NCBI RefSeq assembly: GCF_026627425.1
Contig: NZ_JAPNLH010000004.1
Coordinates: 186,001 to 250,000, forward strand
DNA length: 64,000 nucleotides
Reading direction: 5' to 3'
From: Arthrobacter endolithicus
Lineage (GTDB): Bacteria > Actinomycetota > Actinomycetes > Actinomycetales > Micrococcaceae
Shown here one piece after another: positions 1-64,000 of this stretch. The number at the start of each line of letters is the position of its first letter. The first letter of the stretch is position 1. Below the pieces are notes generated by a model that was not told the DNA's origin, made no database searches, and saw only the letters and a program-made list of their open reading frames with translations. Both the position numbers and the translations under genes were made by a program.

Positions 1-192
1 GCCCAGGAAGCCCTTGCTCTTGAGCTCAGCGCGCAGGGCCGGTTCCACCGTGCCGCTGGTCTCGATCCTTTCGGCCCACGCCTCGCCGGGCCCCTCGACC
101 CAGGCCGTGACCTCCGCCAGGAGGCTTTCGTAAAGTTCCTGCGGCACGGCGCTGCCGCGCCCGTCCAAGGTGGAAGCCTGCCGTACCGTCAT
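1..192 (-). CDS. Acyl-CoA dehydrogenase, N-terminal fragment (runs off the window)
   Basis: Only the first 64 codons are inside the window. The ATG at 190-192 overlaps the TGA of the upstream fusion gene (189-191), so the two are translationally coupled. The visible segment ends in LRAELKSKGFLG, the kind of helix that opens the N-terminal domain of acyl-CoA dehydrogenases; the flavin-binding and catalytic parts lie outside. The family oxidises acyl-CoA to enoyl-CoA using FAD. Coupling to an EPSP-synthase-like/CoA-ligase fusion suggests it acts on the CoA ester made by that ligase, as the dehydrogenase of cyclohexanecarboxyl-CoA cassettes does. The family call rests on a short segment; the pathway role is inference. 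Confidence 0.6.
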   Translation of the reverse strand, partial: MTVRQASTLDGRGSAVPQELYESLLAEVTAWVEGPGEAWAERIETSGTVEPALRAELKSKGFLG

Positions 193-3100
193 TTTTCCCT
201 GGCCTTTCTCGTCGTGCGCGTCTGCGGGACCAGATGCGCGGCGCGCTCGCGCAGCACGAACTTTTGGATCTTGCCCACCGGGTTGCGCGGAATCTGGTCT
301 ATGGGCTCGAGCCGCTCGGGCCAGTAGTGTTTGCTCACGCCGCTGTGCTGCAGGAACCGCTGCAGCCCGCTGAAGCTCAGTTCCGCTCCCGGTGCCAGCC
401 GGACGAAGGCGCAGGCGCGCTCGCCGAGCCGTGCGTCGGGCATGGCAACGATCGCCACATCGGCAATGGCGGGGTGCGTGTGCAGGAGTTGTTCGAGCTC
501 GGCGACCGGAAGCTTCTCCCCGCCGCGGTTAATAATGTCGCGCACGCGACCGGTGATGCGCAGATAGCCTTCATCGTCGATGGTGGCCAGATCCCCGGTA
601 CGGTACCAACCATCGGAGCTGAACGTCTCCGCGGCCAGCTCGGGCCGGTCCAGGTAGCCGTCGAAGACCGTGGGGCCGGTCAGTTCCAGATTGCCCTCCG
701 CCTCCGGCGGCAGCCGCAGCCCGTCGTCGTCGACAATCCTCAGCTGCACTCCGGGCAGTGCCCTGCCGTCGGTACCCCACGCCTTCGACGGCGGGTCCGC
801 CGGTGAGGTGAGCGCACCGAGCCCCGTCTCGGTGGTGCCGAACGCACCGCACACTGCCGTACCGAGCACGCGGGTGGCGCGTTCGGCCAGTGCCCGGGGG
901 ACGGCCGCGCCCGTCACCACGAAGATACGCAGGCGTTCCGGCCGGGGCCCGCCGTCTTCCACTGCCTGCAGTAAATCGGTCAAAAAGGGCGTCGCGGCCT
1001 GCACGAATGTTGCTTCCCACTCATGCAGGATCTCCAACGCGCGGGGAGCATTCCAGACGCTTTGCAGGATCTGCGGGACGCCCAGCGTGAATGACAGCCA
1101 CATCCCGTAGAGGAAGCCCGTCTGGTGCGCCAACGGCGACGGGATATAGATGGAATCGGTGCCGTCCAGGCCCAGCTGGCGGGCTTCCATCAGGGCAGCC
1201 CGGGAAAGCCGCCGGTGCGTATGGATCACACCTTTGGGCCGGCCCGAGGTGCCGGAGGTCAGCAGCAGTTGGGCGGCGTCGTCCGGACCTGGTGCGCGCG
1301 CGTCCAGTGCTGCACGGTCGACGACGGCGGACGCCCAGGCGTGGTGCCAGGGGGACCATTGCACCCGTGGATTGGTGTTGTTGGGCATCAGCCGCGGGAC
1401 ACCTGCCGTGCCGTGCACCACAAAGACGTGCTCGACGCAGATGACGGCGGTGCCGGTGCCGGGACCGCTGCGGTCGAGCAGCCGGGCGATTTCGCTGGCA
1501 TGCTGGCGGCCGCGGAAATTGTCTGCCACCAGCAGCACCTTGGCCCCGGACTGCTGCAGCGCATAGGCAACTTCACGGTCGCCGAAAATCGGCATGATCG
1601 GCGCGATGACCGCCCCGATCCGCAGTGCCGCTGCGGAGATCACGACGAACTGGCGCCAGTTCGGCAGCTGGACGGCGATCCTGTCTCCAGCGGCGACTCC
1701 CAGGTTGAGAAAGACGGTCGCCGCGTGATCAACCTCGCTATCAAGGGCCGCCCAGCTTAGGTGCGACGTCGTATTCCAGCGGGCATCCACCACGGCTAGG
1801 GCGTGCGGTTTCTCTGTGGCCCAGCGCCGGATCCAGTCCGACGCCGTCATGGACTCGGCAGCGGCGCTCTCCTTCGCATCGGGCTCGGCGGGATGATGGA
1901 GCACGGGCCGGCGGGCGGAGCCCTGCTCCACCTCCATATCCAAGCCGAGCGTCTGCATGGCGGCCAGGAATTTCGGATAAGAGATCCGGTACGCATTCGG
2001 GTAGGTCAGCGAGGATCTGCCGGCCGCGGCCGTTGCCGCGACGGCCAAGGACATCAGGACCCGGTGATCGTTGAAGGATGAAAGGTGGGCTCCGTGCAGT
2101 CGGGGAACGCCGCGGATGCATAAATTGCTGCCGTCAAAGGTCAGGTCTGCGCCCATGCTGTTGAGCTGGAGCATGGCCACGACGCGGTCTGACTCCTTCA
2201 GCCGGACGTGCTCCACGTGCCGGAAGACGCTGTCGCCATCGGCCAGGGCCGCCATCACCGAGAGCACCGGCAGCATGTCCGGCACCGTCCGGCAATCCAC
2301 GTCCATCGGCCCCATCCGCCGGCCCTGGTGCCGCACCCGGACGCCGTCGGCCTGCCTGTCGTACTCCATCGGCAGCCCCATGGCGGCCACAATGTCCAGC
2401 AGCTCGGACTCCGGATGGTCGGTGCCGCTGGAGCTGGTCTGGCGTAAGCCGCGCAGCAGAATGTCCGACGGGTGCAGGGCCCCTACGGCCAGTCCGAAGG
2501 CGGCGGAGCCGATATCCGGCGGCAGGACCAGATCCGTGGGCTTCGGCATCTGGTTGGGCGGGATGGTGTAACGCCTGCCGTCCGCGGACACATCGACGTG
2601 CAGGCCGAATTGGCGCATCATGCGCACGGTGAGCTCAATGTAGGTGCGTTCGTTGAGCGGCCCGTCGATGACTACTGTGCTTTCGTCCAGCGCGAACGGG
2701 GCAAGCAGCAGCAGTCCGGAAACCCATTGTGAGAGCGTTCCGGAGATGTGCACTATGCCGCCGCTGGGACGGCGGGCTTTGACCCGGATCGGCGGGCAGT
2801 CAGTGGGGGAGGTGGCGTCAACGCCGAGCTGGCGCAGGGCGGCGAGTAACGGGCCGATGGGTCTGCGTAGGAAGTACTTTTGACCTGTGATGGTCACGTC
2901 GCGGTCTGCCAGGGAGGCCAGTCCCACCATGAAATATAGGGTGCTGCCCGAACTGCCGGCGGAGGCTGCATCCGAGCGCGGGTGGTACGGGCCGCCATGG
3001 ACAATGAAGGTATCTCCGCAGATCTCGATTCGGGTGCCGAGGGAACGCAGCAGTGAAACGGTATAGTCCACGTGCCGGGCGTCGCTGAGCCCGGAAATGT

Positions 3101-3218
3101 GGCTCACGCCGGGAGCCAGCGAGGCAAGGATCAGCGCCCGATGGGCATGATATTTCGAGTTGGGGACCTGGACATCCCCACGGATAAGGTCGTCGGAACC
3201 AATGACGGATAATTGCAC
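189..3218 (-). CDS. Fusion protein: EPSP-synthase-like (AroA) domain + acyl-CoA ligase domain
   Basis: 1009 residues, GTG start. Residues 1-430 are a complete EPSP-synthase-like fold: SKYHAHR (21-27), SQWVSG (163-168), PDMLPVL (313-319), KESDR (341-345), DHR (384-386) and YPKF (414-417). Residues 450-1009 are an AMP-forming CoA ligase with TSGTSGRPKG (654-663), an AHQTGFLYGMW stretch typical of cyclohexanecarboxylate-CoA-ligase-like proteins, and a C-terminal GKIQKF lysine. A short linker (430-450) joins them. EPSP synthase is normally a stand-alone enzyme of about 430 residues. Compared with the E. coli enzyme, the PEP-side residues (K22, D314, E342, R345, R386, K416) are kept, but shikimate-phosphate serines 23, 169 and 197 are Tyr23, Leu162 and Glu190. 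This argues against housekeeping AroA. Coupling to an acyl-CoA dehydrogenase suggests conversion of shikimate to a cyclic carboxyl-CoA. Domains are certain; substrate is inferred. Confidence 0.88.
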   Translation of the reverse strand: MQLSVIGSDDLIRGDVQVPNSKYHAHRALILASLAPGVSHISGLSDARHVDYTVSLLRSLGTRIEICGDTFIVHGGPYHPRSDAASAGSSGSTLYFMVGLASLADRDVTITGQKYFLRRPIGPLLAALRQLGVDATSPTDCPPIRVKARRPSGGIVHISGTLSQWVSGLLLLAPFALDESTVVIDGPLNERTYIELTVRMMRQFGLHVDVSADGRRYTIPPNQMPKPTDLVLPPDIGSAAFGLAVGALHPSDILLRGLRQTSSSGTDHPESELLDIVAAMGLPMEYDRQADGVRVRHQGRRMGPMDVDCRTVPDMLPVLSVMAALADGDSVFRHVEHVRLKESDRVVAMLQLNSMGADLTFDGSNLCIRGVPRLHGAHLSSFNDHRVLMSLAVAATAAAGRSSLTYPNAYRISYPKFLAAMQTLGLDMEVEQGSARRPVLHHPAEPDAKESAAAESMTASDWIRRWATEKPHALAVVDARWNTTSHLSWAALDSEVDHAATVFLNLGVAAGDRIAVQLPNWRQFVVISAAALRIGAVIAPIMPIFGDREVAYALQQSGAKVLLVADNFRGRQHASEIARLLDRSGPGTGTAVICVEHVFVVHGTAGVPRLMPNNTNPRVQWSPWHHAWASAVVDRAALDARAPGPDDAAQLLLTSGTSGRPKGVIHTHRRLSRAALMEARQLGLDGTDSIYIPSPLAHQTGFLYGMWLSFTLGVPQILQSVWNAPRALEILHEWEATFVQAATPFLTDLLQAVEDGGPRPERLRIFVVTGAAVPRALAERATRVLGTAVCGAFGTTETGLGALTSPADPPSKAWGTDGRALPGVQLRIVDDDGLRLPPEAEGNLELTGPTVFDGYLDRPELAAETFSSDGWYRTGDLATIDDEGYLRITGRVRDIINRGGEKLPVAELEQLLHTHPAIADVAIVAMPDARLGERACAFVRLAPGAELSFSGLQRFLQHSGVSKHYWPERLEPIDQIPRNPVGKIQKFVLRERAAHLVPQTRTTRKAREK

Positions 3219-3409
3219 GATGCCAACCCGTTTCCACGATTTTTAAGACGGAATGTAACGTCTCTGGTTCTGCTCTCCTGTGGTGAAACTAGTCTTCTAC
3301 CCCTGGGTCAGGGCCGTTGCTAGTGAGCATACGTGATTTGGATCTTGTACGGGGCAAGTAAAAAAACTTCTGCGCGGAGGTTGCGGTCTGAGGCAGCTGC
3401 CTGAGGCGG

Positions 3410-3868
3410 CTACAGCGAGACGGTGATCCAGTCCCCGTCGATAGCGGCGTGCAGGGGCGTCAGGGGGCGCTGGGCGGGTCCGGTAATGACGGTTCCGTCC
3501 GCGGCTTGAAAGGACGATCCGTGGCAGGGGCAGTCAAACTTTTTCCCGGCTGCCGCCACCGTACAGCCGGCGTGGGTGCAGATGGCGCTGTAGGCGAGGA
3601 CGGACTTTTCGTCCCGCCGGAACAGCACAATGTCCTTACCATTGGCCTTCGTGCCACCCGTGGTGCCAACGGCCAGATCGGCCAATCGCCCCACCCGGAC
3701 GGGAGTTCCGCCGGCACTGGGAACTGCTGATGGTTTCTGCGCGCTGGCTAAGGCAGCCTGTTGCGCAGAGCATCCCGTCAGTGCCGCAATTGTGCCTGCG
3801 GCGGCACCTGCCGTTAGGAGGGAATGGTTCAGCAGGGTGCGGCGGTTTAGCGGAGCGCTCGAAGTCAT
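3410..3868 (-). CDS. Small Rieske [2Fe-2S] protein with Tat/lipoprotein signal
   Basis: 152 residues. The N-terminus has a twin arginine (RRTLLNHSLL, from residue 9) followed by a hydrophobic stretch and a lipobox ending LTGC (30-33), so it should be exported folded by Tat and anchored as a lipoprotein. The Rieske cluster motifs are CTHAGC (98-103) and CPCHGSSF (113-120), supplying two Cys and two His for a [2Fe-2S] centre. It is shorter than QcrA and lacks its membrane helices. The reading frame extends upstream as far as 4237, but that stretch is antisense to fadB; the ATG at 3866-3868 directly precedes the signal peptide. The electron partner is unknown. It lies downstream of fadB on the same strand with a 68-bp gap. 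Confidence 0.88.
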   Translation of the reverse strand: MTSSAPLNRRTLLNHSLLTAGAAAGTIAALTGCSAQQAALASAQKPSAVPSAGGTPVRVGRLADLAVGTTGGTKANGKDIVLFRRDEKSVLAYSAICTHAGCTVAAAGKKFDCPCHGSSFQAADGTVITGPAQRPLTPLHAAIDGDWITVSL

Positions 3869-3936
3869 GGATCCAGTGTGCCAGTTCTGACTGGGAAGTT
3901 TCTCAAAGCTGGATGCGCGCCCGGAGTCGCCACGGC

Positions 3937-6087
3937 TCAGGCGCCCAGCTCCGGGTGGAAGAGTTGGCCGTTGACGCGCTCGGATGCCCCTACCCGGTCC
4001 AGATACGGGGTGATGCCGCCCAGATGCATCGGCCAACCCGCGCCGGTGATGACGCAGAGGTCGATGTCCTCCGGACCGGCCACCACGCCCTCGGCGAGCA
4101 TCCGGGCGATCTCGTCGGCCAGTGCATCCTGCGTGCGGGTGAGTACTTCGGCGCTGCTGGAGGGGGTGTCGCCGAAGCTCAGCAGCGCCAGCGTCTCCTT
4201 GGACACAAACTGGCTGCCGTCGCAGTTCTTCTCCCACAGGCCCTTCTTGCCCGCATCGATCAACCGCTGCTGGTTCGCAGAAACGTGAAAGCGATCGCCA
4301 AAAGCCGCGTGCAGGGATTCCTGCACATGCTGTCCCACCGGCAGTCCCACCAGCGCGAGCAGGCCGAACGGGCTCATCGGCAGGCCCATCGGGCGCAGCG
4401 CATTGTCGGCCGTGACCGCATCGGTGCCCTCGTCAAAGACGGCGGTGATTTCGCCGAACATTCGGCCCAAAATGCGGTTCACCACAAAGGCGGCGGCATC
4501 CTTGACCAGGACGGCCGTCTTCCGCAGCGCCTTGGCCGTCTCGAAGGCGGTGGCCAGCACAGCGTCGTCCGTCTTCGGAGCGCGGACAATTTCCAGCAGC
4601 GGCATCAGGGCTACCGGATTGAAGAAGTGGAAGCCGACCAGCCGCTCGGGATGTGCCAGGTCCTCGGCCATCGCGGTAACGGAGAGCGAAGAGGTGTTGG
4701 TGGCGAGGATGCAGGTTTCGGAAACCACGGCCTCCACCTCGGCGAAGACCTGCTTTTTGACGCTGAGTTCCTCAAAGACGGCTTCGATCACGAAGTCTGC
4801 GTCCGCGAAGGCGGCCTTGGAGACGGAGCCGGAGACCAATGCCTTGGTCCGGTTGGCGGCGTCAGGGGAGATCCTGCCCTTGGCCAGCAGCTTGTCCACC
4901 TCCGTGTGCACGTAGCCCACGCCCTTGTCCACGCGGGCCTGATCGATGTCCGTCATGATCACCGGGACCTTGAGCTGCCGGGCGAAGAGCAGGGCGAGCT
5001 GGCTGGCCATCAGTCCGGCACCCACCACACCCACCTTGGTGACGGGGCGGGCGAGTTTTGCCTCCGGTGCACCGGCGGGACGTTTGCCGCGCTTTTGCAC
5101 CAGATCCAGGAAGGCATAAACGGTGGAACGGAACTCCGCCGTCTGGATCAAATCCGCCAGCGCCAGATCCTCCTGCGCGAAGGACTCGGCCTTGCTGTAG
5201 TTCTTTCCCTTCTCCAACAGGTCCAGGAGGCGTGCGGGGGCGGGGGCCGCGTTGGATGTTCTGTCTTCGACGAATTTACGGGCCCCGGCGACGGCGGCAT
5301 CCCAGGCAGCGCTGTTGGCGTCCGAGAGCGGCTCGGCGACGGCGTTGGGCCGGGTCACTGTGACCTCGCCGGTCATGACCTTGGCGGCCCATGCGAGGGA
5401 TTGTTCAACGAAGTCGGCCGGTTCGAAGAGTGCATCCGCGATGCCGAGTTTGAACGCGGCTGAGCCGCTGAGGGTGCGGTTGTTGCTCAGTGCGTTCTCG
5501 ATCATTACCTTCACGGCATTAACCGGTCCGATCAGCCGGGGGAGCAGGTAGACCCCGCCCCAGCCGGGCACCAGCCCCAGGAACGCCTCCGGCAGACCAA
5601 TGGCGCCGGCACCGGTGGAGACGGTCCGGTAATTCGCGTTCAGAGCGATTTCCAGCCCGCCGCCGAGGGCAACGCCATTGATGAAGACGAAGCTGGGGAC
5701 CCCCAGATCGTTCAGGGTGCTGTAGACATCGTGGCCAAGGCTGGCCATTAAGATGCCGGACTCGCGGTCATGCAGGCCCTTGACCGCGGAGAGGTCCGCG
5801 CCGGCGACGAGGAAGTGCGGTTTTCCGGTGACGCCGACGCCGATGATTTCCCCCGCGGCTGCCCGTGCCCGCTGGGCCTCCAGCACACCCTTGAGCTCCA
5901 CCAGCGTGTTGGGTCCCAGCGTGCTGGGGCGGCGGTGGTCCAGACCGTTATCCAGCGTGATCAGGGCAAAGGTGCCGGCGCCGGGACGGCCACCGACCGC
6001 GGGAAGCTGAACGTCCCGTACATACGAGTGGGTGACCACTTCATCGGGAAAGCGCCCGGTAATGGTGCTGTAATCCTGGACGCTCAT
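3937..6087 (-). CDS. fadB: Multifunctional fatty-acid oxidation protein (enoyl-CoA hydratase / 3-hydroxyacyl-CoA dehydrogenase)
   Basis: 716 residues. Residues about 40-230 form a crotonase domain with the oxyanion-hole stretch NGVALGGGLE (137-146) and the second glutamate in LPEAFLG. Residues about 350 onward form an NAD-binding 3-hydroxyacyl-CoA dehydrogenase (VGVVGAGLMAS, 352-362; HFFNPV further on) with the usual C-terminal helical domains. It hydrates enoyl-CoA and oxidises the 3-hydroxyacyl-CoA. The start is the ATG at 6085-6087, which overlaps the thiolase stop (ATGA) and gives the normal N-terminus MSVQDYSTI; a longer frame upstream is antisense or overlapping sequence. With the thiolase it forms the standard two-gene beta-oxidation operon, and the overlap implies coupled translation. 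Confidence 0.95.
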   Translation of the reverse strand: MSVQDYSTITGRFPDEVVTHSYVRDVQLPAVGGRPGAGTFALITLDNGLDHRRPSTLGPNTLVELKGVLEAQRARAAAGEIIGVGVTGKPHFLVAGADLSAVKGLHDRESGILMASLGHDVYSTLNDLGVPSFVFINGVALGGGLEIALNANYRTVSTGAGAIGLPEAFLGLVPGWGGVYLLPRLIGPVNAVKVMIENALSNNRTLSGSAAFKLGIADALFEPADFVEQSLAWAAKVMTGEVTVTRPNAVAEPLSDANSAAWDAAVAGARKFVEDRTSNAAPAPARLLDLLEKGKNYSKAESFAQEDLALADLIQTAEFRSTVYAFLDLVQKRGKRPAGAPEAKLARPVTKVGVVGAGLMASQLALLFARQLKVPVIMTDIDQARVDKGVGYVHTEVDKLLAKGRISPDAANRTKALVSGSVSKAAFADADFVIEAVFEELSVKKQVFAEVEAVVSETCILATNTSSLSVTAMAEDLAHPERLVGFHFFNPVALMPLLEIVRAPKTDDAVLATAFETAKALRKTAVLVKDAAAFVVNRILGRMFGEITAVFDEGTDAVTADNALRPMGLPMSPFGLLALVGLPVGQHVQESLHAAFGDRFHVSANQQRLIDAGKKGLWEKNCDGSQFVSKETLALLSFGDTPSSSAEVLTRTQDALADEIARMLAEGVVAGPEDIDLCVITGAGWPMHLGGITPYLDRVGASERVNGQLFHPELGA

Positions 6088-7313
6088 GCTGCGTTCTCCT
6101 CTTCGGTGGCCGTGCCGTCCCAGTGCGGGTTTTCCCAGATCACGGTTCCGCCCATGCCCAGGCCGATGCACATGGTGGTGATGCCGTAGCGGACGCTGTG
6201 ATCCTGCTCGAACTGGCTGGCCAACTGAGTCATCAGGCGCACACCTGAGGATGCCAGCGGGTGCCCCACGGCGATAGCGCCGCCATAGCGGTTGACGCGC
6301 GGATCGTCGTCGGCGATGCCGAAGTGGTCCAAAAAGGACAACACCTGCACCGCGAAGGCCTCATTGATTTCGAAGAGTCCGATGTCCGCAATACCCAGGC
6401 CGGCCATCTTTAGTGCCTTTTCCGTCGCCGGAACCGGGCCGATGCCCATTACCTCCGGCTCGACGCCGGCAAAGGCATAGGAGATCAGCCGCATTTTGAC
6501 CGGCAGGCCCAGTTCCTCCGCCGCTTCGGCAGACGCCAGCAGGGCTGCCGTGGCGCCGTCGTTCAAGCCGGCGGCATTCCCGGCGGTCACCCGGCCGTGG
6601 GCACGGAAGGGAGTGCGCAGGGACGAAAGGTCCTCCACCGTAGTGCCTGGACGCGGCGGCTCATCGACGGTGTTCAGTGCCCAGCCCTTTTCGGGCTTGA
6701 GCGTTGCGACTGGGACCAGGTCCGGCTGAATCAGACCATCCTGGTAGGCCTTGGCCAGCTTATGCTGGCTTCCGACGGCGAAGGCATCGGTGCGGTCCTT
6801 AGTGATGGCAGGGAAACGGTCATGCAGATTCTCCGCAGTGTTGCCCATATTCAGTGCGGCCGGATCCACCAGGCGCTCGGACATGAACCGCGGGTTGGGA
6901 TCTGCGCCGGAGCCCATCGGATGGTTGCCCATGTGCTCCACGCCGCCGGCGATGACGACGTCGTAGGCGCCGAAGCCGATGCCGGACGCCGTCGTCGTCA
7001 CGGCTGTCATGGCGCCGGCGCACATCCGGTCGATGGCGAAGCCCGGGACCGATTTCGGCAATCCGGCCAGCAGCGCTGCGGTGCGCCCGATGGTCAGGCC
7101 CTGATCGCCGGTCTGCGTCGTGGCGGCAATGGACACTTCATCGATGCGCTCCGGCGGCAGCGAGGGGTTGCGGCGCATCAGTTCCCGAATGCATTTGACC
7201 ACCAAGTCATCGGCCCGGGTACCGGCGTAAATGCCCTTTTCCCCGGCCTTGCCGAAGGGGGTGCGGACGCCGTCCACGAAGACAACGTCCCGTACTTGCC
7301 TGGTATGGCTCAC
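6084..7313 (-). CDS. fadA: Acetyl-CoA acyltransferase (3-ketoacyl-CoA thiolase)
   Basis: 409 residues, the usual thiolase length. The acylated cysteine is C98 in DRMCAGAMTAV; the C-terminal motifs NEAFAVQ, GGAIAVGHPLASSG and CIGLGMGG supply the second Cys and the His of the active site. It cleaves 3-ketoacyl-CoA with CoA, the last step of each beta-oxidation round. It is the first gene of the fadA-fadB operon, and its TGA overlaps the fadB ATG. The upstream region carries a promoter with an embedded palindrome (separate entry), which suggests repression lifted by fatty acids or acyl-CoA. Confidence 0.95.
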   Translation of the reverse strand: MSHTRQVRDVVFVDGVRTPFGKAGEKGIYAGTRADDLVVKCIRELMRRNPSLPPERIDEVSIAATTQTGDQGLTIGRTAALLAGLPKSVPGFAIDRMCAGAMTAVTTTASGIGFGAYDVVIAGGVEHMGNHPMGSGADPNPRFMSERLVDPAALNMGNTAENLHDRFPAITKDRTDAFAVGSQHKLAKAYQDGLIQPDLVPVATLKPEKGWALNTVDEPPRPGTTVEDLSSLRTPFRAHGRVTAGNAAGLNDGATAALLASAEAAEELGLPVKMRLISYAFAGVEPEVMGIGPVPATEKALKMAGLGIADIGLFEINEAFAVQVLSFLDHFGIADDDPRVNRYGGAIAVGHPLASSGVRLMTQLASQFEQDHSVRYGITTMCIGLGMGGTVIWENPHWDGTATEEENAA

Positions 7314-7439
7314 CTGATACTCCTCATCGAGACTGATAATCCGCGCGGGTTTGATGTCGTGCCTGCTACTGCTGCCCGCTACTGCACTGCTGCCGGATAC
7401 TGTACGGCGCCGGCATAACGGCCGACGGCGCCAGCAGCT

Positions 7440-7468
7440 ACGTTACTAGTCAGTAACTTAGCTGACAA
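7440..7468 (-). promoter_or_regulatory. Predicted promoter with palindromic operator for fadA-fadB
   Basis: On the minus strand TTGTCA (7463-7468) and TAACGT (7440-7445) are separated by 17 bp. Between and overlapping them lies an inverted repeat with arms GTTACT and AGTAAC around a 4-bp centre (7442-7457). An operator between -35 and -10 is the classical position for a repressor such as a TetR-type fatty-acid regulator. The fadA start is about 125 bp downstream. The boxes are read from sequence; the regulator is not in the window. Confidence 0.5.
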
Positions 7469-7500
7469 GCGGCATGCTGCACGGGGCCGCCGACTGTTGT

Positions 7501-8994
7501 TCAGGCCGGGTCGGAGGGGCCGGCGGCGGTGGCCGGGGACCCGCCGTCGTTCTTGTCAGTGGCTTCCTGGGCTTCCTTCACCTTCAGGTCCTTCTCCTTG
7601 AGGGGCAACTCGTCGGGGTGCAGGAACGCCTCGACCAGCAACGGTGCAATGAGGTTGACCTGCCACGGACGCGCGCCCAGCTCGGTAAGCTGCTCGGCCA
7701 CGGTTGCGGTGTTGATCGGCGACGGCGGCCGCCAGCTGGTCCGGCGGAGGTAGTCAGGGGTCAGCAGATTCTCCACCGGGATGTTCAATTCCTCGGACAG
7801 GGCCGCAAGGCGGGGACGTGCGGTGGCCAGGCGAGCCGCTGCCGCGGGATCCCGGTCCGCCCAGATCCGCGGCGGCGGTGGCGCATTGGTGGGCAGCTGC
7901 AGCGGCGGAAGATCCCGCAGGTCCCGGGCGGTGGAAATGGCCCGCAGCCAGCGCGGCGCTTCCTTCTTGGCGGCGCGGCCGTTGAAACCCGGCACGGCCA
8001 GCAGCTGCGGAACGGTAGCGGGCATGGCCTTGGCAGCTGCGGCGACGGCTGAATCGGGAATCAGGCGCCCCGGAGCCACGTCGCGTTTTTGCGCCAGCTG
8101 ATCCCGCTCCGTCCACAGCTCCCGCACGGCGGCCAGCTGGTGCCGGTCACGGAGCTGATGCGCCCCCGATGTCCGGCGCCAGGGCTCAACCCGCGGCGGG
8201 GCGACGCCGCTGGCCAGGATTGCGGCGAATTCCTCCTCGGCATACCGGAGTTTCCCCTGGGCCTGCAGCAGTTCGACGAGTTCATCGCGCAGTTCGGACA
8301 GGACCTCGACGTCCAGAGCGGCATAGCGCAGCCACGGCTCGGGCAGCGGCCGGGTGGACCAATCCGCCGCTGAGTGCTCCTTGGCGAGGCCGAAACCAAG
8401 GAGCTGCTCGATCACCGCAGCCAGCCCCACCCGCGGCAGCCCGGCGATGCGCGCGGCCAGTTCGGTGTCAAAGAGCCGGTCCGGCCACATGCTCAGTTCC
8501 AGCAGGCAGGGCAGGTCCTGGCTCGCGGCGTGCAGGATCCATTCCACCCCGCGCAGCGCCTCGTTGATGATTTTCAGGTCATCGAAGGGCTCCGGATCGA
8601 TCAGCCAGGTGCCGGCACCGTCGCGGCGAATTTGGATCAGAAAGGCCCGCTGGCCGTATCGGTAACCGGAGGCCCGTTCGGCGTCGACACCCGCCGGACC
8701 GGTGCCGGCAGCGAGGGCGGCGGCGCAGCGCTCCAGCCCCTCCTGGGTTGAGATCACCACCGGAACGCCGTCCCGTGGAGTGTCGAGGTCCACGACGTCG
8801 GGCAGCCCGGAGATTTCCGCGTTCAGTTCCGCCGGCGTCAAGGCGCCGGGTGAAGCGCCCACGGGCTCCGGCCCGGGCCCCAGGTCCCCTGTCGGTTCTT
8901 CGATGTGCGGGGTCTTCGCCGGCCGCGAGGCTCTGGGGCCGCGGAGTCTGCTGCGTTTGTGGCTGGGGGTATTTTGAGTATGCGGGGTGGTCAT
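7501..8994 (-). CDS. rnd: Ribonuclease D family 3'-5' exonuclease with HRDC domain
   Basis: 497 residues. The exonuclease domain shows the DEDDy metal ligands: GVDAERASGYRY (D and E of Exo I), an HAASQD stretch (Exo II) and YAALDVEVL (Exo III Tyr and Asp). An HRDC region follows. The first roughly 70 residues and the last 30 are low-complexity and probably disordered. The family trims the 3' ends of tRNA and other stable RNAs. It lies 57 bp downstream of a DUF3000 gene on the same strand, a pairing common in actinobacteria, so the two probably share a transcript. Confidence 0.9.
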   Translation of the reverse strand: MTTPHTQNTPSHKRSRLRGPRASRPAKTPHIEEPTGDLGPGPEPVGASPGALTPAELNAEISGLPDVVDLDTPRDGVPVVISTQEGLERCAAALAAGTGPAGVDAERASGYRYGQRAFLIQIRRDGAGTWLIDPEPFDDLKIINEALRGVEWILHAASQDLPCLLELSMWPDRLFDTELAARIAGLPRVGLAAVIEQLLGFGLAKEHSAADWSTRPLPEPWLRYAALDVEVLSELRDELVELLQAQGKLRYAEEEFAAILASGVAPPRVEPWRRTSGAHQLRDRHQLAAVRELWTERDQLAQKRDVAPGRLIPDSAVAAAAKAMPATVPQLLAVPGFNGRAAKKEAPRWLRAISTARDLRDLPPLQLPTNAPPPPRIWADRDPAAAARLATARPRLAALSEELNIPVENLLTPDYLRRTSWRPPSPINTATVAEQLTELGARPWQVNLIAPLLVEAFLHPDELPLKEKDLKVKEAQEATDKNDGGSPATAAGPSDPA

Positions 8995-9051
8995 GATTCC
9001 TCTAGTCTACCGAGCACGGATTAGGGGACCTTCCAGCAGTAGCCCGCACCG

Positions 9052-9741
9052 TCAGTTCAGCCTTCGGCCCGGCAAAGCAGTGACTCCCTCGGGCAGCGGC
9101 GGGAGGCCGGCAAAACTGCAGACCATCTCGGACCAGGCCCGAAGATGGGCCCCAACGTCGGAGGACACCGGGGTCCAGGAAGCACGCAGCTCCACTTCCA
9201 CCGAATCCGGCCGTCCCGCCAGGCTGCCATAGCTTTCCGACAGGATTCTGGTGGCCGTGCCGCCGGCGGCGCGGTAGGGGGCAGCATTGTTTTCCAAAGC
9301 ATCCACCAGCCAGGTCCACGCCACGGAGCCCAGCATCGCATCGTTGCCGATATCCGCCTCGAGTTCGGCCCGGATGTAGGTCACGATCCTGAAGGTGCCG
9401 TCCCAGAGGGCCGAGCCTTCCGGGTCATGCAGCAGGATGAAGCGGCCGGTGGCGAGTTCCGACGGCTGCGCGGGGGCGGCCAGCATGGCGGGGCCGTGCA
9501 CGGACTTCAGGGAACGGACGCGTCCCGCTCCGGGTCCTCCCGGACGTACACCGCCGGGGCCTGCCACGATCCCGGCACCGGCCACTTCACCGGTGACTTC
9601 TGCTCCGAGGGCCACGGCGAAGGGGGCCAGGCGTGACGGCGCCGGAATCTCCTCGAGGCGCAGCTCGCTGCGGCATCGGGCTTTCCGGAGGGTTCCCAGG
9701 GCCGTCAGGAAATCTGAGGGTACCTGTGCTATCGCGCTCAC
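9052..9741 (-). CDS. DUF3000 domain-containing protein
   Basis: 229 residues, close to the length of actinobacterial DUF3000 proteins, which typically sit just upstream of an HRDC/RNase D gene as here. No catalytic motif, signal peptide or membrane segment is visible. Conserved-looking segments include LRLEEIPAPSRLAPFAVAL near the start and EVELRASWTPVSSDVGAHL near the end. The function is unknown. The name rests on remembered family features and gene order, not on a search. Confidence 0.8.
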   Translation of the reverse strand: MSAIAQVPSDFLTALGTLRKARCRSELRLEEIPAPSRLAPFAVALGAEVTGEVAGAGIVAGPGGVRPGGPGAGRVRSLKSVHGPAMLAAPAQPSELATGRFILLHDPEGSALWDGTFRIVTYIRAELEADIGNDAMLGSVAWTWLVDALENNAAPYRAAGGTATRILSESYGSLAGRPDSVEVELRASWTPVSSDVGAHLRAWSEMVCSFAGLPPLPEGVTALPGRRLN

Positions 9742-9876
9742 ACTGGCAGATTATGCCGCCCGGACCCGGTTCCCTCGAAGGCGCGCCGGTATTTCTCCCC
9801 GCCGCCGGCCCGACTAGGTCGCTGCAGATGCACGCATAACGGGATTTGAGTGCAGCTGCGCCGGCCCAGTTGGGGG

Positions 9877-10953
9877 TTAGCCGAGTTCGCTGCGGATGGC
9901 GGCGAGGAAAGCGTCCACGTCGGCCTCGGTGGTGTCAAAAGCGCACATCCACCGGACCTCGCGGGTCGCCGCGTCCCAGTCGTAGAAGCGGAAGGATTCG
10001 CGCAGCCGGTCCGCAGCACCTTCCGGGAGGATGGCGAAGACACCGTTGGATTCCGTGGCCTGGGTGGGCCGGACGGCGGCGATCCCGTCCACGCCGGCCC
10101 GCAGTCGGGCGGCCATGGCGTTGGCGTGCTGTGCCGAACGCAGCCACAAATCCCCCTCCAGCAGGGCTAGGAACTGGGCGGAGATAAAGCGCATCTTAGA
10201 GGCCAGTTGCATATTCATCTTGCGCAGGTACAGCAGGCCTTTGGTTGCCTCCGGATTCAGCGCCACCACGGCTTCTCCGTACAGCAGCCCGTTTTTGGTG
10301 CCGCCGAAGGAGAGGACGTCCACGCCGGCGTCCGAGGTGAACGCACGCAGCGGCAAGTCCAGATGAGCGGCGGCATTGGCCAGCCGCGCGCCGTCCATAT
10401 GCAAGGACATGCCGCGTTCGTGGACGTGGTCGGCAATGGCGCGGACTTCGGCCGGCGTGTAACAGGTGCCCAGCTCGGTGGTCTGCGTGATGGAGACGGC
10501 AAGAGGCTGGGCCCGGTGTTCGTCTCCCCAGCCCCAGGCCTCCTGGTCAATGAGGTCCGGGGTGAGCTTGCCGTCCGGGGTCGCGACGCCGAGCAGCTTC
10601 ATGCCGCCGACGCGTTCCGGTGCGCCATTCTCGTCCATGTTGATGTGCGCCGTCCGGGCACAGACCACCGCACCCCAACGCGGCAGCACCGACTGCAGGC
10701 CCAGTACGTTAGCCCCGGTGCCGTTAAAGACCGGGAAAACCTCAACACCGGCACCGAAGTGGCCCCGCATAACCTCCTGCAGACGAGCGGTGTAGACATC
10801 TTCCCCATACGACACCTGATGGCCCTCATTCGCCGCAGCGAGGGCCTGGAGAACCTCCGGGTGCACGCCGGAGTAGTTGTCCGAGGCGAACCCCCGCACA
10901 CTCGGGTCGTGCAGGCGGGTGGCGGAAAGCTGGCTGTTGAGGGTCTCAGTCAC
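9877..10953 (-). CDS. ltaE: Low-specificity L-threonine aldolase-type PLP enzyme
   Basis: 358 residues, GTG start. It is a fold-type I PLP enzyme of the beta-eliminating lyase/threonine aldolase family: ASDNYSGVHPEVL near the N-terminus, the HMDGARLANAA stretch holding the PLP-ring aspartate (about 187), and the Schiff-base lysine K220 in SFGGTKNGLL. The family cleaves threonine or allo-threonine to glycine and acetaldehyde; close homologues can act on other beta-hydroxy amino acids. It is the last gene of a three-gene operon, 18 bp after the SDR gene. Its first six residues (MTETLN) match those of the first gene of the operon. Confidence 0.85.
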   Translation of the reverse strand: MTETLNSQLSATRLHDPSVRGFASDNYSGVHPEVLQALAAANEGHQVSYGEDVYTARLQEVMRGHFGAGVEVFPVFNGTGANVLGLQSVLPRWGAVVCARTAHINMDENGAPERVGGMKLLGVATPDGKLTPDLIDQEAWGWGDEHRAQPLAVSITQTTELGTCYTPAEVRAIADHVHERGMSLHMDGARLANAAAHLDLPLRAFTSDAGVDVLSFGGTKNGLLYGEAVVALNPEATKGLLYLRKMNMQLASKMRFISAQFLALLEGDLWLRSAQHANAMAARLRAGVDGIAAVRPTQATESNGVFAILPEGAADRLRESFRFYDWDAATREVRWMCAFDTTEADVDAFLAAIRSELG

Positions 10954-10971
10954 GGGGAAGCGGTACCTTTT

Positions 10972-11679
10972 CTAGAGGACTTTGCGGCTGCCATTGAGCC
11001 CGGCAGCCGGTTGGGTGAAGAGGGCCGATATCTCCTCGGCCAGTAATGTTACATCGGTAAACCCGGGAAAGGCCCGCTCTGGCGCTGCCGCCCGCATACC
11101 ATCGTCCACCAGCGCCTTGACGGCCAGCACGACGGCGGCGCCTTGGCTTTTGTCCGCGGCGAACCCGTCGGCGACTGCTTGGACCCACGCCTCGGCTGCC
11201 GCCTTGGCCATGGCGTAGTTGGCGTTGCCCGCCGTCGGCCGGGTCACCGAGGTGGAGGACACGATGGCCAGCCGGCCCGCCGGGGAGGCCAGCAGATCCG
11301 GATAGAACGTGCGGCTGGTGTTGCGCAGCGTGGTGATGACATTGCGCTGCAGGAAGTCCCAGTCCTCATCGCTCTGCCCGGCGATGCCCTTGCCGCCGCG
11401 CCAGCCGCCCACCAGATGAATCAGCCCGTCAACGGTCCCGAAGTCGCGGTGTACACGGTCCGCCAGCGCCTGAACGTCGGCCGGATCCGCCAGGTTGCAG
11501 ACCAGCCCGACGGCGCCGGGAATGCCGGAAACTGCGGCGGCGATCCGGCCCGGGTCCGAGCCCACGGAGAGCACCTGATGGCCGTTATCTGCCAAGGCGC
11601 GCGCGGCGGCGATGCCCGCCGAGCTGCTGCCCCCCGCGATGAGTATGTTCAGCTTCGCTGCTTCCTGGTTCTGGGTCAC
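10972..11679 (-). CDS. SDR-family oxidoreductase
   Basis: A short-chain dehydrogenase/reductase of about 235 residues. The Rossmann entry is LIAGGSSSAGIAAARAL, a divergent TGxxxGIG motif. The catalytic pattern is a Ser pair in IVSSTSV followed by NYAMAKAA (Tyr-x-x-x-Lys). The substrate is unknown. The start is uncertain: GTG at 11679 (used here; AGGG about 8 nt upstream), or GTG at 11697 or 11709. It lies between a DUF6421 gene and a threonine aldolase gene, a trio also seen in other actinobacteria, so the three probably serve one unknown pathway. Confidence 0.8.
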   Translation of the reverse strand: MTQNQEAAKLNILIAGGSSSAGIAAARALADNGHQVLSVGSDPGRIAAAVSGIPGAVGLVCNLADPADVQALADRVHRDFGTVDGLIHLVGGWRGGKGIAGQSDEDWDFLQRNVITTLRNTSRTFYPDLLASPAGRLAIVSSTSVTRPTAGNANYAMAKAAAEAWVQAVADGFAADKSQGAAVVLAVKALVDDGMRAAAPERAFPGFTDVTLLAEEISALFTQPAAGLNGSRKVL

Positions 11680-11713
11680 AGCTCCAACCCTATCCACTGC
11701 TGCCCCCACGTAC

Positions 11714-13153
11714 TTAGGCCGCGGCAGCGGATTCGGGGCTTTCGCCGGTGATGCCCGCGGTGGAGTCGATCACGCTCCGCATCTTTTTTTCCAGCGCCTC
11801 ATAGAACATGGAGAGCGGGAATTCATCATCGAGCACCTGGTCGGTCAGCCCGCGCGGCGGGCCGTCCAGCGGCAACGCCTCCGGGCCCTGGGCCCAGACG
11901 GACGCGGGATTCGGCGTGACGGTGCCGGAAACCAGCTGGTACGCGGCGAGCCAGTGCGCGGTCTTGGGCCGATCGATTGAGCGCCAGTACAGTTCTTCAA
12001 TGGCGGTACCGAGAGCAATGACGACGTCGGGCACCTCGTCCCAGTCGATCGAGAGTTTCGTGTCGGTCCAGTGCAGCACGTGGTGCTGGTGCAGCCAGGC
12101 AAACAGCAGCTGGCCGCCGAGCCCGTCATAGTTGCGCACCCGGCTGCCGGTGATGGCGAAGCGGAAAATGCGGTCGAAGATGACGGCGTACTGCACCAGT
12201 TTGGCGTGCTTGCGTGCCTGCGGTGAGGCGTCGTCGTCGTGCTGGACCTTCACGGACTCACGGAACGCCGTCAGGTCGCAGCGCAGCTCCTCCAGCGAGT
12301 ACAGGAAGAACGGCATCCGCTGCTTGATCATGAATGGGTCAAAGGGCAGATCACCGCGCATGTGCGTCCGGTCGTGGATCAGGTCCCACATCACGAACGT
12401 TTCCTGGGCCAGCTGCTGGTCATCGAGCAGTGCCGCAGCGTCCGCGGGCAGTTCCAAGGACGTGGTCTCGGCCGCGGCGCGCAGGACGCGGCGGAACCGG
12501 GCGGCTTCCCGGTCGGCGAAAATGGCGCCCCAGGTGAACGACGGTGTCTGGCGCACCGCAACGCTTTCCGGGAAGAGGACGGCGGAGTTGCTGTCGTACC
12601 CGGCGGTGAAGTCCAGGAAACGGACCGGGACGAAGAGTTTGTTGGAGTACGCACCGGATTCGAGTTCCGCGATGAATTCCGGCCAGATCACTTCAATCAG
12701 CACCGCTTCCACCAGTCGGCTGGTGCTGCCGTTCTGCGTGTACATCGGGAAGACCACCAGGTGGCCGAGCCCGTCGATGCGCTCGGCTGCCGGCGCGAAG
12801 GCCAGCAGGGAGTCGAGGAAGTCCGGAACGGCGAACCCGCCGTCCCGCCACCGCTGAAAGTCGGTGACCAGCAGGCGCAGGTATTCGTCATCGTGCGGGA
12901 AGTTTGGCGCCAAGGCCTCGATGGCGCGGCAGATGGTGCCCACGTATTCCGACGCGGTTCCGTGATCGGCAGCTTCGGGAACGGAGCCGTCCTTGATCTG
13001 CAGCGGCTGGAGGCCGGAGGCAGCCGCCTTGAGGGCAAGCCAGTCGCTATTGGTAAGCAGATCAGCAGCATTAACACGGAGGCCCAGCTGACCGGGGTGC
13101 TCCGTTTCGCGCTCCTGCGCCGGAAGGGAATATGCGTTGAGTGTCTCGGTCAC
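11714..13153 (-). CDS. Conserved actinobacterial protein, probably DUF6421
   Basis: 479 residues, GTG start with AAGGA 9 nt upstream. It is soluble, with no signal peptide or clear membrane helix. It is rich in His, Asp and Glu in the middle, including WDLIHDRTHMRGDLPFDPF and HQHHVLHW, which could bind metal. I do not recognise a characterised enzyme; length and operon partners (SDR, threonine aldolase) match what I recall as DUF6421. First gene of the operon. Its N-terminal MTETLN is shared with the aldolase two genes downstream. Confidence 0.7.
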   Translation of the reverse strand: MTETLNAYSLPAQERETEHPGQLGLRVNAADLLTNSDWLALKAAASGLQPLQIKDGSVPEAADHGTASEYVGTICRAIEALAPNFPHDDEYLRLLVTDFQRWRDGGFAVPDFLDSLLAFAPAAERIDGLGHLVVFPMYTQNGSTSRLVEAVLIEVIWPEFIAELESGAYSNKLFVPVRFLDFTAGYDSNSAVLFPESVAVRQTPSFTWGAIFADREAARFRRVLRAAAETTSLELPADAAALLDDQQLAQETFVMWDLIHDRTHMRGDLPFDPFMIKQRMPFFLYSLEELRCDLTAFRESVKVQHDDDASPQARKHAKLVQYAVIFDRIFRFAITGSRVRNYDGLGGQLLFAWLHQHHVLHWTDTKLSIDWDEVPDVVIALGTAIEELYWRSIDRPKTAHWLAAYQLVSGTVTPNPASVWAQGPEALPLDGPPRGLTDQVLDDEFPLSMFYEALEKKMRSVIDSTAGITGESPESAAAA

Positions 13154-13320
13154 CGTGCCAGTCCTTTTCTGTCATGGGCCGTTCCTCGGTAGGACGGTAA
13201 CGGCCGCTGTGCGTCTTTAAGGAGCGTATCAACGCGACAGCAACACTTATGCGAAATCAACTCCAACATTAGCAATAGTTATGCTCGGAGGCGCAACAGC
13301 GGGGGACTGCGCCAGAGCCG

Positions 13321-13346
13321 GGTGTGCTGGGCCGCCCCAGCACACC
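13321..13346 (-). terminator. GC-rich hairpin downstream of msrB
   Basis: A perfect 11-bp inverted repeat (arm GGTGTGCTGGG) with a 4-nt loop lies 27 bp past the msrB stop on the minus strand. No T-run follows, so it could terminate, stabilise the 3' end, or both. Part of its right arm is duplicated in the adjoining 15-bp repeat. Confidence 0.45.
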
Positions 13347-13367
13347 GTGAATCAGCACACCGTGAAT
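13338..13367. repeat. Two tandem 15-bp repeats next to the msrB stop
   Basis: The unit CAGCACACCGTGAAT occurs twice head to tail (13338-13352 and 13353-13367). The first copy overlaps the right arm of the hairpin above. This looks like a recent slippage duplication in the msrB 3' region. Confidence 0.8.
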
Positions 13368-13373
13368 CAGCGG

Positions 13374-13865
13374 CTACGTGGCGGGAACCAGTGTCAGCGA
13401 GACAGAATTGATGCAGAAGCGCTGGTCGGTCGGATTACCCAGACCCTCGCCCTCAAAGACATGGCCCAGGTGGGAATCACAGTTTGCGCACCGTACCTCG
13501 ACCCGTTCCATCCCCAGTGACCTGTCGTGGATGTACCTGACGTTTCCCTCCGCCAGCGGTGCCCAGAAGGAGGGCCAGCCGCAGGAGGAATCAAATTTTT
13601 CCCCGCTGGTGAACAGCTCCGCACCGCAGGCGCGGCACTTGTAGACACCGGCGGTGTGCGAGTCCCAGTATTCGCCGGTGAACGGCCGCTCGGTTCCGGA
13701 TCGCCGCAGTACGTCAAATTCGGCCGGCGTGAGTTCCTCGCGCCACTGCTGATCGGTTTTGGGCCCGCCCGTTCCGGCCTGATCAGTACCGGCCTGTTCG
13801 GTACGGCCTTCCTGATCGGGAGCGCCGTTTGAATTGTTCGTCTGGTCGTTCAACTGATTGCTCAT
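13374..13865 (-). CDS. msrB: Peptide-methionine (R)-S-oxide reductase MsrB
   Basis: 163 residues. The core has the two zinc CxxC motifs (CRAC and CANC), the CGWPSF and HLGHVF stretches, and the catalytic cysteine C151 in RFCINSVSL. It repairs methionine-R-sulfoxide in proteins using thioredoxin. The first 45 residues are a Gln/Asn/Thr/Gly-rich, probably disordered extension before the conserved WREELTPAEF. The gene follows a 164-codon gene of unknown function by 13 bp and is probably co-transcribed with it. Confidence 0.95.
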   Translation of the reverse strand: MSNQLNDQTNNSNGAPDQEGRTEQAGTDQAGTGGPKTDQQWREELTPAEFDVLRRSGTERPFTGEYWDSHTAGVYKCRACGAELFTSGEKFDSSCGWPSFWAPLAEGNVRYIHDRSLGMERVEVRCANCDSHLGHVFEGEGLGNPTDQRFCINSVSLTLVPAT

Positions 13866-13878
13866 AGTGGCTTAACGC

Positions 13879-14373
13879 CTAGGAGTCGCCAATAAATCCC
13901 GAGCCGGCGTAAAGATGCAGCACCGGCAGACCAAGTTTGTGCTGGGCCTGGCTGGCCCAATCCTGCCGGAAGGTATCTGCCAGGGCGTGCGGGCGGGTCA
14001 CGACGACGGCCTGCCGGGCCTGCGTTTCCTTCACCCTCGCCACCAGAGAGTCGACGGCGTTTCCATCCGACACTTGGCCGGTGACCCGCGCGCCGGCTTT
14101 TTGTAAGGTTGCCAGGGAGATGGCCAGCGTTTGCGCCGCCTCGGCGCGGACCGTCGTCTTGTCGGGAGCCTTTTCCCGCAGTTCCCGCAGCACCGCCGGC
14201 AGGTCCAGCATGGTCAGCCCGTCGACGACGTCGACGAGCAGGTTCCGTTTGGTATTGGCAGGAACCAGCAGCTGCAGCTCAACGTCATCTCCTTCGCCGT
14301 ACAGCCGGGTGATGTTTTCCGCGTCGACGTCGCCCAGCGGTTCCTCGGTGAGAATAATGATCGAATCAGTCAT
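13879..14373 (-). CDS. Conserved hypothetical protein, alternating alpha/beta
   Basis: 164 residues. Alternating strands and helices (SIIILTEE, VELQLLVPA, ARVTGQVSD, QAVVVTRPH, LGLPVLHLYAGSGF) suggest a Rossmann-like or universal-stress-like fold, but no nucleotide-binding glycine motif is clear. No signal or membrane segment. It is first in a two-gene operon with msrB and divergent from a hydrolase gene, with about 110 bp between the two starts for both promoters. I do not recognise the family. Confidence 0.75.
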   Translation of the reverse strand: MTDSIIILTEEPLGDVDAENITRLYGEGDDVELQLLVPANTKRNLLVDVVDGLTMLDLPAVLRELREKAPDKTTVRAEAAQTLAISLATLQKAGARVTGQVSDGNAVDSLVARVKETQARQAVVVTRPHALADTFRQDWASQAQHKLGLPVLHLYAGSGFIGDS

Positions 14374-14482
14374 GGCCTAAGCGTATGTCAGGAACCGGCC
14401 CGCGAGGTGTGCGCTGCGGGGCGTCGGAGCCACCGGCGGCGCGCGGTTCGACGATCCCGGGCCGGTTGGCGACAATGGAGAC

Positions 14483-15793
14483 ATGCCGACTTCAGTACAG
14501 CCGACTTCACAGCCAAACCGATCCCTCGCGACGGACCTGGCCCGACGCGGCCAGTCCGCGCTTCCGGTCCAGGTTCCCGCGCCGAGCGCCTGGCTCAAAT
14601 GGACCATCGCCGGCGTCGGTATCGGCGCCGGGGCGGGCTCAGTGCTGCTGACTGCTACCGCAGCGCTGGCCGCGTACTTTGCCCGCCGGGTGGTCACGCC
14701 GGCGAAGGAGCGTGAACAGGACCTTGCGATTCTGGCCGTAATCCGGGACGGTATGGACCTGGAGGTGGTCCTACCGGCGACGGCGGAAACTACGGTGCCG
14801 GGGACTTACAGCTTGTTTTTCGACGGGGGAGCCGGACATGCGGTGATTGGCGGCATCCGCTCCTATGTGCCGCGTGAAGGCACGGTGACCCGGGAGGTGC
14901 TGCGGGTCAGCGGAGCCGAGCTGGGGCACGCTTCCCGCGGCTGGTGGAGCTCGGCCGTCTTCGCCGGGCCCGGGGACGTGGGGCTGGCAGCCGAAGACGT
15001 CATCCTGGAGTTGCCCGTGGGCCCGGCACCGGCGTGGCTCTTCCGCTCCGGGGCTGGGCACAGTACCTGGGCCATCATGGTGCACGGGCGGGGTGCCACG
15101 AGAAACGAGGGGCTTCGGGCGGTCCGGACCGCCCATGATCTTGGCTTGAACAGCTTAGTGATGTCCTACCGCAACGACGGCGAAGCCCCCGCTGCCGGGG
15201 ACGGCCGCTATGGACTCGGCGCCACCGAGTGGCCGGATGTGGAGGCCGCCATTGAGTATGCGCTCTCGCAGGGAGCCAAGGATGTGGTGCTCTTCGGCTA
15301 TTCGATGGGCGGCGCTATCGCACTGCAGACGGCCGACCTCAGCAAGCACCGGAACGTGATTCTGGCCCTTGTTCTGGACGCGCCGGTGATCAGTTGGGTG
15401 GATGTGCTGGCGCACCAGGCGGAGCTGAACAAGATTCCCGCCGCCGTTGGCCAGTACGGGCAGCTCATGCTCAGCCATCCGCTGGGCCGCCGTCTGACCG
15501 GTCTGGCGGCGCCGGTGGACCTCAAGAGCATGGACTGGGTGGCCCGGGCGGTGGAACTGCGCACACCCACCCTGATTATTCACAGCGTGGATGATGACTT
15601 TGTCCCATACGGGCCATCAGCGGAACTGGCCCTGCGCAATCCCGAGATGGTGACGCTCGAGACGTTCAGCCGCGCACTGCACACCAAGGAGTGGAACGTC
15701 GATCCGCAACGCTGGGAAGCCGTCGTGGCCGATTGGCTGCAGCCGCGGCTGGGGCGTCATGAGCTGCCGAGGACGGCGGGCCCGGGGGCCTAG
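14483..15793 (+). CDS. Membrane-anchored alpha/beta hydrolase
   Basis: 436 residues. One transmembrane helix (about 39-66) follows a short cytoplasmic N-terminus. The alpha/beta-hydrolase domain starts at about 170: oxyanion turn HGRG, nucleophile elbow GYSMGG, an acid in SVDDDFVP, and a late His in ALHTKEWN. These fit a Ser-Asp-His triad. The substrate is unknown; it may be a peptidase- or esterase-like enzyme facing the cell envelope. It is divergent from the operon to its left and its 3' end overlaps sufE by 4 bp (convergent). Confidence 0.85.
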   Translation: MPTSVQPTSQPNRSLATDLARRGQSALPVQVPAPSAWLKWTIAGVGIGAGAGSVLLTATAALAAYFARRVVTPAKEREQDLAILAVIRDGMDLEVVLPATAETTVPGTYSLFFDGGAGHAVIGGIRSYVPREGTVTREVLRVSGAELGHASRGWWSSAVFAGPGDVGLAAEDVILELPVGPAPAWLFRSGAGHSTWAIMVHGRGATRNEGLRAVRTAHDLGLNSLVMSYRNDGEAPAAGDGRYGLGATEWPDVEAAIEYALSQGAKDVVLFGYSMGGAIALQTADLSKHRNVILALVLDAPVISWVDVLAHQAELNKIPAAVGQYGQLMLSHPLGRRLTGLAAPVDLKSMDWVARAVELRTPTLIIHSVDDDFVPYGPSAELALRNPEMVTLETFSRALHTKEWNVDPQRWEAVVADWLQPRLGRHELPRTAGPGA

Positions 15794-16236
15794 CTGGCAG
15801 CTGCGACCTTGCGCTTGATCCGTCCCAGCATGGCTGACATGCCGCGCATCCGCAGCGGCGTGATCGCCCGGGTCAGACCCAGCAGGTCCGGCATATCATC
15901 CGGGACAGCCAGAATGGTCGCCGCCGGAAGCCCATCGAGGCCCTCATGCAGGACGCCCGCGAAACCGCGCGTGGTCGGCGCCTCCTCGGGTGCCTTGAAG
16001 AAGAGCCGGACCACGTCGCCGTCGTCGCCCTTTTCGGTCTCGACCGTCAGAAACAGCGGCGTCTGGCACTCCACTACCTGTTCCAGCAGCTCCGGATGAT
16101 CGCTCAGGCGCTCCGGAAGGGCCGGTAGCCCGCGGGAGAACTCCAGCAACAGCAGGAGCCGATCGGGTTCCTCAAGGGCCTGGAAATCATCAACAATCTC
16201 CGCCAAGGCGGGAGGCAGTGCAGCTGTAGTAGTCAT
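15790..16236 (-). CDS. sufE: SufE-family cysteine desulfurase partner
   Basis: 148 residues from the ATG at 16236. The sulfur-accepting cysteine is C57 in VVECQTPLFL, with the conserved FLTVE strand after it. SufE takes persulfide sulfur from a SufS/CsdA-type desulfurase and passes it to Fe-S cluster assembly. It lies 21 bp downstream of the sulfurtransferase gene sseA, a frequent actinobacterial pairing. A TTG six codons upstream is an alternative start. Confidence 0.9.
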   Translation of the reverse strand: MTTTAALPPALAEIVDDFQALEEPDRLLLLLEFSRGLPALPERLSDHPELLEQVVECQTPLFLTVETEKGDDGDVVRLFFKAPEEAPTTRGFAGVLHEGLDGLPAATILAVPDDMPDLLGLTRAITPLRMRGMSAMLGRIKRKVAAAS

Positions 16237-16257
16237 CGAAACCAGCCTACTCAAATT

Positions 16258-17181
16258 TCAGTTGGCGCGCTTAGCCGGCAGCTCGCCGCGTTCGGCACCT
16301 TTGGCGATCGGGACGCGAACGGCGTTACCCCATTCGGTCCACGAACCGTCATAATTGCGCACCGAATCGAATCCCAACAGGTATTTAAGCGCGAACCAGG
16401 TATGGCTGGAACGCTCCCCGATGCGGCAGTAGGCAACTACATCGTCTCCTGGCTTGAGGCCGGCTTCGCCGAGATAGAGGTTTTCGAGTTCTTCGCGGCT
16501 GCGGTAGGTGCCGTCGTCGTCGGCCGCCCGGCCCCACGGGATCGACGCGGCGGTCGGAATATGCCCCCCGCGCATGGCACCTTCCTGCGGATAGGCAGGC
16601 ATGTGAGTGCGTTGGCCCGTGTACTCCTCCGGGGACCGCACATCGATCAGGGGCTTGCCCAGATGTGCGAGCACATCGTCCTTGAAGGCACGGATCGGGG
16701 CGTCGGAACGCTCGACGACGGGGTAGCTGGCTGCGTTCACCGCCGGTGCCGCTGTAGTCAGTTCGCGGCCCTCGGCAATCCACTTATCCCTGCCGCCGTC
16801 CAGGAGGCGGACGTCCTCGTGGCCAAAGAGCGTAAAGACCCACAGGGCATAGGCCGCCCACCAGTTGGACTTATCACCGTAGATCACCACGGTAGAGTCC
16901 CGGGAGATGCCCTTGGATCCGGCAAGTTTGGCGAAGGCGGCTCCGTCGACGTAGTCACGGGTGACTTCATCGTTGAGGTCGGTGTGCCAGTCAATCTTCA
17001 CCGCACCAGGAATATGACCGGTTTCATACAGCAATACGTCCTCGTCAGACTCGACCAGTACCAGCGATCCATCCGCCTGGGCCCCGGCCTGCAACGCATC
17101 CGCGAGCCATTGGGTGGAAACCAGCCGGTCCGGATGTGCATACGCGGCAAACTTTTCGTTGGTCTCTGCTGCAATCGGCAT
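16258..17181 (-). CDS. sseA: Thiosulfate/3-mercaptopyruvate sulfurtransferase (tandem rhodanese)
   Basis: 307 residues, two rhodanese domains. The N-terminal domain (about 20-150) has [14 protein letters not shown] and no catalytic Cys; the C-terminal domain carries the active loop CRIGERSS with C252. It moves sulfane sulfur from thiosulfate or mercaptopyruvate to an acceptor. It is followed by sufE, which suggests a sulfur relay. The start lies opposite zapE across about 190 bp containing a 20-bp tandem repeat. Confidence 0.93.
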
Positions 17182-17286
17182 GGTGGTCCTTAATCTCGTC
17201 GTGATCCTTCGGCCTTTACTTCAGCTTAACCACCCGCGGGATGCAAAACTTCCGGGCCGTTAACGTAACGCAACATCTCCGGCGGT

Positions 17287-17326
17287 ATTCTTGCTGTGCA
17301 CCCGCAATTCTTGCTGTGCACCCACA
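17287..17326. repeat. Two tandem 20-bp repeats upstream of zapE
   Basis: Two 20-bp units starting ATTCTTGCTGTGCACCC lie head to tail (17287-17306, 17307-17326) and differ at one base. Each contains GTGCAC. They lie between the divergent sseA and zapE starts and could be a duplicated regulator site or simple slippage. Confidence 0.8.
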
Positions 17327-17375
17327 GCGTGCAAACTCCTGCGGTGGAACACCCCGCATCACACCGCGCATCGAG

Positions 17376-18431
17376 ATGAATGGATACCGCCCCTTGGCAC
17401 AACTTGAGCAACTTTCCGCCCGCATGCCGTCTGTGACGGTGGACGAGCTTCTCAAGGGCTTCTATCCATCTCCCCGCTTTGGCTCCGTGTCATTCGGCAG
17501 CTACCGCCCTGACCCCGAGCAGCCGTCGCAGACCATAGCAGTCAGGGCGATGGAGCGTTTCGCGGAGTCCATCAATACTCCCGAACCAAAAGGACTGCGG
17601 AAGCTCTTCGCCGCCAAGAAGCCGGCCGTGCGGTCCGGCTTCTACCTCGATGGCGGGTTCGGCGTGGGCAAGACCCACCTGCTCGCCTCGCTGTGGCATG
17701 CTTCCGAGGGGCCGAAGGCCTTTGGGACCTTCGTCGAATATACAAATCTGGTGGGCGCGCTGTCCTTCCGTAAGACGGTGGAAGCATTGAGCAGCTACAA
17801 GCTGGTCTGTATCGACGAATTTGAACTCGATGACCCCGGAGACACGGTGCTGATGTCCCGGCTGATGCGCGAACTCGCGGACGCCGGAGTCAAACTCGCC
17901 GCAACCTCCAACACGCTTCCCGGATCGCTCGGCGAGGGCAGGTTTGCCGCCGTTGACTTCCAGCGCGAAATTCAGGTGCTGGCCGATCAATTCGAGGTTG
18001 TCAGGATCGACGGGGAAGATTACCGCCACCGCGGTCTGCCAACCCCGCCGCGGCCGCTGTCCAACAGTGATCTGAACGCTGTGCTGAAAGCCGAATTCGC
18101 GGACAAAACCGTGGCCCTGGATGATTTCAACACCCTGGTGAATCACCTTTCAGCCGTCCATCCCAGCCGCTACCGCCAATTGCTGGACGGTATTGACGCC
18201 GTGGTGTGGCGGAATGTGGAAACCATCACCGAGCAGTCCGTCGCCTTGCGCTTCGTGGTGCTGGCCGACCGCCTCTATGACCGCGACGTGCCGATCCTGG
18301 CTAGCGGGGTCCCCTTAGATGCACTGTTTACGAAGGAAATGATGGCCGGGGGATACCTGAAGAAGTACTACCGCGCGGTCTCCAGGCTAACTGCGCTGGT
18401 TCGGGAGGGCCAGAAGCAGGAAGCCAGCTAG
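17376..18431 (+). CDS. zapE: ZapE/AFG1-family ATPase
   Basis: 351 residues from ATG 17376. Walker A is GGFGVGKT (93-100), Walker B is LVCIDEFE (143-150), and the AFG1-type SRLMRELADAGVKLAATSNT sensor region follows. In E. coli ZapE is a cell-division ATPase acting at the Z ring; actinobacterial homologues are less studied. A TTG at 17394 (AQLEQLSAR start) is an alternative that fits homologues I recall equally well. The gene is monocistronic and ends before a strong hairpin. Confidence 0.88.
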   Translation: MNGYRPLAQLEQLSARMPSVTVDELLKGFYPSPRFGSVSFGSYRPDPEQPSQTIAVRAMERFAESINTPEPKGLRKLFAAKKPAVRSGFYLDGGFGVGKTHLLASLWHASEGPKAFGTFVEYTNLVGALSFRKTVEALSSYKLVCIDEFELDDPGDTVLMSRLMRELADAGVKLAATSNTLPGSLGEGRFAAVDFQREIQVLADQFEVVRIDGEDYRHRGLPTPPRPLSNSDLNAVLKAEFADKTVALDDFNTLVNHLSAVHPSRYRQLLDGIDAVVWRNVETITEQSVALRFVVLADRLYDRDVPILASGVPLDALFTKEMMAGGYLKKYYRAVSRLTALVREGQKQEAS

Positions 18432-18471
18432 CCTGCTCCGGCCGAAAGCACCAGCGGGTCTTAAACGCCAA

Positions 18472-18505
18472 AGCGCTGGCACTGCCTCTCGGCAGGGCCA
18501 GCGCT
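18472..18505. terminator. Hairpin between convergent zapE and Rv0909-like genes
   Basis: Arms AGCGCTGGC and GCCAGCGCT, with an inner CTGCC/GGCAG pairing and a short TCTC loop, lie between two convergent genes. A short CTTTG tract follows on the plus strand. Probably a bidirectional terminator. Confidence 0.6.
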
Positions 18506-18536
18506 CCTTTGACGTGAGTCTCAGGCTAAGGGATTT

Positions 18537-18767
18537 CTAAGCGGGACGATCCTCGGAGCCTTCGCCGGTCTTGGTGTTCGGGTTACCGCCCACCTTACCG
18601 AGGAAGCCGTGTGCAGCGTTCTGGACGCCGTCGATTTTGTCCTTGAACTTGTCACCGGTCTTACTGTCGATGAAGTCCCCGGCCTTGTCGATGCCGTTCC
18701 GGATCGCAGCCTCGTTGCCGCTGACCAGTCCCGCGGCCTTGCCCTTGATGTCGTCAAAAACACTCAC
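18537..18767 (-). CDS. Small Rv0909/MT0933-like antitoxin-family protein
   Basis: 76 residues from GTG 18767, which has an excellent AGGGAGGT Shine-Dalgarno just upstream; the longer frame is unlikely. VSVFDDIKGKAAGLVSGNEAAIRNGIDKAGDFIDSKTG... is the typical actinobacterial antitoxin-like repeat (helical, Lys/Asp/Gly rich). No toxin gene is adjacent: the neighbours are zapE and tRNA genes. The protein may therefore have a stress-related or structural role rather than that of an antitoxin. Confidence 0.85.
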   Translation of the reverse strand: MSVFDDIKGKAAGLVSGNEAAIRNGIDKAGDFIDSKTGDKFKDKIDGVQNAAHGFLGKVGGNPNTKTGEGSEDRPA

Positions 18768-18904
18768 GGGCACCTCCCTTCCCTCATGGGAGCCAGTTCG
18801 CTCCAGCACCATAATTCTAAGCGCAGATCCCTATGCTGCCAAGGATGCCGGCCAGGACCGGCTCGGGGCGATATAAATTCCATCCGATGGGGCCCGTGAC
18901 CAGG

Positions 18905-18938
18905 CAACAAAAAAGCAGCTTCATCACGAAGCTGCTTA
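18905..18938 (-). terminator. Intrinsic terminator of the Gly-Cys-Val tRNA array
   Basis: On the minus strand the stem AAGCAGCTTC/GAAGCTGCTT is followed by a run of T, immediately after the 3' end of tRNA-Val(GAC). A textbook rho-independent terminator. Confidence 0.85.
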
Positions 18939-18941
18939 CTG

Positions 18942-19016
18942 TGGTGGGCGATACTGGGATCGAACCAGTGACCTCTTCCGTGTCAGGGAAGCGCGCTACC
19001 GCTGCGCCAATCGCCC
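18942..19016 (-). tRNA. tRNA-Val (anticodon GAC)
   Basis: 75 nt including an encoded CCA. Acceptor GGGCGAT pairs with ATCGCCC; the anticodon loop is CTGACAC; the T arm reads GGTTCGATCC. Last gene of a minus-strand Gly-Cys-Val tRNA array. Confidence 0.95.
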
Positions 19017-19063
19017 AGATCAGCACCAGGAAAACCTGCTGAAATCTGTTTACTGCGGTGAAG

Positions 19064-19137
19064 TGGAGGTGGGAACGGGATTCGAACCCGTGTACGCGGC
19101 TTTGCAGGCCGCTGCCTCGCCTCTCGGCCACCCCACC
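19064..19137 (-). tRNA. tRNA-Cys (anticodon GCA)
   Basis: 74 nt including encoded CCA. Anticodon loop CTGCAAA, T loop GGTTCGAATCC, discriminator U as usual for Cys. Middle gene of the array. Confidence 0.95.
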
Positions 19138-19225
19138 GTATTTCGGTCCGGAAATCCAAAGTTCAGTACAGCATTTACTGCACTGCACCGTAATGCCCCG
19201 GACACTTTTTCGACAGTGTCCTGCG

Positions 19226-19297
19226 AGCGGATGACGAGATTCGAACTCGCGACCCTCACCTTGGCAAGGTGATGCTCTACCACTGAGCCACATCCGC
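19226..19297 (-). tRNA. tRNA-Gly (anticodon GCC)
   Basis: 72 nt; the CCA is not encoded. Anticodon loop TTGCCAA, acceptor GCGGAT/ATCCGC, T arm GAGTTCGAATCTC. First gene of the array, so the array promoter should lie just right of 19297. Confidence 0.95.
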
Positions 19298-19668
19298 AGA
19301 AGAAACCACATTGAGCCCTCAAGATCTGAGGATTTTTTGTTTCCATTCCCGCTTCGTTCCCGCTGAAGCGTTCGTGGCGTTCCTTGCTAGAAAAACTTTA
19401 CAGAAGGTTCAGCCAAACACCAAATTGGGCTGCCGCGGGCCTCCCTGGAGGACTCCTGCTCTGCCCTAGGGGCCCGCAACGACGGGGATTTTGCAGATTA
19501 CACGCTTGTCATTTGCAGGCTTAGCACCCGGTGCTGCCCGACACCCTCCTCGTGGGCCGGCCCGCCTTGCTGGACCGACAGCGGCTTGATTATGAGCCAA
19601 CGCCGGTATCCGTTAGGATTTTGAAGCAACGCAGTGCTTGAGCGGCCTTCCCGGCCGGCGGGCCATGC
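19298..19668. other. Intergenic region between oppositely oriented tRNA loci
   Basis: 371 bp with no credible coding sequence. It must hold the promoter of the minus-strand tRNA array and that of the plus-strand tRNA-Val. It contains an inverted repeat CCTCA/TGAGG with T-run near 19318-19340 and a GC-rich middle. Confidence 0.6.
19590..19619 (+). promoter_or_regulatory. Candidate promoter for tRNA-Val(CAC)
   Basis: TTATGA (19590-19595) and TAGGAT (19614-19619) are 18 bp apart and end about 50 bp before the mature tRNA. Both boxes are moderate matches to the sigma-70 consensus. Confidence 0.4.
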
Positions 19669-19743
19669 GGGCGATTGGCGCAGTGGTAGCGCGCTTCGTT
19701 CACACCGAAGAGGTCACTGGTTCGAACCCAGTATCGCCCACCA
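19669..19743 (+). tRNA. tRNA-Val (anticodon CAC)
   Basis: 75 nt including encoded CCA. Anticodon loop TTCACAC; body nearly identical to the tRNA-Val(GAC) 650 bp away on the other strand except around the anticodon stem, so the two are probably an old duplication. Confidence 0.95.
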
Positions 19744-19744
19744 A

Positions 19745-19791
19745 AGAAAAGTCCCTCTGACCAGCACAAACGCCGGTCAGGGGGGCTTTTC
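19745..19791. terminator. Terminator after tRNA-Val(CAC)
   Basis: A long stem, AAAAG-TCCCTCTGACC against GGTCAGGGGGGCTTTT, follows directly after the CCA. A-tract on one side and T-tract on the other let it act in both directions; it also faces the 3' end of the PAP2-like gene. Confidence 0.8.
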
Positions 19792-19805
19792 TGTCCAGAC
19801 GGGCC

Positions 19806-20372
19806 CTAGCGGAACACGGCATATGCAACCGCGACTATGCACCCGGCCGGGATCCCCACTAGGACTTGAGCGGTGGTGTGGTCGCCGAGTTTCACCCGGG
19901 ACCAGCCGACTGCAGCCGGAATCAACAGCGCTGGCAGGAATCCCGCACCCAAGGTGAGCGCCGAAGCGACGGCCGCGAACGTGACCACGGAGACATGCAC
20001 GGACAGTTTCCAGAAGGCGTTCACTGCGCCGACAAGGATCATCCCGAAGATAACGCTCAAGAGGCCGACGATGCAGACATGCGGGGCGCCGAGGAGGAGA
20101 AGGATGACTAGTCCCAGGACACCTGAGACCATGGCTGCTAAAAGTACAGGCAGCCGTTGCCGCCGGTTCCCGACGTGATGATCGGAGACTTTGCCCAGGT
20201 GGGTCGCGAGGAGAATGCCGGCAAATGGTCCCACAGCGGCGAAGAGCGCCGCCAGCACGGCAAACCAGAAGCCGCGCCAACCATCGGACACCGCCCCGGT
20301 GGTCAGTAAAAACACGGACACCACATCCGTGGGAGAGAAGACTTCGGTCAGGGCCCTGGCTAGTCGTTGCAT
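19806..20372 (-). CDS. PAP2-superfamily-like membrane phosphatase
   Basis: 188 residues with about five hydrophobic segments. PAP2-type elements are a Lys/Arg-rich KVSDHHVGNRRQRLP stretch, KLSVHVSVV (second His) and WSRVKLGDHTTAQVLVG (Arg...His). The first motif is weaker than the canonical KxxxxxxRP. The family dephosphorylates lipid phosphates such as undecaprenyl pyrophosphate. The ATG gives a compact N-terminus. It stands alone, downstream of the acs operon on the same strand but separated by 55 bp. Confidence 0.75.
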   Translation of the reverse strand: MQRLARALTEVFSPTDVVSVFLLTTGAVSDGWRGFWFAVLAALFAAVGPFAGILLATHLGKVSDHHVGNRRQRLPVLLAAMVSGVLGLVILLLLGAPHVCIVGLLSVIFGMILVGAVNAFWKLSVHVSVVTFAAVASALTLGAGFLPALLIPAAVGWSRVKLGDHTTAQVLVGIPAGCIVAVAYAVFR

Positions 20373-20427
20373 CCATCAAGCTTAGGGATCCCCCCGGCCG
20401 CTGCGGACAATGGGCTCAGCCCGGTGG

Positions 20428-22455
20428 TTACCCGGACTCCGTTCGCGGCATGCTGGAGCGGATCAGTTCCATGACGGTGGAGTCCGCCAGAGTGGTCACG
20501 TCCCCGATCTCGCGGTTCTCCGCCACGTCCTTCAACAGCCGCCGCATTATTTTCCCCGAGCGGGTTTTTGGCAGCTCGGCCACCACCATGATCTGCCGTG
20601 GCCGGGCCATTTTCCCGATTTCCTTGGCCACGTGCGCACGGAGCTGCTGCACGATGTCCGGGCCGCCGTCGCCGGCTTCGCTGCGCAGGATGACGAAGGC
20701 GACGACGGCCTGCCCGGTCATGTCGTCGGTGGCACCAACGACGGCGGCTTCGGCCACCATCGGATGGGAGACCAGAGCGGATTCAATTTCGGTAGTGGAG
20801 AGCCGGTGCCCGGAGACATTCATCACATCGTCCACCCGACCCAAGACCCAGATGTCGCCGTCGTCGTCCTTCTTGGCACCATCGCCGGCAAAGTACAGTC
20901 CGGGGAAACGGGACCAGTAGGTCTTCACATACCGATCGTCGTCGCCCCAGATGGTGCGTAGCATGGCAGGCCACGGACGGGTGAGCACCAGGTATCCGCC
21001 GGAGCCGTTTGGCACCGGCTGCCCCTCGTCATCCACCACGTCGACCTGGAAACCCGGCAGCGCCTTCATAGCCGCCCCGGGCTTGCCGGCAGTGATTCCG
21101 GGCAGCGGGCTGACCACTATGCAGCCGGTCTCCGTCTGCCACCACGTGTCCACCACGGGAGTGCGGCCATGCCCTATCGTGTCGCGATACCAGATGTAGG
21201 CGGCCGGATTGATCGGCTCGCCCACGGAACCGATCAGCCGCAGGCTGGCCAGGCTGTACTTGTCCGGGATCTGGGCCCCCCATTTCATGAAGGTCCGGAT
21301 GGCGGTCGGCGCGCAGTACAGCAGTGAGACCTTGTACTTGTCGATGATTTCCCACCAGCGGCCCTGATGCGGGGTGTCCGGTGTGCCCTCGTACAGGATC
21401 GATGTTGCGCCGTTGGCCAGCGGCCCGTAGACAATGTAGCTGTGCCCGGTGACCCAGCCAATATCTGCCGCCGTCCAAAAAACGTCCCGCTCCGCCTTCA
21501 GATCGAAGACCGCCCAGTGGGTGTACGCGGCGCCGGTCAGGTAGCCGCCGGTGGTGTGCAGAATGCCCTTGGGCTTTCCCGTGGTGCCAGAGGTGTACAT
21601 AACGTAGAGCGGATGTTCGGCGTCGAAAGGCTCGGCGTGGTGGTGCGTGCTGGCCTGCTCCACCGAGTCGTGCCACCAGATGTCGCGCCCGTCCTGCCAA
21701 GCGACATCCTGGCCGGTGCGCCGGACCACCAGCACGCTGCGCACGTCGGGGCAGTCCAGCAGCGCTTCGTCGACGGCGGACTTCAGGGCCGCCGGCTGGC
21801 CTCGCCGGTAGCCGCCGTCGGCGGTGATCACAACGCGTGCGTCGCAGTCGTGGATGCGGGTGCGCAGGGCGTCCGCGGAGAATCCGCCGAAGACGACGGT
21901 GTGCGGAGCGCCGATCCGGGCACAGGCCAGCATCGCCACGACCGTCTCCGGGATCATCGGCATGTAGATGGCCACCCGGTCACCGGCTGTGACGCCGAGG
22001 GCGGTCAGGGTGTTCGCGGCCTGGCAGACCATGTCCGTCAGCTGCGCATAGGTAATGGTCCGGGTGTCCCCGCCTTCGCCCTCGAAGTAGTAGGCGACCT
22101 TGTCACCGCGGCCGGCTTCGACATGCCGGTCCAGGCAGTTGTACGCGGCATTGAGCTTGCCGCCGACAAACCATTGGGCAAACGGCGGATTGGACCAGTC
22201 CAGTACTTTTGTCCATTCCTGCGCCCACGCCAGGCGCCCGGCCTGGCGTCCCCAGAACGCCTGATAATCGGCGTCCGCTTCGGCGTACGCCTCCGCTGTG
22301 ACGTTGGCCTGCGCGGTGAAGTCCGACGACGGCGGGAACCGCCGCTGCTCGTGCAGCAGGTTCGCGAGAGTCTCGGTTCCGGGCGAGGTTTTTGGCGGCG
22401 CAGGATCGCCGCCGCTATTGGGGTTAGCCTGGTCGTTTCCTGAGGCGCCGGGCAT
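20428..22455 (-). CDS. acs: Acetyl-coenzyme A synthetase
   Basis: 675 residues from ATG 22455; a longer upstream frame overlaps the transporter gene and is not real. The AMP-binding P-loop is YTSGTTGKPKGILHTTGG; GEPINPAAY, WWQTETG and YFAGDGA mark the core; the C-terminal catalytic and acetylatable lysine is in KTRSGKIMRR. It makes acetyl-CoA from acetate, ATP and CoA. It starts 5 bp after the acetate-transporter gene, so uptake and activation are co-expressed. The PKTRSGK motif is the usual target of lysine acetylation control. Confidence 0.96.
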   Translation of the reverse strand: MPGASGNDQANPNSGGDPAPPKTSPGTETLANLLHEQRRFPPSSDFTAQANVTAEAYAEADADYQAFWGRQAGRLAWAQEWTKVLDWSNPPFAQWFVGGKLNAAYNCLDRHVEAGRGDKVAYYFEGEGGDTRTITYAQLTDMVCQAANTLTALGVTAGDRVAIYMPMIPETVVAMLACARIGAPHTVVFGGFSADALRTRIHDCDARVVITADGGYRRGQPAALKSAVDEALLDCPDVRSVLVVRRTGQDVAWQDGRDIWWHDSVEQASTHHHAEPFDAEHPLYVMYTSGTTGKPKGILHTTGGYLTGAAYTHWAVFDLKAERDVFWTAADIGWVTGHSYIVYGPLANGATSILYEGTPDTPHQGRWWEIIDKYKVSLLYCAPTAIRTFMKWGAQIPDKYSLASLRLIGSVGEPINPAAYIWYRDTIGHGRTPVVDTWWQTETGCIVVSPLPGITAGKPGAAMKALPGFQVDVVDDEGQPVPNGSGGYLVLTRPWPAMLRTIWGDDDRYVKTYWSRFPGLYFAGDGAKKDDDGDIWVLGRVDDVMNVSGHRLSTTEIESALVSHPMVAEAAVVGATDDMTGQAVVAFVILRSEAGDGGPDIVQQLRAHVAKEIGKMARPRQIMVVAELPKTRSGKIMRRLLKDVAENREIGDVTTLADSTVMELIRSSMPRTESG

Positions 22456-22460
22456 GGGAA

Positions 22461-23099
22461 TCACCGGGTCCCTACAGGTATTACTGGCCGCTTGAACGTG
22501 GAGTTCATCACCACGGCCAGCGAGGCGTACCAGGCAAGGAGGGCAGTGATGATGCCGAGCCAGCCACCTATTACGGTCAGCGAGTCGGAGCCGGCAAAGG
22601 CGCCCGCGGCCAGGGCGATGTAGGTCAGGGTCAGGAAAACGAAGACGGCAAGGACCGCTATGCTGACGCGCGACGCGGCGACTGTCATATACGCCGTAAA
22701 GATGGCCCAGGCCAACAGAAACAGTCCAACTCCCTTGCCCGCATCCGCAGGCGGCAGTGCGGCGGCCCGGAACTGGACCAGGAACCAAAAGGAGAGCCAG
22801 AAGGCGCCATATGAGCAGAACGCCGTGGCTCCGAAGGTATTCCGGTTTGCGAATTCCCAGATACCGGCCGCAAACTGCGCTACGCCGCCGTAAAACAGCG
22901 CCAGACCGAGCACCACTGGCTCATCGAGTTTGGGGATCAAGCCGGCATTGATCACACTGAGTACAAAGGTGGTCAGCGCGAAGGCGCCAAGTCCCAGCGC
23001 GGCCGGATCGGCGAAGGGAAGGGTCGCAGCGGGCGCCCCCGCAGGCAGTACCTGCGCTGGAGCAGCGTGCGAGGGGATGGGGCTGGGTTCTGTGCTCAT
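22461..23099 (-). CDS. satP: GPR1/FUN34/YaaH-family acetate uptake transporter
   Basis: 212 residues from ATG 23099 (a GTG at 23132 is possible). A disordered Pro/Ala-rich N-terminus is followed by the signature-like ADPAALGLGAFALTTFVLS and six hydrophobic helices. SatP homologues take up acetate and succinate with protons. Its position immediately before acs supports acetate as the substrate. Confidence 0.88.
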   Translation of the reverse strand: MSTEPSPIPSHAAPAQVLPAGAPAATLPFADPAALGLGAFALTTFVLSVINAGLIPKLDEPVVLGLALFYGGVAQFAAGIWEFANRNTFGATAFCSYGAFWLSFWFLVQFRAAALPPADAGKGVGLFLLAWAIFTAYMTVAASRVSIAVLAVFVFLTLTYIALAAGAFAGSDSLTVIGGWLGIITALLAWYASLAVVMNSTFKRPVIPVGTR

Positions 23100-23327
23100 G
23101 GCTCGTCTCTCATGACATGACTCCTCGTTCACACCAGCGCCATCGCTGGCTACTGCCTCACAGGCTACTCCCGAAAAGGCAAGGGTACTGCCGAATTTTT
23201 TGTGGTTAACATCACACTATGCTTGGGGTACTGTCAGGGTTCCCGAACCGGTGCCGGGGCCGGTGCTGACGGCGCTGCCGGAAAGGGGACGGCTGCCGGT
23301 GTCGGTGGTGAATGCAATAGTGGAAGC

Positions 23328-24218
23328 ATGACTCAGCCAGCCTTAGCCCATGCCACCGAATTCGGCCGGATGTACGCCCGGTCCCTGTCGGAGCCGCCCG
23401 TTATGCCGTCCATCACTACGGTGATTTCCCAGCAGTCCGGGACGCTGGACGGATGGTTCGGGTACATGGCTGCCAATTCCCTGGCCCAGCATCCAGCCCT
23501 CCCGGGAGCGCTGAGCAACCCTTCCCAACTGCGCGGGATGGTCAATGACGCCTCCAAAGCGGCCGAGAGATTTCGGGATGCGGCCGCCGCCCGAGGAGAC
23601 CGCGTTCATTCATACTGCGAACAGGTGTCGCTGCGGGCGCTTGGCCGCGCGCACCGGATGCCGGAGACGAGGGCCGCTTTGGCAGAAAACGGCGAAGAAA
23701 AGTTTGCGGCCCGCTTTGATGAATGGTGGGACCTGTACCAGGTAGAACCTGTCGCGCCCGAGGTGACGGTCTGGAACCATTCCGTTGGCTACGCGGGGAC
23801 GCTGGACCTAGTGGCGCGGATCGGCGGGAGGTTGTGTCTGATCGATTATAAAACCAAGGGAACGGACCGCAACGGCGCGGTGAAGGCGCTGGACGAGAAG
23901 GTGGTCATGCAATTGGTGGCCGGGATGAAGGCAGAAGAAGGCCTGGTCGACGCCGGTGCCGGAAGCTGGGAGTCATGGTCGTACGGTGAGGATCCCATCC
24001 TGCTGGGGGTGGCGATCGGGGAGACGGAGGTCCGGGCGCTACGCGCCAACCCGGAGGTGCTCAAATATCACTGGTACAAGTTCGCCGCGCTGCGAAACGT
24101 ATGGAAAACGGCAGCGGACGCGCGTGCCGCCGGTGCGGCCCTGCTGCCGATTTCTCCGCCCCAGTCCGACGGGGCCAATGCTGGTGCGCCGCAGCCCGCT
24201 GAAACCGCAGCCAACTAG
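23328..24218 (+). CDS. PD-(D/E)XK nuclease-like protein (RecB/Cas4-type core)
   Basis: 296 residues from ATG 23328. The C-terminal half has a RecB/Cas4-like nuclease pattern: acidic residues near 140-145 (VEPVAPEV), GYAGTLDLVA with D160, and LIDYKTKG with D173 and K175. No iron-sulfur cysteines are present, so it is not a Cas4. Actinobacterial homologues are usually annotated hypothetical. It lies just upstream of def, with about 70 bp between, and may be cotranscribed. The nuclease activity is inferred from the motif. Confidence 0.7.
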   Translation: MTQPALAHATEFGRMYARSLSEPPVMPSITTVISQQSGTLDGWFGYMAANSLAQHPALPGALSNPSQLRGMVNDASKAAERFRDAAAARGDRVHSYCEQVSLRALGRAHRMPETRAALAENGEEKFAARFDEWWDLYQVEPVAPEVTVWNHSVGYAGTLDLVARIGGRLCLIDYKTKGTDRNGAVKALDEKVVMQLVAGMKAEEGLVDAGAGSWESWSYGEDPILLGVAIGETEVRALRANPEVLKYHWYKFAALRNVWKTAADARAAGAALLPISPPQSDGANAGAPQPAETAAN

Positions 24219-24286
24219 ACTGAGGAGGCGAATAACCAACAATTCCGTACAGACATCGTCCCGCACTGAAGTGAGGCTCCTCCCGC

Positions 24287-24895
24287 ATGGCCATTTTGAG
24301 TATCCGTATTATCGGCGATCCGGTGCTGCGGACCGTGGCTGATCCAGTGACAGAATTCGGGCCTGAATTGGCGAAACTCGTGCAGGACATGATGGAAACC
24401 ATGGATGACGTGGACGGTGCCGGGCTGGCGGCTCCACAGGTGGGTGTGAGCAAACGGGTCTTCACCTATCGGATCGGAACGGACCACGGACACGTCATCA
24501 ATCCCGTGTTGGTCAGCAGCCCTGAGCAACAACTTCCCAGCGTTGAGGGCTGTCTGTCCGTCCCCGGCCTGGGATTCCCCGCACCGCGGGCGCTGCGGAC
24601 CACGGTAAGCGGTGTGAACCTCCACGGCGATGCCATCGAGATCGAAGGGGAGGGCATGCTGGCGCGCTGCTTCCAGCACGAGACGGACCACTTAGACGGA
24701 AAGCTGTTTGTTGACCGGCTTGACGGCCGGGACCGCACCGCCGCCTTCCGCGCCATCCGCAATGCCAGCTATGGCGAAGTGACGGAAAAGACCACTGCAA
24801 AGCGCGCTCGCAGCGTCGGCTCCAGCTTTGGCGCCGCCGGACAGGTCAGGTCTGGATTCGGCGGCGGCAGCGTACGTGCCGGGAGCGGCAAATGA
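24287..24895 (+). CDS. def: Peptide deformylase
   Basis: 202 residues. All three motifs are intact: GAGLAAPQVG (44-53), EGCLSVPG (87-94, metal Cys) and QHETDHLDG (130-138, HExxH-type). It removes the N-formyl group from new proteins. The last 30 residues form a Gly/Ser/Arg-rich tail beyond the normal length. Its TGA overlaps the fmt start (ATGA), coupling the enzymes that remove and add formyl groups. Confidence 0.96.
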   Translation: MAILSIRIIGDPVLRTVADPVTEFGPELAKLVQDMMETMDDVDGAGLAAPQVGVSKRVFTYRIGTDHGHVINPVLVSSPEQQLPSVEGCLSVPGLGFPAPRALRTTVSGVNLHGDAIEIEGEGMLARCFQHETDHLDGKLFVDRLDGRDRTAAFRAIRNASYGEVTEKTTAKRARSVGSSFGAAGQVRSGFGGGSVRAGSGK

Positions 24896-25884
24896 GGGTG
24901 CTTTTTGCCGGCACGCCAGCGGTGGCGGTGCCGTCGTTGGACGCTCTGCTCGCTGCCGGCCTGGACATCATCGGGGTGCTGACCCGTCCGGACGCGCCGA
25001 TCGGACGCAAACGTGTGCTGACGCCGTCGCCCGTTGCCCAACGAGCCCAGGAGCTCGGCCTGCCGGTCATTCGGGCTGCGCGAATTGATCAGCAGGCCTG
25101 CGCCGAGATCGCCGCGCTGGCCCCCGAGGTCGCCGCGATCGTTGCCTACGGCGCCATGATCCCGGCCGACGCGCTGTCGATTCCGCCGTTGGGCTGGATC
25201 AACCTGCATTTTTCGCTGCTGCCCGCCTGGCGCGGCGCCGCACCCGTCCAGCACTCGATCCTCCATGGTGACGATGTCACGGGTGCTTCAACGTTTGCCC
25301 TCGAAACGGGGCTGGATACCGGACCGGTCTACGGCACCTTGACGGAATTGATCAGACCGACAGATACCGGTTCCGCATTACTCGAGCGGCTCTCCCATAG
25401 CGGTGCGGTGCTGCTGGTCCAGACCCTGAGCGCGCTGGCATCCGGGCGCGCGAATGCGCAGCCGCAGCGCGGCGAGATCACCTTGGCGCCGAAACTGAGC
25501 ATCGAGGACGGCCGGATTGACTGGAGCGAGCCGGCGCTGGCCATTGGGCGCAGGATCCGAGCGGTCACAGCGGAGCCCGGCGCCTGGACCATGCTCGCGG
25601 ACCAGCGGATCAAGCTCGGACCGGTACGCCTGAGCCCCGATGTACGCCTGAGCACCGATTTACGACCGAGCCCAGATTCCCCCTTGGGCACCGATTCGCC
25701 GCTGGACACCAGTCCCCTCGAGTTGCCGCCGGGCCGGCTGGCAGTGGGGCCGAAATCCGTTGTGGTGGGCACTGGTTCGCATCCCGTGGAACTGGTGCAG
25801 GTGCAGCCGGCGGGTAAGAAGATAATGCAGGCAACGGACTGGGCACGAGGCCTGGCGGACAGGGAAGACATGGTGTTTCAGTGA
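24892..25884 (+). CDS. fmt: Methionyl-tRNA formyltransferase
   Basis: 330 residues. The N-terminal formyltransferase domain has FAGTPAVAVPSL, NLHFSLLPAWRGAAPVQ and the catalytic Asp region TGLDTGPV; the C-terminal tRNA-binding domain includes RRIRAVTAEPGAW. It formylates Met-tRNA for initiation. Residues about 244-274 in the C-terminal domain are a degenerate tandem repeat (separate entry) that is not part of the normal fold. It overlaps def upstream and rsmB downstream (GTGA). Confidence 0.95.
   Translation: MRVLFAGTPAVAVPSLDALLAAGLDIIGVLTRPDAPIGRKRVLTPSPVAQRAQELGLPVIRAARIDQQACAEIAALAPEVAAIVAYGAMIPADALSIPPLGWINLHFSLLPAWRGAAPVQHSILHGDDVTGASTFALETGLDTGPVYGTLTELIRPTDTGSALLERLSHSGAVLLVQTLSALASGRANAQPQRGEITLAPKLSIEDGRIDWSEPALAIGRRIRAVTAEPGAWTMLADQRIKLGPVRLSPDVRLSTDLRPSPDSPLGTDSPLDTSPLELPPGRLAVGPKSVVVGTGSHPVELVQVQPAGKKIMQATDWARGLADREDMVFQ
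25624..25713 (+). repeat. Five tandem 18-bp repeats inside fmt
   Basis: Five units of 18 bp, in frame, encode six-residue repeats of the type VRLSPD, VRLSTD, LRPSPD, SPLGTD, SPLDTS. The first two units differ at one base and the later ones are more diverged. They insert a Pro/Ser/Asp-rich loop in the tRNA-binding domain. Confidence 0.85.
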
Positions 25885-27458
25885 CGAACGAAAACCACGG
25901 CTCCGGAAACAGTGGTGCGCGGAATTCCGGCGCACGTAACTCCGGGGCGCGGAATTCCGGGGCGCACGATTCGGGCGCGCGGCGGAATGCGCAGGGCCGC
26001 GAACGTAACAGGACGTCCGCGCCGTCCTTTACCGCAGCGGCCCCATCGGCACGCACCCGCAGGGCTGACCCGGCCCGGCTGGTGGCCTTCGAGGTGCTCC
26101 GGGCGGTTTCCGGCGAGGATGCCTACGCCAACCTGGTCCTCCCCTCCCGGATCCGGCAGCATCACCTGGACAAGCGGGATGCCGGATTTGCCACCGAGTT
26201 GAGCTACGGCGCGTTGCGCGGGCAGGGAACGTACGATGCGATTTTGGCGCGCTGCGTTGACCGCCCGCTGGAGCAGCTGGACCCCGCCGTTCTCGATGCT
26301 CTGCGGATCGGCGTCCACCAGCTCCTCGCGATGCGGGTCCCGGCCCACGCGGCCCTGGATCAAACGGTCGGCCTGGCCCGCGCCGTCATTGGTGCGGGTC
26401 CGTCGTCGTTGATTAACGCGGTGCTCCGCCGCGTGTCCGCAAATGATCTGCAGGAATGGATCGCCACGCTGACGCAAGGACAGACGGATGCGTCCACGAT
26501 CGCCGCGCTGACCTATTCGCATCCGGAGTGGATCGTCCGGGCACTGCGCCAATCGCTGGTCTCGCACGGGCGGGACGTCACGGAGATCACGGCACTGCTG
26601 GAGGCGGATAACGCCGCTCCCGTGGTGAACCTGGTGGCCCTGCCGGGGTTGGGAGACCTTACCGAGGCACTGGATGAAGGCTTTACCGTCGGCGGGCTGG
26701 CGCCGGGTTCAGCACTGTCGTCCGGCGGGGACCCCGGCCGGCTTTCCGCCGTGCGGGACGGCACCAACCGGGTGCAGGATGTGGGCTCGCAGCTGGTGGC
26801 CCGGGCGCTTGCGGCCGCTGAGCTGCTACCGCCGGGGGGCTCGGCCGTCGAGCCGGACGGCGAACGATGGCTGGATCTGTGCGCCGGCCCGGGCGGTAAG
26901 GCTGCGTTGCTGGCAGCCCTGGCGGGCCAGCGCGGGGCAACCCTGCTGGCTAACGAACCCGCCCCGCACCGGGCCAAGCTCGTAAAGCAGGCGCTGGCCG
27001 CGGTGCCGCGGGACGTTTGGACCGTGCGGATCGGTGACGGCCGCGAGGTGGGGGAGCAACGCCCCGAGGGCTTTGACCGCATTCTGGTGGATGCTCCCTG
27101 CACCGGTCTGGGTGCGCTGCGCCGGCGGCCGGAATCCCGCTGGCGCCGCAAACCCTCCGACGTCGGCGAGCTCGGGCCCTTACAGCGCGAACTATTGGCT
27201 TCGGCCATTAAAGCGGTGCGTCCCGGCGGCGTGGTGGCCTACGCCACCTGCTCCCCGCACCCGGCGGAGACCAACGCCGTCGTCGTCGATGCGTTGCGCA
27301 AGCGTGAGGATCTGGAGCTGCTCGACGCCGGCGCGGTCCTGGACGGCGTCAGCCTCACCGGAAACCTGGGCGCAGGACACGAGAAGACGGCCCAGCTCTG
27401 GCCGCATATTCATGGCACGGATGCCATGTTCCTGGCCTTGATCCGCAAAAAGGTTTGA
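25881..27458 (+). CDS. rsmB: 16S rRNA (cytosine-967-C5)-methyltransferase RsmB
   Basis: 525 residues, GTG start overlapping the fmt stop. An NusB-like domain (about 60-200) precedes the methyltransferase: DVGSQLVARAL, the SAM loop LDLCAGPGGKAALLA, DAPCTGLGALRRRPE with the catalytic Cys region (PCTG), and YATCSPHPAETNAVV with the second Cys (TCS). It methylates C967 of 16S rRNA. The first 40 residues hold five NSGAR-type repeats (separate entry). The 3' end of the gene is the first copy of a 17-bp repeat that continues into the intergenic region. Confidence 0.93.
   Translation: MTNENHGSGNSGARNSGARNSGARNSGAHDSGARRNAQGRERNRTSAPSFTAAAPSARTRRADPARLVAFEVLRAVSGEDAYANLVLPSRIRQHHLDKRDAGFATELSYGALRGQGTYDAILARCVDRPLEQLDPAVLDALRIGVHQLLAMRVPAHAALDQTVGLARAVIGAGPSSLINAVLRRVSANDLQEWIATLTQGQTDASTIAALTYSHPEWIVRALRQSLVSHGRDVTEITALLEADNAAPVVNLVALPGLGDLTEALDEGFTVGGLAPGSALSSGGDPGRLSAVRDGTNRVQDVGSQLVARALAAAELLPPGGSAVEPDGERWLDLCAGPGGKAALLAALAGQRGATLLANEPAPHRAKLVKQALAAVPRDVWTVRIGDGREVGEQRPEGFDRILVDAPCTGLGALRRRPESRWRRKPSDVGELGPLQRELLASAIKAVRPGGVVAYATCSPHPAETNAVVVDALRKREDLELLDAGAVLDGVSLTGNLGAGHEKTAQLWPHIHGTDAMFLALIRKKV
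25908..25982 (+). repeat. Five tandem 15-bp repeats at the rsmB N-terminus
   Basis: Five in-frame units of 15 bp encode NSGAR, NSGAR, NSGAR, NSGAH, DSGAR (residues 10-34). They form a basic, flexible extension before the NusB-like domain. Confidence 0.85.
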
Positions 27459-27521
27459 TTCACACGAAGGCTTGATCCACACGAAGGCTTGATCCGCACG
27501 AAAGCTTGATCCGCACGAAAG
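27437..27521 (+). repeat. Five tandem 17-bp repeats spanning the rsmB 3' end and the rpe leader
   Basis: Units of 17 bp related to CTTGATCCGCACGAAAG run head to tail at 27437, 27454, 27471, 27488 and 27505. The first encodes the last sense codons of rsmB (LIRKK) and the second contains its stop. Each unit ends in GAAGG/GAAAG, a weak Shine-Dalgarno, and the last sits just before the rpe ATG. The array therefore arose by duplication of the gene end and multiplied possible ribosome-binding sites. Confidence 0.85.
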
Positions 27522-27528
27522 GCACCTC

Positions 27529-28212
27529 ATGACCGCTAACCGTTCCGTTGCGCGCTGCTGCATCAGCCCCAGCATCCTTTCCGCCGATTTTGTGAATCTT
27601 CAGGCGGAGCTGGACAGGATTTCCAACGCCGACGCCGTCCACGTTGATGTGATGGATAATCACTTTGTGCCGAATCTGACCATCGGGCTGCCCGTGGTGC
27701 AACGGATCCAGCAGATCAGTCCGGTGCCGCTGGACGCGCACCTGATGATTGCGGAGGTGGACCGCTGGGCGCCGGCCTACGCCGATGCGGGTCTGGCTTC
27801 GGTGACCTTCCACGTCGAGGCGTCCAACGCACCCATCAAGCTGGCGCGCGAGCTGCGGGCCCGCGGAGCCAAGGCGGGCATGGCCCTGCGGCCGGCGACC
27901 CCGGTGGAGCCCTATCTGGACATGCTGGCGGAGCTGGACATGCTGCTCATTATGACGGTGGAGCCCGGCTTTGGCGGGCAGTCCTTTTTGGACGTGACCC
28001 TGCCGAAGATCCGTCGGGCGCAGCAGGCCATCGAGGGATCCGGGGTGGACGTGGCGATTCAGGTGGACGGCGGGATCACTGAGGAGACCATCACCCGGGC
28101 GGCGGAGGCGGGAGCCACGATGTTCGTGGCCGGATCCGCGGTCTACGGGGCAGCGGATCCGGGGAAAGCCATTGAGCGGCTGCGGGCCAAGGGCCAACTG
28201 GCGATCCGCTAA
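27529..28212 (+). CDS. rpe: Ribulose-phosphate 3-epimerase
   Basis: 227 residues of TIM barrel. Signature segments: SPSILSADF (start), [33 protein letters not shown] and VDGGI, which carry the metal-binding and catalytic His/Asp residues. It interconverts ribulose-5-P and xylulose-5-P in the pentose phosphate pathway. Ribulose-5-P is also the substrate of RibB, encoded in the operon that follows. Its leader consists of the 17-bp repeats. Confidence 0.96.
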
Positions 28213-28324
28213 ATTCCCTCCCGACACAGAGGGGAAGATCGGCTGAGCCAGTTGCCGACGTCGCCTGGGTCATTGCGGCGGACCGCGAGGCTAAGCAGTG
28301 CCATAATGGAGCAGTAACAAGTTT

Positions 28325-28470
28325 TTACGTGCTCCGGGGTCGGTGTAAGTCCGAACCGGCGGTTATAGTCCGCGACCCGCACGCAAAAGGCCGGCAACGG
28401 TTCGAATGCAAACGGTTGAACCGGTGGAATTCCGGTACCGACAGTTAAAGTCTGGATGGGAGAAGCACGA
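28325..28470 (+). promoter_or_regulatory. FMN riboswitch (RFN element)
   Basis: The region shows the conserved RFN parts in order: a closing stem GTGCT...AGCAC, CCGGCGGTTATAGTCCGCGA, GTGGAATTCCGGTACCGACAG and AGTCTGGATGGGAGAAG. It ends about 110 bp before the ribM start. By analogy, FMN binding shuts down transcription or translation of the riboflavin transporter and biosynthesis genes that follow. Confidence 0.93.
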
Positions 28471-28578
28471 GCAGTTTTGGCCTGCCGCGGCGTTGGCGCA
28501 CTCTTTGGAGTGCCCCGCCCGTCCGGGCCCTCTGTCGTTACCCCGGAGCCAGTGCAGATTGGCGAAAGGCAAGTAACG

Positions 28579-29277
28579 ATGGACATGCTCCGGTGGCTCT
28601 TCGAGGCGAAACTGGATTTTCCCGGCGGCGGGTTCCTGCTCTGGCGCGAGGTGCTGGGCAATCTCTTCGGCCTGGCCAGCGCGCTGGGCGGAATGCGCCG
28701 TAAGGTCTGGGCCTGGCCCGTGGGCATCTTCGGCAATGCGCTCCTGTTCACGGTCTTCATGGGCTCGGTCTTCGGCTCACCGCTGTACGCGAACCTCTTG
28801 GGACAGGCGGGGCGGCAGATCATGTTCATCGCCGTTTCAATCTTCGGCTGGTACCGCTGGCGGCAGAGCAAGCGTACTGCCGACGGAGCCGCGGTAGAGC
28901 CGCGCTGGGCGTCCAATCGCGTGCGGCTGGGACTGGTGGTTGCGCTGGTCGGCGGCACCGCGGTATGGACCCCGATTTTCACCGCGTTAGGCTCGTATGC
29001 CCCGGTCTGGGCCGATGCCTGGATCTTCATGGGGTCCTTGCTCGCGACCGTCGGGATGGCCAAGGGCTGGGTGGAGTTCTGGCTGATCTGGGTGGCCGTT
29101 GACCTGGTGGGGGTGCCGCTGCTGTTCAGCGCCGGCTACTACGCCTCAGCCTTCATGTACATCTTCTACGGTGCCTTTACGCTGACCGGCTTCTTTATCT
29201 GGTGGCATGTGCGGAACCGGAATGCGGAAAAAGTGCTGGTGGAAACGGCGTTTCCGGATCCGAGGGTATCCCGATGA
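28579..29277 (+). CDS. ribM: Riboflavin transporter, PnuC-like (RibM/PnuX family)
   Basis: 232 residues from ATG 28579, with about six to seven hydrophobic helices and the PnuC-like segment REVLGNLFGLASALGGMRRKVWAWPVGIFGN near the N-terminus. RibM transports riboflavin by facilitated diffusion in actinobacteria. The FMN riboswitch directly upstream and the rib genes downstream support riboflavin over nicotinamide riboside. Its TGA overlaps the ribD ATG. Confidence 0.88.
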   Translation: MDMLRWLFEAKLDFPGGGFLLWREVLGNLFGLASALGGMRRKVWAWPVGIFGNALLFTVFMGSVFGSPLYANLLGQAGRQIMFIAVSIFGWYRWRQSKRTADGAAVEPRWASNRVRLGLVVALVGGTAVWTPIFTALGSYAPVWADAWIFMGSLLATVGMAKGWVEFWLIWVAVDLVGVPLLFSAGYYASAFMYIFYGAFTLTGFFIWWHVRNRNAEKVLVETAFPDPRVSR

Positions 29278-30443
29278 GCGGGGAGATGAGCCCGGACCCC
29301 GTGCGCTACAGCACCGCCGAATCGGCGGCCATGAACACCGCGTTAGGCGCAGCAGCCCAGGGCATCCGCGGCGCAAACCCGTTGGTGGGCGCCGTGCTGC
29401 TGGATCCTGCCGGCCAGGTCATCGCCACCGGATATCACCGCGGAGCGGGAACCGCCCACGCCGAGGTGGACGCCCTTGCCAGTATCCGGACGGATCTGGC
29501 CCGGCGGATCGGAGGATCAGGCGACCTAGCGAGCTCACGGGACGGCGAACTAGCCAGGGCACTGGCGGGGGCGACAATGCTGGTGACGCTGGAGCCATGT
29601 AATCACACCGGACGGACGGGCCCCTGTGCACAGGCAATTATTGATGCCGGCATCCGCCAGGTGATTTACGCCGTCGACGATCCGCACCAGCCGGCGGCCG
29701 GTGGAGCTCAACGGCTGCGGGACGCGGGCGTGCAGGTGCGGTCGGGGCTGCTGGCACAGGAAGCCGTCGAACTAAATCGTCGCTGGTTCGCAGCCGTCCG
29801 TGCTGAGCGGCCGTTCACCACACTCCATCTCGCCCAGACGCTTGACGGCCGGATTGCCGCGGCCGACGGCAGCAGCCAATGGATTACCTCCGCTGCCTCC
29901 CGGGCGGACAGCCATGGAATTCGTCGCCTGATCGATGCGATCCTGGTAGGCACCGAAACCGTTTTCGCGGATAACCCCCGGCTGACGGCACGGGAAGCCA
30001 GTGGCGAGGACTCCGCGCGGCAGCCGCTGCGCGTAGTCATGGGACTGCGGGACATCCCCGCGGGGGCGGCGGTCCGCGCCACGGGCCCGGCCGAACCCGC
30101 TGGTCAGGGGGGATTTTTGCAGCTGCGCACCCGCGATCCGCTGGCCGCGTCCCGGACCTTGTTCGACCGCGGCGTTCGTCATTTGATGGTGGAGGGCGGG
30201 TCACGGATCAGCGCAGCCTTCCTGTCCGCCCAGTTGGTTGATGAACTCATTGTGTATCTGGCGCCTACGCTGCTGGGGGCCGGTATTCCTGCGCTGGGAG
30301 AACTGGGCATCGGCACACTGGCAGAGGCCCAACGGTGGGACTGGGATGCCGGTGGTGGGGCGGCTGTCAAACCTCTGGGACCGGATCTTAAACTTCGTCT
30401 AAAACCTGCGGCAATGGCCGCTGGAACTACGGGAGGAAACTGA
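29274..30443 (+). CDS. ribD: Bifunctional diaminohydroxyphosphoribosylaminopyrimidine deaminase / reductase RibD
   Basis: 389 residues. The deaminase half has HAEVDAL (62-68) and PCNHTGRTGPC (zinc Cys pair); the reductase half begins at about RPFTTLHLAQTLDGRIA. It carries out the second and third steps of riboflavin synthesis. A short extra loop (GGSGDLASSRDGEL) is inserted between the two deaminase motifs. The start overlaps the ribM stop (ATGA). Confidence 0.94.
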   Translation: MSGEMSPDPVRYSTAESAAMNTALGAAAQGIRGANPLVGAVLLDPAGQVIATGYHRGAGTAHAEVDALASIRTDLARRIGGSGDLASSRDGELARALAGATMLVTLEPCNHTGRTGPCAQAIIDAGIRQVIYAVDDPHQPAAGGAQRLRDAGVQVRSGLLAQEAVELNRRWFAAVRAERPFTTLHLAQTLDGRIAAADGSSQWITSAASRADSHGIRRLIDAILVGTETVFADNPRLTAREASGEDSARQPLRVVMGLRDIPAGAAVRATGPAEPAGQGGFLQLRTRDPLAASRTLFDRGVRHLMVEGGSRISAAFLSAQLVDELIVYLAPTLLGAGIPALGELGIGTLAEAQRWDWDAGGGAAVKPLGPDLKLRLKPAAMAAGTTGGN

Positions 30444-30444
30444 A

Positions 30445-31131
30445 GTGTTTACCGGAATTATTGCCGAGCAGGGGCGCGTTGAGTCGCTGCAGCAAGCGGC
30501 CGACGGCGGCAGCGCCACGTTGGTGCTGCGCGCTGGGCCCTCCCTCGAGGGCCTCGGCCATGGCGGCTCAATTGCCGTCAACGGCGTCTGCCTGACCGCC
30601 ACCGCCATCGGCGGCGGAGTGATCAGCGTTGACGTAATGGGAGAAACCCTGACCAGGACCACCACCGGGCAGCTCAGGGCCGGGGACAGCGTGAACCTGG
30701 AACGCTGCGTGCCCGCCGGCGGCCGGCTTGATGGTCATGTGGTCCAGGGCCACGTTGACGGGGTGGGCACCTTGGCCGAACGGGAAGATCTGGGCGCCTG
30801 GGAGCGGCTGCGTTTCGAGGTTCCTGCGGCGCTGGCCCGGTACATCGCCGAGAAGGGATCAATCGCCGTCGACGGCGTTTCCCTCACCGTGAGCGCGGTG
30901 AGCGACGCGACGCAGGCGAGCCCCTGGTTTGAGGTCGGGCTTATTCCCACCACCTTGGCGGAAACAGGGCTGGGCGCGAAGCAGACAGGATCCGCTGTGA
31001 ATCTGGAGGTGGATGTGCTGGCGAAATACACCGAGCGGCTACTGGCCTTTGGCCCGCGGGCCCACGAGCGGGAACTGATCCCGGGAAGCGCAGCCACGTC
31101 CATCCCCACCAGACAGGAGCCGGGAAAATGA
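30445..31131 (+). CDS. ribE: Riboflavin synthase, alpha subunit
   Basis: 228 residues, GTG start preceded by a strong GGGAGGAAAC. Two lumazine-binding repeats begin MFTGIIAEQG and (about 105) VQGHVDGVG; both keep the VNGVCLT / VDGVSLT strand. It dismutates two molecules of lumazine to riboflavin. It starts 1 bp after ribD and overlaps ribB. Confidence 0.95.
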   Translation: MFTGIIAEQGRVESLQQAADGGSATLVLRAGPSLEGLGHGGSIAVNGVCLTATAIGGGVISVDVMGETLTRTTTGQLRAGDSVNLERCVPAGGRLDGHVVQGHVDGVGTLAEREDLGAWERLRFEVPAALARYIAEKGSIAVDGVSLTVSAVSDATQASPWFEVGLIPTTLAETGLGAKQTGSAVNLEVDVLAKYTERLLAFGPRAHERELIPGSAATSIPTRQEPGK

Positions 31132-31774
31132 GCGATGTAAAAGCCACCGAACGGACCGGTCTGCTGGACACCGTACCGGACGCCGTCGCGGCCATGGCCG
31201 CCGGCAGGCCCGTTTTGGTAGTGGACGACGAACGGCGGGAAAATGAGGGCGACATCATTTTCGCAGCGCAACACAGCACGCCGGCATTAATGGGCTGGAC
31301 CATCCGGCACAGTTCTGGAGTGATCTGCGTACCGCTGAGCCATGAACGCGCCGACGCCCTGGAACTCCCGCCGATGGTGCTGGTCAATCAGGACGCCAAG
31401 GGAACGGCCTACACCGTTTCCTGCGATGCCGCGGCGGAGGTCACCACCGGCATCAGCGCCACGGACCGTTCGCGCACGGCCCGGGTGCTGGCGTCTGCGG
31501 ACTCGACGCCGGCGCAGCTGACCCGTCCGGGACATATGTTTCCGCTTCGGGCCGCGGCCGGCGGGGTCCGGCAGCGGCCCGGACACACCGAAGCTGCCGT
31601 TGAGCTGTGCCGGCTTGCCGGCTGCGAGCCGGTGGGGGTCATCGCGGAGGTAGTGGACGACGACGGCGAAATGCTGCGGGTGGCTGCGCTGCGGACGTTC
31701 GCGGACCATCACGGCCTGCTGCTGATTTCGATCGCGGACCTGGTGGCCTATCTGGACGCGACGGGAGCAGCGAG

Positions 31775-31778
<4 letters not shown>
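31128..31778 (+). CDS. ribB: 3,4-dihydroxy-2-butanone-4-phosphate synthase (stand-alone RibB)
   Basis: 216 residues with [21 protein letters not shown] and GHTEAAVEL, the metal and ribulose-5-P binding motifs. It supplies the four-carbon unit of lumazine. In many actinobacteria this domain is fused to GTP cyclohydrolase II (RibBA). Here it ends in TGA, which overlaps the GTG of ribA by 4 bp, so the two activities are separate but coupled. Confidence 0.93.
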
Positions 31779-33069
<1,291 letters not shown>

Positions 33070-33132
33070 GTTTTGGGTCATACTCCGCTACCGAATCGGG
33101 CTGATCCGGGCAGAGCTAGTAGGCTGGAACGC

Positions 33133-33396
33133 GTGAAGACTTTCGAATCGCTTTTTGCCGAGCTTGGAGACAAGGCCGTCCAACGGCCGGTCGGCTCCCG
33201 CACCGTCAGCGAACTCGACTCCGGCGTTCACGGCATCGGCAAGAAAATCGTGGAGGAAGCCGCCGAGGTCTGGATGGCGGCAGAATACGAATCCACGGAC
33301 AACATGGCCGAGGAGATTTCCCAGTTGCTGTACCACGTTCAGGTGCTGATGATCGCCAAGGGACTGACGCTGGAAGACGTTTACCAGCATCTGTAG
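33133..33396 (+). CDS. hisE: Phosphoribosyl-ATP pyrophosphatase
   Basis: 87 residues from GTG 33133, the typical HisE length. [13 protein letters not shown] opens the protein; [16 protein letters not shown] holds the metal-binding Glu residues and [13 protein letters not shown] follows. It hydrolyses PR-ATP to PR-AMP, the second step of histidine synthesis. Extension to an upstream TTG is unlikely. Confidence 0.92.
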
Positions 33397-33492
33397 CCAC
33401 GCGCTGCTGCCGCGGCGCTGTGGCCAGATCGTTAATCGTCCCCACCCGTGAAAATCCCACGCCCAGCGTGAACCGAACGCGAAAGATTCGCC

Positions 33493-34338
33493 ATGCTCAG
33501 AGTTGCCGTCCCGAATAAGGGATCCCTGTCCGAAGCCGCATCCGCCATGCTGACCGAGGCCGGATATCTCCAGCGCCGCGATCCGCGCGAACTGGTCATG
33601 GTTGATCCCGACAATGACGTGGAGTTCTTTTTCCTGCGCCCGCGCGACATTGCCGTGTATGTGGGGGCCGGAACACTCGACGTCGGTATTACCGGCAGGG
33701 ACCTGCTGCTCGACGCCGAGGTGGCAGCCGAGGAACTGCTGCCGCTTGGCTTCGCCGTTTCCACGTTCCGCTTCGCCGGCCCTGCCGGTCAGTTCTCCCA
33801 GCTGTCCCAATTGGCGGGCAAGCGATTAGCCACCAGCTACGACGCCGTGCTGCGCCGTTATCTTGCCGACAACGGGGTAGCCGCCACTGTGGTCCGGCTG
33901 GACGGCGCGGTGGAATCCTCCGTCCGGTTGGGCGTTGCGGACGCTATCGCCGATGTGGTGGAAACCGGAAGCACGCTTAAGGCCGCAGGGATGGAAGTCT
34001 TTGGCGATCCAATCATGAAATCCGAGGCGTTGCTGATTGGTCGTCCCGGCGTGGCCGCCCCGGCGGGACTCGACGTGCTGATCCGCAGGCTGCAGGGCGT
34101 CTTGGTGGCGCGCCGGTATGTCCTGATGGACTATGACATTCGCAAGGACCTGGTGGAAACATCCGCCAAACTGACTCCCGGGTTGGAGTCACCGACCATT
34201 TCACCGCTTCGTGACTCGGACTGGGTGGCCGTTCGCTCGATGGTGCCCAAGAAGGACACCAACCGCATTATGGACGAGTTGTACGAGCTCGGCGCACGGG
34301 CGATTCTGGTCAGCAGCATTCACGCCTGCCGAATCTAA
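33493..34338 (+). CDS. hisG: ATP phosphoribosyltransferase (long form)
   Basis: 281 residues, the long HisG form with a C-terminal regulatory domain (about 215-281, ending SSIHACRI). The catalytic domain begins [14 protein letters not shown]; the PRPP-binding stretch is in [18 protein letters not shown]. It commits ATP and PRPP to histidine synthesis and is normally inhibited by histidine through the C-terminal domain. It follows hisE by 96 bp. Confidence 0.95.
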
Positions 34339-34345
34339 GGAGTCA

Positions 34346-35122
34346 ATGATGGGTGTAGCAATCCGGGTCATTCCGTGTCTGGATGTGGACGCAGGCCGGG
34401 TGGTCAAGGGCGTGAAGTTCCAGGGCCTGCGGGACGCGGGGGACCCGGTGGAGCTGGCGCACCGCTACGATCGTGGCGGCGCCGATGAACTGACGTTTTT
34501 GGACGTGACGGCATCATCTGGGAACCGCGACACAACCTTTGATGTGGTGGCGCGGACGGCCGAGGAGATCTTCATCCCGCTGACAGTAGGCGGCGGCGTC
34601 CGCGGTGTGGCCGACGTGGACAAGCTGCTGCGCTTTGGCGCTGACAAGGCATCGATCAATACTGCTGCAGTGGCGAGGCCGGAGGTCATCGACGAGATCA
34701 CCCGGCAGTTCGGATCCCAGGTGCTGGTGCTCTCCGTGGATGCCAGGCGGACACGTGGAGACGTTATGACGCCGTCGGGCTTTGAAGTCACGACCCATGG
34801 CGGACGGCAGGGGACCGGGATTGACGCGGTGGCCTGGGCGCGCGAGGCTGCCGACCGCGGCGTCGGGGAAATCCTGCTCAACTCTATTGACGCGGACGGA
34901 ACCAAGCAGGGCTTCGATCTGGAGCTGATCCGCTTGGTCCGGGCAGCGGTCCGCGTTCCCATCATCGCCTCCGGAGGCGCTGGCGAGCCGGCACATTTCC
35001 CGCCTGCCGTTGCCGCGGGAGCCGATGCCGTACTAGCTGCGTCGGTCTTCCACTTCGGGCCGGACGACGCAATCGCCCAAGTCAAGACCGCGATCCGCCA
35101 GGCCGGCTTCGAAGTCCGGTAG
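34346..35122 (+). CDS. hisF: Imidazole glycerol phosphate synthase cyclase subunit
   Basis: 258 residues of TIM barrel. The catalytic aspartates lie in [14 protein letters not shown] and [14 protein letters not shown]. It uses ammonia from HisH to close the imidazole ring, producing IGP and AICAR. A TAAGGAGTCA ribosome-binding site supports ATG 34346 or the adjacent ATG 34349. HisH, HisA, HisB, HisC and HisD are not in the window. Confidence 0.95.
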
Positions 35123-35201
35123 AGGGTCGCCATCCGTTAAAGTCAGGTCCGCGGTCCGTTAGGGATAGCGTCGCTGTGGTTTTCCCGGCTACAGCAGGGA
35201 C

Positions 35202-35846
35202 CTAGAGGCCCACTTCGGCGGTCTGCAGCAGGGCGACGGCATCGGGCTGGCCCTCGAACGTGACCAGCGCATGGCCGGTCCTCCCGTGCGCGTGCATCAG
35301 CAGCTCGCCGGGTTCGCCCACGATGGCCACGGAAACGGCGGCACGCTTGGCGACGTGCCGGGGCCCGGAGGGACAGACCAGGACTATGCCCAGGTCAACG
35401 CCCCGGTACAGAATTGCTGCGCGTTTGACCAGTTCGTCCCAGAGTGCGTCCGAATAGGCTCGGTCCAACGCCCGCGGCGCCCAGCGGGGCATTGCACGCC
35501 GCACGTCTTCGGTGTGGATGAAATATTCGATCAGGTTGGAGCTTTCGTCCACTGCCTTGATTTTCAGCGGGGAGAGCTTGGGTGGCCCGGCCCGGAAATC
35601 CGCGACCAACCGGGAGTACGCCTCGACGGTTCCGGACTTTTCCGCCAGCTTGGCGGTCGCTTTGTCCGAGGCCCGGTTGAGGGCTTTGATCAGCACGCCG
35701 AGCCCCACCTTGGCATGGCGTTCGCGCAGGTACAGATGCGCCGCCAGCTCCTGGGTGCGCCAACCAGCGCAGAGAGTGGCGGCGCCGGGCCCTGCTGCGA
35801 GCAGGGTTTCGGCCAGGACTTCGCGGGAAGGATCTACAAAATGCAT
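35202..35846 (-). CDS. TIGR03085-family metal-binding protein (DinB/maleylpyruvate-isomerase-like)
   Basis: 214 residues. LCAGWRTQELAAHLYLRE near residue 30 is the helix carrying a metal His in this family; a second His lies in YFIHTEDVRR. The family has a DinB-like four-helix bundle and mostly unknown function, possibly mycothiol-dependent chemistry. It is transcribed against the his genes, so it is a separate unit inserted between hisF and hisI. Confidence 0.8.
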   Translation of the reverse strand: MHFVDPSREVLAETLLAAGPGAATLCAGWRTQELAAHLYLRERHAKVGLGVLIKALNRASDKATAKLAEKSGTVEAYSRLVADFRAGPPKLSPLKIKAVDESSNLIEYFIHTEDVRRAMPRWAPRALDRAYSDALWDELVKRAAILYRGVDLGIVLVCPSGPRHVAKRAAVSVAIVGEPGELLMHAHGRTGHALVTFEGQPDAVALLQTAEVGL

Positions 35847-35980
35847 CACTTGTGAAATTAGCACGCCCTCATCTGTTTTAGGGTTGTGAACCGCCGCAGT
35901 TGCTGATTACGATCTGTTGCCCCGCGCTGTTACGGGCGCCCGAACGTCAGCTTACGCCGGTGGCACTAGAATTGAAGGCG

Positions 35981-36388
35981 ATGTCTGCTGAGCCGAACGC
36001 CCCGTCCCCTTCCGGCAGCACCGCTGGGTCCAGCGCCGACTTCGTCCTTCCCGAGGACATTGCGGCGCGGCTCAAACGTGACGCCGCCTCCCTGGTGGCC
36101 GCGGTCATCCAACAGTTCGACAGCCGGGAAGTGCTGATGCTGGGCTGGATGGATGACGAAGCGCTGCGCCGGACGTTGAGTTCGGGCCGGGTGACGTTCT
36201 ATTCGCGCTCCCGCCAGGAATACTGGCGTAAGGGCGATACCTCGGGCAACGTGCAGTATGTAAAGTCCGTGGCTCTGGACTGTGACGGCGACGCCTTGCT
36301 GATCATGGTGGATCAGGTAGGTGCTGCCTGCCACACCGGCAGCCGGACCTGCTTCGAAGGCCGTGATCTTGACGCCGTCGTCGGCTAG
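35981..36388 (+). CDS. hisI: Phosphoribosyl-AMP cyclohydrolase
   Basis: 135 residues from ATG 35981. [34 protein letters not shown], the metal site DCDGDALL and the zinc cysteines in CHTGSRTCF are all present. It opens the adenine ring of PR-AMP, the third histidine step. The first roughly 25 residues are Ser/Pro-rich. It precedes trpE by 72 bp, a common actinobacterial arrangement. Confidence 0.94.
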
Positions 36389-36460
36389 GTTTCCTCAGCA
36401 CAGTCCCCGGCAGAGTCCGTCCAGAATTGAAGTCCACCTACAAAGAAGGTCGCCGTACAC

Positions 36461-38044
36461 ATGCAGGAGCTAGGCGTGATCAGCCCGACCCTTAAGGAGT
36501 TCCGGCTGTTGGCCAGGACCAGGCGCGTGATTCCCGTGCGGCTGAAGGTCCTTGCCGATGCCGAAACGCCGATCGGTCTGTACCGCCGGCTGGCTAAGGG
36601 TCAGCCGGGTACGTTTCTGATGGAATCCGCCGCGATGGGAGGCGTCTGGTCGCGATATTCGTTCATCGGCGTCCGGTCCCGGGCCACGTTAACGACGGAC
36701 GACGGCGCCGCCTGCTGGCTGGGCGAGGCACCCACGGGCGTGCCGTTGGGTGGCAACCCGGTGGAAGCTGTCCGGGCGACGATCAATGAACTGCGCACCG
36801 AGCGCTTCGAGGGGCTTCCGCCGTTTACCTCCGGTCTGGTCGGTTTTGTCGGCTGGGAATCGGTGCGGCATTGGGAGAAACTTCCGTCCCCGCCGGAGGA
36901 TGACCTGCAGCTGCCCGAGCTGGCGCTGAATCTGGTCGCGGACATGGCCGTCCATGACAATGCCGAGGGCAGCGTGCTGCTGATTGCCAACGCCATAAAT
37001 TACGACGGCAGCACCGACCGGGTGGATGAGGCCTGGCATGATGCGGTGTCACGCGTGAACACGATGCTGCAGCAGATCAGCACACCGGTGGCGCAGCCGG
37101 TCTCCGTGCTGAACAGCACCGACGCGTCATCCTTCGCGGACCGGGTCCGGCAGCGCTGGGCCGAGCCGGAGTATCTGGCCGCAATCGACAGGGGCAAGGA
37201 AGCCATCGTGGAAGGAGAGGTCTTCCAGGTGGTCATTTCACGCCGCTTCGAGATGGAATGTGACGCTTCGCCGCTGGATGTCTACCGCGTACTGCGCACC
37301 ACGAACCCGAGCCCGTACATGTACATCTTCAGCTTTGAAGATGCCAAGGGCCGCCCCTTCTCCATTGTGGGGTCCTCGCCGGAGTCGCTGGTGACGGTGA
37401 CGGGCGAGGAGGTCATCACCCACCCGATTGCCGGCTCCCGGCCGCGGGGCGGGAGCGTGGAGGCGGATAAGGCCCTGGCCGATGAACTGCACGCCGATGC
37501 CAAGGAACGCGCCGAGCACCTGATGCTGGTGGACCTGGCGCGCAATGATATTTCCAAGGTTTGCGTCCCGGGTTCGGTGGACGTCACCCAGTTCATGGAG
37601 GTGGAGAAATTCAGCCACATCATGCATCTGGTCTCCACCGTCGTCGGCACACTGGGACCGGAGTACACGGCCTACGACGTGCTGGCCGCAACGTTCCCCG
37701 CCGGAACCCTTTCCGGTGCGCCGAAGCCCCGGGCGCTGCGGCTGCTCGACGAGCTCGAGCCGCACCGGCGGGGCATTTACGGCGGTGTGGTCGGGTATCT
37801 GGACTTTGCCGGCGATATGGACATGGCCATCGCCATCCGCTCCGCGTTGCTCCGAGATGGCCGCGCCTATGTGCAGGCCGGCGGTGGAATTGTTGCCGAT
37901 TCCGACAATGCAACCGAGGCGCAGGAATCCGTCAATAAGGCAGCGGCACCGCTGCGGGCAGTGCATGCCGCCGCCTCGCTGCAGACCATCGCCGCGGATT
38001 TCAGCCACCCCTCCTTTAGCGAGAGCCTCAGCGACTTTCGATGA
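36461..38044 (+). CDS. trpE: Anthranilate synthase component I
   Basis: 527 residues. The Trp-binding feedback region appears near FLMESAAMGGVWSRYSFIG; the chorismate-binding half has GEVFQVVISRRFE, PIAGSRPRG, DLARNDISKVC and the C-terminal GGGIVADSD. It makes anthranilate from chorismate and glutamine-derived ammonia. TrpG and TrpD are not adjacent here. The TGA overlaps the ATG of the next gene. Confidence 0.96.
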   Translation: MQELGVISPTLKEFRLLARTRRVIPVRLKVLADAETPIGLYRRLAKGQPGTFLMESAAMGGVWSRYSFIGVRSRATLTTDDGAACWLGEAPTGVPLGGNPVEAVRATINELRTERFEGLPPFTSGLVGFVGWESVRHWEKLPSPPEDDLQLPELALNLVADMAVHDNAEGSVLLIANAINYDGSTDRVDEAWHDAVSRVNTMLQQISTPVAQPVSVLNSTDASSFADRVRQRWAEPEYLAAIDRGKEAIVEGEVFQVVISRRFEMECDASPLDVYRVLRTTNPSPYMYIFSFEDAKGRPFSIVGSSPESLVTVTGEEVITHPIAGSRPRGGSVEADKALADELHADAKERAEHLMLVDLARNDISKVCVPGSVDVTQFMEVEKFSHIMHLVSTVVGTLGPEYTAYDVLAATFPAGTLSGAPKPRALRLLDELEPHRRGIYGGVVGYLDFAGDMDMAIAIRSALLRDGRAYVQAGGGIVADSDNATEAQESVNKAAAPLRAVHAAASLQTIAADFSHPSFSESLSDFR

Positions 38045-38772
38045 CTGACCCGAAGATTGTGAGCAAATCTAGCATGCGTGAAGATTCCGTCGAACGGACG
38101 CAGACAAAGCCCGACGGCGGGGGAGCTGCCGGCCGGCGAACAGGGCGGCTGCGGCGCAAGTCCACGCTGATCATGCTCGCCGTCATCAGTTCGCTGGTGG
38201 TCTTCGGGACCACAACGCAGACCTGGGTGCACGTCAAGCTCGGGCAGGGTGTGGTTCAGCAGGCGGATCTGAACGTTGCCGGCAGCAAAGCGGCGACGGC
38301 GGTCACAGCGTTGGCGCTGGTGGCACTGGCGGGCGCGCTGGCGGCCTCGATCGGCCGCAGGGTCTCGCGCGTCGTGGCGGCGGTCATCATTTTCCTGGGG
38401 GCCGTCGGCATCATTGTCTCTTCCCTCGCCGTCGTGCTAAACGCGCAGGCAGCCGCGGCCGGACCCGTGGGGACGGCGACCGGGGTCACCGGCCAAAGTT
38501 CGGACGTGACGACGACGGCGTTCCCACTGATCGCAACAGCTGCCGCCGTGGTTTTGGCGCTGACAGCGGTACTAATCGCCTGGCTGGGCCGGACCTGGAA
38601 CCAGCGGACCAAATACGATTCCAGCGGCGCCGGCGCCGGCCGCCGTACCGCAGCACCGGCCGGTTCGGCAGCCGGCTCAGCTGATCCGACGGCTGTACCG
38701 GCGAGGCCCGAGGTGCGCGATGACATTGACAGTTGGGACGAGCTCAGCCACGGAAACGATCCGACAGCCTAA
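38041..38772 (+). CDS. Trp biosynthesis-associated membrane protein
   Basis: 243 residues. A positively charged, disordered N-terminus is followed by four hydrophobic helices (starting STLIMLAVISSLVVFGTTTQTWV, then about 80-100, 110-135 and 160-185) and a disordered C-terminus. It matches the actinobacterial Trp-operon-associated family in position and layout. Its role is unknown; it may assist tryptophan or intermediate handling at the membrane. The start overlaps trpE. Confidence 0.85.
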   Translation: MTDPKIVSKSSMREDSVERTQTKPDGGGAAGRRTGRLRRKSTLIMLAVISSLVVFGTTTQTWVHVKLGQGVVQQADLNVAGSKAATAVTALALVALAGALAASIGRRVSRVVAAVIIFLGAVGIIVSSLAVVLNAQAAAAGPVGTATGVTGQSSDVTTTAFPLIATAAAVVLALTAVLIAWLGRTWNQRTKYDSSGAGAGRRTAAPAGSAAGSADPTAVPARPEVRDDIDSWDELSHGNDPTA

Positions 38773-38896
38773 AACGCTGGCCCAAGATCGACGGGACCGG
38801 AACGTCGGGACCGTCGTGCGAGAGGCAACGCGGGGAACTAATGGCAGAATGGAAGCAGTAGCAGTTTGGCGGAAATCAGCACGAGGGAGATTTAGC

Positions 38897-39181
38897 ATGA
38901 GCAACAGGAGCGCTACCACGGGCCGGAGTGCCGCAGCGACGGAAGACATTGACCATTCGGTTGAGTTGGGCCACGGAAACAGCCCGGCGGCTTGGACCAC
39001 GGTTGCCATCATGCTCTTTGGTGCCGCGATCGCCTGCATAGCCTTCATGATGGGGCCGCCTGCCACCGTGCTGTTCATCATCGGCGTGGTCATCATGCTC
39101 ATTGGCCTGGGCGTGGGCTACGGCCTGCGGGCGGCCGGCTACGGGGTAGGCGGCCACAAGCTCAAGAGCGACGGACACTAG
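38897..39181 (+). CDS. HGxxPAAW family membrane protein
   Basis: 94 residues with a GAGGGAGA ribosome-binding site. The signature HGNSPAAW (26-33) precedes two transmembrane helices (about 34-52 and 57-78) and ends YGVGGHKLKSDGH. Family members accompany trp genes in actinobacteria; function unknown. It lies between the Trp-associated membrane protein and trpC, 2 bp before the trpC start. Confidence 0.88.
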   Translation: MSNRSATTGRSAAATEDIDHSVELGHGNSPAAWTTVAIMLFGAAIACIAFMMGPPATVLFIIGVVIMLIGLGVGYGLRAAGYGVGGHKLKSDGH

Positions 39182-39183
39182 GC

Positions 39184-40035
39184 GTGAGCGTTCTCGACGA
39201 CATCATTGCCGGGGTCCGGGAAGATCTCGAGGCGCGCAAACAGAAGGTCAGCCTGGCCCAGCTGCAGGACCTGATTGCTGCCCGGCCGCCGGCCCTGGAT
39301 GCTTGGGCGGCCCTGGGCGGCGACGATTCGCCACGGGCGGGGCTTAAAGTCATCGCCGAGGTCAAGCGGCGCAGCCCATCCAAGGGTCCGCTGGCCGAAA
39401 TCGCCGATCCGGCTCTGTTGGCGGCCCAATATGCTGATGGCGGCGCGGCCGTCATCAGTGTGCTGACCGAGCAGCGCCGGTTCGGCGGCTCATTGGCGGA
39501 TCTCGATGCGGTTCGTGCCGCCGTCGGCATTCCCGTGCTGCGCAAGGACTTCACCTGCGATCCATACCAAATCTGGGAAGCCCGGGCCCACGGCGCGGAT
39601 CTGATCCTGTTGATCGTCGCAGCGCTGACCGATGCCGAGCTGGCAGGGTTCCTGGCCTTGGCAGATGAATTGGGCATGAACGTCCTCGTGGAAACGCACA
39701 CCAGCGAGGAAGTTCAACGCGCGGTCGCAGCCGGGGCCCGGATCATTGGCGTCAACGTGCGCAATCTAAAGACCCTGGACGTGGACCGCTCCGTTTTCGG
39801 TTCGCTGGCCGGGCTCATCCCCGCCGAAGCCCTGGTAGTGGCCGAATCCGGGGTCCGTGATGCCGACGACGTCAGGCACTATGCCGGTCACGGTGCCAAC
39901 GCCGTCCTGGTCGGTGAGGCGCTGGTCAGCCATGCCACACCGGGGGAGCGGATCGCCGAGTTCGGTTCCGCGGGTGCTGCTGCCGTCAGCGCCGCGGCCA
40001 TTGCCACCGCAGGCTCCGGCCACGCCCTTTCCTGA
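39184..40035 (+). CDS. trpC: Indole-3-glycerol phosphate synthase
   Basis: 283 residues from GTG 39184. IAEVKRRSPSKGPL, VLRKDFTCDPYQI and VAESGVRDADDVRHYAG hold the catalytic Lys and Glu residues of the TIM barrel. It closes the indole ring. An Ala-rich tail of about 25 residues extends past the normal end. Confidence 0.95.
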   Translation: MSVLDDIIAGVREDLEARKQKVSLAQLQDLIAARPPALDAWAALGGDDSPRAGLKVIAEVKRRSPSKGPLAEIADPALLAAQYADGGAAVISVLTEQRRFGGSLADLDAVRAAVGIPVLRKDFTCDPYQIWEARAHGADLILLIVAALTDAELAGFLALADELGMNVLVETHTSEEVQRAVAAGARIIGVNVRNLKTLDVDRSVFGSLAGLIPAEALVVAESGVRDADDVRHYAGHGANAVLVGEALVSHATPGERIAEFGSAGAAAVSAAAIATAGSGHALS

Positions 40036-40083
40036 CCACCGTATTCGCCAACAGCCAACTTTTAGAACAGGACGGTCGGACCG

Positions 40084-41580
40084 ATGGCCACCACGCCAGC
40101 AGCTTCGCCCCAGGACCATCCCGCGGACGCCTTTCTCAGCGGGGCCACCCGCCCCGCCGAAGGCACGAGCATTGACGCGGCCGCCGGCCCGGACACCGGC
40201 ACGCGCGCTGACGGGGCCGCCGGCCCAGCAGCCCGCACCGGAAGCTTTCGGCACGCCGCCGGACCGTACTTCGGCAGCTACGGCGGCCGCTGGATGCCCG
40301 AGTCCCTGATCGCCGCCTTGGATGAGCTGGAGGAAACCTTCGAAAAGGCGAAGGTTGATCCGGATTTCCTGGCCCAGATTGCGGACCTGAACAAGAACTA
40401 TTCCGGCCGGCCGTCCCTGCTGACCGAGGCAAAGCGCTTCGCCCTGCATGCCGGGGGCGCCCGGATCTTCCTCAAACGTGAAGACCTCAACCACACCGGT
40501 TCGCATAAGATCAACAATGTTCTGGGGCAGGCCCTGCTGGCTAAGCGGATGGGCAAGACCCGGGTCATCGCCGAAACCGGGGCCGGGCAACACGGCGTGG
40601 CCAGCGCGACGGCGGCGGCGCTGCTCGGGCTCGAGTGCGTGGTGTACATGGGGGCCGAGGACTGCCGCCGGCAGGCGCTGAACGTGGCGCGGATGCAGCT
40701 GCTCGGCGCCACCGTGATTCCCGTGACGAACGGATCGCAGACACTCAAGGACGCCATCAATGAGGCCCTTCGGGACTGGGTGGCCAATGTGGACAGCACC
40801 CATTACCTGCTCGGGACGGCAGCCGGAGCCCATCCGTTCCCTGCCATGGTCCGGTTCTTCCATGAGGTGATCGGCGAAGAGGCCCGGGCGCAGATCCTGG
40901 AGCAGACCGGCCGGCTGCCCGACGCGGTGTGCGCCTGCATTGGCGGCGGTTCCAACGCCATCGGAATCTTCCATGGTTTCCTTGACGATCCATCCGTGCG
41001 CCTTTACGGTTTCGAGGCCGGGGGCGACGGCGTCGAAACGGGACGGCACGCCGCGACGATTACGCTCGGCCGCCCGGGTGTGCTGCACGGCGCGCGCTCC
41101 TATCTGATGCAGGATGAGGACGGCCAGACGGTCGAGTCGCATTCCATTTCCGCCGGGTTGGATTACCCGGGGGTCGGACCGGAGCATGCCTACCTGGCGG
41201 ACATCGGCCGGGTCAGCTACGAGCCGATTACCGATGCCGAGGCAATGGATGCCTTCCAATTGTTGTGCCGGACCGAGGGGATCATTCCCGCGATCGAATC
41301 GGCGCACGCGCTGGCCGGCGCCATCAAGGTGGGCCAGCGCCTCACAGCGGATCAGGCCGATCCCGCGGAGACCATCATTGTGATTAACCTTTCCGGACGG
41401 GGCGACAAGGACGTAGAAACGGCCGCGGCCTGGTTTGACCTGATCGATGCCGAAACCGCAGCCGAAGCGTCGGCGGAAGCGGTCATCCGCGCGGCCGATA
41501 CCGCAGCCGATCAGGTCTCTGCTGCGGCATCTGGCACCCCATCCCATGCGGCCGAAGCCAACCGGCGGAACGGAAAATGA
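40084..41580 (+). CDS. trpB: Tryptophan synthase beta chain
   Basis: 498 residues, long for TrpB (usually about 400). The PLP lysine is in [32 protein letters not shown] binds the PLP phosphate. Extra length comes from an Ala/Gly/Thr-rich N-terminal extension of about 60 residues before [11 protein letters not shown] and an Ala/Glu-rich C-terminal tail of about 35. It joins indole and serine to tryptophan. Stop overlaps the trpA start (ATGA). Confidence 0.95.
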
Positions 41581-42458
41581 CTGTGGACCCCAACGTAAGT
41601 GGTTCGACTGCGGAAACGCCCGGCACGGAAAGTTCCAGCCCGGAAACTCCGGGCGCACCCAGCAAGAGTGCCGCAGCCATTGACCGCGCCAGGGCGCAGG
41701 GCCGCGCGGCCCTGATCTGCTACATTCCGGCGGGGTACCCGGATGTCCAGACCACGATCGACGCCGGCATCGCGTTGGCCCGCAACGGTGCCGATCTGAT
41801 CGAGATCGGTATTCCGTACTCGGACCCGGTGATGGACGGCTCCGTGATCCAGGCCGCGACCACCGAGGCGATCGCTAACGGATTCCGGGTTTCCAGTATC
41901 TTCGACATCGTCGCCGGCATCACCGCCGCGACCGACGCGGCAGTGTTGGTGATGACGTACTGGAACCCCGTTCTGCGCCTGGGCGTGGATGAATTTTCCC
42001 GCCGGCTGGCCGCGGCCGGGGGCGCGGGGCTCATCACACCTGACTTGATTCCCGAGGAGGCTTCGCAATGGCTGGAAGCCTCGCAGAAGTACGGCCTGGA
42101 CCGGGTCTTCCTGGTGGCGCCGTCATCCACCCCCGAGCGGCTGGCGAGGACCGTAGAGGCCAGCCGCGGCTTCGTCTACGCGGTGTCCATCATGGGTGTC
42201 ACGGGCACTCGGACGGCCGTGAGCAGTACCGCAGAGCAACTCGTCGCTGACACCCGAGCCGCCGGAGCCGCCCGTGTCTGCGTTGGCCTGGGAGTGAGCA
42301 ACGCCGACCAGGTGCGGGAAATCGCCGGCTATGCCGACGGCGTCATCGTCGGGACCGCCCTCGTGGCAGCCCTGCGCGACGGCGGCGTGCCGGCACTGGC
42401 CGACCTGACCACAGACCTCAGCTCCGGGCTGCTGCCCGCCGGCACGGAAGCGCACTGA
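41577..42458 (+). CDS. trpA: Tryptophan synthase alpha chain
   Basis: 293 residues. The catalytic glutamate is in [15 protein letters not shown] and the catalytic aspartate in [23 protein letters not shown] and [11 protein letters not shown] bind the phosphate. It cleaves indole-glycerol phosphate and passes indole to TrpB. Translation is coupled to trpB. Confidence 0.96.
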
Positions 42459-42462
42459 TCCG

Positions 42463-43734
42463 ATGAGAACTGTGATTGAATCTGCCCTGACAGCGCTGCC
42501 CGCCAGCATTCCCGCCCCGGTCTGGTCCGGCTTCGATATTTCGCTCCCCACCGGGACCCTGCGGATCCACGCGTACGCACTGTGCATTCTCGCCGGTATC
42601 ATCGCCGCGACGGTCTTGACGCATATTCGCTGGACCAAGCGGAAGGCACCGGTTGGGTCCATCTGGGACATCGCCATCTGGGCCATCCCGATGGGCATCA
42701 TTGGCGGCCGCCTGTACCACGTTTTCTCCTCCCCGGACGCCTACTTCGGTCCCGGCTACCGGGGCGGCGGAGACCTGTGGCTGATCCCGCAGATCTGGCG
42801 CGGCGGCCTGGGGATCTGGGGCGCGGTAGTGCTCGGCGTCGTCGGCGCCTGGATCGGATGCCGGCGCGCCGGTGTCAAGCTCCCGGCGTTCATCGATGCC
42901 GCGGCGCCGGGCCTATTGCTGGCGCAGGGGCTTGGCCGCTGGGGAAATTACTTCAATCAGGAACTCTTCGGCGGCCCCACCACGCTGCCGTGGGGGCTGC
43001 AGGTGGATCCGTCCAATGTGAATTTCCCCGCCGGGTACGCGGCGGACACACTTTTCCACCCGACGTTCCTCTACGAATCGCTATGGGACCTGGCCGGCGT
43101 CGCGCTGCTGCTGCTGCTGGACCGCAGGTTCCACTTCCGCCGCGGCCGCCTGTTCTGGCTCTACGCGATGTACTACACGCTGGGCCGCGTGTGGATCGAG
43201 CTGTTGCGCATCGACAATGCAGAGCAGATCACGTTCTTCGGCATCACCACGCGGCTGAATGTCTGGACCAGCATTCTGGTCTTTGTGGCCTCCGCGGTCA
43301 TCTTCCTGGTCCTGACGTTCTACCGGGGCAAGGGCAATGATGACACCGTCCTGCTGGCGGGCAGGGAATCCGCGGCTGGACACGACGGCGACGCCGATTC
43401 GGGTCCCGGCGGCCGGTCCGATGCGGGTTCCGACGGCGGGTCCCACGTGGGTTCCGACGGAGCCGGCAATAGGATGAGCCCCGCGTCCGAGTCTGACAGG
43501 GCAGCGAAAGCCGATGGCGTGGCGGGCGGCGCAGCGGGGGCAACCCGCGCGGTCGGGGTCGTTGACCGTCCCGAAACCGACCGCGCGGTTCCTTCCGGTC
43601 CAGCCGCCGTCGGGCATTCCGATCTGAAGACTGCGGATGTCCAGAATGCGGACGCTTTGTCCAGCACTCGGGAAAAGCCCGCAGCGCGTGATAATCTCGC
43701 CGATACCGGGGAAGGGGAAATCTCCGGTACCTAG
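42463..43734 (+). CDS. lgt: Prolipoprotein diacylglyceryl transferase with long C-terminal tail
   Basis: 423 residues. The enzyme part (1-290) has seven hydrophobic helices, GGRLYHVF, and the signature GLGRWGNYFNQELFG with LPWGL. It transfers diacylglyceryl to the lipobox Cys, the first step of lipoprotein maturation; the Rieske protein at the left edge is one potential substrate. Residues about 295-423 are an Asp/Gly/Ser/Ala-rich disordered cytoplasmic tail. It lies directly after trpA, as in many actinobacteria, so it is probably transcribed with the trp genes. Confidence 0.95.
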   Translation: MRTVIESALTALPASIPAPVWSGFDISLPTGTLRIHAYALCILAGIIAATVLTHIRWTKRKAPVGSIWDIAIWAIPMGIIGGRLYHVFSSPDAYFGPGYRGGGDLWLIPQIWRGGLGIWGAVVLGVVGAWIGCRRAGVKLPAFIDAAAPGLLLAQGLGRWGNYFNQELFGGPTTLPWGLQVDPSNVNFPAGYAADTLFHPTFLYESLWDLAGVALLLLLDRRFHFRRGRLFWLYAMYYTLGRVWIELLRIDNAEQITFFGITTRLNVWTSILVFVASAVIFLVLTFYRGKGNDDTVLLAGRESAAGHDGDADSGPGGRSDAGSDGGSHVGSDGAGNRMSPASESDRAAKADGVAGGAAGATRAVGVVDRPETDRAVPSGPAAVGHSDLKTADVQNADALSSTREKPAARDNLADTGEGEISGT

Positions 43735-43757
43735 GCTCCACAGCTCCGCGGGATACC

Positions 43758-43860
43758 ACGGTCGCGGCGGAGCCAGGGCGGGCCGCTCCGGGTTATCACC
43801 CGAAGGTCCACCGCCCAGGATGCGGCCCGGAAACGGGCCGGGACAGTGGAACCACCTGCA
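43758..43860 (+). other. Hairpin-rich noncoding segment between lgt and gltB
   Basis: Three inverted repeats lie here without coding sequence: CGGAGC/GCTCCG, CGGGT-TATC-ACCCG (43789-43802) and CGGCCCG-GAAA-CGGGCCG (43823-43840, a GNRA-type loop). No T-run follows, so a simple terminator is doubtful. It lies upstream of the gltB promoter, so it belongs to the lgt transcript's 3' end or to a small RNA. Confidence 0.4.
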
Positions 43861-43899
43861 GCCACTGCCATTCCTGGAAGCACTGGCGTCCTAAGAACG

Positions 43900-43929
43900 T
43901 TAGAACAGCCGTGACGACTGTCATATAAT
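43900..43929 (+). promoter_or_regulatory. Predicted sigma-70-type promoter of gltB
   Basis: A perfect TATAAT (43924-43929) is preceded by TTAGAA (43900-43905) with an 18-bp spacer, in an AT-rich pocket of otherwise GC-rich DNA. It implies a 5' leader of about 95 nt before the gltB ATG. Confidence 0.65.
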
Positions 43930-44030
43930 TTGCACTAGAAAATTAGCGCGGCCGGTTTTGTGCCGTCCGTTGCGCCGGGCCAATGTTGTCCCCTCCGTAC
44001 GCTCCATTAGGGGGAAGGACTAGAAACGCC

Positions 44031-47000
44031 ATGATTCATATCCCATCCGGTGCGCCGGTTCACACCAGCGCACCGCCAGAGGCCACCGGTCCGCAGGTTC
44101 ACACCAGCGCACCGCTGAGGGCCACCGACGCGCAGGTTGCACCGCCGTCCCCGGTGCCCGAATCCCCGTTCCGCCGTTATGCGCAATTGCCCGCAGCGCA
44201 GGGCCTTTACCAGCCGGAGCAGGAAAAGGATGCCTGCGGTCTGGCCATAGTCGCAACGCTGCGCGGCGAGCCAGGGCATGACATCGTGGACGCCGCGCTC
44301 ACCGCGCTGCGCAATCTCGAACACCGGGGGGCCGTCGGTGCGGACGAAGGCACCGGTGACGGGGCCGGCCTGCTCACCCAGATCCCGGACGAATTTTTCC
44401 GCGCCGTCACGGCCTTCGCGCTTCCCGCGGCCGGGCAGTACGCCGTCGGCACCGCGTTTTTGCCCCCGGAGGCAGCCGAGGCTGAGCTGGCCAAGGCCGG
44501 GCTGGAAGCCCTGGCCGAGGACGAGGGCCTGACCGTCCTTGGGTGGCGGGAGGTCCCCATCGTTGAGGGTCTGGTCGGCGCGATGGCCAAGGCCTGTATG
44601 CCGCGCTTTGTCCAACTCTTCGTGGCCATGCCGCAGGCTGACGCCGACCCGGCCGTCCGGTTGGATACCCGGCAGCCGGCCACCGGGCAGCCGGACAGCC
44701 GGCAGCCGAACGACAGCCAGCAGGACGACAGGGCCCTGGATGCGAAGGCCTTCCGGCTCCGCAAGCGCGCACAGAACAAGTTCGGCGTCTACTTCCCCTC
44801 GCTGTCCTCCCGAACCATCGTGTACAAGGGCATGCTGACCACCGCCCAGCTGGAGCCGTTCTACCCTGATCTCTCGGACAGCAGATTCAAGACCCGGCTC
44901 GGGATTGTGCACTCGCGGTTTTCCACCAACACCTTCCCGTCCTGGCCGCTGGCGCAGCCGTTCCGCACCATCGCGCACAATGGTGAAATCAACACCGTCA
45001 AGGGCAACCGGAACTGGATGCGCGCCCGCCAGTCCACCCTGAGCGCCCCGTTGCTTGGCGATACGCCGGAGGATCTGTTCCCGATCTGCACCCCGGGTGC
45101 TTCCGATTCCGCATCCTTTGATGAGGTCGCTGAACTGCTCTGGCTGGCCGGCCGCCCCATCACCCAGGCCATCATGATGATGCTCCCGGAGGCCTGGGAA
45201 AACCATGCCACCATGGATCCGGCGCGCCGGGCCTTTTACGAATACCACTCCATGTTGATGGAACCGTGGGACGGCCCCGCCGCTGTCTCCTTCACCGACG
45301 GCACGATGGTGGGCGCCACCTTGGACCGCAACGGTCTGCGGCCGGGACGGTATTGGATCACCGAGGACGGGCTGATTATCTTTGCGTCAGAAGTGGGCGT
45401 GATCGACATCGAGCCGGCGAAGGTGGTCAAGAAAGGCCGGGTGTCCCCGGGCAAGATGTTCCTGGTGGACACCGATGCCGGGCGGGTCATCTCCGATTCG
45501 GAGATCAAAGACGAGCTGGCCGGCGCCAATCCCTGGGGCGAGTGGGTGCGGGATAACGTGATCAAACTCGCTGATCTGCCCGAACGTGAGCACGTGGTCT
45601 ACACCCGGGCCTCGGTCAACCACCGGCAGCGCACCTTTGGGTACACCCAGGAGGAACTGCGGATCCTGATCGGGCCAATGGCCCGCTCCGGGGCCGAACC
45701 ACTGGGCGCCATGGGATCGGACACCCCGATTGCCGTGCTGTCCCAGCGCCCCCGGCTGCTCTTTGACTACTTTGTCCAGTCCTTCGCCCAAGTCACCAAT
45801 CCGCCGCTGGATGCCATCCGCGAGGAGCTGGTCACCTCGCTGAACTCCAGCATCGGGCCGCAGGGCAATCTGCTCTCGCTCCAGGAGGTCCGGCAGCCGC
45901 AGCTGGCCCTGCCGTTCCCGGTGATCAACAACGACGAACTGGCCAAGATCGCCAACATCGAAAACCCCGCGGGGGATAGGGTGGCCGTCCGGGTGCGCGG
46001 TTTGTACAAGCCCGACGGCGGCGAGGGCGCCCTGCGCGCCCGGCTGGCGGAAATCTGCGAGCAGGTTTCCGGCGCGATTAACCGCGGCGTGCAATATGTA
46101 GTGTTGTCGGACCGGGACTCCAACGCGCAGTGGGCGCCGATCCCTTCCCTGCTGTTGCTCAGTGCGGTGCACCATCACCTGCTGCGCAGCGCCAACCGGA
46201 CCAAGACTGCACTGGTGGTGGAGGCCGGGGATGTCCGCGAGGTGCATCACGTGGCGGCCTTGGTGGGCTACGGCGCCGCTGCGGTGAACCCGTACCTGGC
46301 GATGGAAAGTGTGGAGGAACTGATCCGCACCGGTGACATCACCGGCGTAAGCGCCGAGGAAGGCGTTTACAACCTAATCAAGGGTCTCGGTAAGGGCGTG
46401 CTGAAAATCATGTCCAAAATGGGGATTTCCACGGTGGCCTCCTATTGCGGAGCGCAGACGTTTGAGGCCCTGGGCCTGTCCCAGGATCTGGTGGACGAGT
46501 TTTTCTCCGGGACCAATTCCCAGCTTGGTGGGATCGGTCTGGGCGTGATCGCGGCGGAAGTCGCCGCGCGGCACGCCATGGCGTATCCGGCCGACGGCGT
46601 CGAGGAGCCGCACCGGCCGCTGCTCAACGGCGGGGAATACCAGTGGCGCCGCGAGGGCGAGCCGCACCTGTTCAACCCGGACACCGTCTTCCGGCTGCAG
46701 CACGCCACCCGCGAGCGGCGCTACGACATCTTCAAGCAGTACACCAGCGGCGTCGATGATCAGTCCAAAAACCTGATGACGCTGCGCGGTCTGCTGAAAT
46801 TCAAGGACGGAGTGCGCCCGGGCGTGCCCATCGACGAGGTGGAATCCGTGGCCAGCATCGTCAAGCGCTTCTCCACCGGAGCAATGAGTTACGGGTCCAT
46901 CTCGCAGGAGGCGCACGAGACGCTCGCCATCGCGATGAACCAACTCGGGGCGAAATCCAACACCGGCGAGGGCGGCGAGGACGTGGACCGGCTGCTGGAC

Positions 47001-48786
47001 CCGCAGCGCCGCTCGGCTATTAAGCAGGTTGCCTCCGGCCGGTTCGGTGTTACCAGTCTGTACCTGACCAACGCCACGGACATTCAAATTAAAATGGCGC
47101 AGGGTGCCAAGCCCGGCGAGGGCGGGCAGCTGATGGCCCGCAAGGTCTACCCGTGGATCGCCAGCACGCGGCATTCCACGCCCGGCGTCGGGCTCATATC
47201 GCCGCCGCCGCACCACGACATCTACTCGATTGAGGATCTGGCCCAGCTGATCTATGACTGCAAGCGGGCCAATCCCTCGGCCCGGGTGCACGTCAAGCTT
47301 GTCTCCGAAGTCGGGATCGGCACGGTGGCGGCCGGCGTGACCAAGGCCAAGGCCGACGTCGTCCTGGTTTCCGGGCACGACGGCGGCACCGGCGCCAGCC
47401 CGCTGAACTCCCTCAAGCATGCCGGCGTCCCGTGGGAACTGGGCCTGGCGGAGACGCAGCAGACGCTGATGCTCAACGGGCTCCGGGACCGTGTGGTGGT
47501 GCAGGTGGACGGCCAGCTCAAGACCGGCCGCGACGTGGTGATTGCCGCGCTGCTCGGCGCCGAGGAGTACGGCTTCGCCACCGCGCCGCTGGTGGTCTCG
47601 GGCTGTGTGATGATGCGGGTCTGCCACCTGGACACCTGCCCGGTGGGCGTGGCCACGCAGAATCCTGAGCTGCGCCAGCGCTTCACCGGCAAGCCCGAGT
47701 TCGTGGTCAATTTCTTCGAATTCCTGGCCGAGGAGGTCCGCGAGATCCTCGCGCAGCTTGGCTTCCGCAGCCTCGAGGAGGCCATCGGCCATGCCGACAC
47801 GCTCGATGCCCGCGCGGCGATCAACCATTGGAAGGCCGAGGGCCTGGATCTGGATCCGATTTTGGCGGGCATGGATTTCGACGCCGACGCGCCGCTGCGC
47901 AATCTGGTGCCGCAGAACCACGAGCTGGACAAGCACTTTGACCAGCAGTTGATTACTCTCAGCGCCGAGGCCCTTAGCGACCGGACCCCGGTGAAGATCT
48001 CCGTCGGTGTGGTGAACACGGACCGCTCCGTGGGCACCATGCTCGGCTACGAGGTGACAAAGAAATTCGGCATCGAGGTGCTGGCTACGGACACCATCGA
48101 CGTCACGCTGACCGGCCAGGCCGGTCAGTCACTGGGCGCCTTCCTGCCGGCCGGCATTACGCTGCGGCTCTTCGGCGACTCCAATGACTATGTCGGCAAG
48201 GGGCTCTCCGGCGGAAGGATCATGGTGCGGCCGGACCGCACCAACGTTTTCCCGGCACAGGACAATGTGATTGCCGGAAACGTGATCGGCTACGGCGCCA
48301 CCAGCGGGGAGATGTTCCTGCGCGGCCAGGTGGGGGAGCGGTTCCTGGTGCGTAACTCGGGCGCCGTCGCCGTGGTCGAGGGTATTGGTGATCACGGCTG
48401 TGAATACATGACCGGCGGCCAGGCCCTGATCCTGGGACGGACCGGGCGCAATTTTGGCGCCGGGATGTCCGGCGGGACGGCATACGTGCTGGATCTGCAG
48501 CCGGCCAAAGTCAATATCCAGAGCCTCGATTCCGGCGAACTGCAGCTGCTGCCCCTGGACGAGCAGGACCGCAGCCTGGTCAGGGATCTGCTGAGCCGGC
48601 ACTACCAGGAAACGGAGTCAACGCTCGCCGCACGGCTGCTGGCGGATTTCGAGGCCACGGCCGCGCGCATCACCAAGGTTTTGCCGCGGGATTACGCCGC
48701 CGTACTGCAAACGCGCCAGGACGCGGCCAACGAGGGTCTTGACCCGAACGGGCCCGAAGTCTGGCAGAGAATTCTGGAGGTTACCG

Positions 48787-48794
<8 letters not shown>
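44031..48794 (+). CDS. gltB: Glutamate synthase (NADPH), large subunit
   Basis: 1587 residues from ATG 44031, which has GGGGGAAGG upstream; ATG 43983 is an alternative. The glutaminase nucleophile is C69 in [10 protein letters not shown], exposed after removal of a propeptide. The FMN and 3Fe-4S region includes [13 protein letters not shown]; the C-terminal beta-helix ends in [15 protein letters not shown]. It makes glutamate from 2-oxoglutarate and glutamine. The 68-residue propeptide is longer than usual and carries a 13-residue tandem repeat. gltD overlaps its 3' end. Confidence 0.96.
44055..44132 (+). repeat. Two tandem 39-bp repeats in the gltB propeptide
   Basis: Two in-frame 39-bp units encode [13 protein letters not shown] and [13 protein letters not shown]. 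They lengthen the GltB propeptide, which is removed on maturation, so the duplication can be tolerated. Confidence 0.8.
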
Positions 48795-50259
<1,465 letters not shown>

Positions 50260-50330
50260 CGACCCGGCAAATTCACCCGCTGTTAATTCTTCCAAGATTG
50301 TTAGTTAAAGAACTCCATTAGGGTAGGTAC

Positions 50331-51803
50331 ATGAGACGCGCAAAAATTGTTGCCACATTCGGACCGGCTATTGCCAGCTATGAGAACACCCTGGCAGTGC
50401 TTGAGGCCGGGGTGGATGTTGCCCGGATGAACATGAGCCACGGTGACTACGGAGTGCACGACACGACCTACGAAAACGTCCGGAAGGCCGCCGCCTCGCT
50501 CGGTAAACCGGTGGGCATCATGGCCGACCTGCAGGGCCCGAAAATCCGACTGGGCCGCTTCGTGGACGGACCCCATGCGCTGGCCGTCGGCGACGTCTTC
50601 ACCATCACTACCGAGGACGTCCCGGGCACCCAAGACGTCTGTTCCACCACACTCAAGAGCCTGCCCGAAGACGTCAACGTCGGTGACATCCTGCTCATCG
50701 ACGACGGCAAGGTCTCGCTGCGCGCCACCGCGGTCGACGACGTCAAGGTCACCACCGTGGTCACCGTTCCCGGCGTCGTCTCCAACAACAAGGGCATCAA
50801 CCTGCCCGGCGTCGCCGTCAACGTCCCCGCCCTGAGCGAAAAGGACGAAGACGATCTGCGCTGGGCGCTGGCGCGCGGCGTGGATCTGGTGGCGCTCTCC
50901 TTCGTCCGCGATGCCACCGACATCGACCGCGTGCACCAGATCATGGACGAGGAAGGCCGCCGCGTACCGGTGATCGCCAAGATCGAAAAGCCGCAGGCCG
51001 TCGAACACCTGCCGGCCATCATCGACGCATTCGACGCCATCATGGTGGCCCGCGGAGACCTCGGCGTGGAACTGCCGCTCGAAGAGGTGCCGATCGTGCA
51101 AAAACGCGCCATCGAACTGGCCCGCCGCTGGGCCAAGCCCGTCATCGTCGCCACCCAGGTGCTCGAATCCATGATCGAGAGCCCGCGCCCCACCCGCGCC
51201 GAGGCTTCCGACTGTGCCAACGCCGTCCTTGACGGTGCCGACGCCGTCATGCTCTCCGGCGAAACCAGCGTCGGGAAGTTCCCGATCGAAACCGTGAAGG
51301 TGATGGCCCGGATCATCGAATCCACCGAGGTCCACGGACTCGAACGTGTGCCGGCTCTTGGCACGCAGCCGCGCACCCGCGGCGGTGCCATCACCCGCGC
51401 CGCCGTCACCATCGCGGACCAGCTCGACGCCAAGTACATCTGCACCTTCACCCAGTCCGGGGATTCCGCCCGCCGGCTCTCCCGGCTCCGCCCGGTCAAG
51501 CCCGTCTTCGCCTTCACCCCGGATCAGCATGTCTGGAACCAGCTGGCGATGGCCTGGGGAATCCAGCCCATTCTGGTGCCGATGGTGCACCACACGGACG
51601 AAATGACCGAGCAGGTGGACAAAATCCTGCTGGAGAAGGAGCTGGCATCCGACGGCGACCTGGTGGTCATCGCTGCCGGCTCCCCTCCCGGCCAGGCCGG
51701 TTCCACGAACTCGCTGAAGGTCCATAAGATCGGCGACCTGGCCGACTTCAGCGCGACCGGAAACCCGAACAGGGAAAAAGTGGGTCCGTGGCCAACCCAC
51801 TGA
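50331..51803 (+). CDS. pyk: Pyruvate kinase
   Basis: 490 residues. RRAKIVATFGPA, ARMNMSHGDY, VIAKIEKPQAVEH (catalytic Lys), MVARGDLGVELP and ATQVLESMIESPRPTRAEASD are all intact. It converts PEP and ADP to pyruvate and ATP. A 71-bp gap with AT-rich sequence after gltD leaves room for its own promoter. The stop codon is the first unit of a pentamer repeat. Confidence 0.96.
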   Translation: MRRAKIVATFGPAIASYENTLAVLEAGVDVARMNMSHGDYGVHDTTYENVRKAAASLGKPVGIMADLQGPKIRLGRFVDGPHALAVGDVFTITTEDVPGTQDVCSTTLKSLPEDVNVGDILLIDDGKVSLRATAVDDVKVTTVVTVPGVVSNNKGINLPGVAVNVPALSEKDEDDLRWALARGVDLVALSFVRDATDIDRVHQIMDEEGRRVPVIAKIEKPQAVEHLPAIIDAFDAIMVARGDLGVELPLEEVPIVQKRAIELARRWAKPVIVATQVLESMIESPRPTRAEASDCANAVLDGADAVMLSGETSVGKFPIETVKVMARIIESTEVHGLERVPALGTQPRTRGGAITRAAVTIADQLDAKYICTFTQSGDSARRLSRLRPVKPVFAFTPDQHVWNQLAMAWGIQPILVPMVHHTDEMTEQVDKILLEKELASDGDLVVIAAGSPPGQAGSTNSLKVHKIGDLADFSATGNPNREKVGPWPTH

Positions 51804-51830
51804 CCTGACCTGACTTGACTTGACCTGACG
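51801..51830 (+). repeat. Six tandem pentamers beginning at the pyk stop codon
   Basis: TGACC, TGACC, TGACT, TGACT, TGACC, TGACG run head to tail. The first TGA is the pyk stop, and the others place further stops in all three frames over 30 bp. Confidence 0.85.
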
Positions 51831-51840
51831 CGCATCCGGA

Positions 51841-51883
51841 ACGCCCGCGGGCCCGCACCACAAAGGTGCGGGCCCGCCGGCGT
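51841..51883. terminator. Strong bidirectional hairpin between pyk and pdtaR
   Basis: A perfect 13-bp stem (arm GCGGGCCCGCACC, loop ACAAA; 51847-51877), extended by ACGCC/GGCGT, lies between two convergent genes. There is no long T-run, but stability and position fit a shared terminator. Confidence 0.75.
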
Positions 51884-51901
51884 TCGCCCGCCGTCGTCGA
51901 C

Positions 51902-52519
51902 TCAGTTGACCTGGTTGATGATCGTCTCCGCGACCTCGCGCATGCCCAGCCGGCGGTCCATCGACGTCTTCTGGATCCAGCGGAACGCCTCCGGCTCCGA
52001 CAGCCCCATCTTCGTCGTCAACAGGCTCTTGGCCCGCTCCACCAGCTTCCGCGTCGCGAACTGCTCCTGCAGATCACTCACCTCCGCCTCCAGCGCCCGG
52101 ATCTCCTCGTGGCGCGACAACGCAATCTCGATCGCCGGCATCAGATCCGCCGGCGTGAAGGGCTTGACCACATACGCCATGGCACCGGCATCCCGCGCCC
52201 GCTCCACCAGCTCCCGCTGGCTGAACGCCGTCAGCAGAACCACCGGGGCAATCCGGGCCTTGACAATCTTCTCCGCCGCCGTAATCCCGTCCATCACCGG
52301 CATCTTCACGTCCATCAGCACCAGATCCGGCCGCAGCTCCTCCGCCAGCTGCACCGCCTTCTCACCATTGTCCGCCTCGCCGACCACGTCATATCCCTCG
52401 CCGCGGAGAATCTCCATAATGTCCAGGCGGATCAGTGTTTCATCTTCGGCGACCACCACGCGGCGGGCCGGAGCGGGGGTGGACGCAGCGGACGGCGTGG
52501 GTTCCGATTGTTCTGACAC
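51902..52519 (-). CDS. pdtaR: ANTAR-domain response regulator (PdtaR-like)
   Basis: 205 residues. The receiver domain has the acidic pair in VVVAEDETLIR, the phospho-acceptor D70 in VLMDVKMPVMDG and a Lys in VVKPFTPADL. The C-terminal ANTAR domain (about 140-200) has ERAKSLLTTKMGLSEPEAFRWIQKTSM. ANTAR regulators bind RNA hairpins and prevent termination. The matching PdtaS kinase is not in the window. A roughly 20-residue Ser/Pro/Ala-rich N-terminus precedes the receiver. Confidence 0.93.
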   Translation of the reverse strand: MSEQSEPTPSAASTPAPARRVVVAEDETLIRLDIMEILRGEGYDVVGEADNGEKAVQLAEELRPDLVLMDVKMPVMDGITAAEKIVKARIAPVVLLTAFSQRELVERARDAGAMAYVVKPFTPADLMPAIEIALSRHEEIRALEAEVSDLQEQFATRKLVERAKSLLTTKMGLSEPEAFRWIQKTSMDRRLGMREVAETIINQVN

Positions 52520-52678
52520 GAGGGCTCCTTGAAAGCGGTATTGCTGGGTAACGGGACTCTGGGGCGTTCAGCAGTACACGCCGCCGGCCAGAGACTCCAG
52601 TTCTACGATTTAGCCTATCGGCATGTAGAGTAGTTTTTCGCATGGGTGAGGGTTTTTGCTCTTTATCTCACGTGGAAG

Positions 52679-52759
52679 GCCCGAGTGGCGGAATGGCAGA
52701 CGCGCTGCACTCAAAATGCAGTATCGAGAGGTGTGTGGGTTCGAGTCCCACCTCGGGCA
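52679..52759 (+). tRNA. tRNA-Leu (anticodon CAA); probable integration site
   Basis: 81-nt class II tRNA without encoded CCA. Anticodon loop CTCAAAA; acceptor GCCCGAG/CTCGGGC; a short variable arm. An integrase gene starts 88 bp downstream and island-type genes follow, so its 3' end is the probable attachment site. No second copy of the 3' end is visible before the right edge. Confidence 0.93.
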
Positions 52760-52827
52760 CAGTATTACCGCAGGTCAGAGACATATTGGTCCTTCAGTTG
52801 TTGACAAAACTACAAAATTCGTTGACA

Positions 52828-52851
52828 GCCACGTAGAATTATCTACGTGGC
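52828..52851. promoter_or_regulatory. Perfect 24-bp palindrome over the integrase start codon
   Basis: Ten-bp arms (GCCACGTAGA and its complement) surround ATTA, and the GTG start of the integrase (52847) lies in the right arm. TAGAAT (52834-52839) in the left part could be a -10 box that would give a nearly leaderless mRNA. Two exact GTTGACA copies lie 21 bp apart just upstream. The arrangement suggests autoregulation by a DNA-binding protein. Confidence 0.6.
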
Positions 52852-53977
52852 CAGCATTCGTATACGCACGAAAATGGACGGTTCGCAGACCTACACCGTC
52901 ATGTGGCGCGACCCCGAGACGAAGACGCAGCAGGGCATGACCTTCACGTCCGAGTCCGAAGCTGCCACCGTCAAACGGCTTCTGGACGCCAACTGTCAGT
53001 CATTTGAAATGGTCCAGGAAGTATTGCTGCGGGCAAAGCGCAAAGTGCCAACTGTTGCGGCCGTGATCCAGGAACACATCGACCTGCTGGTTCGGCCCTC
53101 CTCTGGGACCATGCGTACGTACCAAACCATGCTGGATCTTCACATCAAACCGGTCCTGGGTGGAATCCCCATCGATGAACTCAATTTCCGCGACATCACG
53201 GAGTGGATTCGCGCAATGCAAAAGAAGGGGAAGTCGGCCAAGACGATCAAGAACAACCATTCTCTGGTTTTTTCGTCCATGGAGATGGCTGTGCGACTGA
53301 AGTACCGGTCAGATAATCCATGCCGTGGCGTTCAGCTGCCATCGGGGAATCGTGTCGAAGATGACGCCCGCTTCTTGACGCACGCAGAGTTTGGACAAAT
53401 CCTCGCCCTGATGCCGGAGCGCTACAAGGACTTCACGCAGTTTCTCGTCATGACAGGTACACGCTTCGGTGAGGCGACGGCCGTTACTGTTGCTGACGTC
53501 GACTTATTGTCCAAGCCGGCGACCGTGAGGATCAGCAAGGCTTGGAAGCGCGATGGCAACAATGATTTCTATGTTGGACCGACGAAAACCGGAGCGGGCA
53601 AGCGTACGGTCTCCTTGGCCCCGGATCTTGTGGAAATCCTGATTCCCTTGGTCGCCAGTCGGCAGGGGACTGACCTGCTCTTCACGACGGGAACCGGTGG
53701 CCGTATTGCCCACAGTGTCTACTGGCAAAAATGCTGGGTGCCGACCGTGAAGTCCGCCCAGGTGGCAGGACTCAAAAAGTTGCCGAGAATCCACGACCTG
53801 AGGCATACTCACGCTTCGTGGTTGATCCAAGATGGGGTATCGCTTTTCACGATCTCTCGTAGGCTCGGCCACGCATCAACTCGCACCACGGAAGAGGTCT
53901 ACGGTCATCTCATGCCGCAGGCGCTCCTAGATGGGGCAGAGTCTGTGCAACGCTCCGCGAGAATCTGGGGAGGGTAG
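52847..53977 (+). CDS. Tyrosine-family site-specific integrase
   Basis: 376 residues, GTG start. An N-terminal arm-binding segment (about 1-60) and a SAM-like core-binding domain (about 70-160) precede the catalytic domain with R206 (TGTRFGEA), a Lys at 252, H316 and R319 (HDLRH), H342 (LGHAS) and nucleophile Y352 (EEVYGHL). All catalytic residues are present. Located just after tRNA-Leu, it probably mediates integration and excision of the island. No clear Shine-Dalgarno precedes the start, which lies in a palindrome. Confidence 0.95.
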   Translation: MASIRIRTKMDGSQTYTVMWRDPETKTQQGMTFTSESEAATVKRLLDANCQSFEMVQEVLLRAKRKVPTVAAVIQEHIDLLVRPSSGTMRTYQTMLDLHIKPVLGGIPIDELNFRDITEWIRAMQKKGKSAKTIKNNHSLVFSSMEMAVRLKYRSDNPCRGVQLPSGNRVEDDARFLTHAEFGQILALMPERYKDFTQFLVMTGTRFGEATAVTVADVDLLSKPATVRISKAWKRDGNNDFYVGPTKTGAGKRTVSLAPDLVEILIPLVASRQGTDLLFTTGTGGRIAHSVYWQKCWVPTVKSAQVAGLKKLPRIHDLRHTHASWLIQDGVSLFTISRRLGHASTRTTEEVYGHLMPQALLDGAESVQRSARIWGG

Positions 53978-54016
53978 GTCTTCAGCTAAAAGCCATGGTA
54001 GAGGTCCTACGGACGT

Positions 54017-54262
54017 TCACGAATATCGGGCACGGGCATCAGCCCGGGAACCGATCAAGCGTTGATGTGGCGTCGTAAGGGGGTGGGGGAGAACTTCCCT
54101 GCTCTTGGCGATTTCCTCCAAGTGCTCGTCGGTGAACACGATCTTCCCTTTGCCCCATTTCAGATGGGGGAACTCGCAAGTGGCCGCGCCAGTCCGAAGC
54201 CACGATTCCGAGCAATGGAGTAACTCCGCAGCCTGCTGGGGTTCGTAGAATTCGCGTTTCAT
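54017..54262 (-). CDS. Excisionase-like helix-turn-helix protein
   Basis: 81 residues. YEPQQAAELLHCSESWLRTGAATCEFPHLKWGKGKIVFTDEHLEEI is the MerR/excisionase-type winged helix with the usual 'pattern then K-x-K-I-x-F' strand. Such proteins direct excision or repress the integrase promoter. It is convergent with the integrase gene, 39 bp away. Candidate ligand for the palindromes at 52828 and 54341. Confidence 0.8.
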   Translation of the reverse strand: MKREFYEPQQAAELLHCSESWLRTGAATCEFPHLKWGKGKIVFTDEHLEEIAKSREVLPHPLTTPHQRLIGSRADARARYS

Positions 54263-54662
54263 GGCGTGGTTCTTTCTTCCTTCTGGATTGGTTTGAATCG
54301 CGTGTCGGAGTTTTCCAAATTCTCTGGCCTACCGCTATCCCATGCCAGCGCCAAGCTGGCATGTCCCTTAGGGGATCTTGATTTTCCTGAGAGCCTAGCC
54401 ATCGCACTCTCCTAGACTAGGGTGACCTTCACTACTCCATGGTGCGAAAGCAATAAAACTACATGACCTGAGGTCGTGTATCGGAAAAACGCGGATACGT
54501 AGTCCCGCTACTGCTCGAGAACGTCCGGCGGGACCGGAGCTGTTGCGGTGTCGGACCTGACCATTTCCGAAGCCCCGGGGGTGAGGGTTCGCTTCTATTG
54601 CCCAAGTAACGAGCCGATACCTCACAGGAGGACGACAGGTTCTCGTTGTAACGTCCTACTGG
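54263..54662. other. 400-bp noncoding stretch with palindromes, upstream of the excisionase-like gene
   Basis: No convincing coding sequence. It contains a perfect inverted repeat CATGCCAGC-5nt-GCTGGCATG (54341-54363) and an imperfect one, CATGACCT/AGGTCGTG (54462-54478). It probably holds the excisionase promoter (minus strand) and element control sites. Confidence 0.5.
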
Positions 54663-55242
54663 ATGGATGTACAACCGCAACCCACCGCAGCCACGGATGA
54701 TGTGCCGAGCTGGCGATTGACCACGAAACGGGCGAAAGCGGAGACTGTGGCCACCTTCGCCGTGTTCGCTCTCTACGCGGCCTTTCTCCTAAAGCTGCTT
54801 CTCTTCTCTCGCGCACCGGGTTCGGAGAGATCGATCATTCTCATCCCGTTCGCGACTATCGCGGGATATGTGTCCAGCCACCGGTTCCGGGACCGGTAGA
54901 GTGGCATTCGCCAACGTCGTCCGGAACGTTTTGATCTTCATCCCGCTTGGCGTCTATGTATCGTGGCTCCGACATTGGGCGGCCGTATGGCTGACCGTGC
55001 TCACGGTCGCCTCGGTCAGCGTCGCTGTAGAGATCATCCAGGGCGTGTTTGCGGTTGGAGCATCGGACATCGATGACGTGATCCTGAACTGCGTCGGAGG
55101 AATCATGGGAATCCTCACCTTCAGGCTGCTTTCAGTGATCCTGCGCGACCAATCCCTAGTGCGGACCGCGATGGCCGTGTTGTCACTGCTTGCGCTGCCC
55201 GTCTGGTGCTACTTCCTCTTCGGCGTCCGACTACACATGTGA
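54663..55242 (+). pseudogene. VanZ-like membrane protein gene broken by a frameshift
   Basis: Two overlapping frames together make one VanZ-like protein. Frame one (54663-54899) gives a cytoplasmic N-terminus, one helix and LLFSRAPGSERSIILIPF. Frame two (54868-55242) resumes with GRVAFANVVRNVLIFIPLGVYV, AVEIIQGVFAVGASDIDDVILN and two more helices. A net +1 (or -2) base change near 54868-54890 separates them. VanZ family members are small membrane proteins, one of which raises teicoplanin resistance. Sequencing error or programmed shift cannot be excluded. Confidence 0.75.
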
Positions 55243-55564
55243 GCACACCCACGATCCTCGACCCCACAGCAGAGCGACCACCCAGAGGTCAACCAGGTCC
55301 GCAGCGGGGTGCGGGTGCGGTCGAAGGTCGTCCCGGGCACCACCGACGTTCGGCGCGAGCAGGAGTGAGGGATCGTACCTAGCGACGCTTGTGTAAGCCT
55401 GTCCAACATAACGTCTCAGTAGTTCTGAACCAGGTTGACATACTCACCCCTTAGCGTGAATTTCTGCACCGATCCTCCCCAGACCCCAAACTCGGGACGG
55501 GTTTGTGGACATCCCAGTGGGGCTCTTCGCGTTTCGTGGTGAATACCAGCCCGCTGAGATGAAT

Positions 55565-56586
55565 TCAGGCCACCGTCCTGGCGGCACTTCTTAGCAGGAT
55601 ACGTGATTGATAGTTGTTTGGGTTACGGAACCCGCGGGCAATCCTTTTGATGTTTTTGATCATCGTGTTTGCTGCCTCAACCTTCGCGGTGGTGACGCGG
55701 GTGGCCAGCAGTGTTTGGATCTCTGGCCACCACTTGTTCACGGTCTTTTGCAGCCGGTCTGTTTCCTTCATCGCAGCAGCCTTGACCTGGCGCTCAAAGA
55801 AGGCTTTGCGGTCTTCCACGCTGGCCGGGTTGGTGGCGGAGAGCATCAGACGGAGGGCTTCCTTGACGCCCCAGGCTGCGACGAGTTCCTTGCTTGGGTC
55901 ATCGGTGGCGAAGACGTCATCGAGGCGCTTCTTCCCAGCGTCGGAGAGGGTGTCGTAGCCGCGCAGCAGCAATTGCCGGTGGGCCCATGCCTTGTCTGTT
56001 TTCAGGCCGCGGCGCCCGTTCTGTTCCCGGGAGACCCGTTGGCGGACCTGGGTGAGCATGTCGTTGGCCAAAAGCACCAAGTGGAAGTGATCGACGCTGA
56101 CGGCGGCGTCGGGCAGGTTCTCGCGCAGGGCCTTTCGGAAAGCGGCCGACGGGTCGATGCCGACCGTCTCAATGCAGGAAAGCCAGGCGGTGGGGCGGGC
56201 TTTGAGCCAGGCCCCGATCCCGCGGCTGTCGCGGCCGTCAACGATGCCCAGAACCTGGCCGGTGTCGACGTCCACGATCGTTGACATCCACGGCTCGTAC
56301 CGGGTCCACTTCTTGCTCTGCTGGTCTTGAAGCCAGCGCACGGAACGGTAGCGGTGCTCATCAATCCCGAGTCGTGCCGGGGCTAGTAAGTCCACGGAGG
56401 GCAGCGCCGCGGCGGCGGCGACCACGACGGTGTTGACCAGCCACCATGACACGCCGAACGCTGTCGCGACTTCTGATGCGGCCCGGCCGGAATCGATGAC
56501 GGCGTCCTTGAGGGTTTCCTTCAGCCGTGCGGTGGAACGGGCGAACCGCGGCACTTGAGGTGTCGACTCGGAAAATGTCTTTCGGA
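55565..56586 (-). pseudogene. ISL3-family transposase, C-terminal part
   Basis: About 338 codons after the IS256 insertion point, ending at the natural stop. The DDE residues are visible: Asp in LGIDEHRYR, Asp in SVDHFHLV and Glu in KVEAANTMIKNIKR. It lacks the N-terminal zinc-binding region, which lies beyond the inserted element. Reading across the 8-bp duplication joins it in frame to the N-terminal fragment. Confidence 0.9.
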
Positions 56587-58049
56587 GAGGGTGTCAGATG
56601 GTTTGTGTAAGGAATGGGAATCCTTACTGATTGGAGAATCATTGTGAGCATGACTGATACCAGAAAACTGGATGCAGGGACGTTGGCGCAGAGAGTAGCT
56701 GCGGTAGGAGATGTCGAGGCGTTGAAGTCCTCGGGGGCCTTTGACGAAGTGATGGAGCAGATCGATTCGGGCACGCTGGAAATCGATGGGAAGAACGGCT
56801 TTCTGGGGCAGATGATCAAGGCCGTCCTCGAACGCGGTCTGCAGGCGGAATTGACCGCGGAGCTGGGCTATGAAAAAGGAGACGCTGGGGCCCGGTTAGC
56901 GGCGAATTCCCGTAATGGCTCGTACCCGAAAACGGTGGCGACGATCGCGGGGGATGTGGAACTTGCGATCCCGCGCGACCGGGCGGGGAGCTTCGTCCCG
57001 CAATTGGTACCGCGGGGAACGAGGCGCACCGGGGGCCTGGATGACATGATCATCAGCCTCTATGCCGGCGGCATGACGGTGCGTGATATCGCCCATCACT
57101 TGGAAGCAACGATCGGTACCGAGCTGTCCAGGGAGACTATTTCCAAGATCACCGATGAGGTTCTCGATGAGGTCATGGCCTGGCAGTCCTGGCCCTTGGA
57201 GCCGATCTACCCGATCATGTATTTGGACGCGATCGTCGTGAAAATACGTGATGGTCATCATGTGAAAAACAAAGCCGCGCACATCGCCATCGGTGTTGAT
57301 CTGGAGGGCATCAAGCACGTCTTGGGCATCTGGATTCAGGAAACCGAAGGAGCGAAGTTCTGGGCTGGAGTCTGCTCTGAACTCGCCAACCGGGGTGTGA
57401 AAGACGTTCTCATTGTCTGCTGTGACGGGCTCACCGGCTTCCCCGACGCGATCCAGGCCACGTGGGCCAGCGCGACGGTCCAGACCTGCGTGGTGCACCT
57501 GATTCGGGCCGCGAACCGGTTCGTCTCCTACGGCGACCGTAAGCAGGTCTCTGCCTGCCTGCGGCCGATCTACACGGCGCCGACCATAGAAGCCGCTCTG
57601 ACAGCCCGTGAGGACTTCGCAGCCTCGGCGATGGGGCAGAAGTATCCTGCAGCGGTGAAAACGTGGGAAAGCGCCTGGGAGCAGTTCATCCCGTTCCTGG
57701 CGTACCCGCCGGCTCTACGGAAGATCATTTACACCACGAACGCGATCGAGTCCTTGAACTACCAGCTACGCAAAATCATCAAGAACCGCGGGCACTTCCC
57801 CAACGATCAGGCGGCTGTGAAACTGCTCTGGCTCTCGATCTGCAACATCGAGGACAAACGCGCCCGCGAACGGATGAAGAAACGCAAAACCGGCAAAGAC
57901 ACCCAAGGCGTCCACCTCGTCGAAGGAGCCTCCACGACCGGCTGGAACCAAGCACTAGGACACCTGGTGATGATCTACCCCGAACGCCTCAACGCACACC
58001 TAAAATAAAACAAGATTCCGTTCCCTTACACAAACTACTTGACACGCCC
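56587..58049 (+). mobile_element. IS256-family insertion sequence nested in the ISL3 transposase gene
   Basis: 1463 bp. The ends form imperfect inverted repeats (left GAGGGTGTCAGATGGTTTGT; right, reversed, GGGCGTGTCAAGTAGTTTGT). The flanks are an identical 8-bp duplication CTTTCGGA (56579-56586 and 58050-58057), the size typical of IS256. It carries one complete transposase gene, so it may still be active. Insertion was later than that of the ISL3 element. Confidence 0.95.
56644..58008 (+). CDS. IS256-family (mutator-type) transposase
   Basis: 454 residues from GTG 56644, which has GGAG 7 nt upstream; ATG 56650 is the alternative. DDE residues: Asp in MYLDAIVVKIRDG, Asp in VCCDGLTGFPDAI and Glu in TTNAIESLNYQLRK. 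The N-terminal KNGFLGQMIKAVLERGLQAELTAELGY and RNGSYPKTV segments are typical. Full length with no interruption. Confidence 0.96.
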   Translation: MSMTDTRKLDAGTLAQRVAAVGDVEALKSSGAFDEVMEQIDSGTLEIDGKNGFLGQMIKAVLERGLQAELTAELGYEKGDAGARLAANSRNGSYPKTVATIAGDVELAIPRDRAGSFVPQLVPRGTRRTGGLDDMIISLYAGGMTVRDIAHHLEATIGTELSRETISKITDEVLDEVMAWQSWPLEPIYPIMYLDAIVVKIRDGHHVKNKAAHIAIGVDLEGIKHVLGIWIQETEGAKFWAGVCSELANRGVKDVLIVCCDGLTGFPDAIQATWASATVQTCVVHLIRAANRFVSYGDRKQVSACLRPIYTAPTIEAALTAREDFAASAMGQKYPAAVKTWESAWEQFIPFLAYPPALRKIIYTTNAIESLNYQLRKIIKNRGHFPNDQAAVKLLWLSICNIEDKRARERMKKRKTGKDTQGVHLVEGASTTGWNQALGHLVMIYPERLNAHLK

Positions 58050-58367
58050 CTTTCGGACACAAAGAGTCTCGTCGCAAAAGAGCCGGCGCTTGGCCCACAT
58101 GAGCCTCACCCGACCAGCGACAAGGATGTCCCGAACCCGCTGGATCCGGCGCGAATGGACCCGAGACGCCAGAACGGCGCAACTAGGGCAAGCTGTCGGG
58201 AAGTCCGAGGTAACCGTGACGACACGGATGCCGGCGCCATCGTCATTGATGACGGAGATGACCTGATAATCAGGCAGATTGAAGAGAGTCGTCGCCGCAT
58301 CCGGGCACGACTGGGTAGGCTGGATCAAGGCTCGTGGTTCCTGACTCGAGAAGAATGCTAGACACAT
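58050..58367 (-). pseudogene. ISL3-family transposase, N-terminal part
   Basis: 106 codons up to the insertion point. It holds the zinc-binding region (ACPSC ... FCDETLC) that precedes the ISL3 catalytic domain. The frame then runs into the IS256 end and stops at once. Removing the IS and one duplication copy continues ...LCVRKTFSESTPQVP..., giving about 443 residues, a normal ISL3 transposase. The exact start is uncertain; ATG 58367 or a TTG further in. Confidence 0.88.
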
Positions 58368-58449
58368 CCATCTCAGCAGGGCCGCGAGCTCCTACTTTGC
58401 TACGACACGAACCCCAGATTCACCACGAACCGTGAAGAGCCCCCAGTGG

Positions 58450-58855
58450 TGCCCCTAGTAAGATCACAGCCCAGCCCTCGAAGCAGGTTTATTTGGACGG
58501 CCGGCAAATACAGGCCGGACCACTTCCCCATGGACTAAGACACCGGGGCCGTCTTACCCGCCGGGGAACAAGGGTTCTTTTCAGCAATGACGACCATGGC
58601 CGGCAGTGCACTGCCACCTTGGACGGGCACAGGAACCTCCGGAGGGGATGAGTTTTCAGGCGCCTGGGGGGATTGACGCTGAGATGCTATCCGTTCTGAC
58701 ACCACACCTACCGGGCGCCGCGCACGCCAAAAATGAAACCACCAAGACAAACCAGACCTGCACGAACACTAAAAACAGTCTCTGAACTGGCCAAATGATT
58801 AATTTAGTGTCCAGCAGCTATAGCATTATATGAACATTAAGACTAAAATAGAAGT
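58450..58855. other. Intergenic region right of the ISL3 element
   Basis: About 400 bp without a credible complete gene. The last 70 bp are markedly AT-rich (around ATTATATGAACATTAAGAC) and probably hold the promoter of the glutaredoxin-like gene. On the minus strand a short frame with a lipobox-like LVVSFLACAAPG (about 58700-58770) stops early and may be the remnant of a lipoprotein gene. Confidence 0.5.
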
Positions 58856-59332
58856 ATGACAACAACCCCAGCCCAACTGATCATCTACACCAAGCCGTCC
58901 GGCTGCTTTGGCTGCCGGAAGACCAAAGAGCTCTTCACCGCTGCCGGCGTTGAATTTATACATCACGGGGTCGCCACAGGAAACGGAAAAATCGTACGTA
59001 AGGCATCGCCGAGGTACATACGCCAATGGCGTGGCAGTTTGTTGATGGATGCTGTGCCAACAGGCGTCCGCAACGAGAACCTTGAGCGGATACCTCCGCA
59101 GCCGGCTTGGGGCAATCTTGTTCCTGTTGGGGGTGGAATAGGATACGCCCTAAATGGGGCAATGCCTAAGGTGAAGGGGCACCAATGCGCGGAAAGTAGC
59201 GCTAGGGTCCCCAGCCCTCATCAAGTACTCTCAGCGCCAACGGCTGTACCGCTAGTCCCCAATGCCGGTGACGTGGGAGACTCGCTGACTACTCCTGTTG
59301 CTCGCCCAGGGCTTTCGCAGCCATCGCCTTAG
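58856..59332 (+). CDS. Glutaredoxin/NrdH-like N-terminus with unrelated tail
   Basis: 158 codons. Residues 8-40 (LIIYTKPSGCFGCRKTKELFTAAGVEFIHH) are the start of a glutaredoxin or NrdH-redoxin with a CFGC active site. After about residue 45 the thioredoxin-fold pattern (cis-Pro TVP, GG motif) is missing, and the tail is Pro/Ser-rich. The last 44 bp overlap the convergent gene at 59289. It is probably a decayed redoxin gene whose frame happens to stay open. Confidence 0.5.
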   Translation: MTTTPAQLIIYTKPSGCFGCRKTKELFTAAGVEFIHHGVATGNGKIVRKASPRYIRQWRGSLLMDAVPTGVRNENLERIPPQPAWGNLVPVGGGIGYALNGAMPKVKGHQCAESSARVPSPHQVLSAPTAVPLVPNAGDVGDSLTTPVARPGLSQPSP

Positions 59333-59735
59333 CCTCCGCCACCGGGACGCTGCCGCCGCGCTCCGCGTAATGCTCCATGACCCGTACCGTCAGGGTTTCC
59401 AGGGTGTCGTCGGACGTGACCGGAATCTGGAAGCTGACCGTCTTCCGTTCGGGCTTGGAAGGGGTGAGGCGTTTGATCTTCGCGATGGCCTCCTCTGCAG
59501 CTGACCGGTCCTGTTCCCTCCGTGCGACAGTTGCTGCCCGTACCCGCTCCTTGGCTTTGCGCTTCCTGGCAACAAATAGCCAGATGACCAGGGCGGCCCC
59601 CGCCATGAGGACGAACAGAATGGTTATAGCCACCGGGTTCCCCTGCCATAGTCCGCCGATGAATCCTCCTATCAGGAGGAACAGCAGTACAGGGCCGATA
59701 AGCTGCTGCTTTTGCCTGGTCGTGAGGAGTGCCAT
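59289..59735 (-). CDS. Small membrane protein with basic coiled tail
   Basis: 148 residues. Two transmembrane helices (about 14-30 and 34-55) are followed by a highly charged stretch RKRKAKERVRAATVARREQDRSAAEEAIAKI, probably a cytoplasmic helix or coiled coil, and a mixed C-terminal domain. I do not recognise a family. It is an orphan within the island. Confidence 0.7.
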   Translation of the reverse strand: MALLTTRQKQQLIGPVLLFLLIGGFIGGLWQGNPVAITILFVLMAGAALVIWLFVARKRKAKERVRAATVARREQDRSAAEEAIAKIKRLTPSKPERKTVSFQIPVTSDDTLETLTVRVMEHYAERGGSVPVAEAKAMAAKALGEQQE

Positions 59736-59884
59736 GATCAGAGGCTACCCCGACGCACCGACTCGCAGAGGGTGCCCAGGCGCTTTTTATGGCGAGTGAC
59801 GACCCGATGCCGTCCGTGGGTGCTCCCGGGCCTGCGTCAGGGAGTTCGGAGAGACCTGCGCCGGAGTGATCGCTACCCCCGTTA

Positions 59885-59894
59885 CCCCCCCCCC
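59885..59894. repeat. Homopolymer of ten C (ten G on the minus strand)
   Basis: A run of ten identical bases, the longest G/C homopolymer I noticed in the window. It lies downstream of the orphan RHS tip, within a short minus-strand frame (about 59787-60011) that starts in a TGATGA right after the tip's stop. Confidence 0.9.
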
Positions 59895-60016
59895 ATTTTC
59901 CACAATCCCTTCTACGATGTATACGATTTTCTCCACCCTGTCTGTACGCCAAAACTTATGAGTTGGGGAGCGGTTTATCCCTTCGGAGAGTTCGTTGCAG
60001 CCGATCGAGCAGGTCA

Positions 60017-60262
60017 TCAAAAATATCTGAGTATGCCGCGCGGGCTTTGGCGGGGTACCTCCTTCGCCGGTTGGAATCCCCCTACCGCGCAACCAATCAG
60101 TAGGCCAGCACCTCCAAAGCCGGCAGTGTAAGTATCGACGACGGTTCCTGGAGAATCCTCGAAATTATAGAATTCGAGTGGGTCAGAGTTGTTGATGGGG
60201 TCGTTGGCGGCGTAGGCGTAGTGGTTGGCGTTGGCTGAGTCCAGGGGCACCCATGAGTTCAT
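60017..60262 (-). CDS. Orphan RHS toxin tip (displaced C-terminal module)
   Basis: 81 codons. Residues 1-30 reproduce the end of the RHS core (LDSANANHYAYAANDPINNSDPL) and residues 31-81 are a different, glycine-rich and partly hydrophobic tip. The ATG overlaps the stop of the preceding small membrane protein (ATGA). This is the layout of an orphan C-terminal cassette in polymorphic toxin loci, able to recombine onto the full-length RHS gene through the shared core sequence. It has no secretion signal of its own. Whether it is expressed alone is unknown. Confidence 0.7.
   Translation of the reverse strand: MNSWVPLDSANANHYAYAANDPINNSDPLEFYNFEDSPGTVVDTYTAGFGGAGLLIGCAVGGFQPAKEVPRQSPRGILRYF
60175..60247. 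repeat. 73-bp direct repeat of the RHS core end
   Basis: Matches 60656-60728 in the full-length RHS gene with three mismatches over 73 bp. It is the recombination homology that links the orphan tip to the main gene. Confidence 0.9.
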
Positions 60263-60480
60263 TCAGGACGGTTCACTTTCCGGATCTCTCGGATTAGCAT
60301 CGCAGAGTTGGCTAGGCCGGCGAGGAGAGCAATTGAACCAATGAATATAAAAACAGTTCGCCAGTGAGGACCGTTGGCAACAATAACTCCGCCCCACATA
60401 GCGAGTGCAACGAAAGCAGAAGTGATGGTTCCGAGAACATAGATTATTCGGTTGTTTCGCGTTTTTCTCACTATCAACAT
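60259..60480 (-). CDS. Putative RHS immunity protein, small two-helix membrane protein
   Basis: 73 codons from ATG 60480, which overlaps the last codons of the RHS gene. AAGGAGG lies directly before that ATG, so a TTG at 60477 or the GTG at 60471 (spacing 9) may be the true start. The protein has two transmembrane helices (about 11-33 and 41-62) and charged ends. Position immediately after an RHS tip and the overlap argue for an immunity protein. A membrane location fits a hydrophobic, possibly pore-forming toxin tip. No family recognised. Confidence 0.7.
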   Translation of the reverse strand: MLIVRKTRNNRIIYVLGTITSAFVALAMWGGVIVANGPHWRTVFIFIGSIALLAGLANSAMLIREIRKVNRPE

Positions 60481-63400
60481 CCTCCTTGCGCGTCACAGCC
60501 ATACTGTGCACCGGCGCCGGCTATCCCAATCCAGAAGTTAGCGACGGCAAATAATCCTGCACCAACAGTGACCTCAGGTGCGAGTAGAACTCCTAGCCCC
60601 ACTACCCCGGACACAAGGGCAACTCCCGCAATAACGTCGAAGATATTAAAGGTTCCGAGTGGGTCGGAGTTGTTGATGGGGTCGTTGGCGGCGTAGGCGT
60701 AGCGGTTGGCGTTGGCTGGGTCCAGGGGGTTGTCGAGGGTGTCTTGTTGGGTCCAGCGGCCGGTGGTGGGGTTGTACCAGCGGGCACCGTATTTGACCCA
60801 GCCTGTGGTGCGGTCTTGGATGCCGTCTTTGAAGGTGTAGGGGTTTTGGGAGACGGCGTTACCACCGGAGACCTGGGTCAGGACGGGCGTGCCGTAGGGG
60901 TCGTAGTCGTAGGCGAACGCGACGTAGGGGTCGTTGGTGATCAGGGCGGCGGGGTTACCGGTCCCGTCATGGACGTAGAGTGCTTGTTTCCCTGACGCGG
61001 TCCGCAGCATCAACGGTTCCCCGGTGACCGGGTCGTGATCGACGTAGGCGGTGAGGGCGTCTTTGGTGTATTGCTCGATGACGGGCTGACCCTGGGCGTC
61101 GGTGCGCCCGTAGGTGACCTTGTAATCGCCTTGGGGAGTGGTTTCGGAGAGGACTTCGTTCTGCGACCCACCGGCGTAGGTGTAGTTGTAGGTCGCCCCG
61201 CCCTTGGTCACGGTCGTCATCTGCTGCGCCCCGTTGTAGGTGTAGGTCCCGTTCGGGTCGGCGGTGAGGTTCCCGGTCCCGTCGTAGGTGTACCCGGTGC
61301 TGGTGATCTGGTTCGCCGGGTTCACCGTGAACGACTGGCTGCTGGTGACACTGCCGGTGGTGGTGGCGGTGAGACGGTTCCCCCGGGAATCATAGGTGTA
61401 CGTGTACGTCGCCGGCGAGGATCCGCCGGTGATCGCGGCTTTGGTCAGTCTGCCGGCCTGGTCGTAGGTGTAGGCGGTTGCGGCGCCGGTTTTGTTGTCT
61501 TTGGCCCACTGGATTTTGGACCGGTCCGTCGACGCGGTGGTCGGGCAGGTCGGGGCGGTGGTCCCGGCGGCGTGGCAGTAGGTGAGGTCCACGACCGTGG
61601 TCAGGCCGGCGGTAGCGGATTGTTCCTCGGCCAGGACGCCGGTGACCCGGCCTGTCGTGTCGTAACTGGTGCGGGTATGCGCGGCCCAGACCGTGTGATC
61701 TGGGTTGGTGTCCATCCAGGTGTCTGTGCGCCGGCCCCGGTCATCAACACTGAACGCCAACACCCGGGGTGTGCCCTGGTACTGGTACGTCATGGAGGAC
61801 GGGACGCCGGAGGCGTCGAACGCGTACGTTGTCGTGCCGCGGGTATCCGTGGTGGAGGTCAGATTCGAGGCCTTGTCGTAGCCGTAACTGATGGTTCCGC
61901 CGCCGGCCGTGTTGGTCCGGGAGGTCAGTCGGCCCAGTTGGTCGTACCCGTAGGTCGTGGTTCCGGAGGCGTCGGTGCGGGTGGTGACCTGCCCGTTGCC
62001 GTTATAGGTGTAGGACAGGGCCGGTGTCCCGTCGGAGTAGGTGGTGCCGGTGAGCCGGCCGATGGTGTCGTAACTGTAGGTCAGGGTCGTGCCCCTCCCG
62101 TCCGTGGCCGTGGCCGTCCGCCCCCATGCGTCGTAGGTGAAGGCGCGGGAGGTGAGGGTGCTGCCGGTCACGGGCGTGACCGTGGTCAGCTGCCGGTCGG
62201 TGTTGTAGCCGTAGCTGGTTTTGTTGGTGCCGTTGCCGGGGGCCAGGGCCGTCGCCACCGTCCCGTCCGTGTTGTAGGTCAGGGTAGCGGTCGCGGCCAT
62301 CGCGTCCGCGGATGTCAGCGTGTTCCCGGCCCCGTTATACGTGTAGTTTGACGTGTTCCCGGAATCATCGGTGGACGACGTCGCCAGGTACTTCGTGCTC
62401 GCGGCCGTGTTCCCGTAGACCGCCTGCCCGGCAGCACCGCCGGGAGAGGTGCTCTTGGTCAGGGATTGGCCGGTGTTCGCCCCGTACGTGTTCGTCGTCG
62501 TGCCGGCCGTGGTGCCCGTGCCCTGGGTCGCGGTCAGCGTGTCGAAATCACCCGTGTACGTTTTTGCCTGGGACCGGCCCATCGGATCCGTGACCGCGGC
62601 GACCCGCTTGTCCGCAGTGAGGGTATACGTGGTGTGCGGGACCGAGGCCACCGCCACGGCCTGATCGGTATTCGGGCCCGCGACCAGGGTTTGCGTGTTC
62701 GACGGGTAGGTGAACCGGATGGTCGAGTTCCCCGGGGACCCGGCGGAGGTGTTGGCCTGGGTGATGGAAGTCAGGCGGGAACTGTACCCGTCATAGGTCA
62801 AGGTCATCACCGCCCCGGTCGGGGCGGTGATTTTAGTGACCTGCCCGTTGACGGCGGTGAACGTGGTGGTTTTCCCGTTCGGGTCCGTGTAACCGGTGAT
62901 GTCCCCAGTGGTGCCCTTGGTGACGACGGCGGTGCGGGTTGTGGCCCCCGTGGACTGGGAGAACGTGATCGCCGTGCCCACATACGCCGGACCCGAGGTG
63001 ACAGTGACCGCCCGGGCTGGCGTGGGTCCCCTCGTCCCGGTTACCGTTCCCGGGATCCCGTTCGTCGTTGTTATGAGGGTTTTGTTGGTGTTGCGGTCAC
63101 TGATCGAGACCGGATACCCGTCCGTGTTGAACTCCACGACCGTGGCGCTGGTCCGGGACGTGATCGTGTACCCGGTGCTGGTTTTAACCAGGTCCGCTTT
63201 CGTACCGGCCGGAGCGGTGAACGCCGTCGTCGATCCGGTGACGGGGGCGAAAATCACGGAGTAGCCATCCCCTGCCGTCCACATCACCCCGCCGGTGACG
63301 GTGGAGAGGCGGCCGGCGCCGCCGACGTTGAAGCCGAAGCCCTTCGGCAAGGCCGAGGACGCTGGCGCCGGGCCCGGCAACGAGTTCCCGACCAACCCCA

Positions 63401-63656
63401 CACCGACATCACCCTTGACGCCCGGGGCTGCCAGGCCCGCCAGGTTCAGCATGACGTTTCCGGTGCCCACGTCCACGCTCAACCCAACCTGATCCGTGAC
63501 CGGGACCGGGAGGCGGGTCGCTCCCGGCCTGGACCCAAGAACACCGTGACCCGTGCTATCCCCGCTGGGTAGTGCCGCGAACGAGGGCCCGGCCAGGCCT
63601 GCCACCAAACCCAACGCCAACACCCCGGCGACCGTCGACCGAACCAGAGGCGCCAT
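60474..63656 (-). CDS. Secreted RHS/YD-repeat polymorphic toxin
   Basis: 1060 residues. A Sec signal peptide (1-28, ending SFA-A) is followed by an N-terminal beta region, a long run of YD repeats (about 220-850, of the type TYDAWGRTATATDGRG) and the RHS-associated core ending at about residue 1001 (YDPYGTPVL, RWYNPTTGRWTQQDTLDNPLDPANANRYAYAANDPINNSDPLG). RHS proteins form a shell that holds a variable C-terminal toxin. Here the tip is only 59 residues, hydrophobic and Gly/Val/Ala-rich, ending QYGCDAQGGC with two Cys. No enzyme motif is visible, so a membrane-acting tip is more likely than a nuclease. Followed by a putative immunity gene. Confidence 0.9.
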   Translation of the reverse strand: MAPLVRSTVAGVLALGLVAGLAGPSFAALPSGDSTGHGVLGSRPGATRLPVPVTDQVGLSVDVGTGNVMLNLAGLAAPGVKGDVGVGLVGNSLPGPAPASSALPKGFGFNVGGAGRLSTVTGGVMWTAGDGYSVIFAPVTGSTTAFTAPAGTKADLVKTSTGYTITSRTSATVVEFNTDGYPVSISDRNTNKTLITTTNGIPGTVTGTRGPTPARAVTVTSGPAYVGTAITFSQSTGATTRTAVVTKGTTGDITGYTDPNGKTTTFTAVNGQVTKITAPTGAVMTLTYDGYSSRLTSITQANTSAGSPGNSTIRFTYPSNTQTLVAGPNTDQAVAVASVPHTTYTLTADKRVAAVTDPMGRSQAKTYTGDFDTLTATQGTGTTAGTTTNTYGANTGQSLTKSTSPGGAAGQAVYGNTAASTKYLATSSTDDSGNTSNYTYNGAGNTLTSADAMAATATLTYNTDGTVATALAPGNGTNKTSYGYNTDRQLTTVTPVTGSTLTSRAFTYDAWGRTATATDGRGTTLTYSYDTIGRLTGTTYSDGTPALSYTYNGNGQVTTRTDASGTTTYGYDQLGRLTSRTNTAGGGTISYGYDKASNLTSTTDTRGTTTYAFDASGVPSSMTYQYQGTPRVLAFSVDDRGRRTDTWMDTNPDHTVWAAHTRTSYDTTGRVTGVLAEEQSATAGLTTVVDLTYCHAAGTTAPTCPTTASTDRSKIQWAKDNKTGAATAYTYDQAGRLTKAAITGGSSPATYTYTYDSRGNRLTATTTGSVTSSQSFTVNPANQITSTGYTYDGTGNLTADPNGTYTYNGAQQMTTVTKGGATYNYTYAGGSQNEVLSETTPQGDYKVTYGRTDAQGQPVIEQYTKDALTAYVDHDPVTGEPLMLRTASGKQALYVHDGTGNPAALITNDPYVAFAYDYDPYGTPVLTQVSGGNAVSQNPYTFKDGIQDRTTGWVKYGARWYNPTTGRWTQQDTLDNPLDPANANRYAYAANDPINNSDPLGTFNIFDVIAGVALVSGVVGLGVLLAPEVTVGAGLFAVANFWIGIAGAGAQYGCDAQGGC

Positions 63657-63932
63657 CCCCGGCCCGCAATCATGGACGTGTTTTTGGCGCGGCCGTGTGC
63701 AACATCAAAACTCATGATTCCCCCAATAAGAGACCCAGCGAAGAGCTGATGAACGTGACGCTATACCAAAAACCATCCATTGCACAGAGCAAAAAGCGGC
63801 TCTTCAGAATTGAGAGTGTAGTCAGCGTTGCCGCGTTAGGAGTCCGTGGGCGGCAGGTTTTTTCGGTTGAGGTGAGGGCCTTGGGAGAGAATCGGATTGT
63901 CTAGATCGTGATTCCTCTACCGCAAGGCCCTC

Positions 63933-64000
63933 GTGTTCCACGCTACCTTCCATAGCCCTGACCTGACCACATTCTGCCGCCTCGATGAGCTCGGACTCGA
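63933..64000 (+). CDS. Second ISL3-type transposase, N-terminal fragment (runs off the window)
   Basis: 22 codons from GTG 63933: VFHATFHSPDLTTFCRLDELG, a start I associate with a common actinobacterial ISL3-type transposase subgroup. A 10-bp inverted repeat GAGGGCCTTG (63874-63883 and 63923-63932) lies just before the start and may be part of the IS end. The rest is outside the window. Confidence 0.55.
   Translation, partial: MFHATFHSPDLTTFCRLDELGL

Follow-up and report, generated by a model that had tools for sequence, protein, structure and literature searches.

The left end of the window, by which we mean the entire 64,000 nt stretch analysed from Arthrobacter endolithicus contig NZ_JAPNLH010000004.1, raised the question of what might be made by an operon headed by a protein that joins an EPSP synthase (EPSPS)-like half to a CoA ligase. 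The gene (PlmJK type) occupies positions 189..3218 on the minus strand, starts with GTG and encodes 1009 aa; that this is a single protein had been proposed from a sequence-only reading of the locus, and was borne out by the open reading frame, by Pfam matches to both halves and by its orthologues. The AroA-like half (residues 12–419, positions 1962..3185) matched EPSP_synthase with 252.9 bits and has the EPSPS fold. A linker that varies in alignment A1 (residues 420–463, positions 1830..1961) leads to the CoA-ligase half (positions 270..1829), which comprises AMP-binding (residues 464–856, 233 bits) and AMP-binding_C (residues 907–983, 37.6 bits) domains, with K983 present. This C-terminal lysine was kept in 80 of 81 aligned rows, the remaining row having a gap. 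The best NCBIfam model for the ligase half was cyclohexanecarboxylate-CoA ligase (TIGR03208), and its score of 459.6 bits, well below the cut-off of 792.3, marks the half as kin of that enzyme and not a member.

Genome samples of the family (295), order (347) and class (394) were searched for the fusion. AroA-half orthologues of at least 456 bits were identified in 30 of the 295 family genomes, window genome counted, representing five of 32 genera and lying in open frames of at least 1017 aa. Further orthologues were present in the order sample (G531) and the class sample (G649 and G842), with frames of at least 1003 aa, whilst other AroA-half matches at 1e-40 reached at most 172 bits. A scan of the collection found 227 relatives of the fusion, the best 80 of which were read as named loci; judged by title, these came mainly from Streptomyces (18), Arthrobacter (11), Curtobacterium (10) and Eremiobacterota MAGs (9). 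Both halves were fused in all 80 loci, one of them cut by a contig end, and the Streptomyces relatives were 56–60 % identical to the window fusion. The fused frame is therefore no assembly artefact, and the enzyme is fused as a rule, not as the Micrococcaceae peculiarity that had been supposed. A midpoint-rooted tree was built from 80 fusions, omitting L177 and L186 and adding the window and L119. In it, the eight Eremiobacterota rows grouped together (SH-aLRT 99) within the actinobacterial rows, which suggests that the gene has passed between phyla. Alicyclobacillus, the classical producer of omega-cyclohexyl fatty acids, was not met among the best 80 of the 227 loci, which is no sign that it lacks the genes.

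The operon consists of three minus-strand genes that overlap by 4 nt at each junction, the first overlap being the one noted in the sequence-only reading. Directly 3' of the fusion lies a gene of the acyl-CoA dehydrogenase family (PlmL type; window 192 to -1091), which runs off the left window edge, leaving positions 1..192 inside; the assembly contains the whole gene (L005 16192..14909, 427 aa). A reductase had been anticipated left of position 1, and one is found there: a ChcA/FabL-like SDR of 281 aa (window -1088 to -1933, L005 14912..14067), wholly outside the window. The best curated model for the dehydrogenase was acryloyl-CoA reductase (234 bits, cut-off 640), and its E374 was kept in 75 of 75 rows. 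For the SDR, FabL enoyl-ACP reductase was the best curated model, at 249 bits against a cut-off of 328, and the nearest solved structure was 3oic, also an enoyl-ACP reductase (174 bits). The protein displays Y160-x6-K167 and no YxxxK; all 61 aligned rows, from 60 loci and the window, share this Y and K, and the six-residue spacing is that of enoyl reductases such as FabI and FabL. It is thereby like FabL in motif and in curated and structural match, but falls below the FabL cut-off, and its substrate would be a ring acyl-CoA if it is ChcA-like. It shares 57–94 % identity with SDRs from the named cassettes, and by that comparison is classed as ChcA-type. A single-sequence structure model of the SDR was of poor quality (mean pLDDT 43.2) and was set aside.

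Beyond the SDR, a 0.7-kb gap precedes a convergent ECF transporter set, and on the other side a gene named from reading as Rieske-type ends at 3410, 191 bp upstream of the fusion. Promoter and terminator scans gave nothing above chance level, an RNA family search of L005 13200–19500 and a plasmid record search at 1e-100 gave no match, and a tRNA search found none in L005.

Gene content in the 80 named loci was scored at 400 bits (250 bits for the SDR). The order fusion, dehydrogenase, SDR, OYE was observed in 53 loci, whilst the others showed no SDR (11), no OYE (7), fusion and dehydrogenase (3) or the fusion alone (6). In the last group, contig ends truncate L177, L179 and L186, and the remaining 1.9 kb of L185 shows no dehydrogenase match; L184 and L189 are second Streptomyces copies, the latter adjoining a crotonyl-CoA carboxylase/reductase gene. 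An SDR of at least 316 bits was present in 33 of the 295 family genomes, comprising all 30 fusion-positive genomes versus 3 of 265 fusion-negative ones (G008, G232 and G278; Fisher p 5e-38, kinship ignored). In g32, the Arthrobacter koreensis/gandavensis group, the SDR (67–72 % identical) sits elsewhere in the genome and the operon retains the OYE, indicating that the parts of the cassette need not be linked. In some relatives the cassette has core genes as neighbours: it lies between ffh and rpsP in L205 and beside tuf in nine Arthrobacter loci.

The AroA half departs from EPSPS at the active site. We take S23, R100, S169, S170, S197 and K340 (E. coli numbering) to be positions with known roles in EPSPS. 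The fused half displays S23 to Y, R100 to Y, S169 to L and, in 85 of 85 rows, S197 to E. At each of the five positions S23, R100, S169, S197 and K411, 83 to 85 of the 85 fused rows carry another residue. Position 411, a PEP-site residue of EPSPS (PMC3411725), was Ile in 83 and Thr in two of these rows; 31 of the 32 canonical rows have Lys there. It had been conceded that the AroA half might group with ordinary EPSP synthases and be the only aroA of its genome. Instead, 31 fused AroA rows formed one side of a branch apart from canonical AroA (SH-aLRT 99), and a second, ordinary aroA was found in the window genome (G000:C21, 332 bits). The fused half thus shares the fold of EPSP synthase AroA (EC 2.5.1.19) but differs from it in PEP-site Lys411 and in clade. 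Counting against a residue-based reading as a non-EPSP synthase, the half scored 304.6 bits with the aroA equivalog TIGR01356, above the cut-off of 287.25. The domain may serve as a test case of how a carboxyvinyl transferase fold may lose PEP chemistry.

On the observed gene content, gene order, co-occurrence and active-site changes, the gene-level case for a cyclohexanecarboxyl-CoA (CHC-CoA) cassette is strong. We consider that the operon probably converts shikimate to CHC-CoA, which would most likely prime omega-cyclohexyl fatty acids, and assign this reading a probability of roughly 0.78. The catalytic steps, their order and the end product, as we infer them, would run as follows. The AroA-like half would bind unphosphorylated shikimate (or shikimoyl-CoA, a term for which a literature search found no paper) and remove water without PEP, and thioester formation with CoA would fall to the ligase half. 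The dehydrogenase, a flavin acyl-CoA dehydrogenase homologue, would carry out a ring elimination or redox step, and the ChcA-type SDR would reduce enoyl-CoA double bonds of the ring. The PlmM step would have to be provided in the window genome by a non-cassette OYE or by the SDR alone. CHC-CoA would then most likely prime fatty-acid synthesis via FabH or a FabF-like KAS encoded on contig C33, yielding omega-cyclohexyl fatty acids.

The chief weak point of this case is the missing cassette-type OYE. In the 295-genome search, an OYE of at least 500 bits was absent from the window genome, G003, G004 and four g25 carriers, all of which keep the fusion, dehydrogenase and SDR. OYE matches at 1e-60 occurred in 109 of the 295 genomes and matches of at least 500 bits in 23, of which 22 were fusion-positive, the remaining one being G150; G002 has a local OYE. 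Among the seven named loci with the other three genes and no OYE at threshold, L133, L134, L136 and L183 are without one, L135 and L198 end soon after and the OYE of L200 reached 319 bits. The window genome carries on C66 an OYE of 49 % identity (455 bits), a type common in fusion-negative genomes. This gene had been a candidate for the missing PlmM partner in a 16-genome comparison, and was dropped when the 295-genome search placed its type in many fusion-negative genomes. Also speaking against the reading are the three genomes with an SDR and no fusion, and the curated models for the ligase half, the SDR and the dehydrogenase, all of which score below cut-off. The cassette proposed in the sequence-only reading is supported in gene order; its OYE is missing here and its product is a prediction.

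The same gap lends some substance to an alternative in which an operon without a cassette OYE ends before CHC-CoA, at a partly reduced or hydroxylated ring acyl-CoA (e.g. cyclohexenecarboxyl-CoA) put to another use. The window genome, G003, G004 and the four g25 carriers fit such an early stop; however, the displaced SDR of g32 indicates that a missing part may be encoded elsewhere, and the C66 enzyme offers an OYE in the window genome itself, so that we regard an early stop as rather unlikely. Less probable still is that the operon activates and degrades cyclohexanecarboxylate, as described for Aromatoleum or Rhodopseudomonas (PMC9795900), with the AroA half as a passenger. The ligase and the dehydrogenase (185.6 bits) do resemble the cyclohexanecarboxylate-CoA ligase and cyclohexane-1-carbonyl-CoA dehydrogenase models, both below cut-off, and ORFs named from reading as beta-oxidation-like lie upstream on the same strand (3937–7313), which counts against CHC-CoA synthesis. 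Yet the AroA half is fused in all 80 loci, the third gene is of enoyl-reductase type, and phoslactomycin clusters display the same gene order. Similarly improbable is that CHC-CoA starts a secondary metabolite in the window organism: the second Streptomyces copy L189, with its neighbouring crotonyl-CoA carboxylase/reductase, appears to lie in a phoslactomycin-like setting, but a PF00109 search of the window genome turned up FabF, a second FabF-type KAS and three weak hits (24–33 bits), including a thiolase.

That search found no modular PKS in the window genome, which makes a fatty-acid fate of CHC-CoA the likeliest. With a KAS query, long PKS-like ORFs were seen in the flanks of only two of the 80 loci (L173 and L176; flanks of up to 10 kb, some short). 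FabH and FabF are encoded on C14 of the window genome and the second FabF-type KAS, with active-site C, H and H motifs present, on C33. A FabF-like KAS follows the OYE in 11 of the 80 loci (L138, L152–L158, L167, L173 and L175), with a second CoA ligase (LIG2) next in six, and ten loci (nine Eremiobacterota and L199) have a different KAS immediately before the fusion. That CHC genes are accompanied by two KAS types, about 35 % identical to each other, favours extension of the ring acyl group into a chain. The C33 KAS was 58–70 % identical to the five cassette KASs compared, 67 % to the g32 KAS and 41 % to FabF; KAS kinship is given here by identities, an 11-row tree being disturbed by long branches. 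Together with LIG2 it adjoins paaZ (TIGR02278, 1000 bits), near paaK, and the LIG2-KAS pair also lies near paaZ in G003 and G002, whilst the ligase regions read in G004 and G001 hold other ligases. The three g32 genomes that were read, as well as G008 and G278, which lack the fusion, show a run of SDR, LIG2 and KAS with the SDR at its head; in G232 the SDR occurs without the pair. A strict tie of KAS-LIG2 to the fusion is not borne out by the flanks in which the pair was met.

A bolder and doubtful extension is a self-contained alicyclic-lipid system, in which a PEP- and phosphate-independent dehydratase of EPSPS fold would act on shikimate (or shikimoyl-CoA) and CHC-CoA would pass to a dedicated LIG2-KAS, not to housekeeping FabH. 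A seven-membered ring can arise from the phenylacetate pathway through its ring-expansion branch. With LIG2-KAS beside paaZ in the window's genus, the condensing module might take this ring too, giving omega-cycloheptyl as well as omega-cyclohexyl fatty acids.

Among known systems, the closest counterpart is the phoslactomycin/lactomycin type, for which Table 2 of PMC5852498 gives the order plmJK, plmL, ChcA, plmM, which agrees gene type by gene type with 53 of the 80 loci. The annotations there are AMP-dependent synthetase and ligase for plmJK (one gene, its AroA domain unmentioned in the table), short-chain-CoA dehydrogenase for plmL, cyclohexenylcarbonyl-CoA reductase for ChcA and NADH:FMN oxidoreductase for plmM; the text of the same source assigns CHC starter unit genes, and its gene list includes a crotonyl-CoA carboxylase/reductase. 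The window genome differs in that no PKS was found and the plmM-type OYE is missing from the operon, as the cassette type is from the genome. Given the matching order, the window fusion is probably the known PlmJK, which we take to be an AroA-like/ligase fusion. The ansatrienin ansJ-M/chcA and asukamycin CHC-CoA genes belong to the same kind of pathway, on which Skyrud and others (ACS Catal. 2020) reportedly worked in vitro. In ansatrienin, the cyclohexanecarboxylic moiety takes up label from shikimate (PMC8788734), and Curtobacterium pusillum is cited for cyclohexyl fatty acids (PMC3426160). C. pusillum ATCC 19096 (L205), a sequenced strain that may differ from those with analysed fatty acids, carries all four genes, OYE included, in one run, with 52 % (fusion), 63 % (dehydrogenase) and 61 % (SDR) identity to the window. 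Omega-cyclohexyl fatty acids have long been known from lipid profiles, and the cassette would offer a gene-level handle on them, predicting that soil Micrococcaceae, Cellulomonas and uncultured Eremiobacterota share the trait. In sum, the CHC-CoA cassette and its enzymes are of a known kind, whilst its host and its use look new.

On the left flank of the window, 8972-13373 of assembly locus L005 holds a gene resembling nucleoside hydrolases and, after it, a set of ECF transporter genes, convergent with the operon. Among Arthrobacter loci, tuf adjoins the operon end in L109, L110, L115, L118, L126, L143-L149, L151 and L188. Directly 5' of the fusion gene, which encodes the EPSP-synthase-like/CoA-ligase protein, a stand-alone ketosynthase (KAS) different from the FabF-type KAS described below was present in Eremiobacterota MAGs (loci L163, L165, L166, L169-L171, L177, L179 and L193), and two FabH-like genes occupied this position in Kitasatospora mediocidica (L183, 7437-9706). 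In Streptomyces sp. G-G2, a 1381-aa ORF displayed matches to both the fusion and the dehydrogenase (L191, 9971-14116), indicating a possible triple fusion.

Other members of the EPSP-synthase family were also identified. The window genome (G000) encodes one with an N-terminal helix-turn-helix domain on contig C20 (L004, 1462-2994), whilst genome G801 carries a second EPSP-synthase-like gene that is stand-alone and divergent (L124, 9361-10635) and was placed by the tree as the nearest branch to the fused clade, albeit on a long branch.

A FabF-type KAS and CoA ligase pair was found on contig C33 of G000 (L232, 5439-8479) within a phenylacetate gene cluster, flanked by paaK/TetR on one side and paaZ on the other; the pair in genomes G003 and G002 is likewise near paaZ. 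Two fusion-negative genomes carried a run of SDR, second CoA ligase (LIG2) and KAS genes (L234 and L236), which could have a role in taking up ready-made cyclohexane- or cyclohexenecarboxylate.
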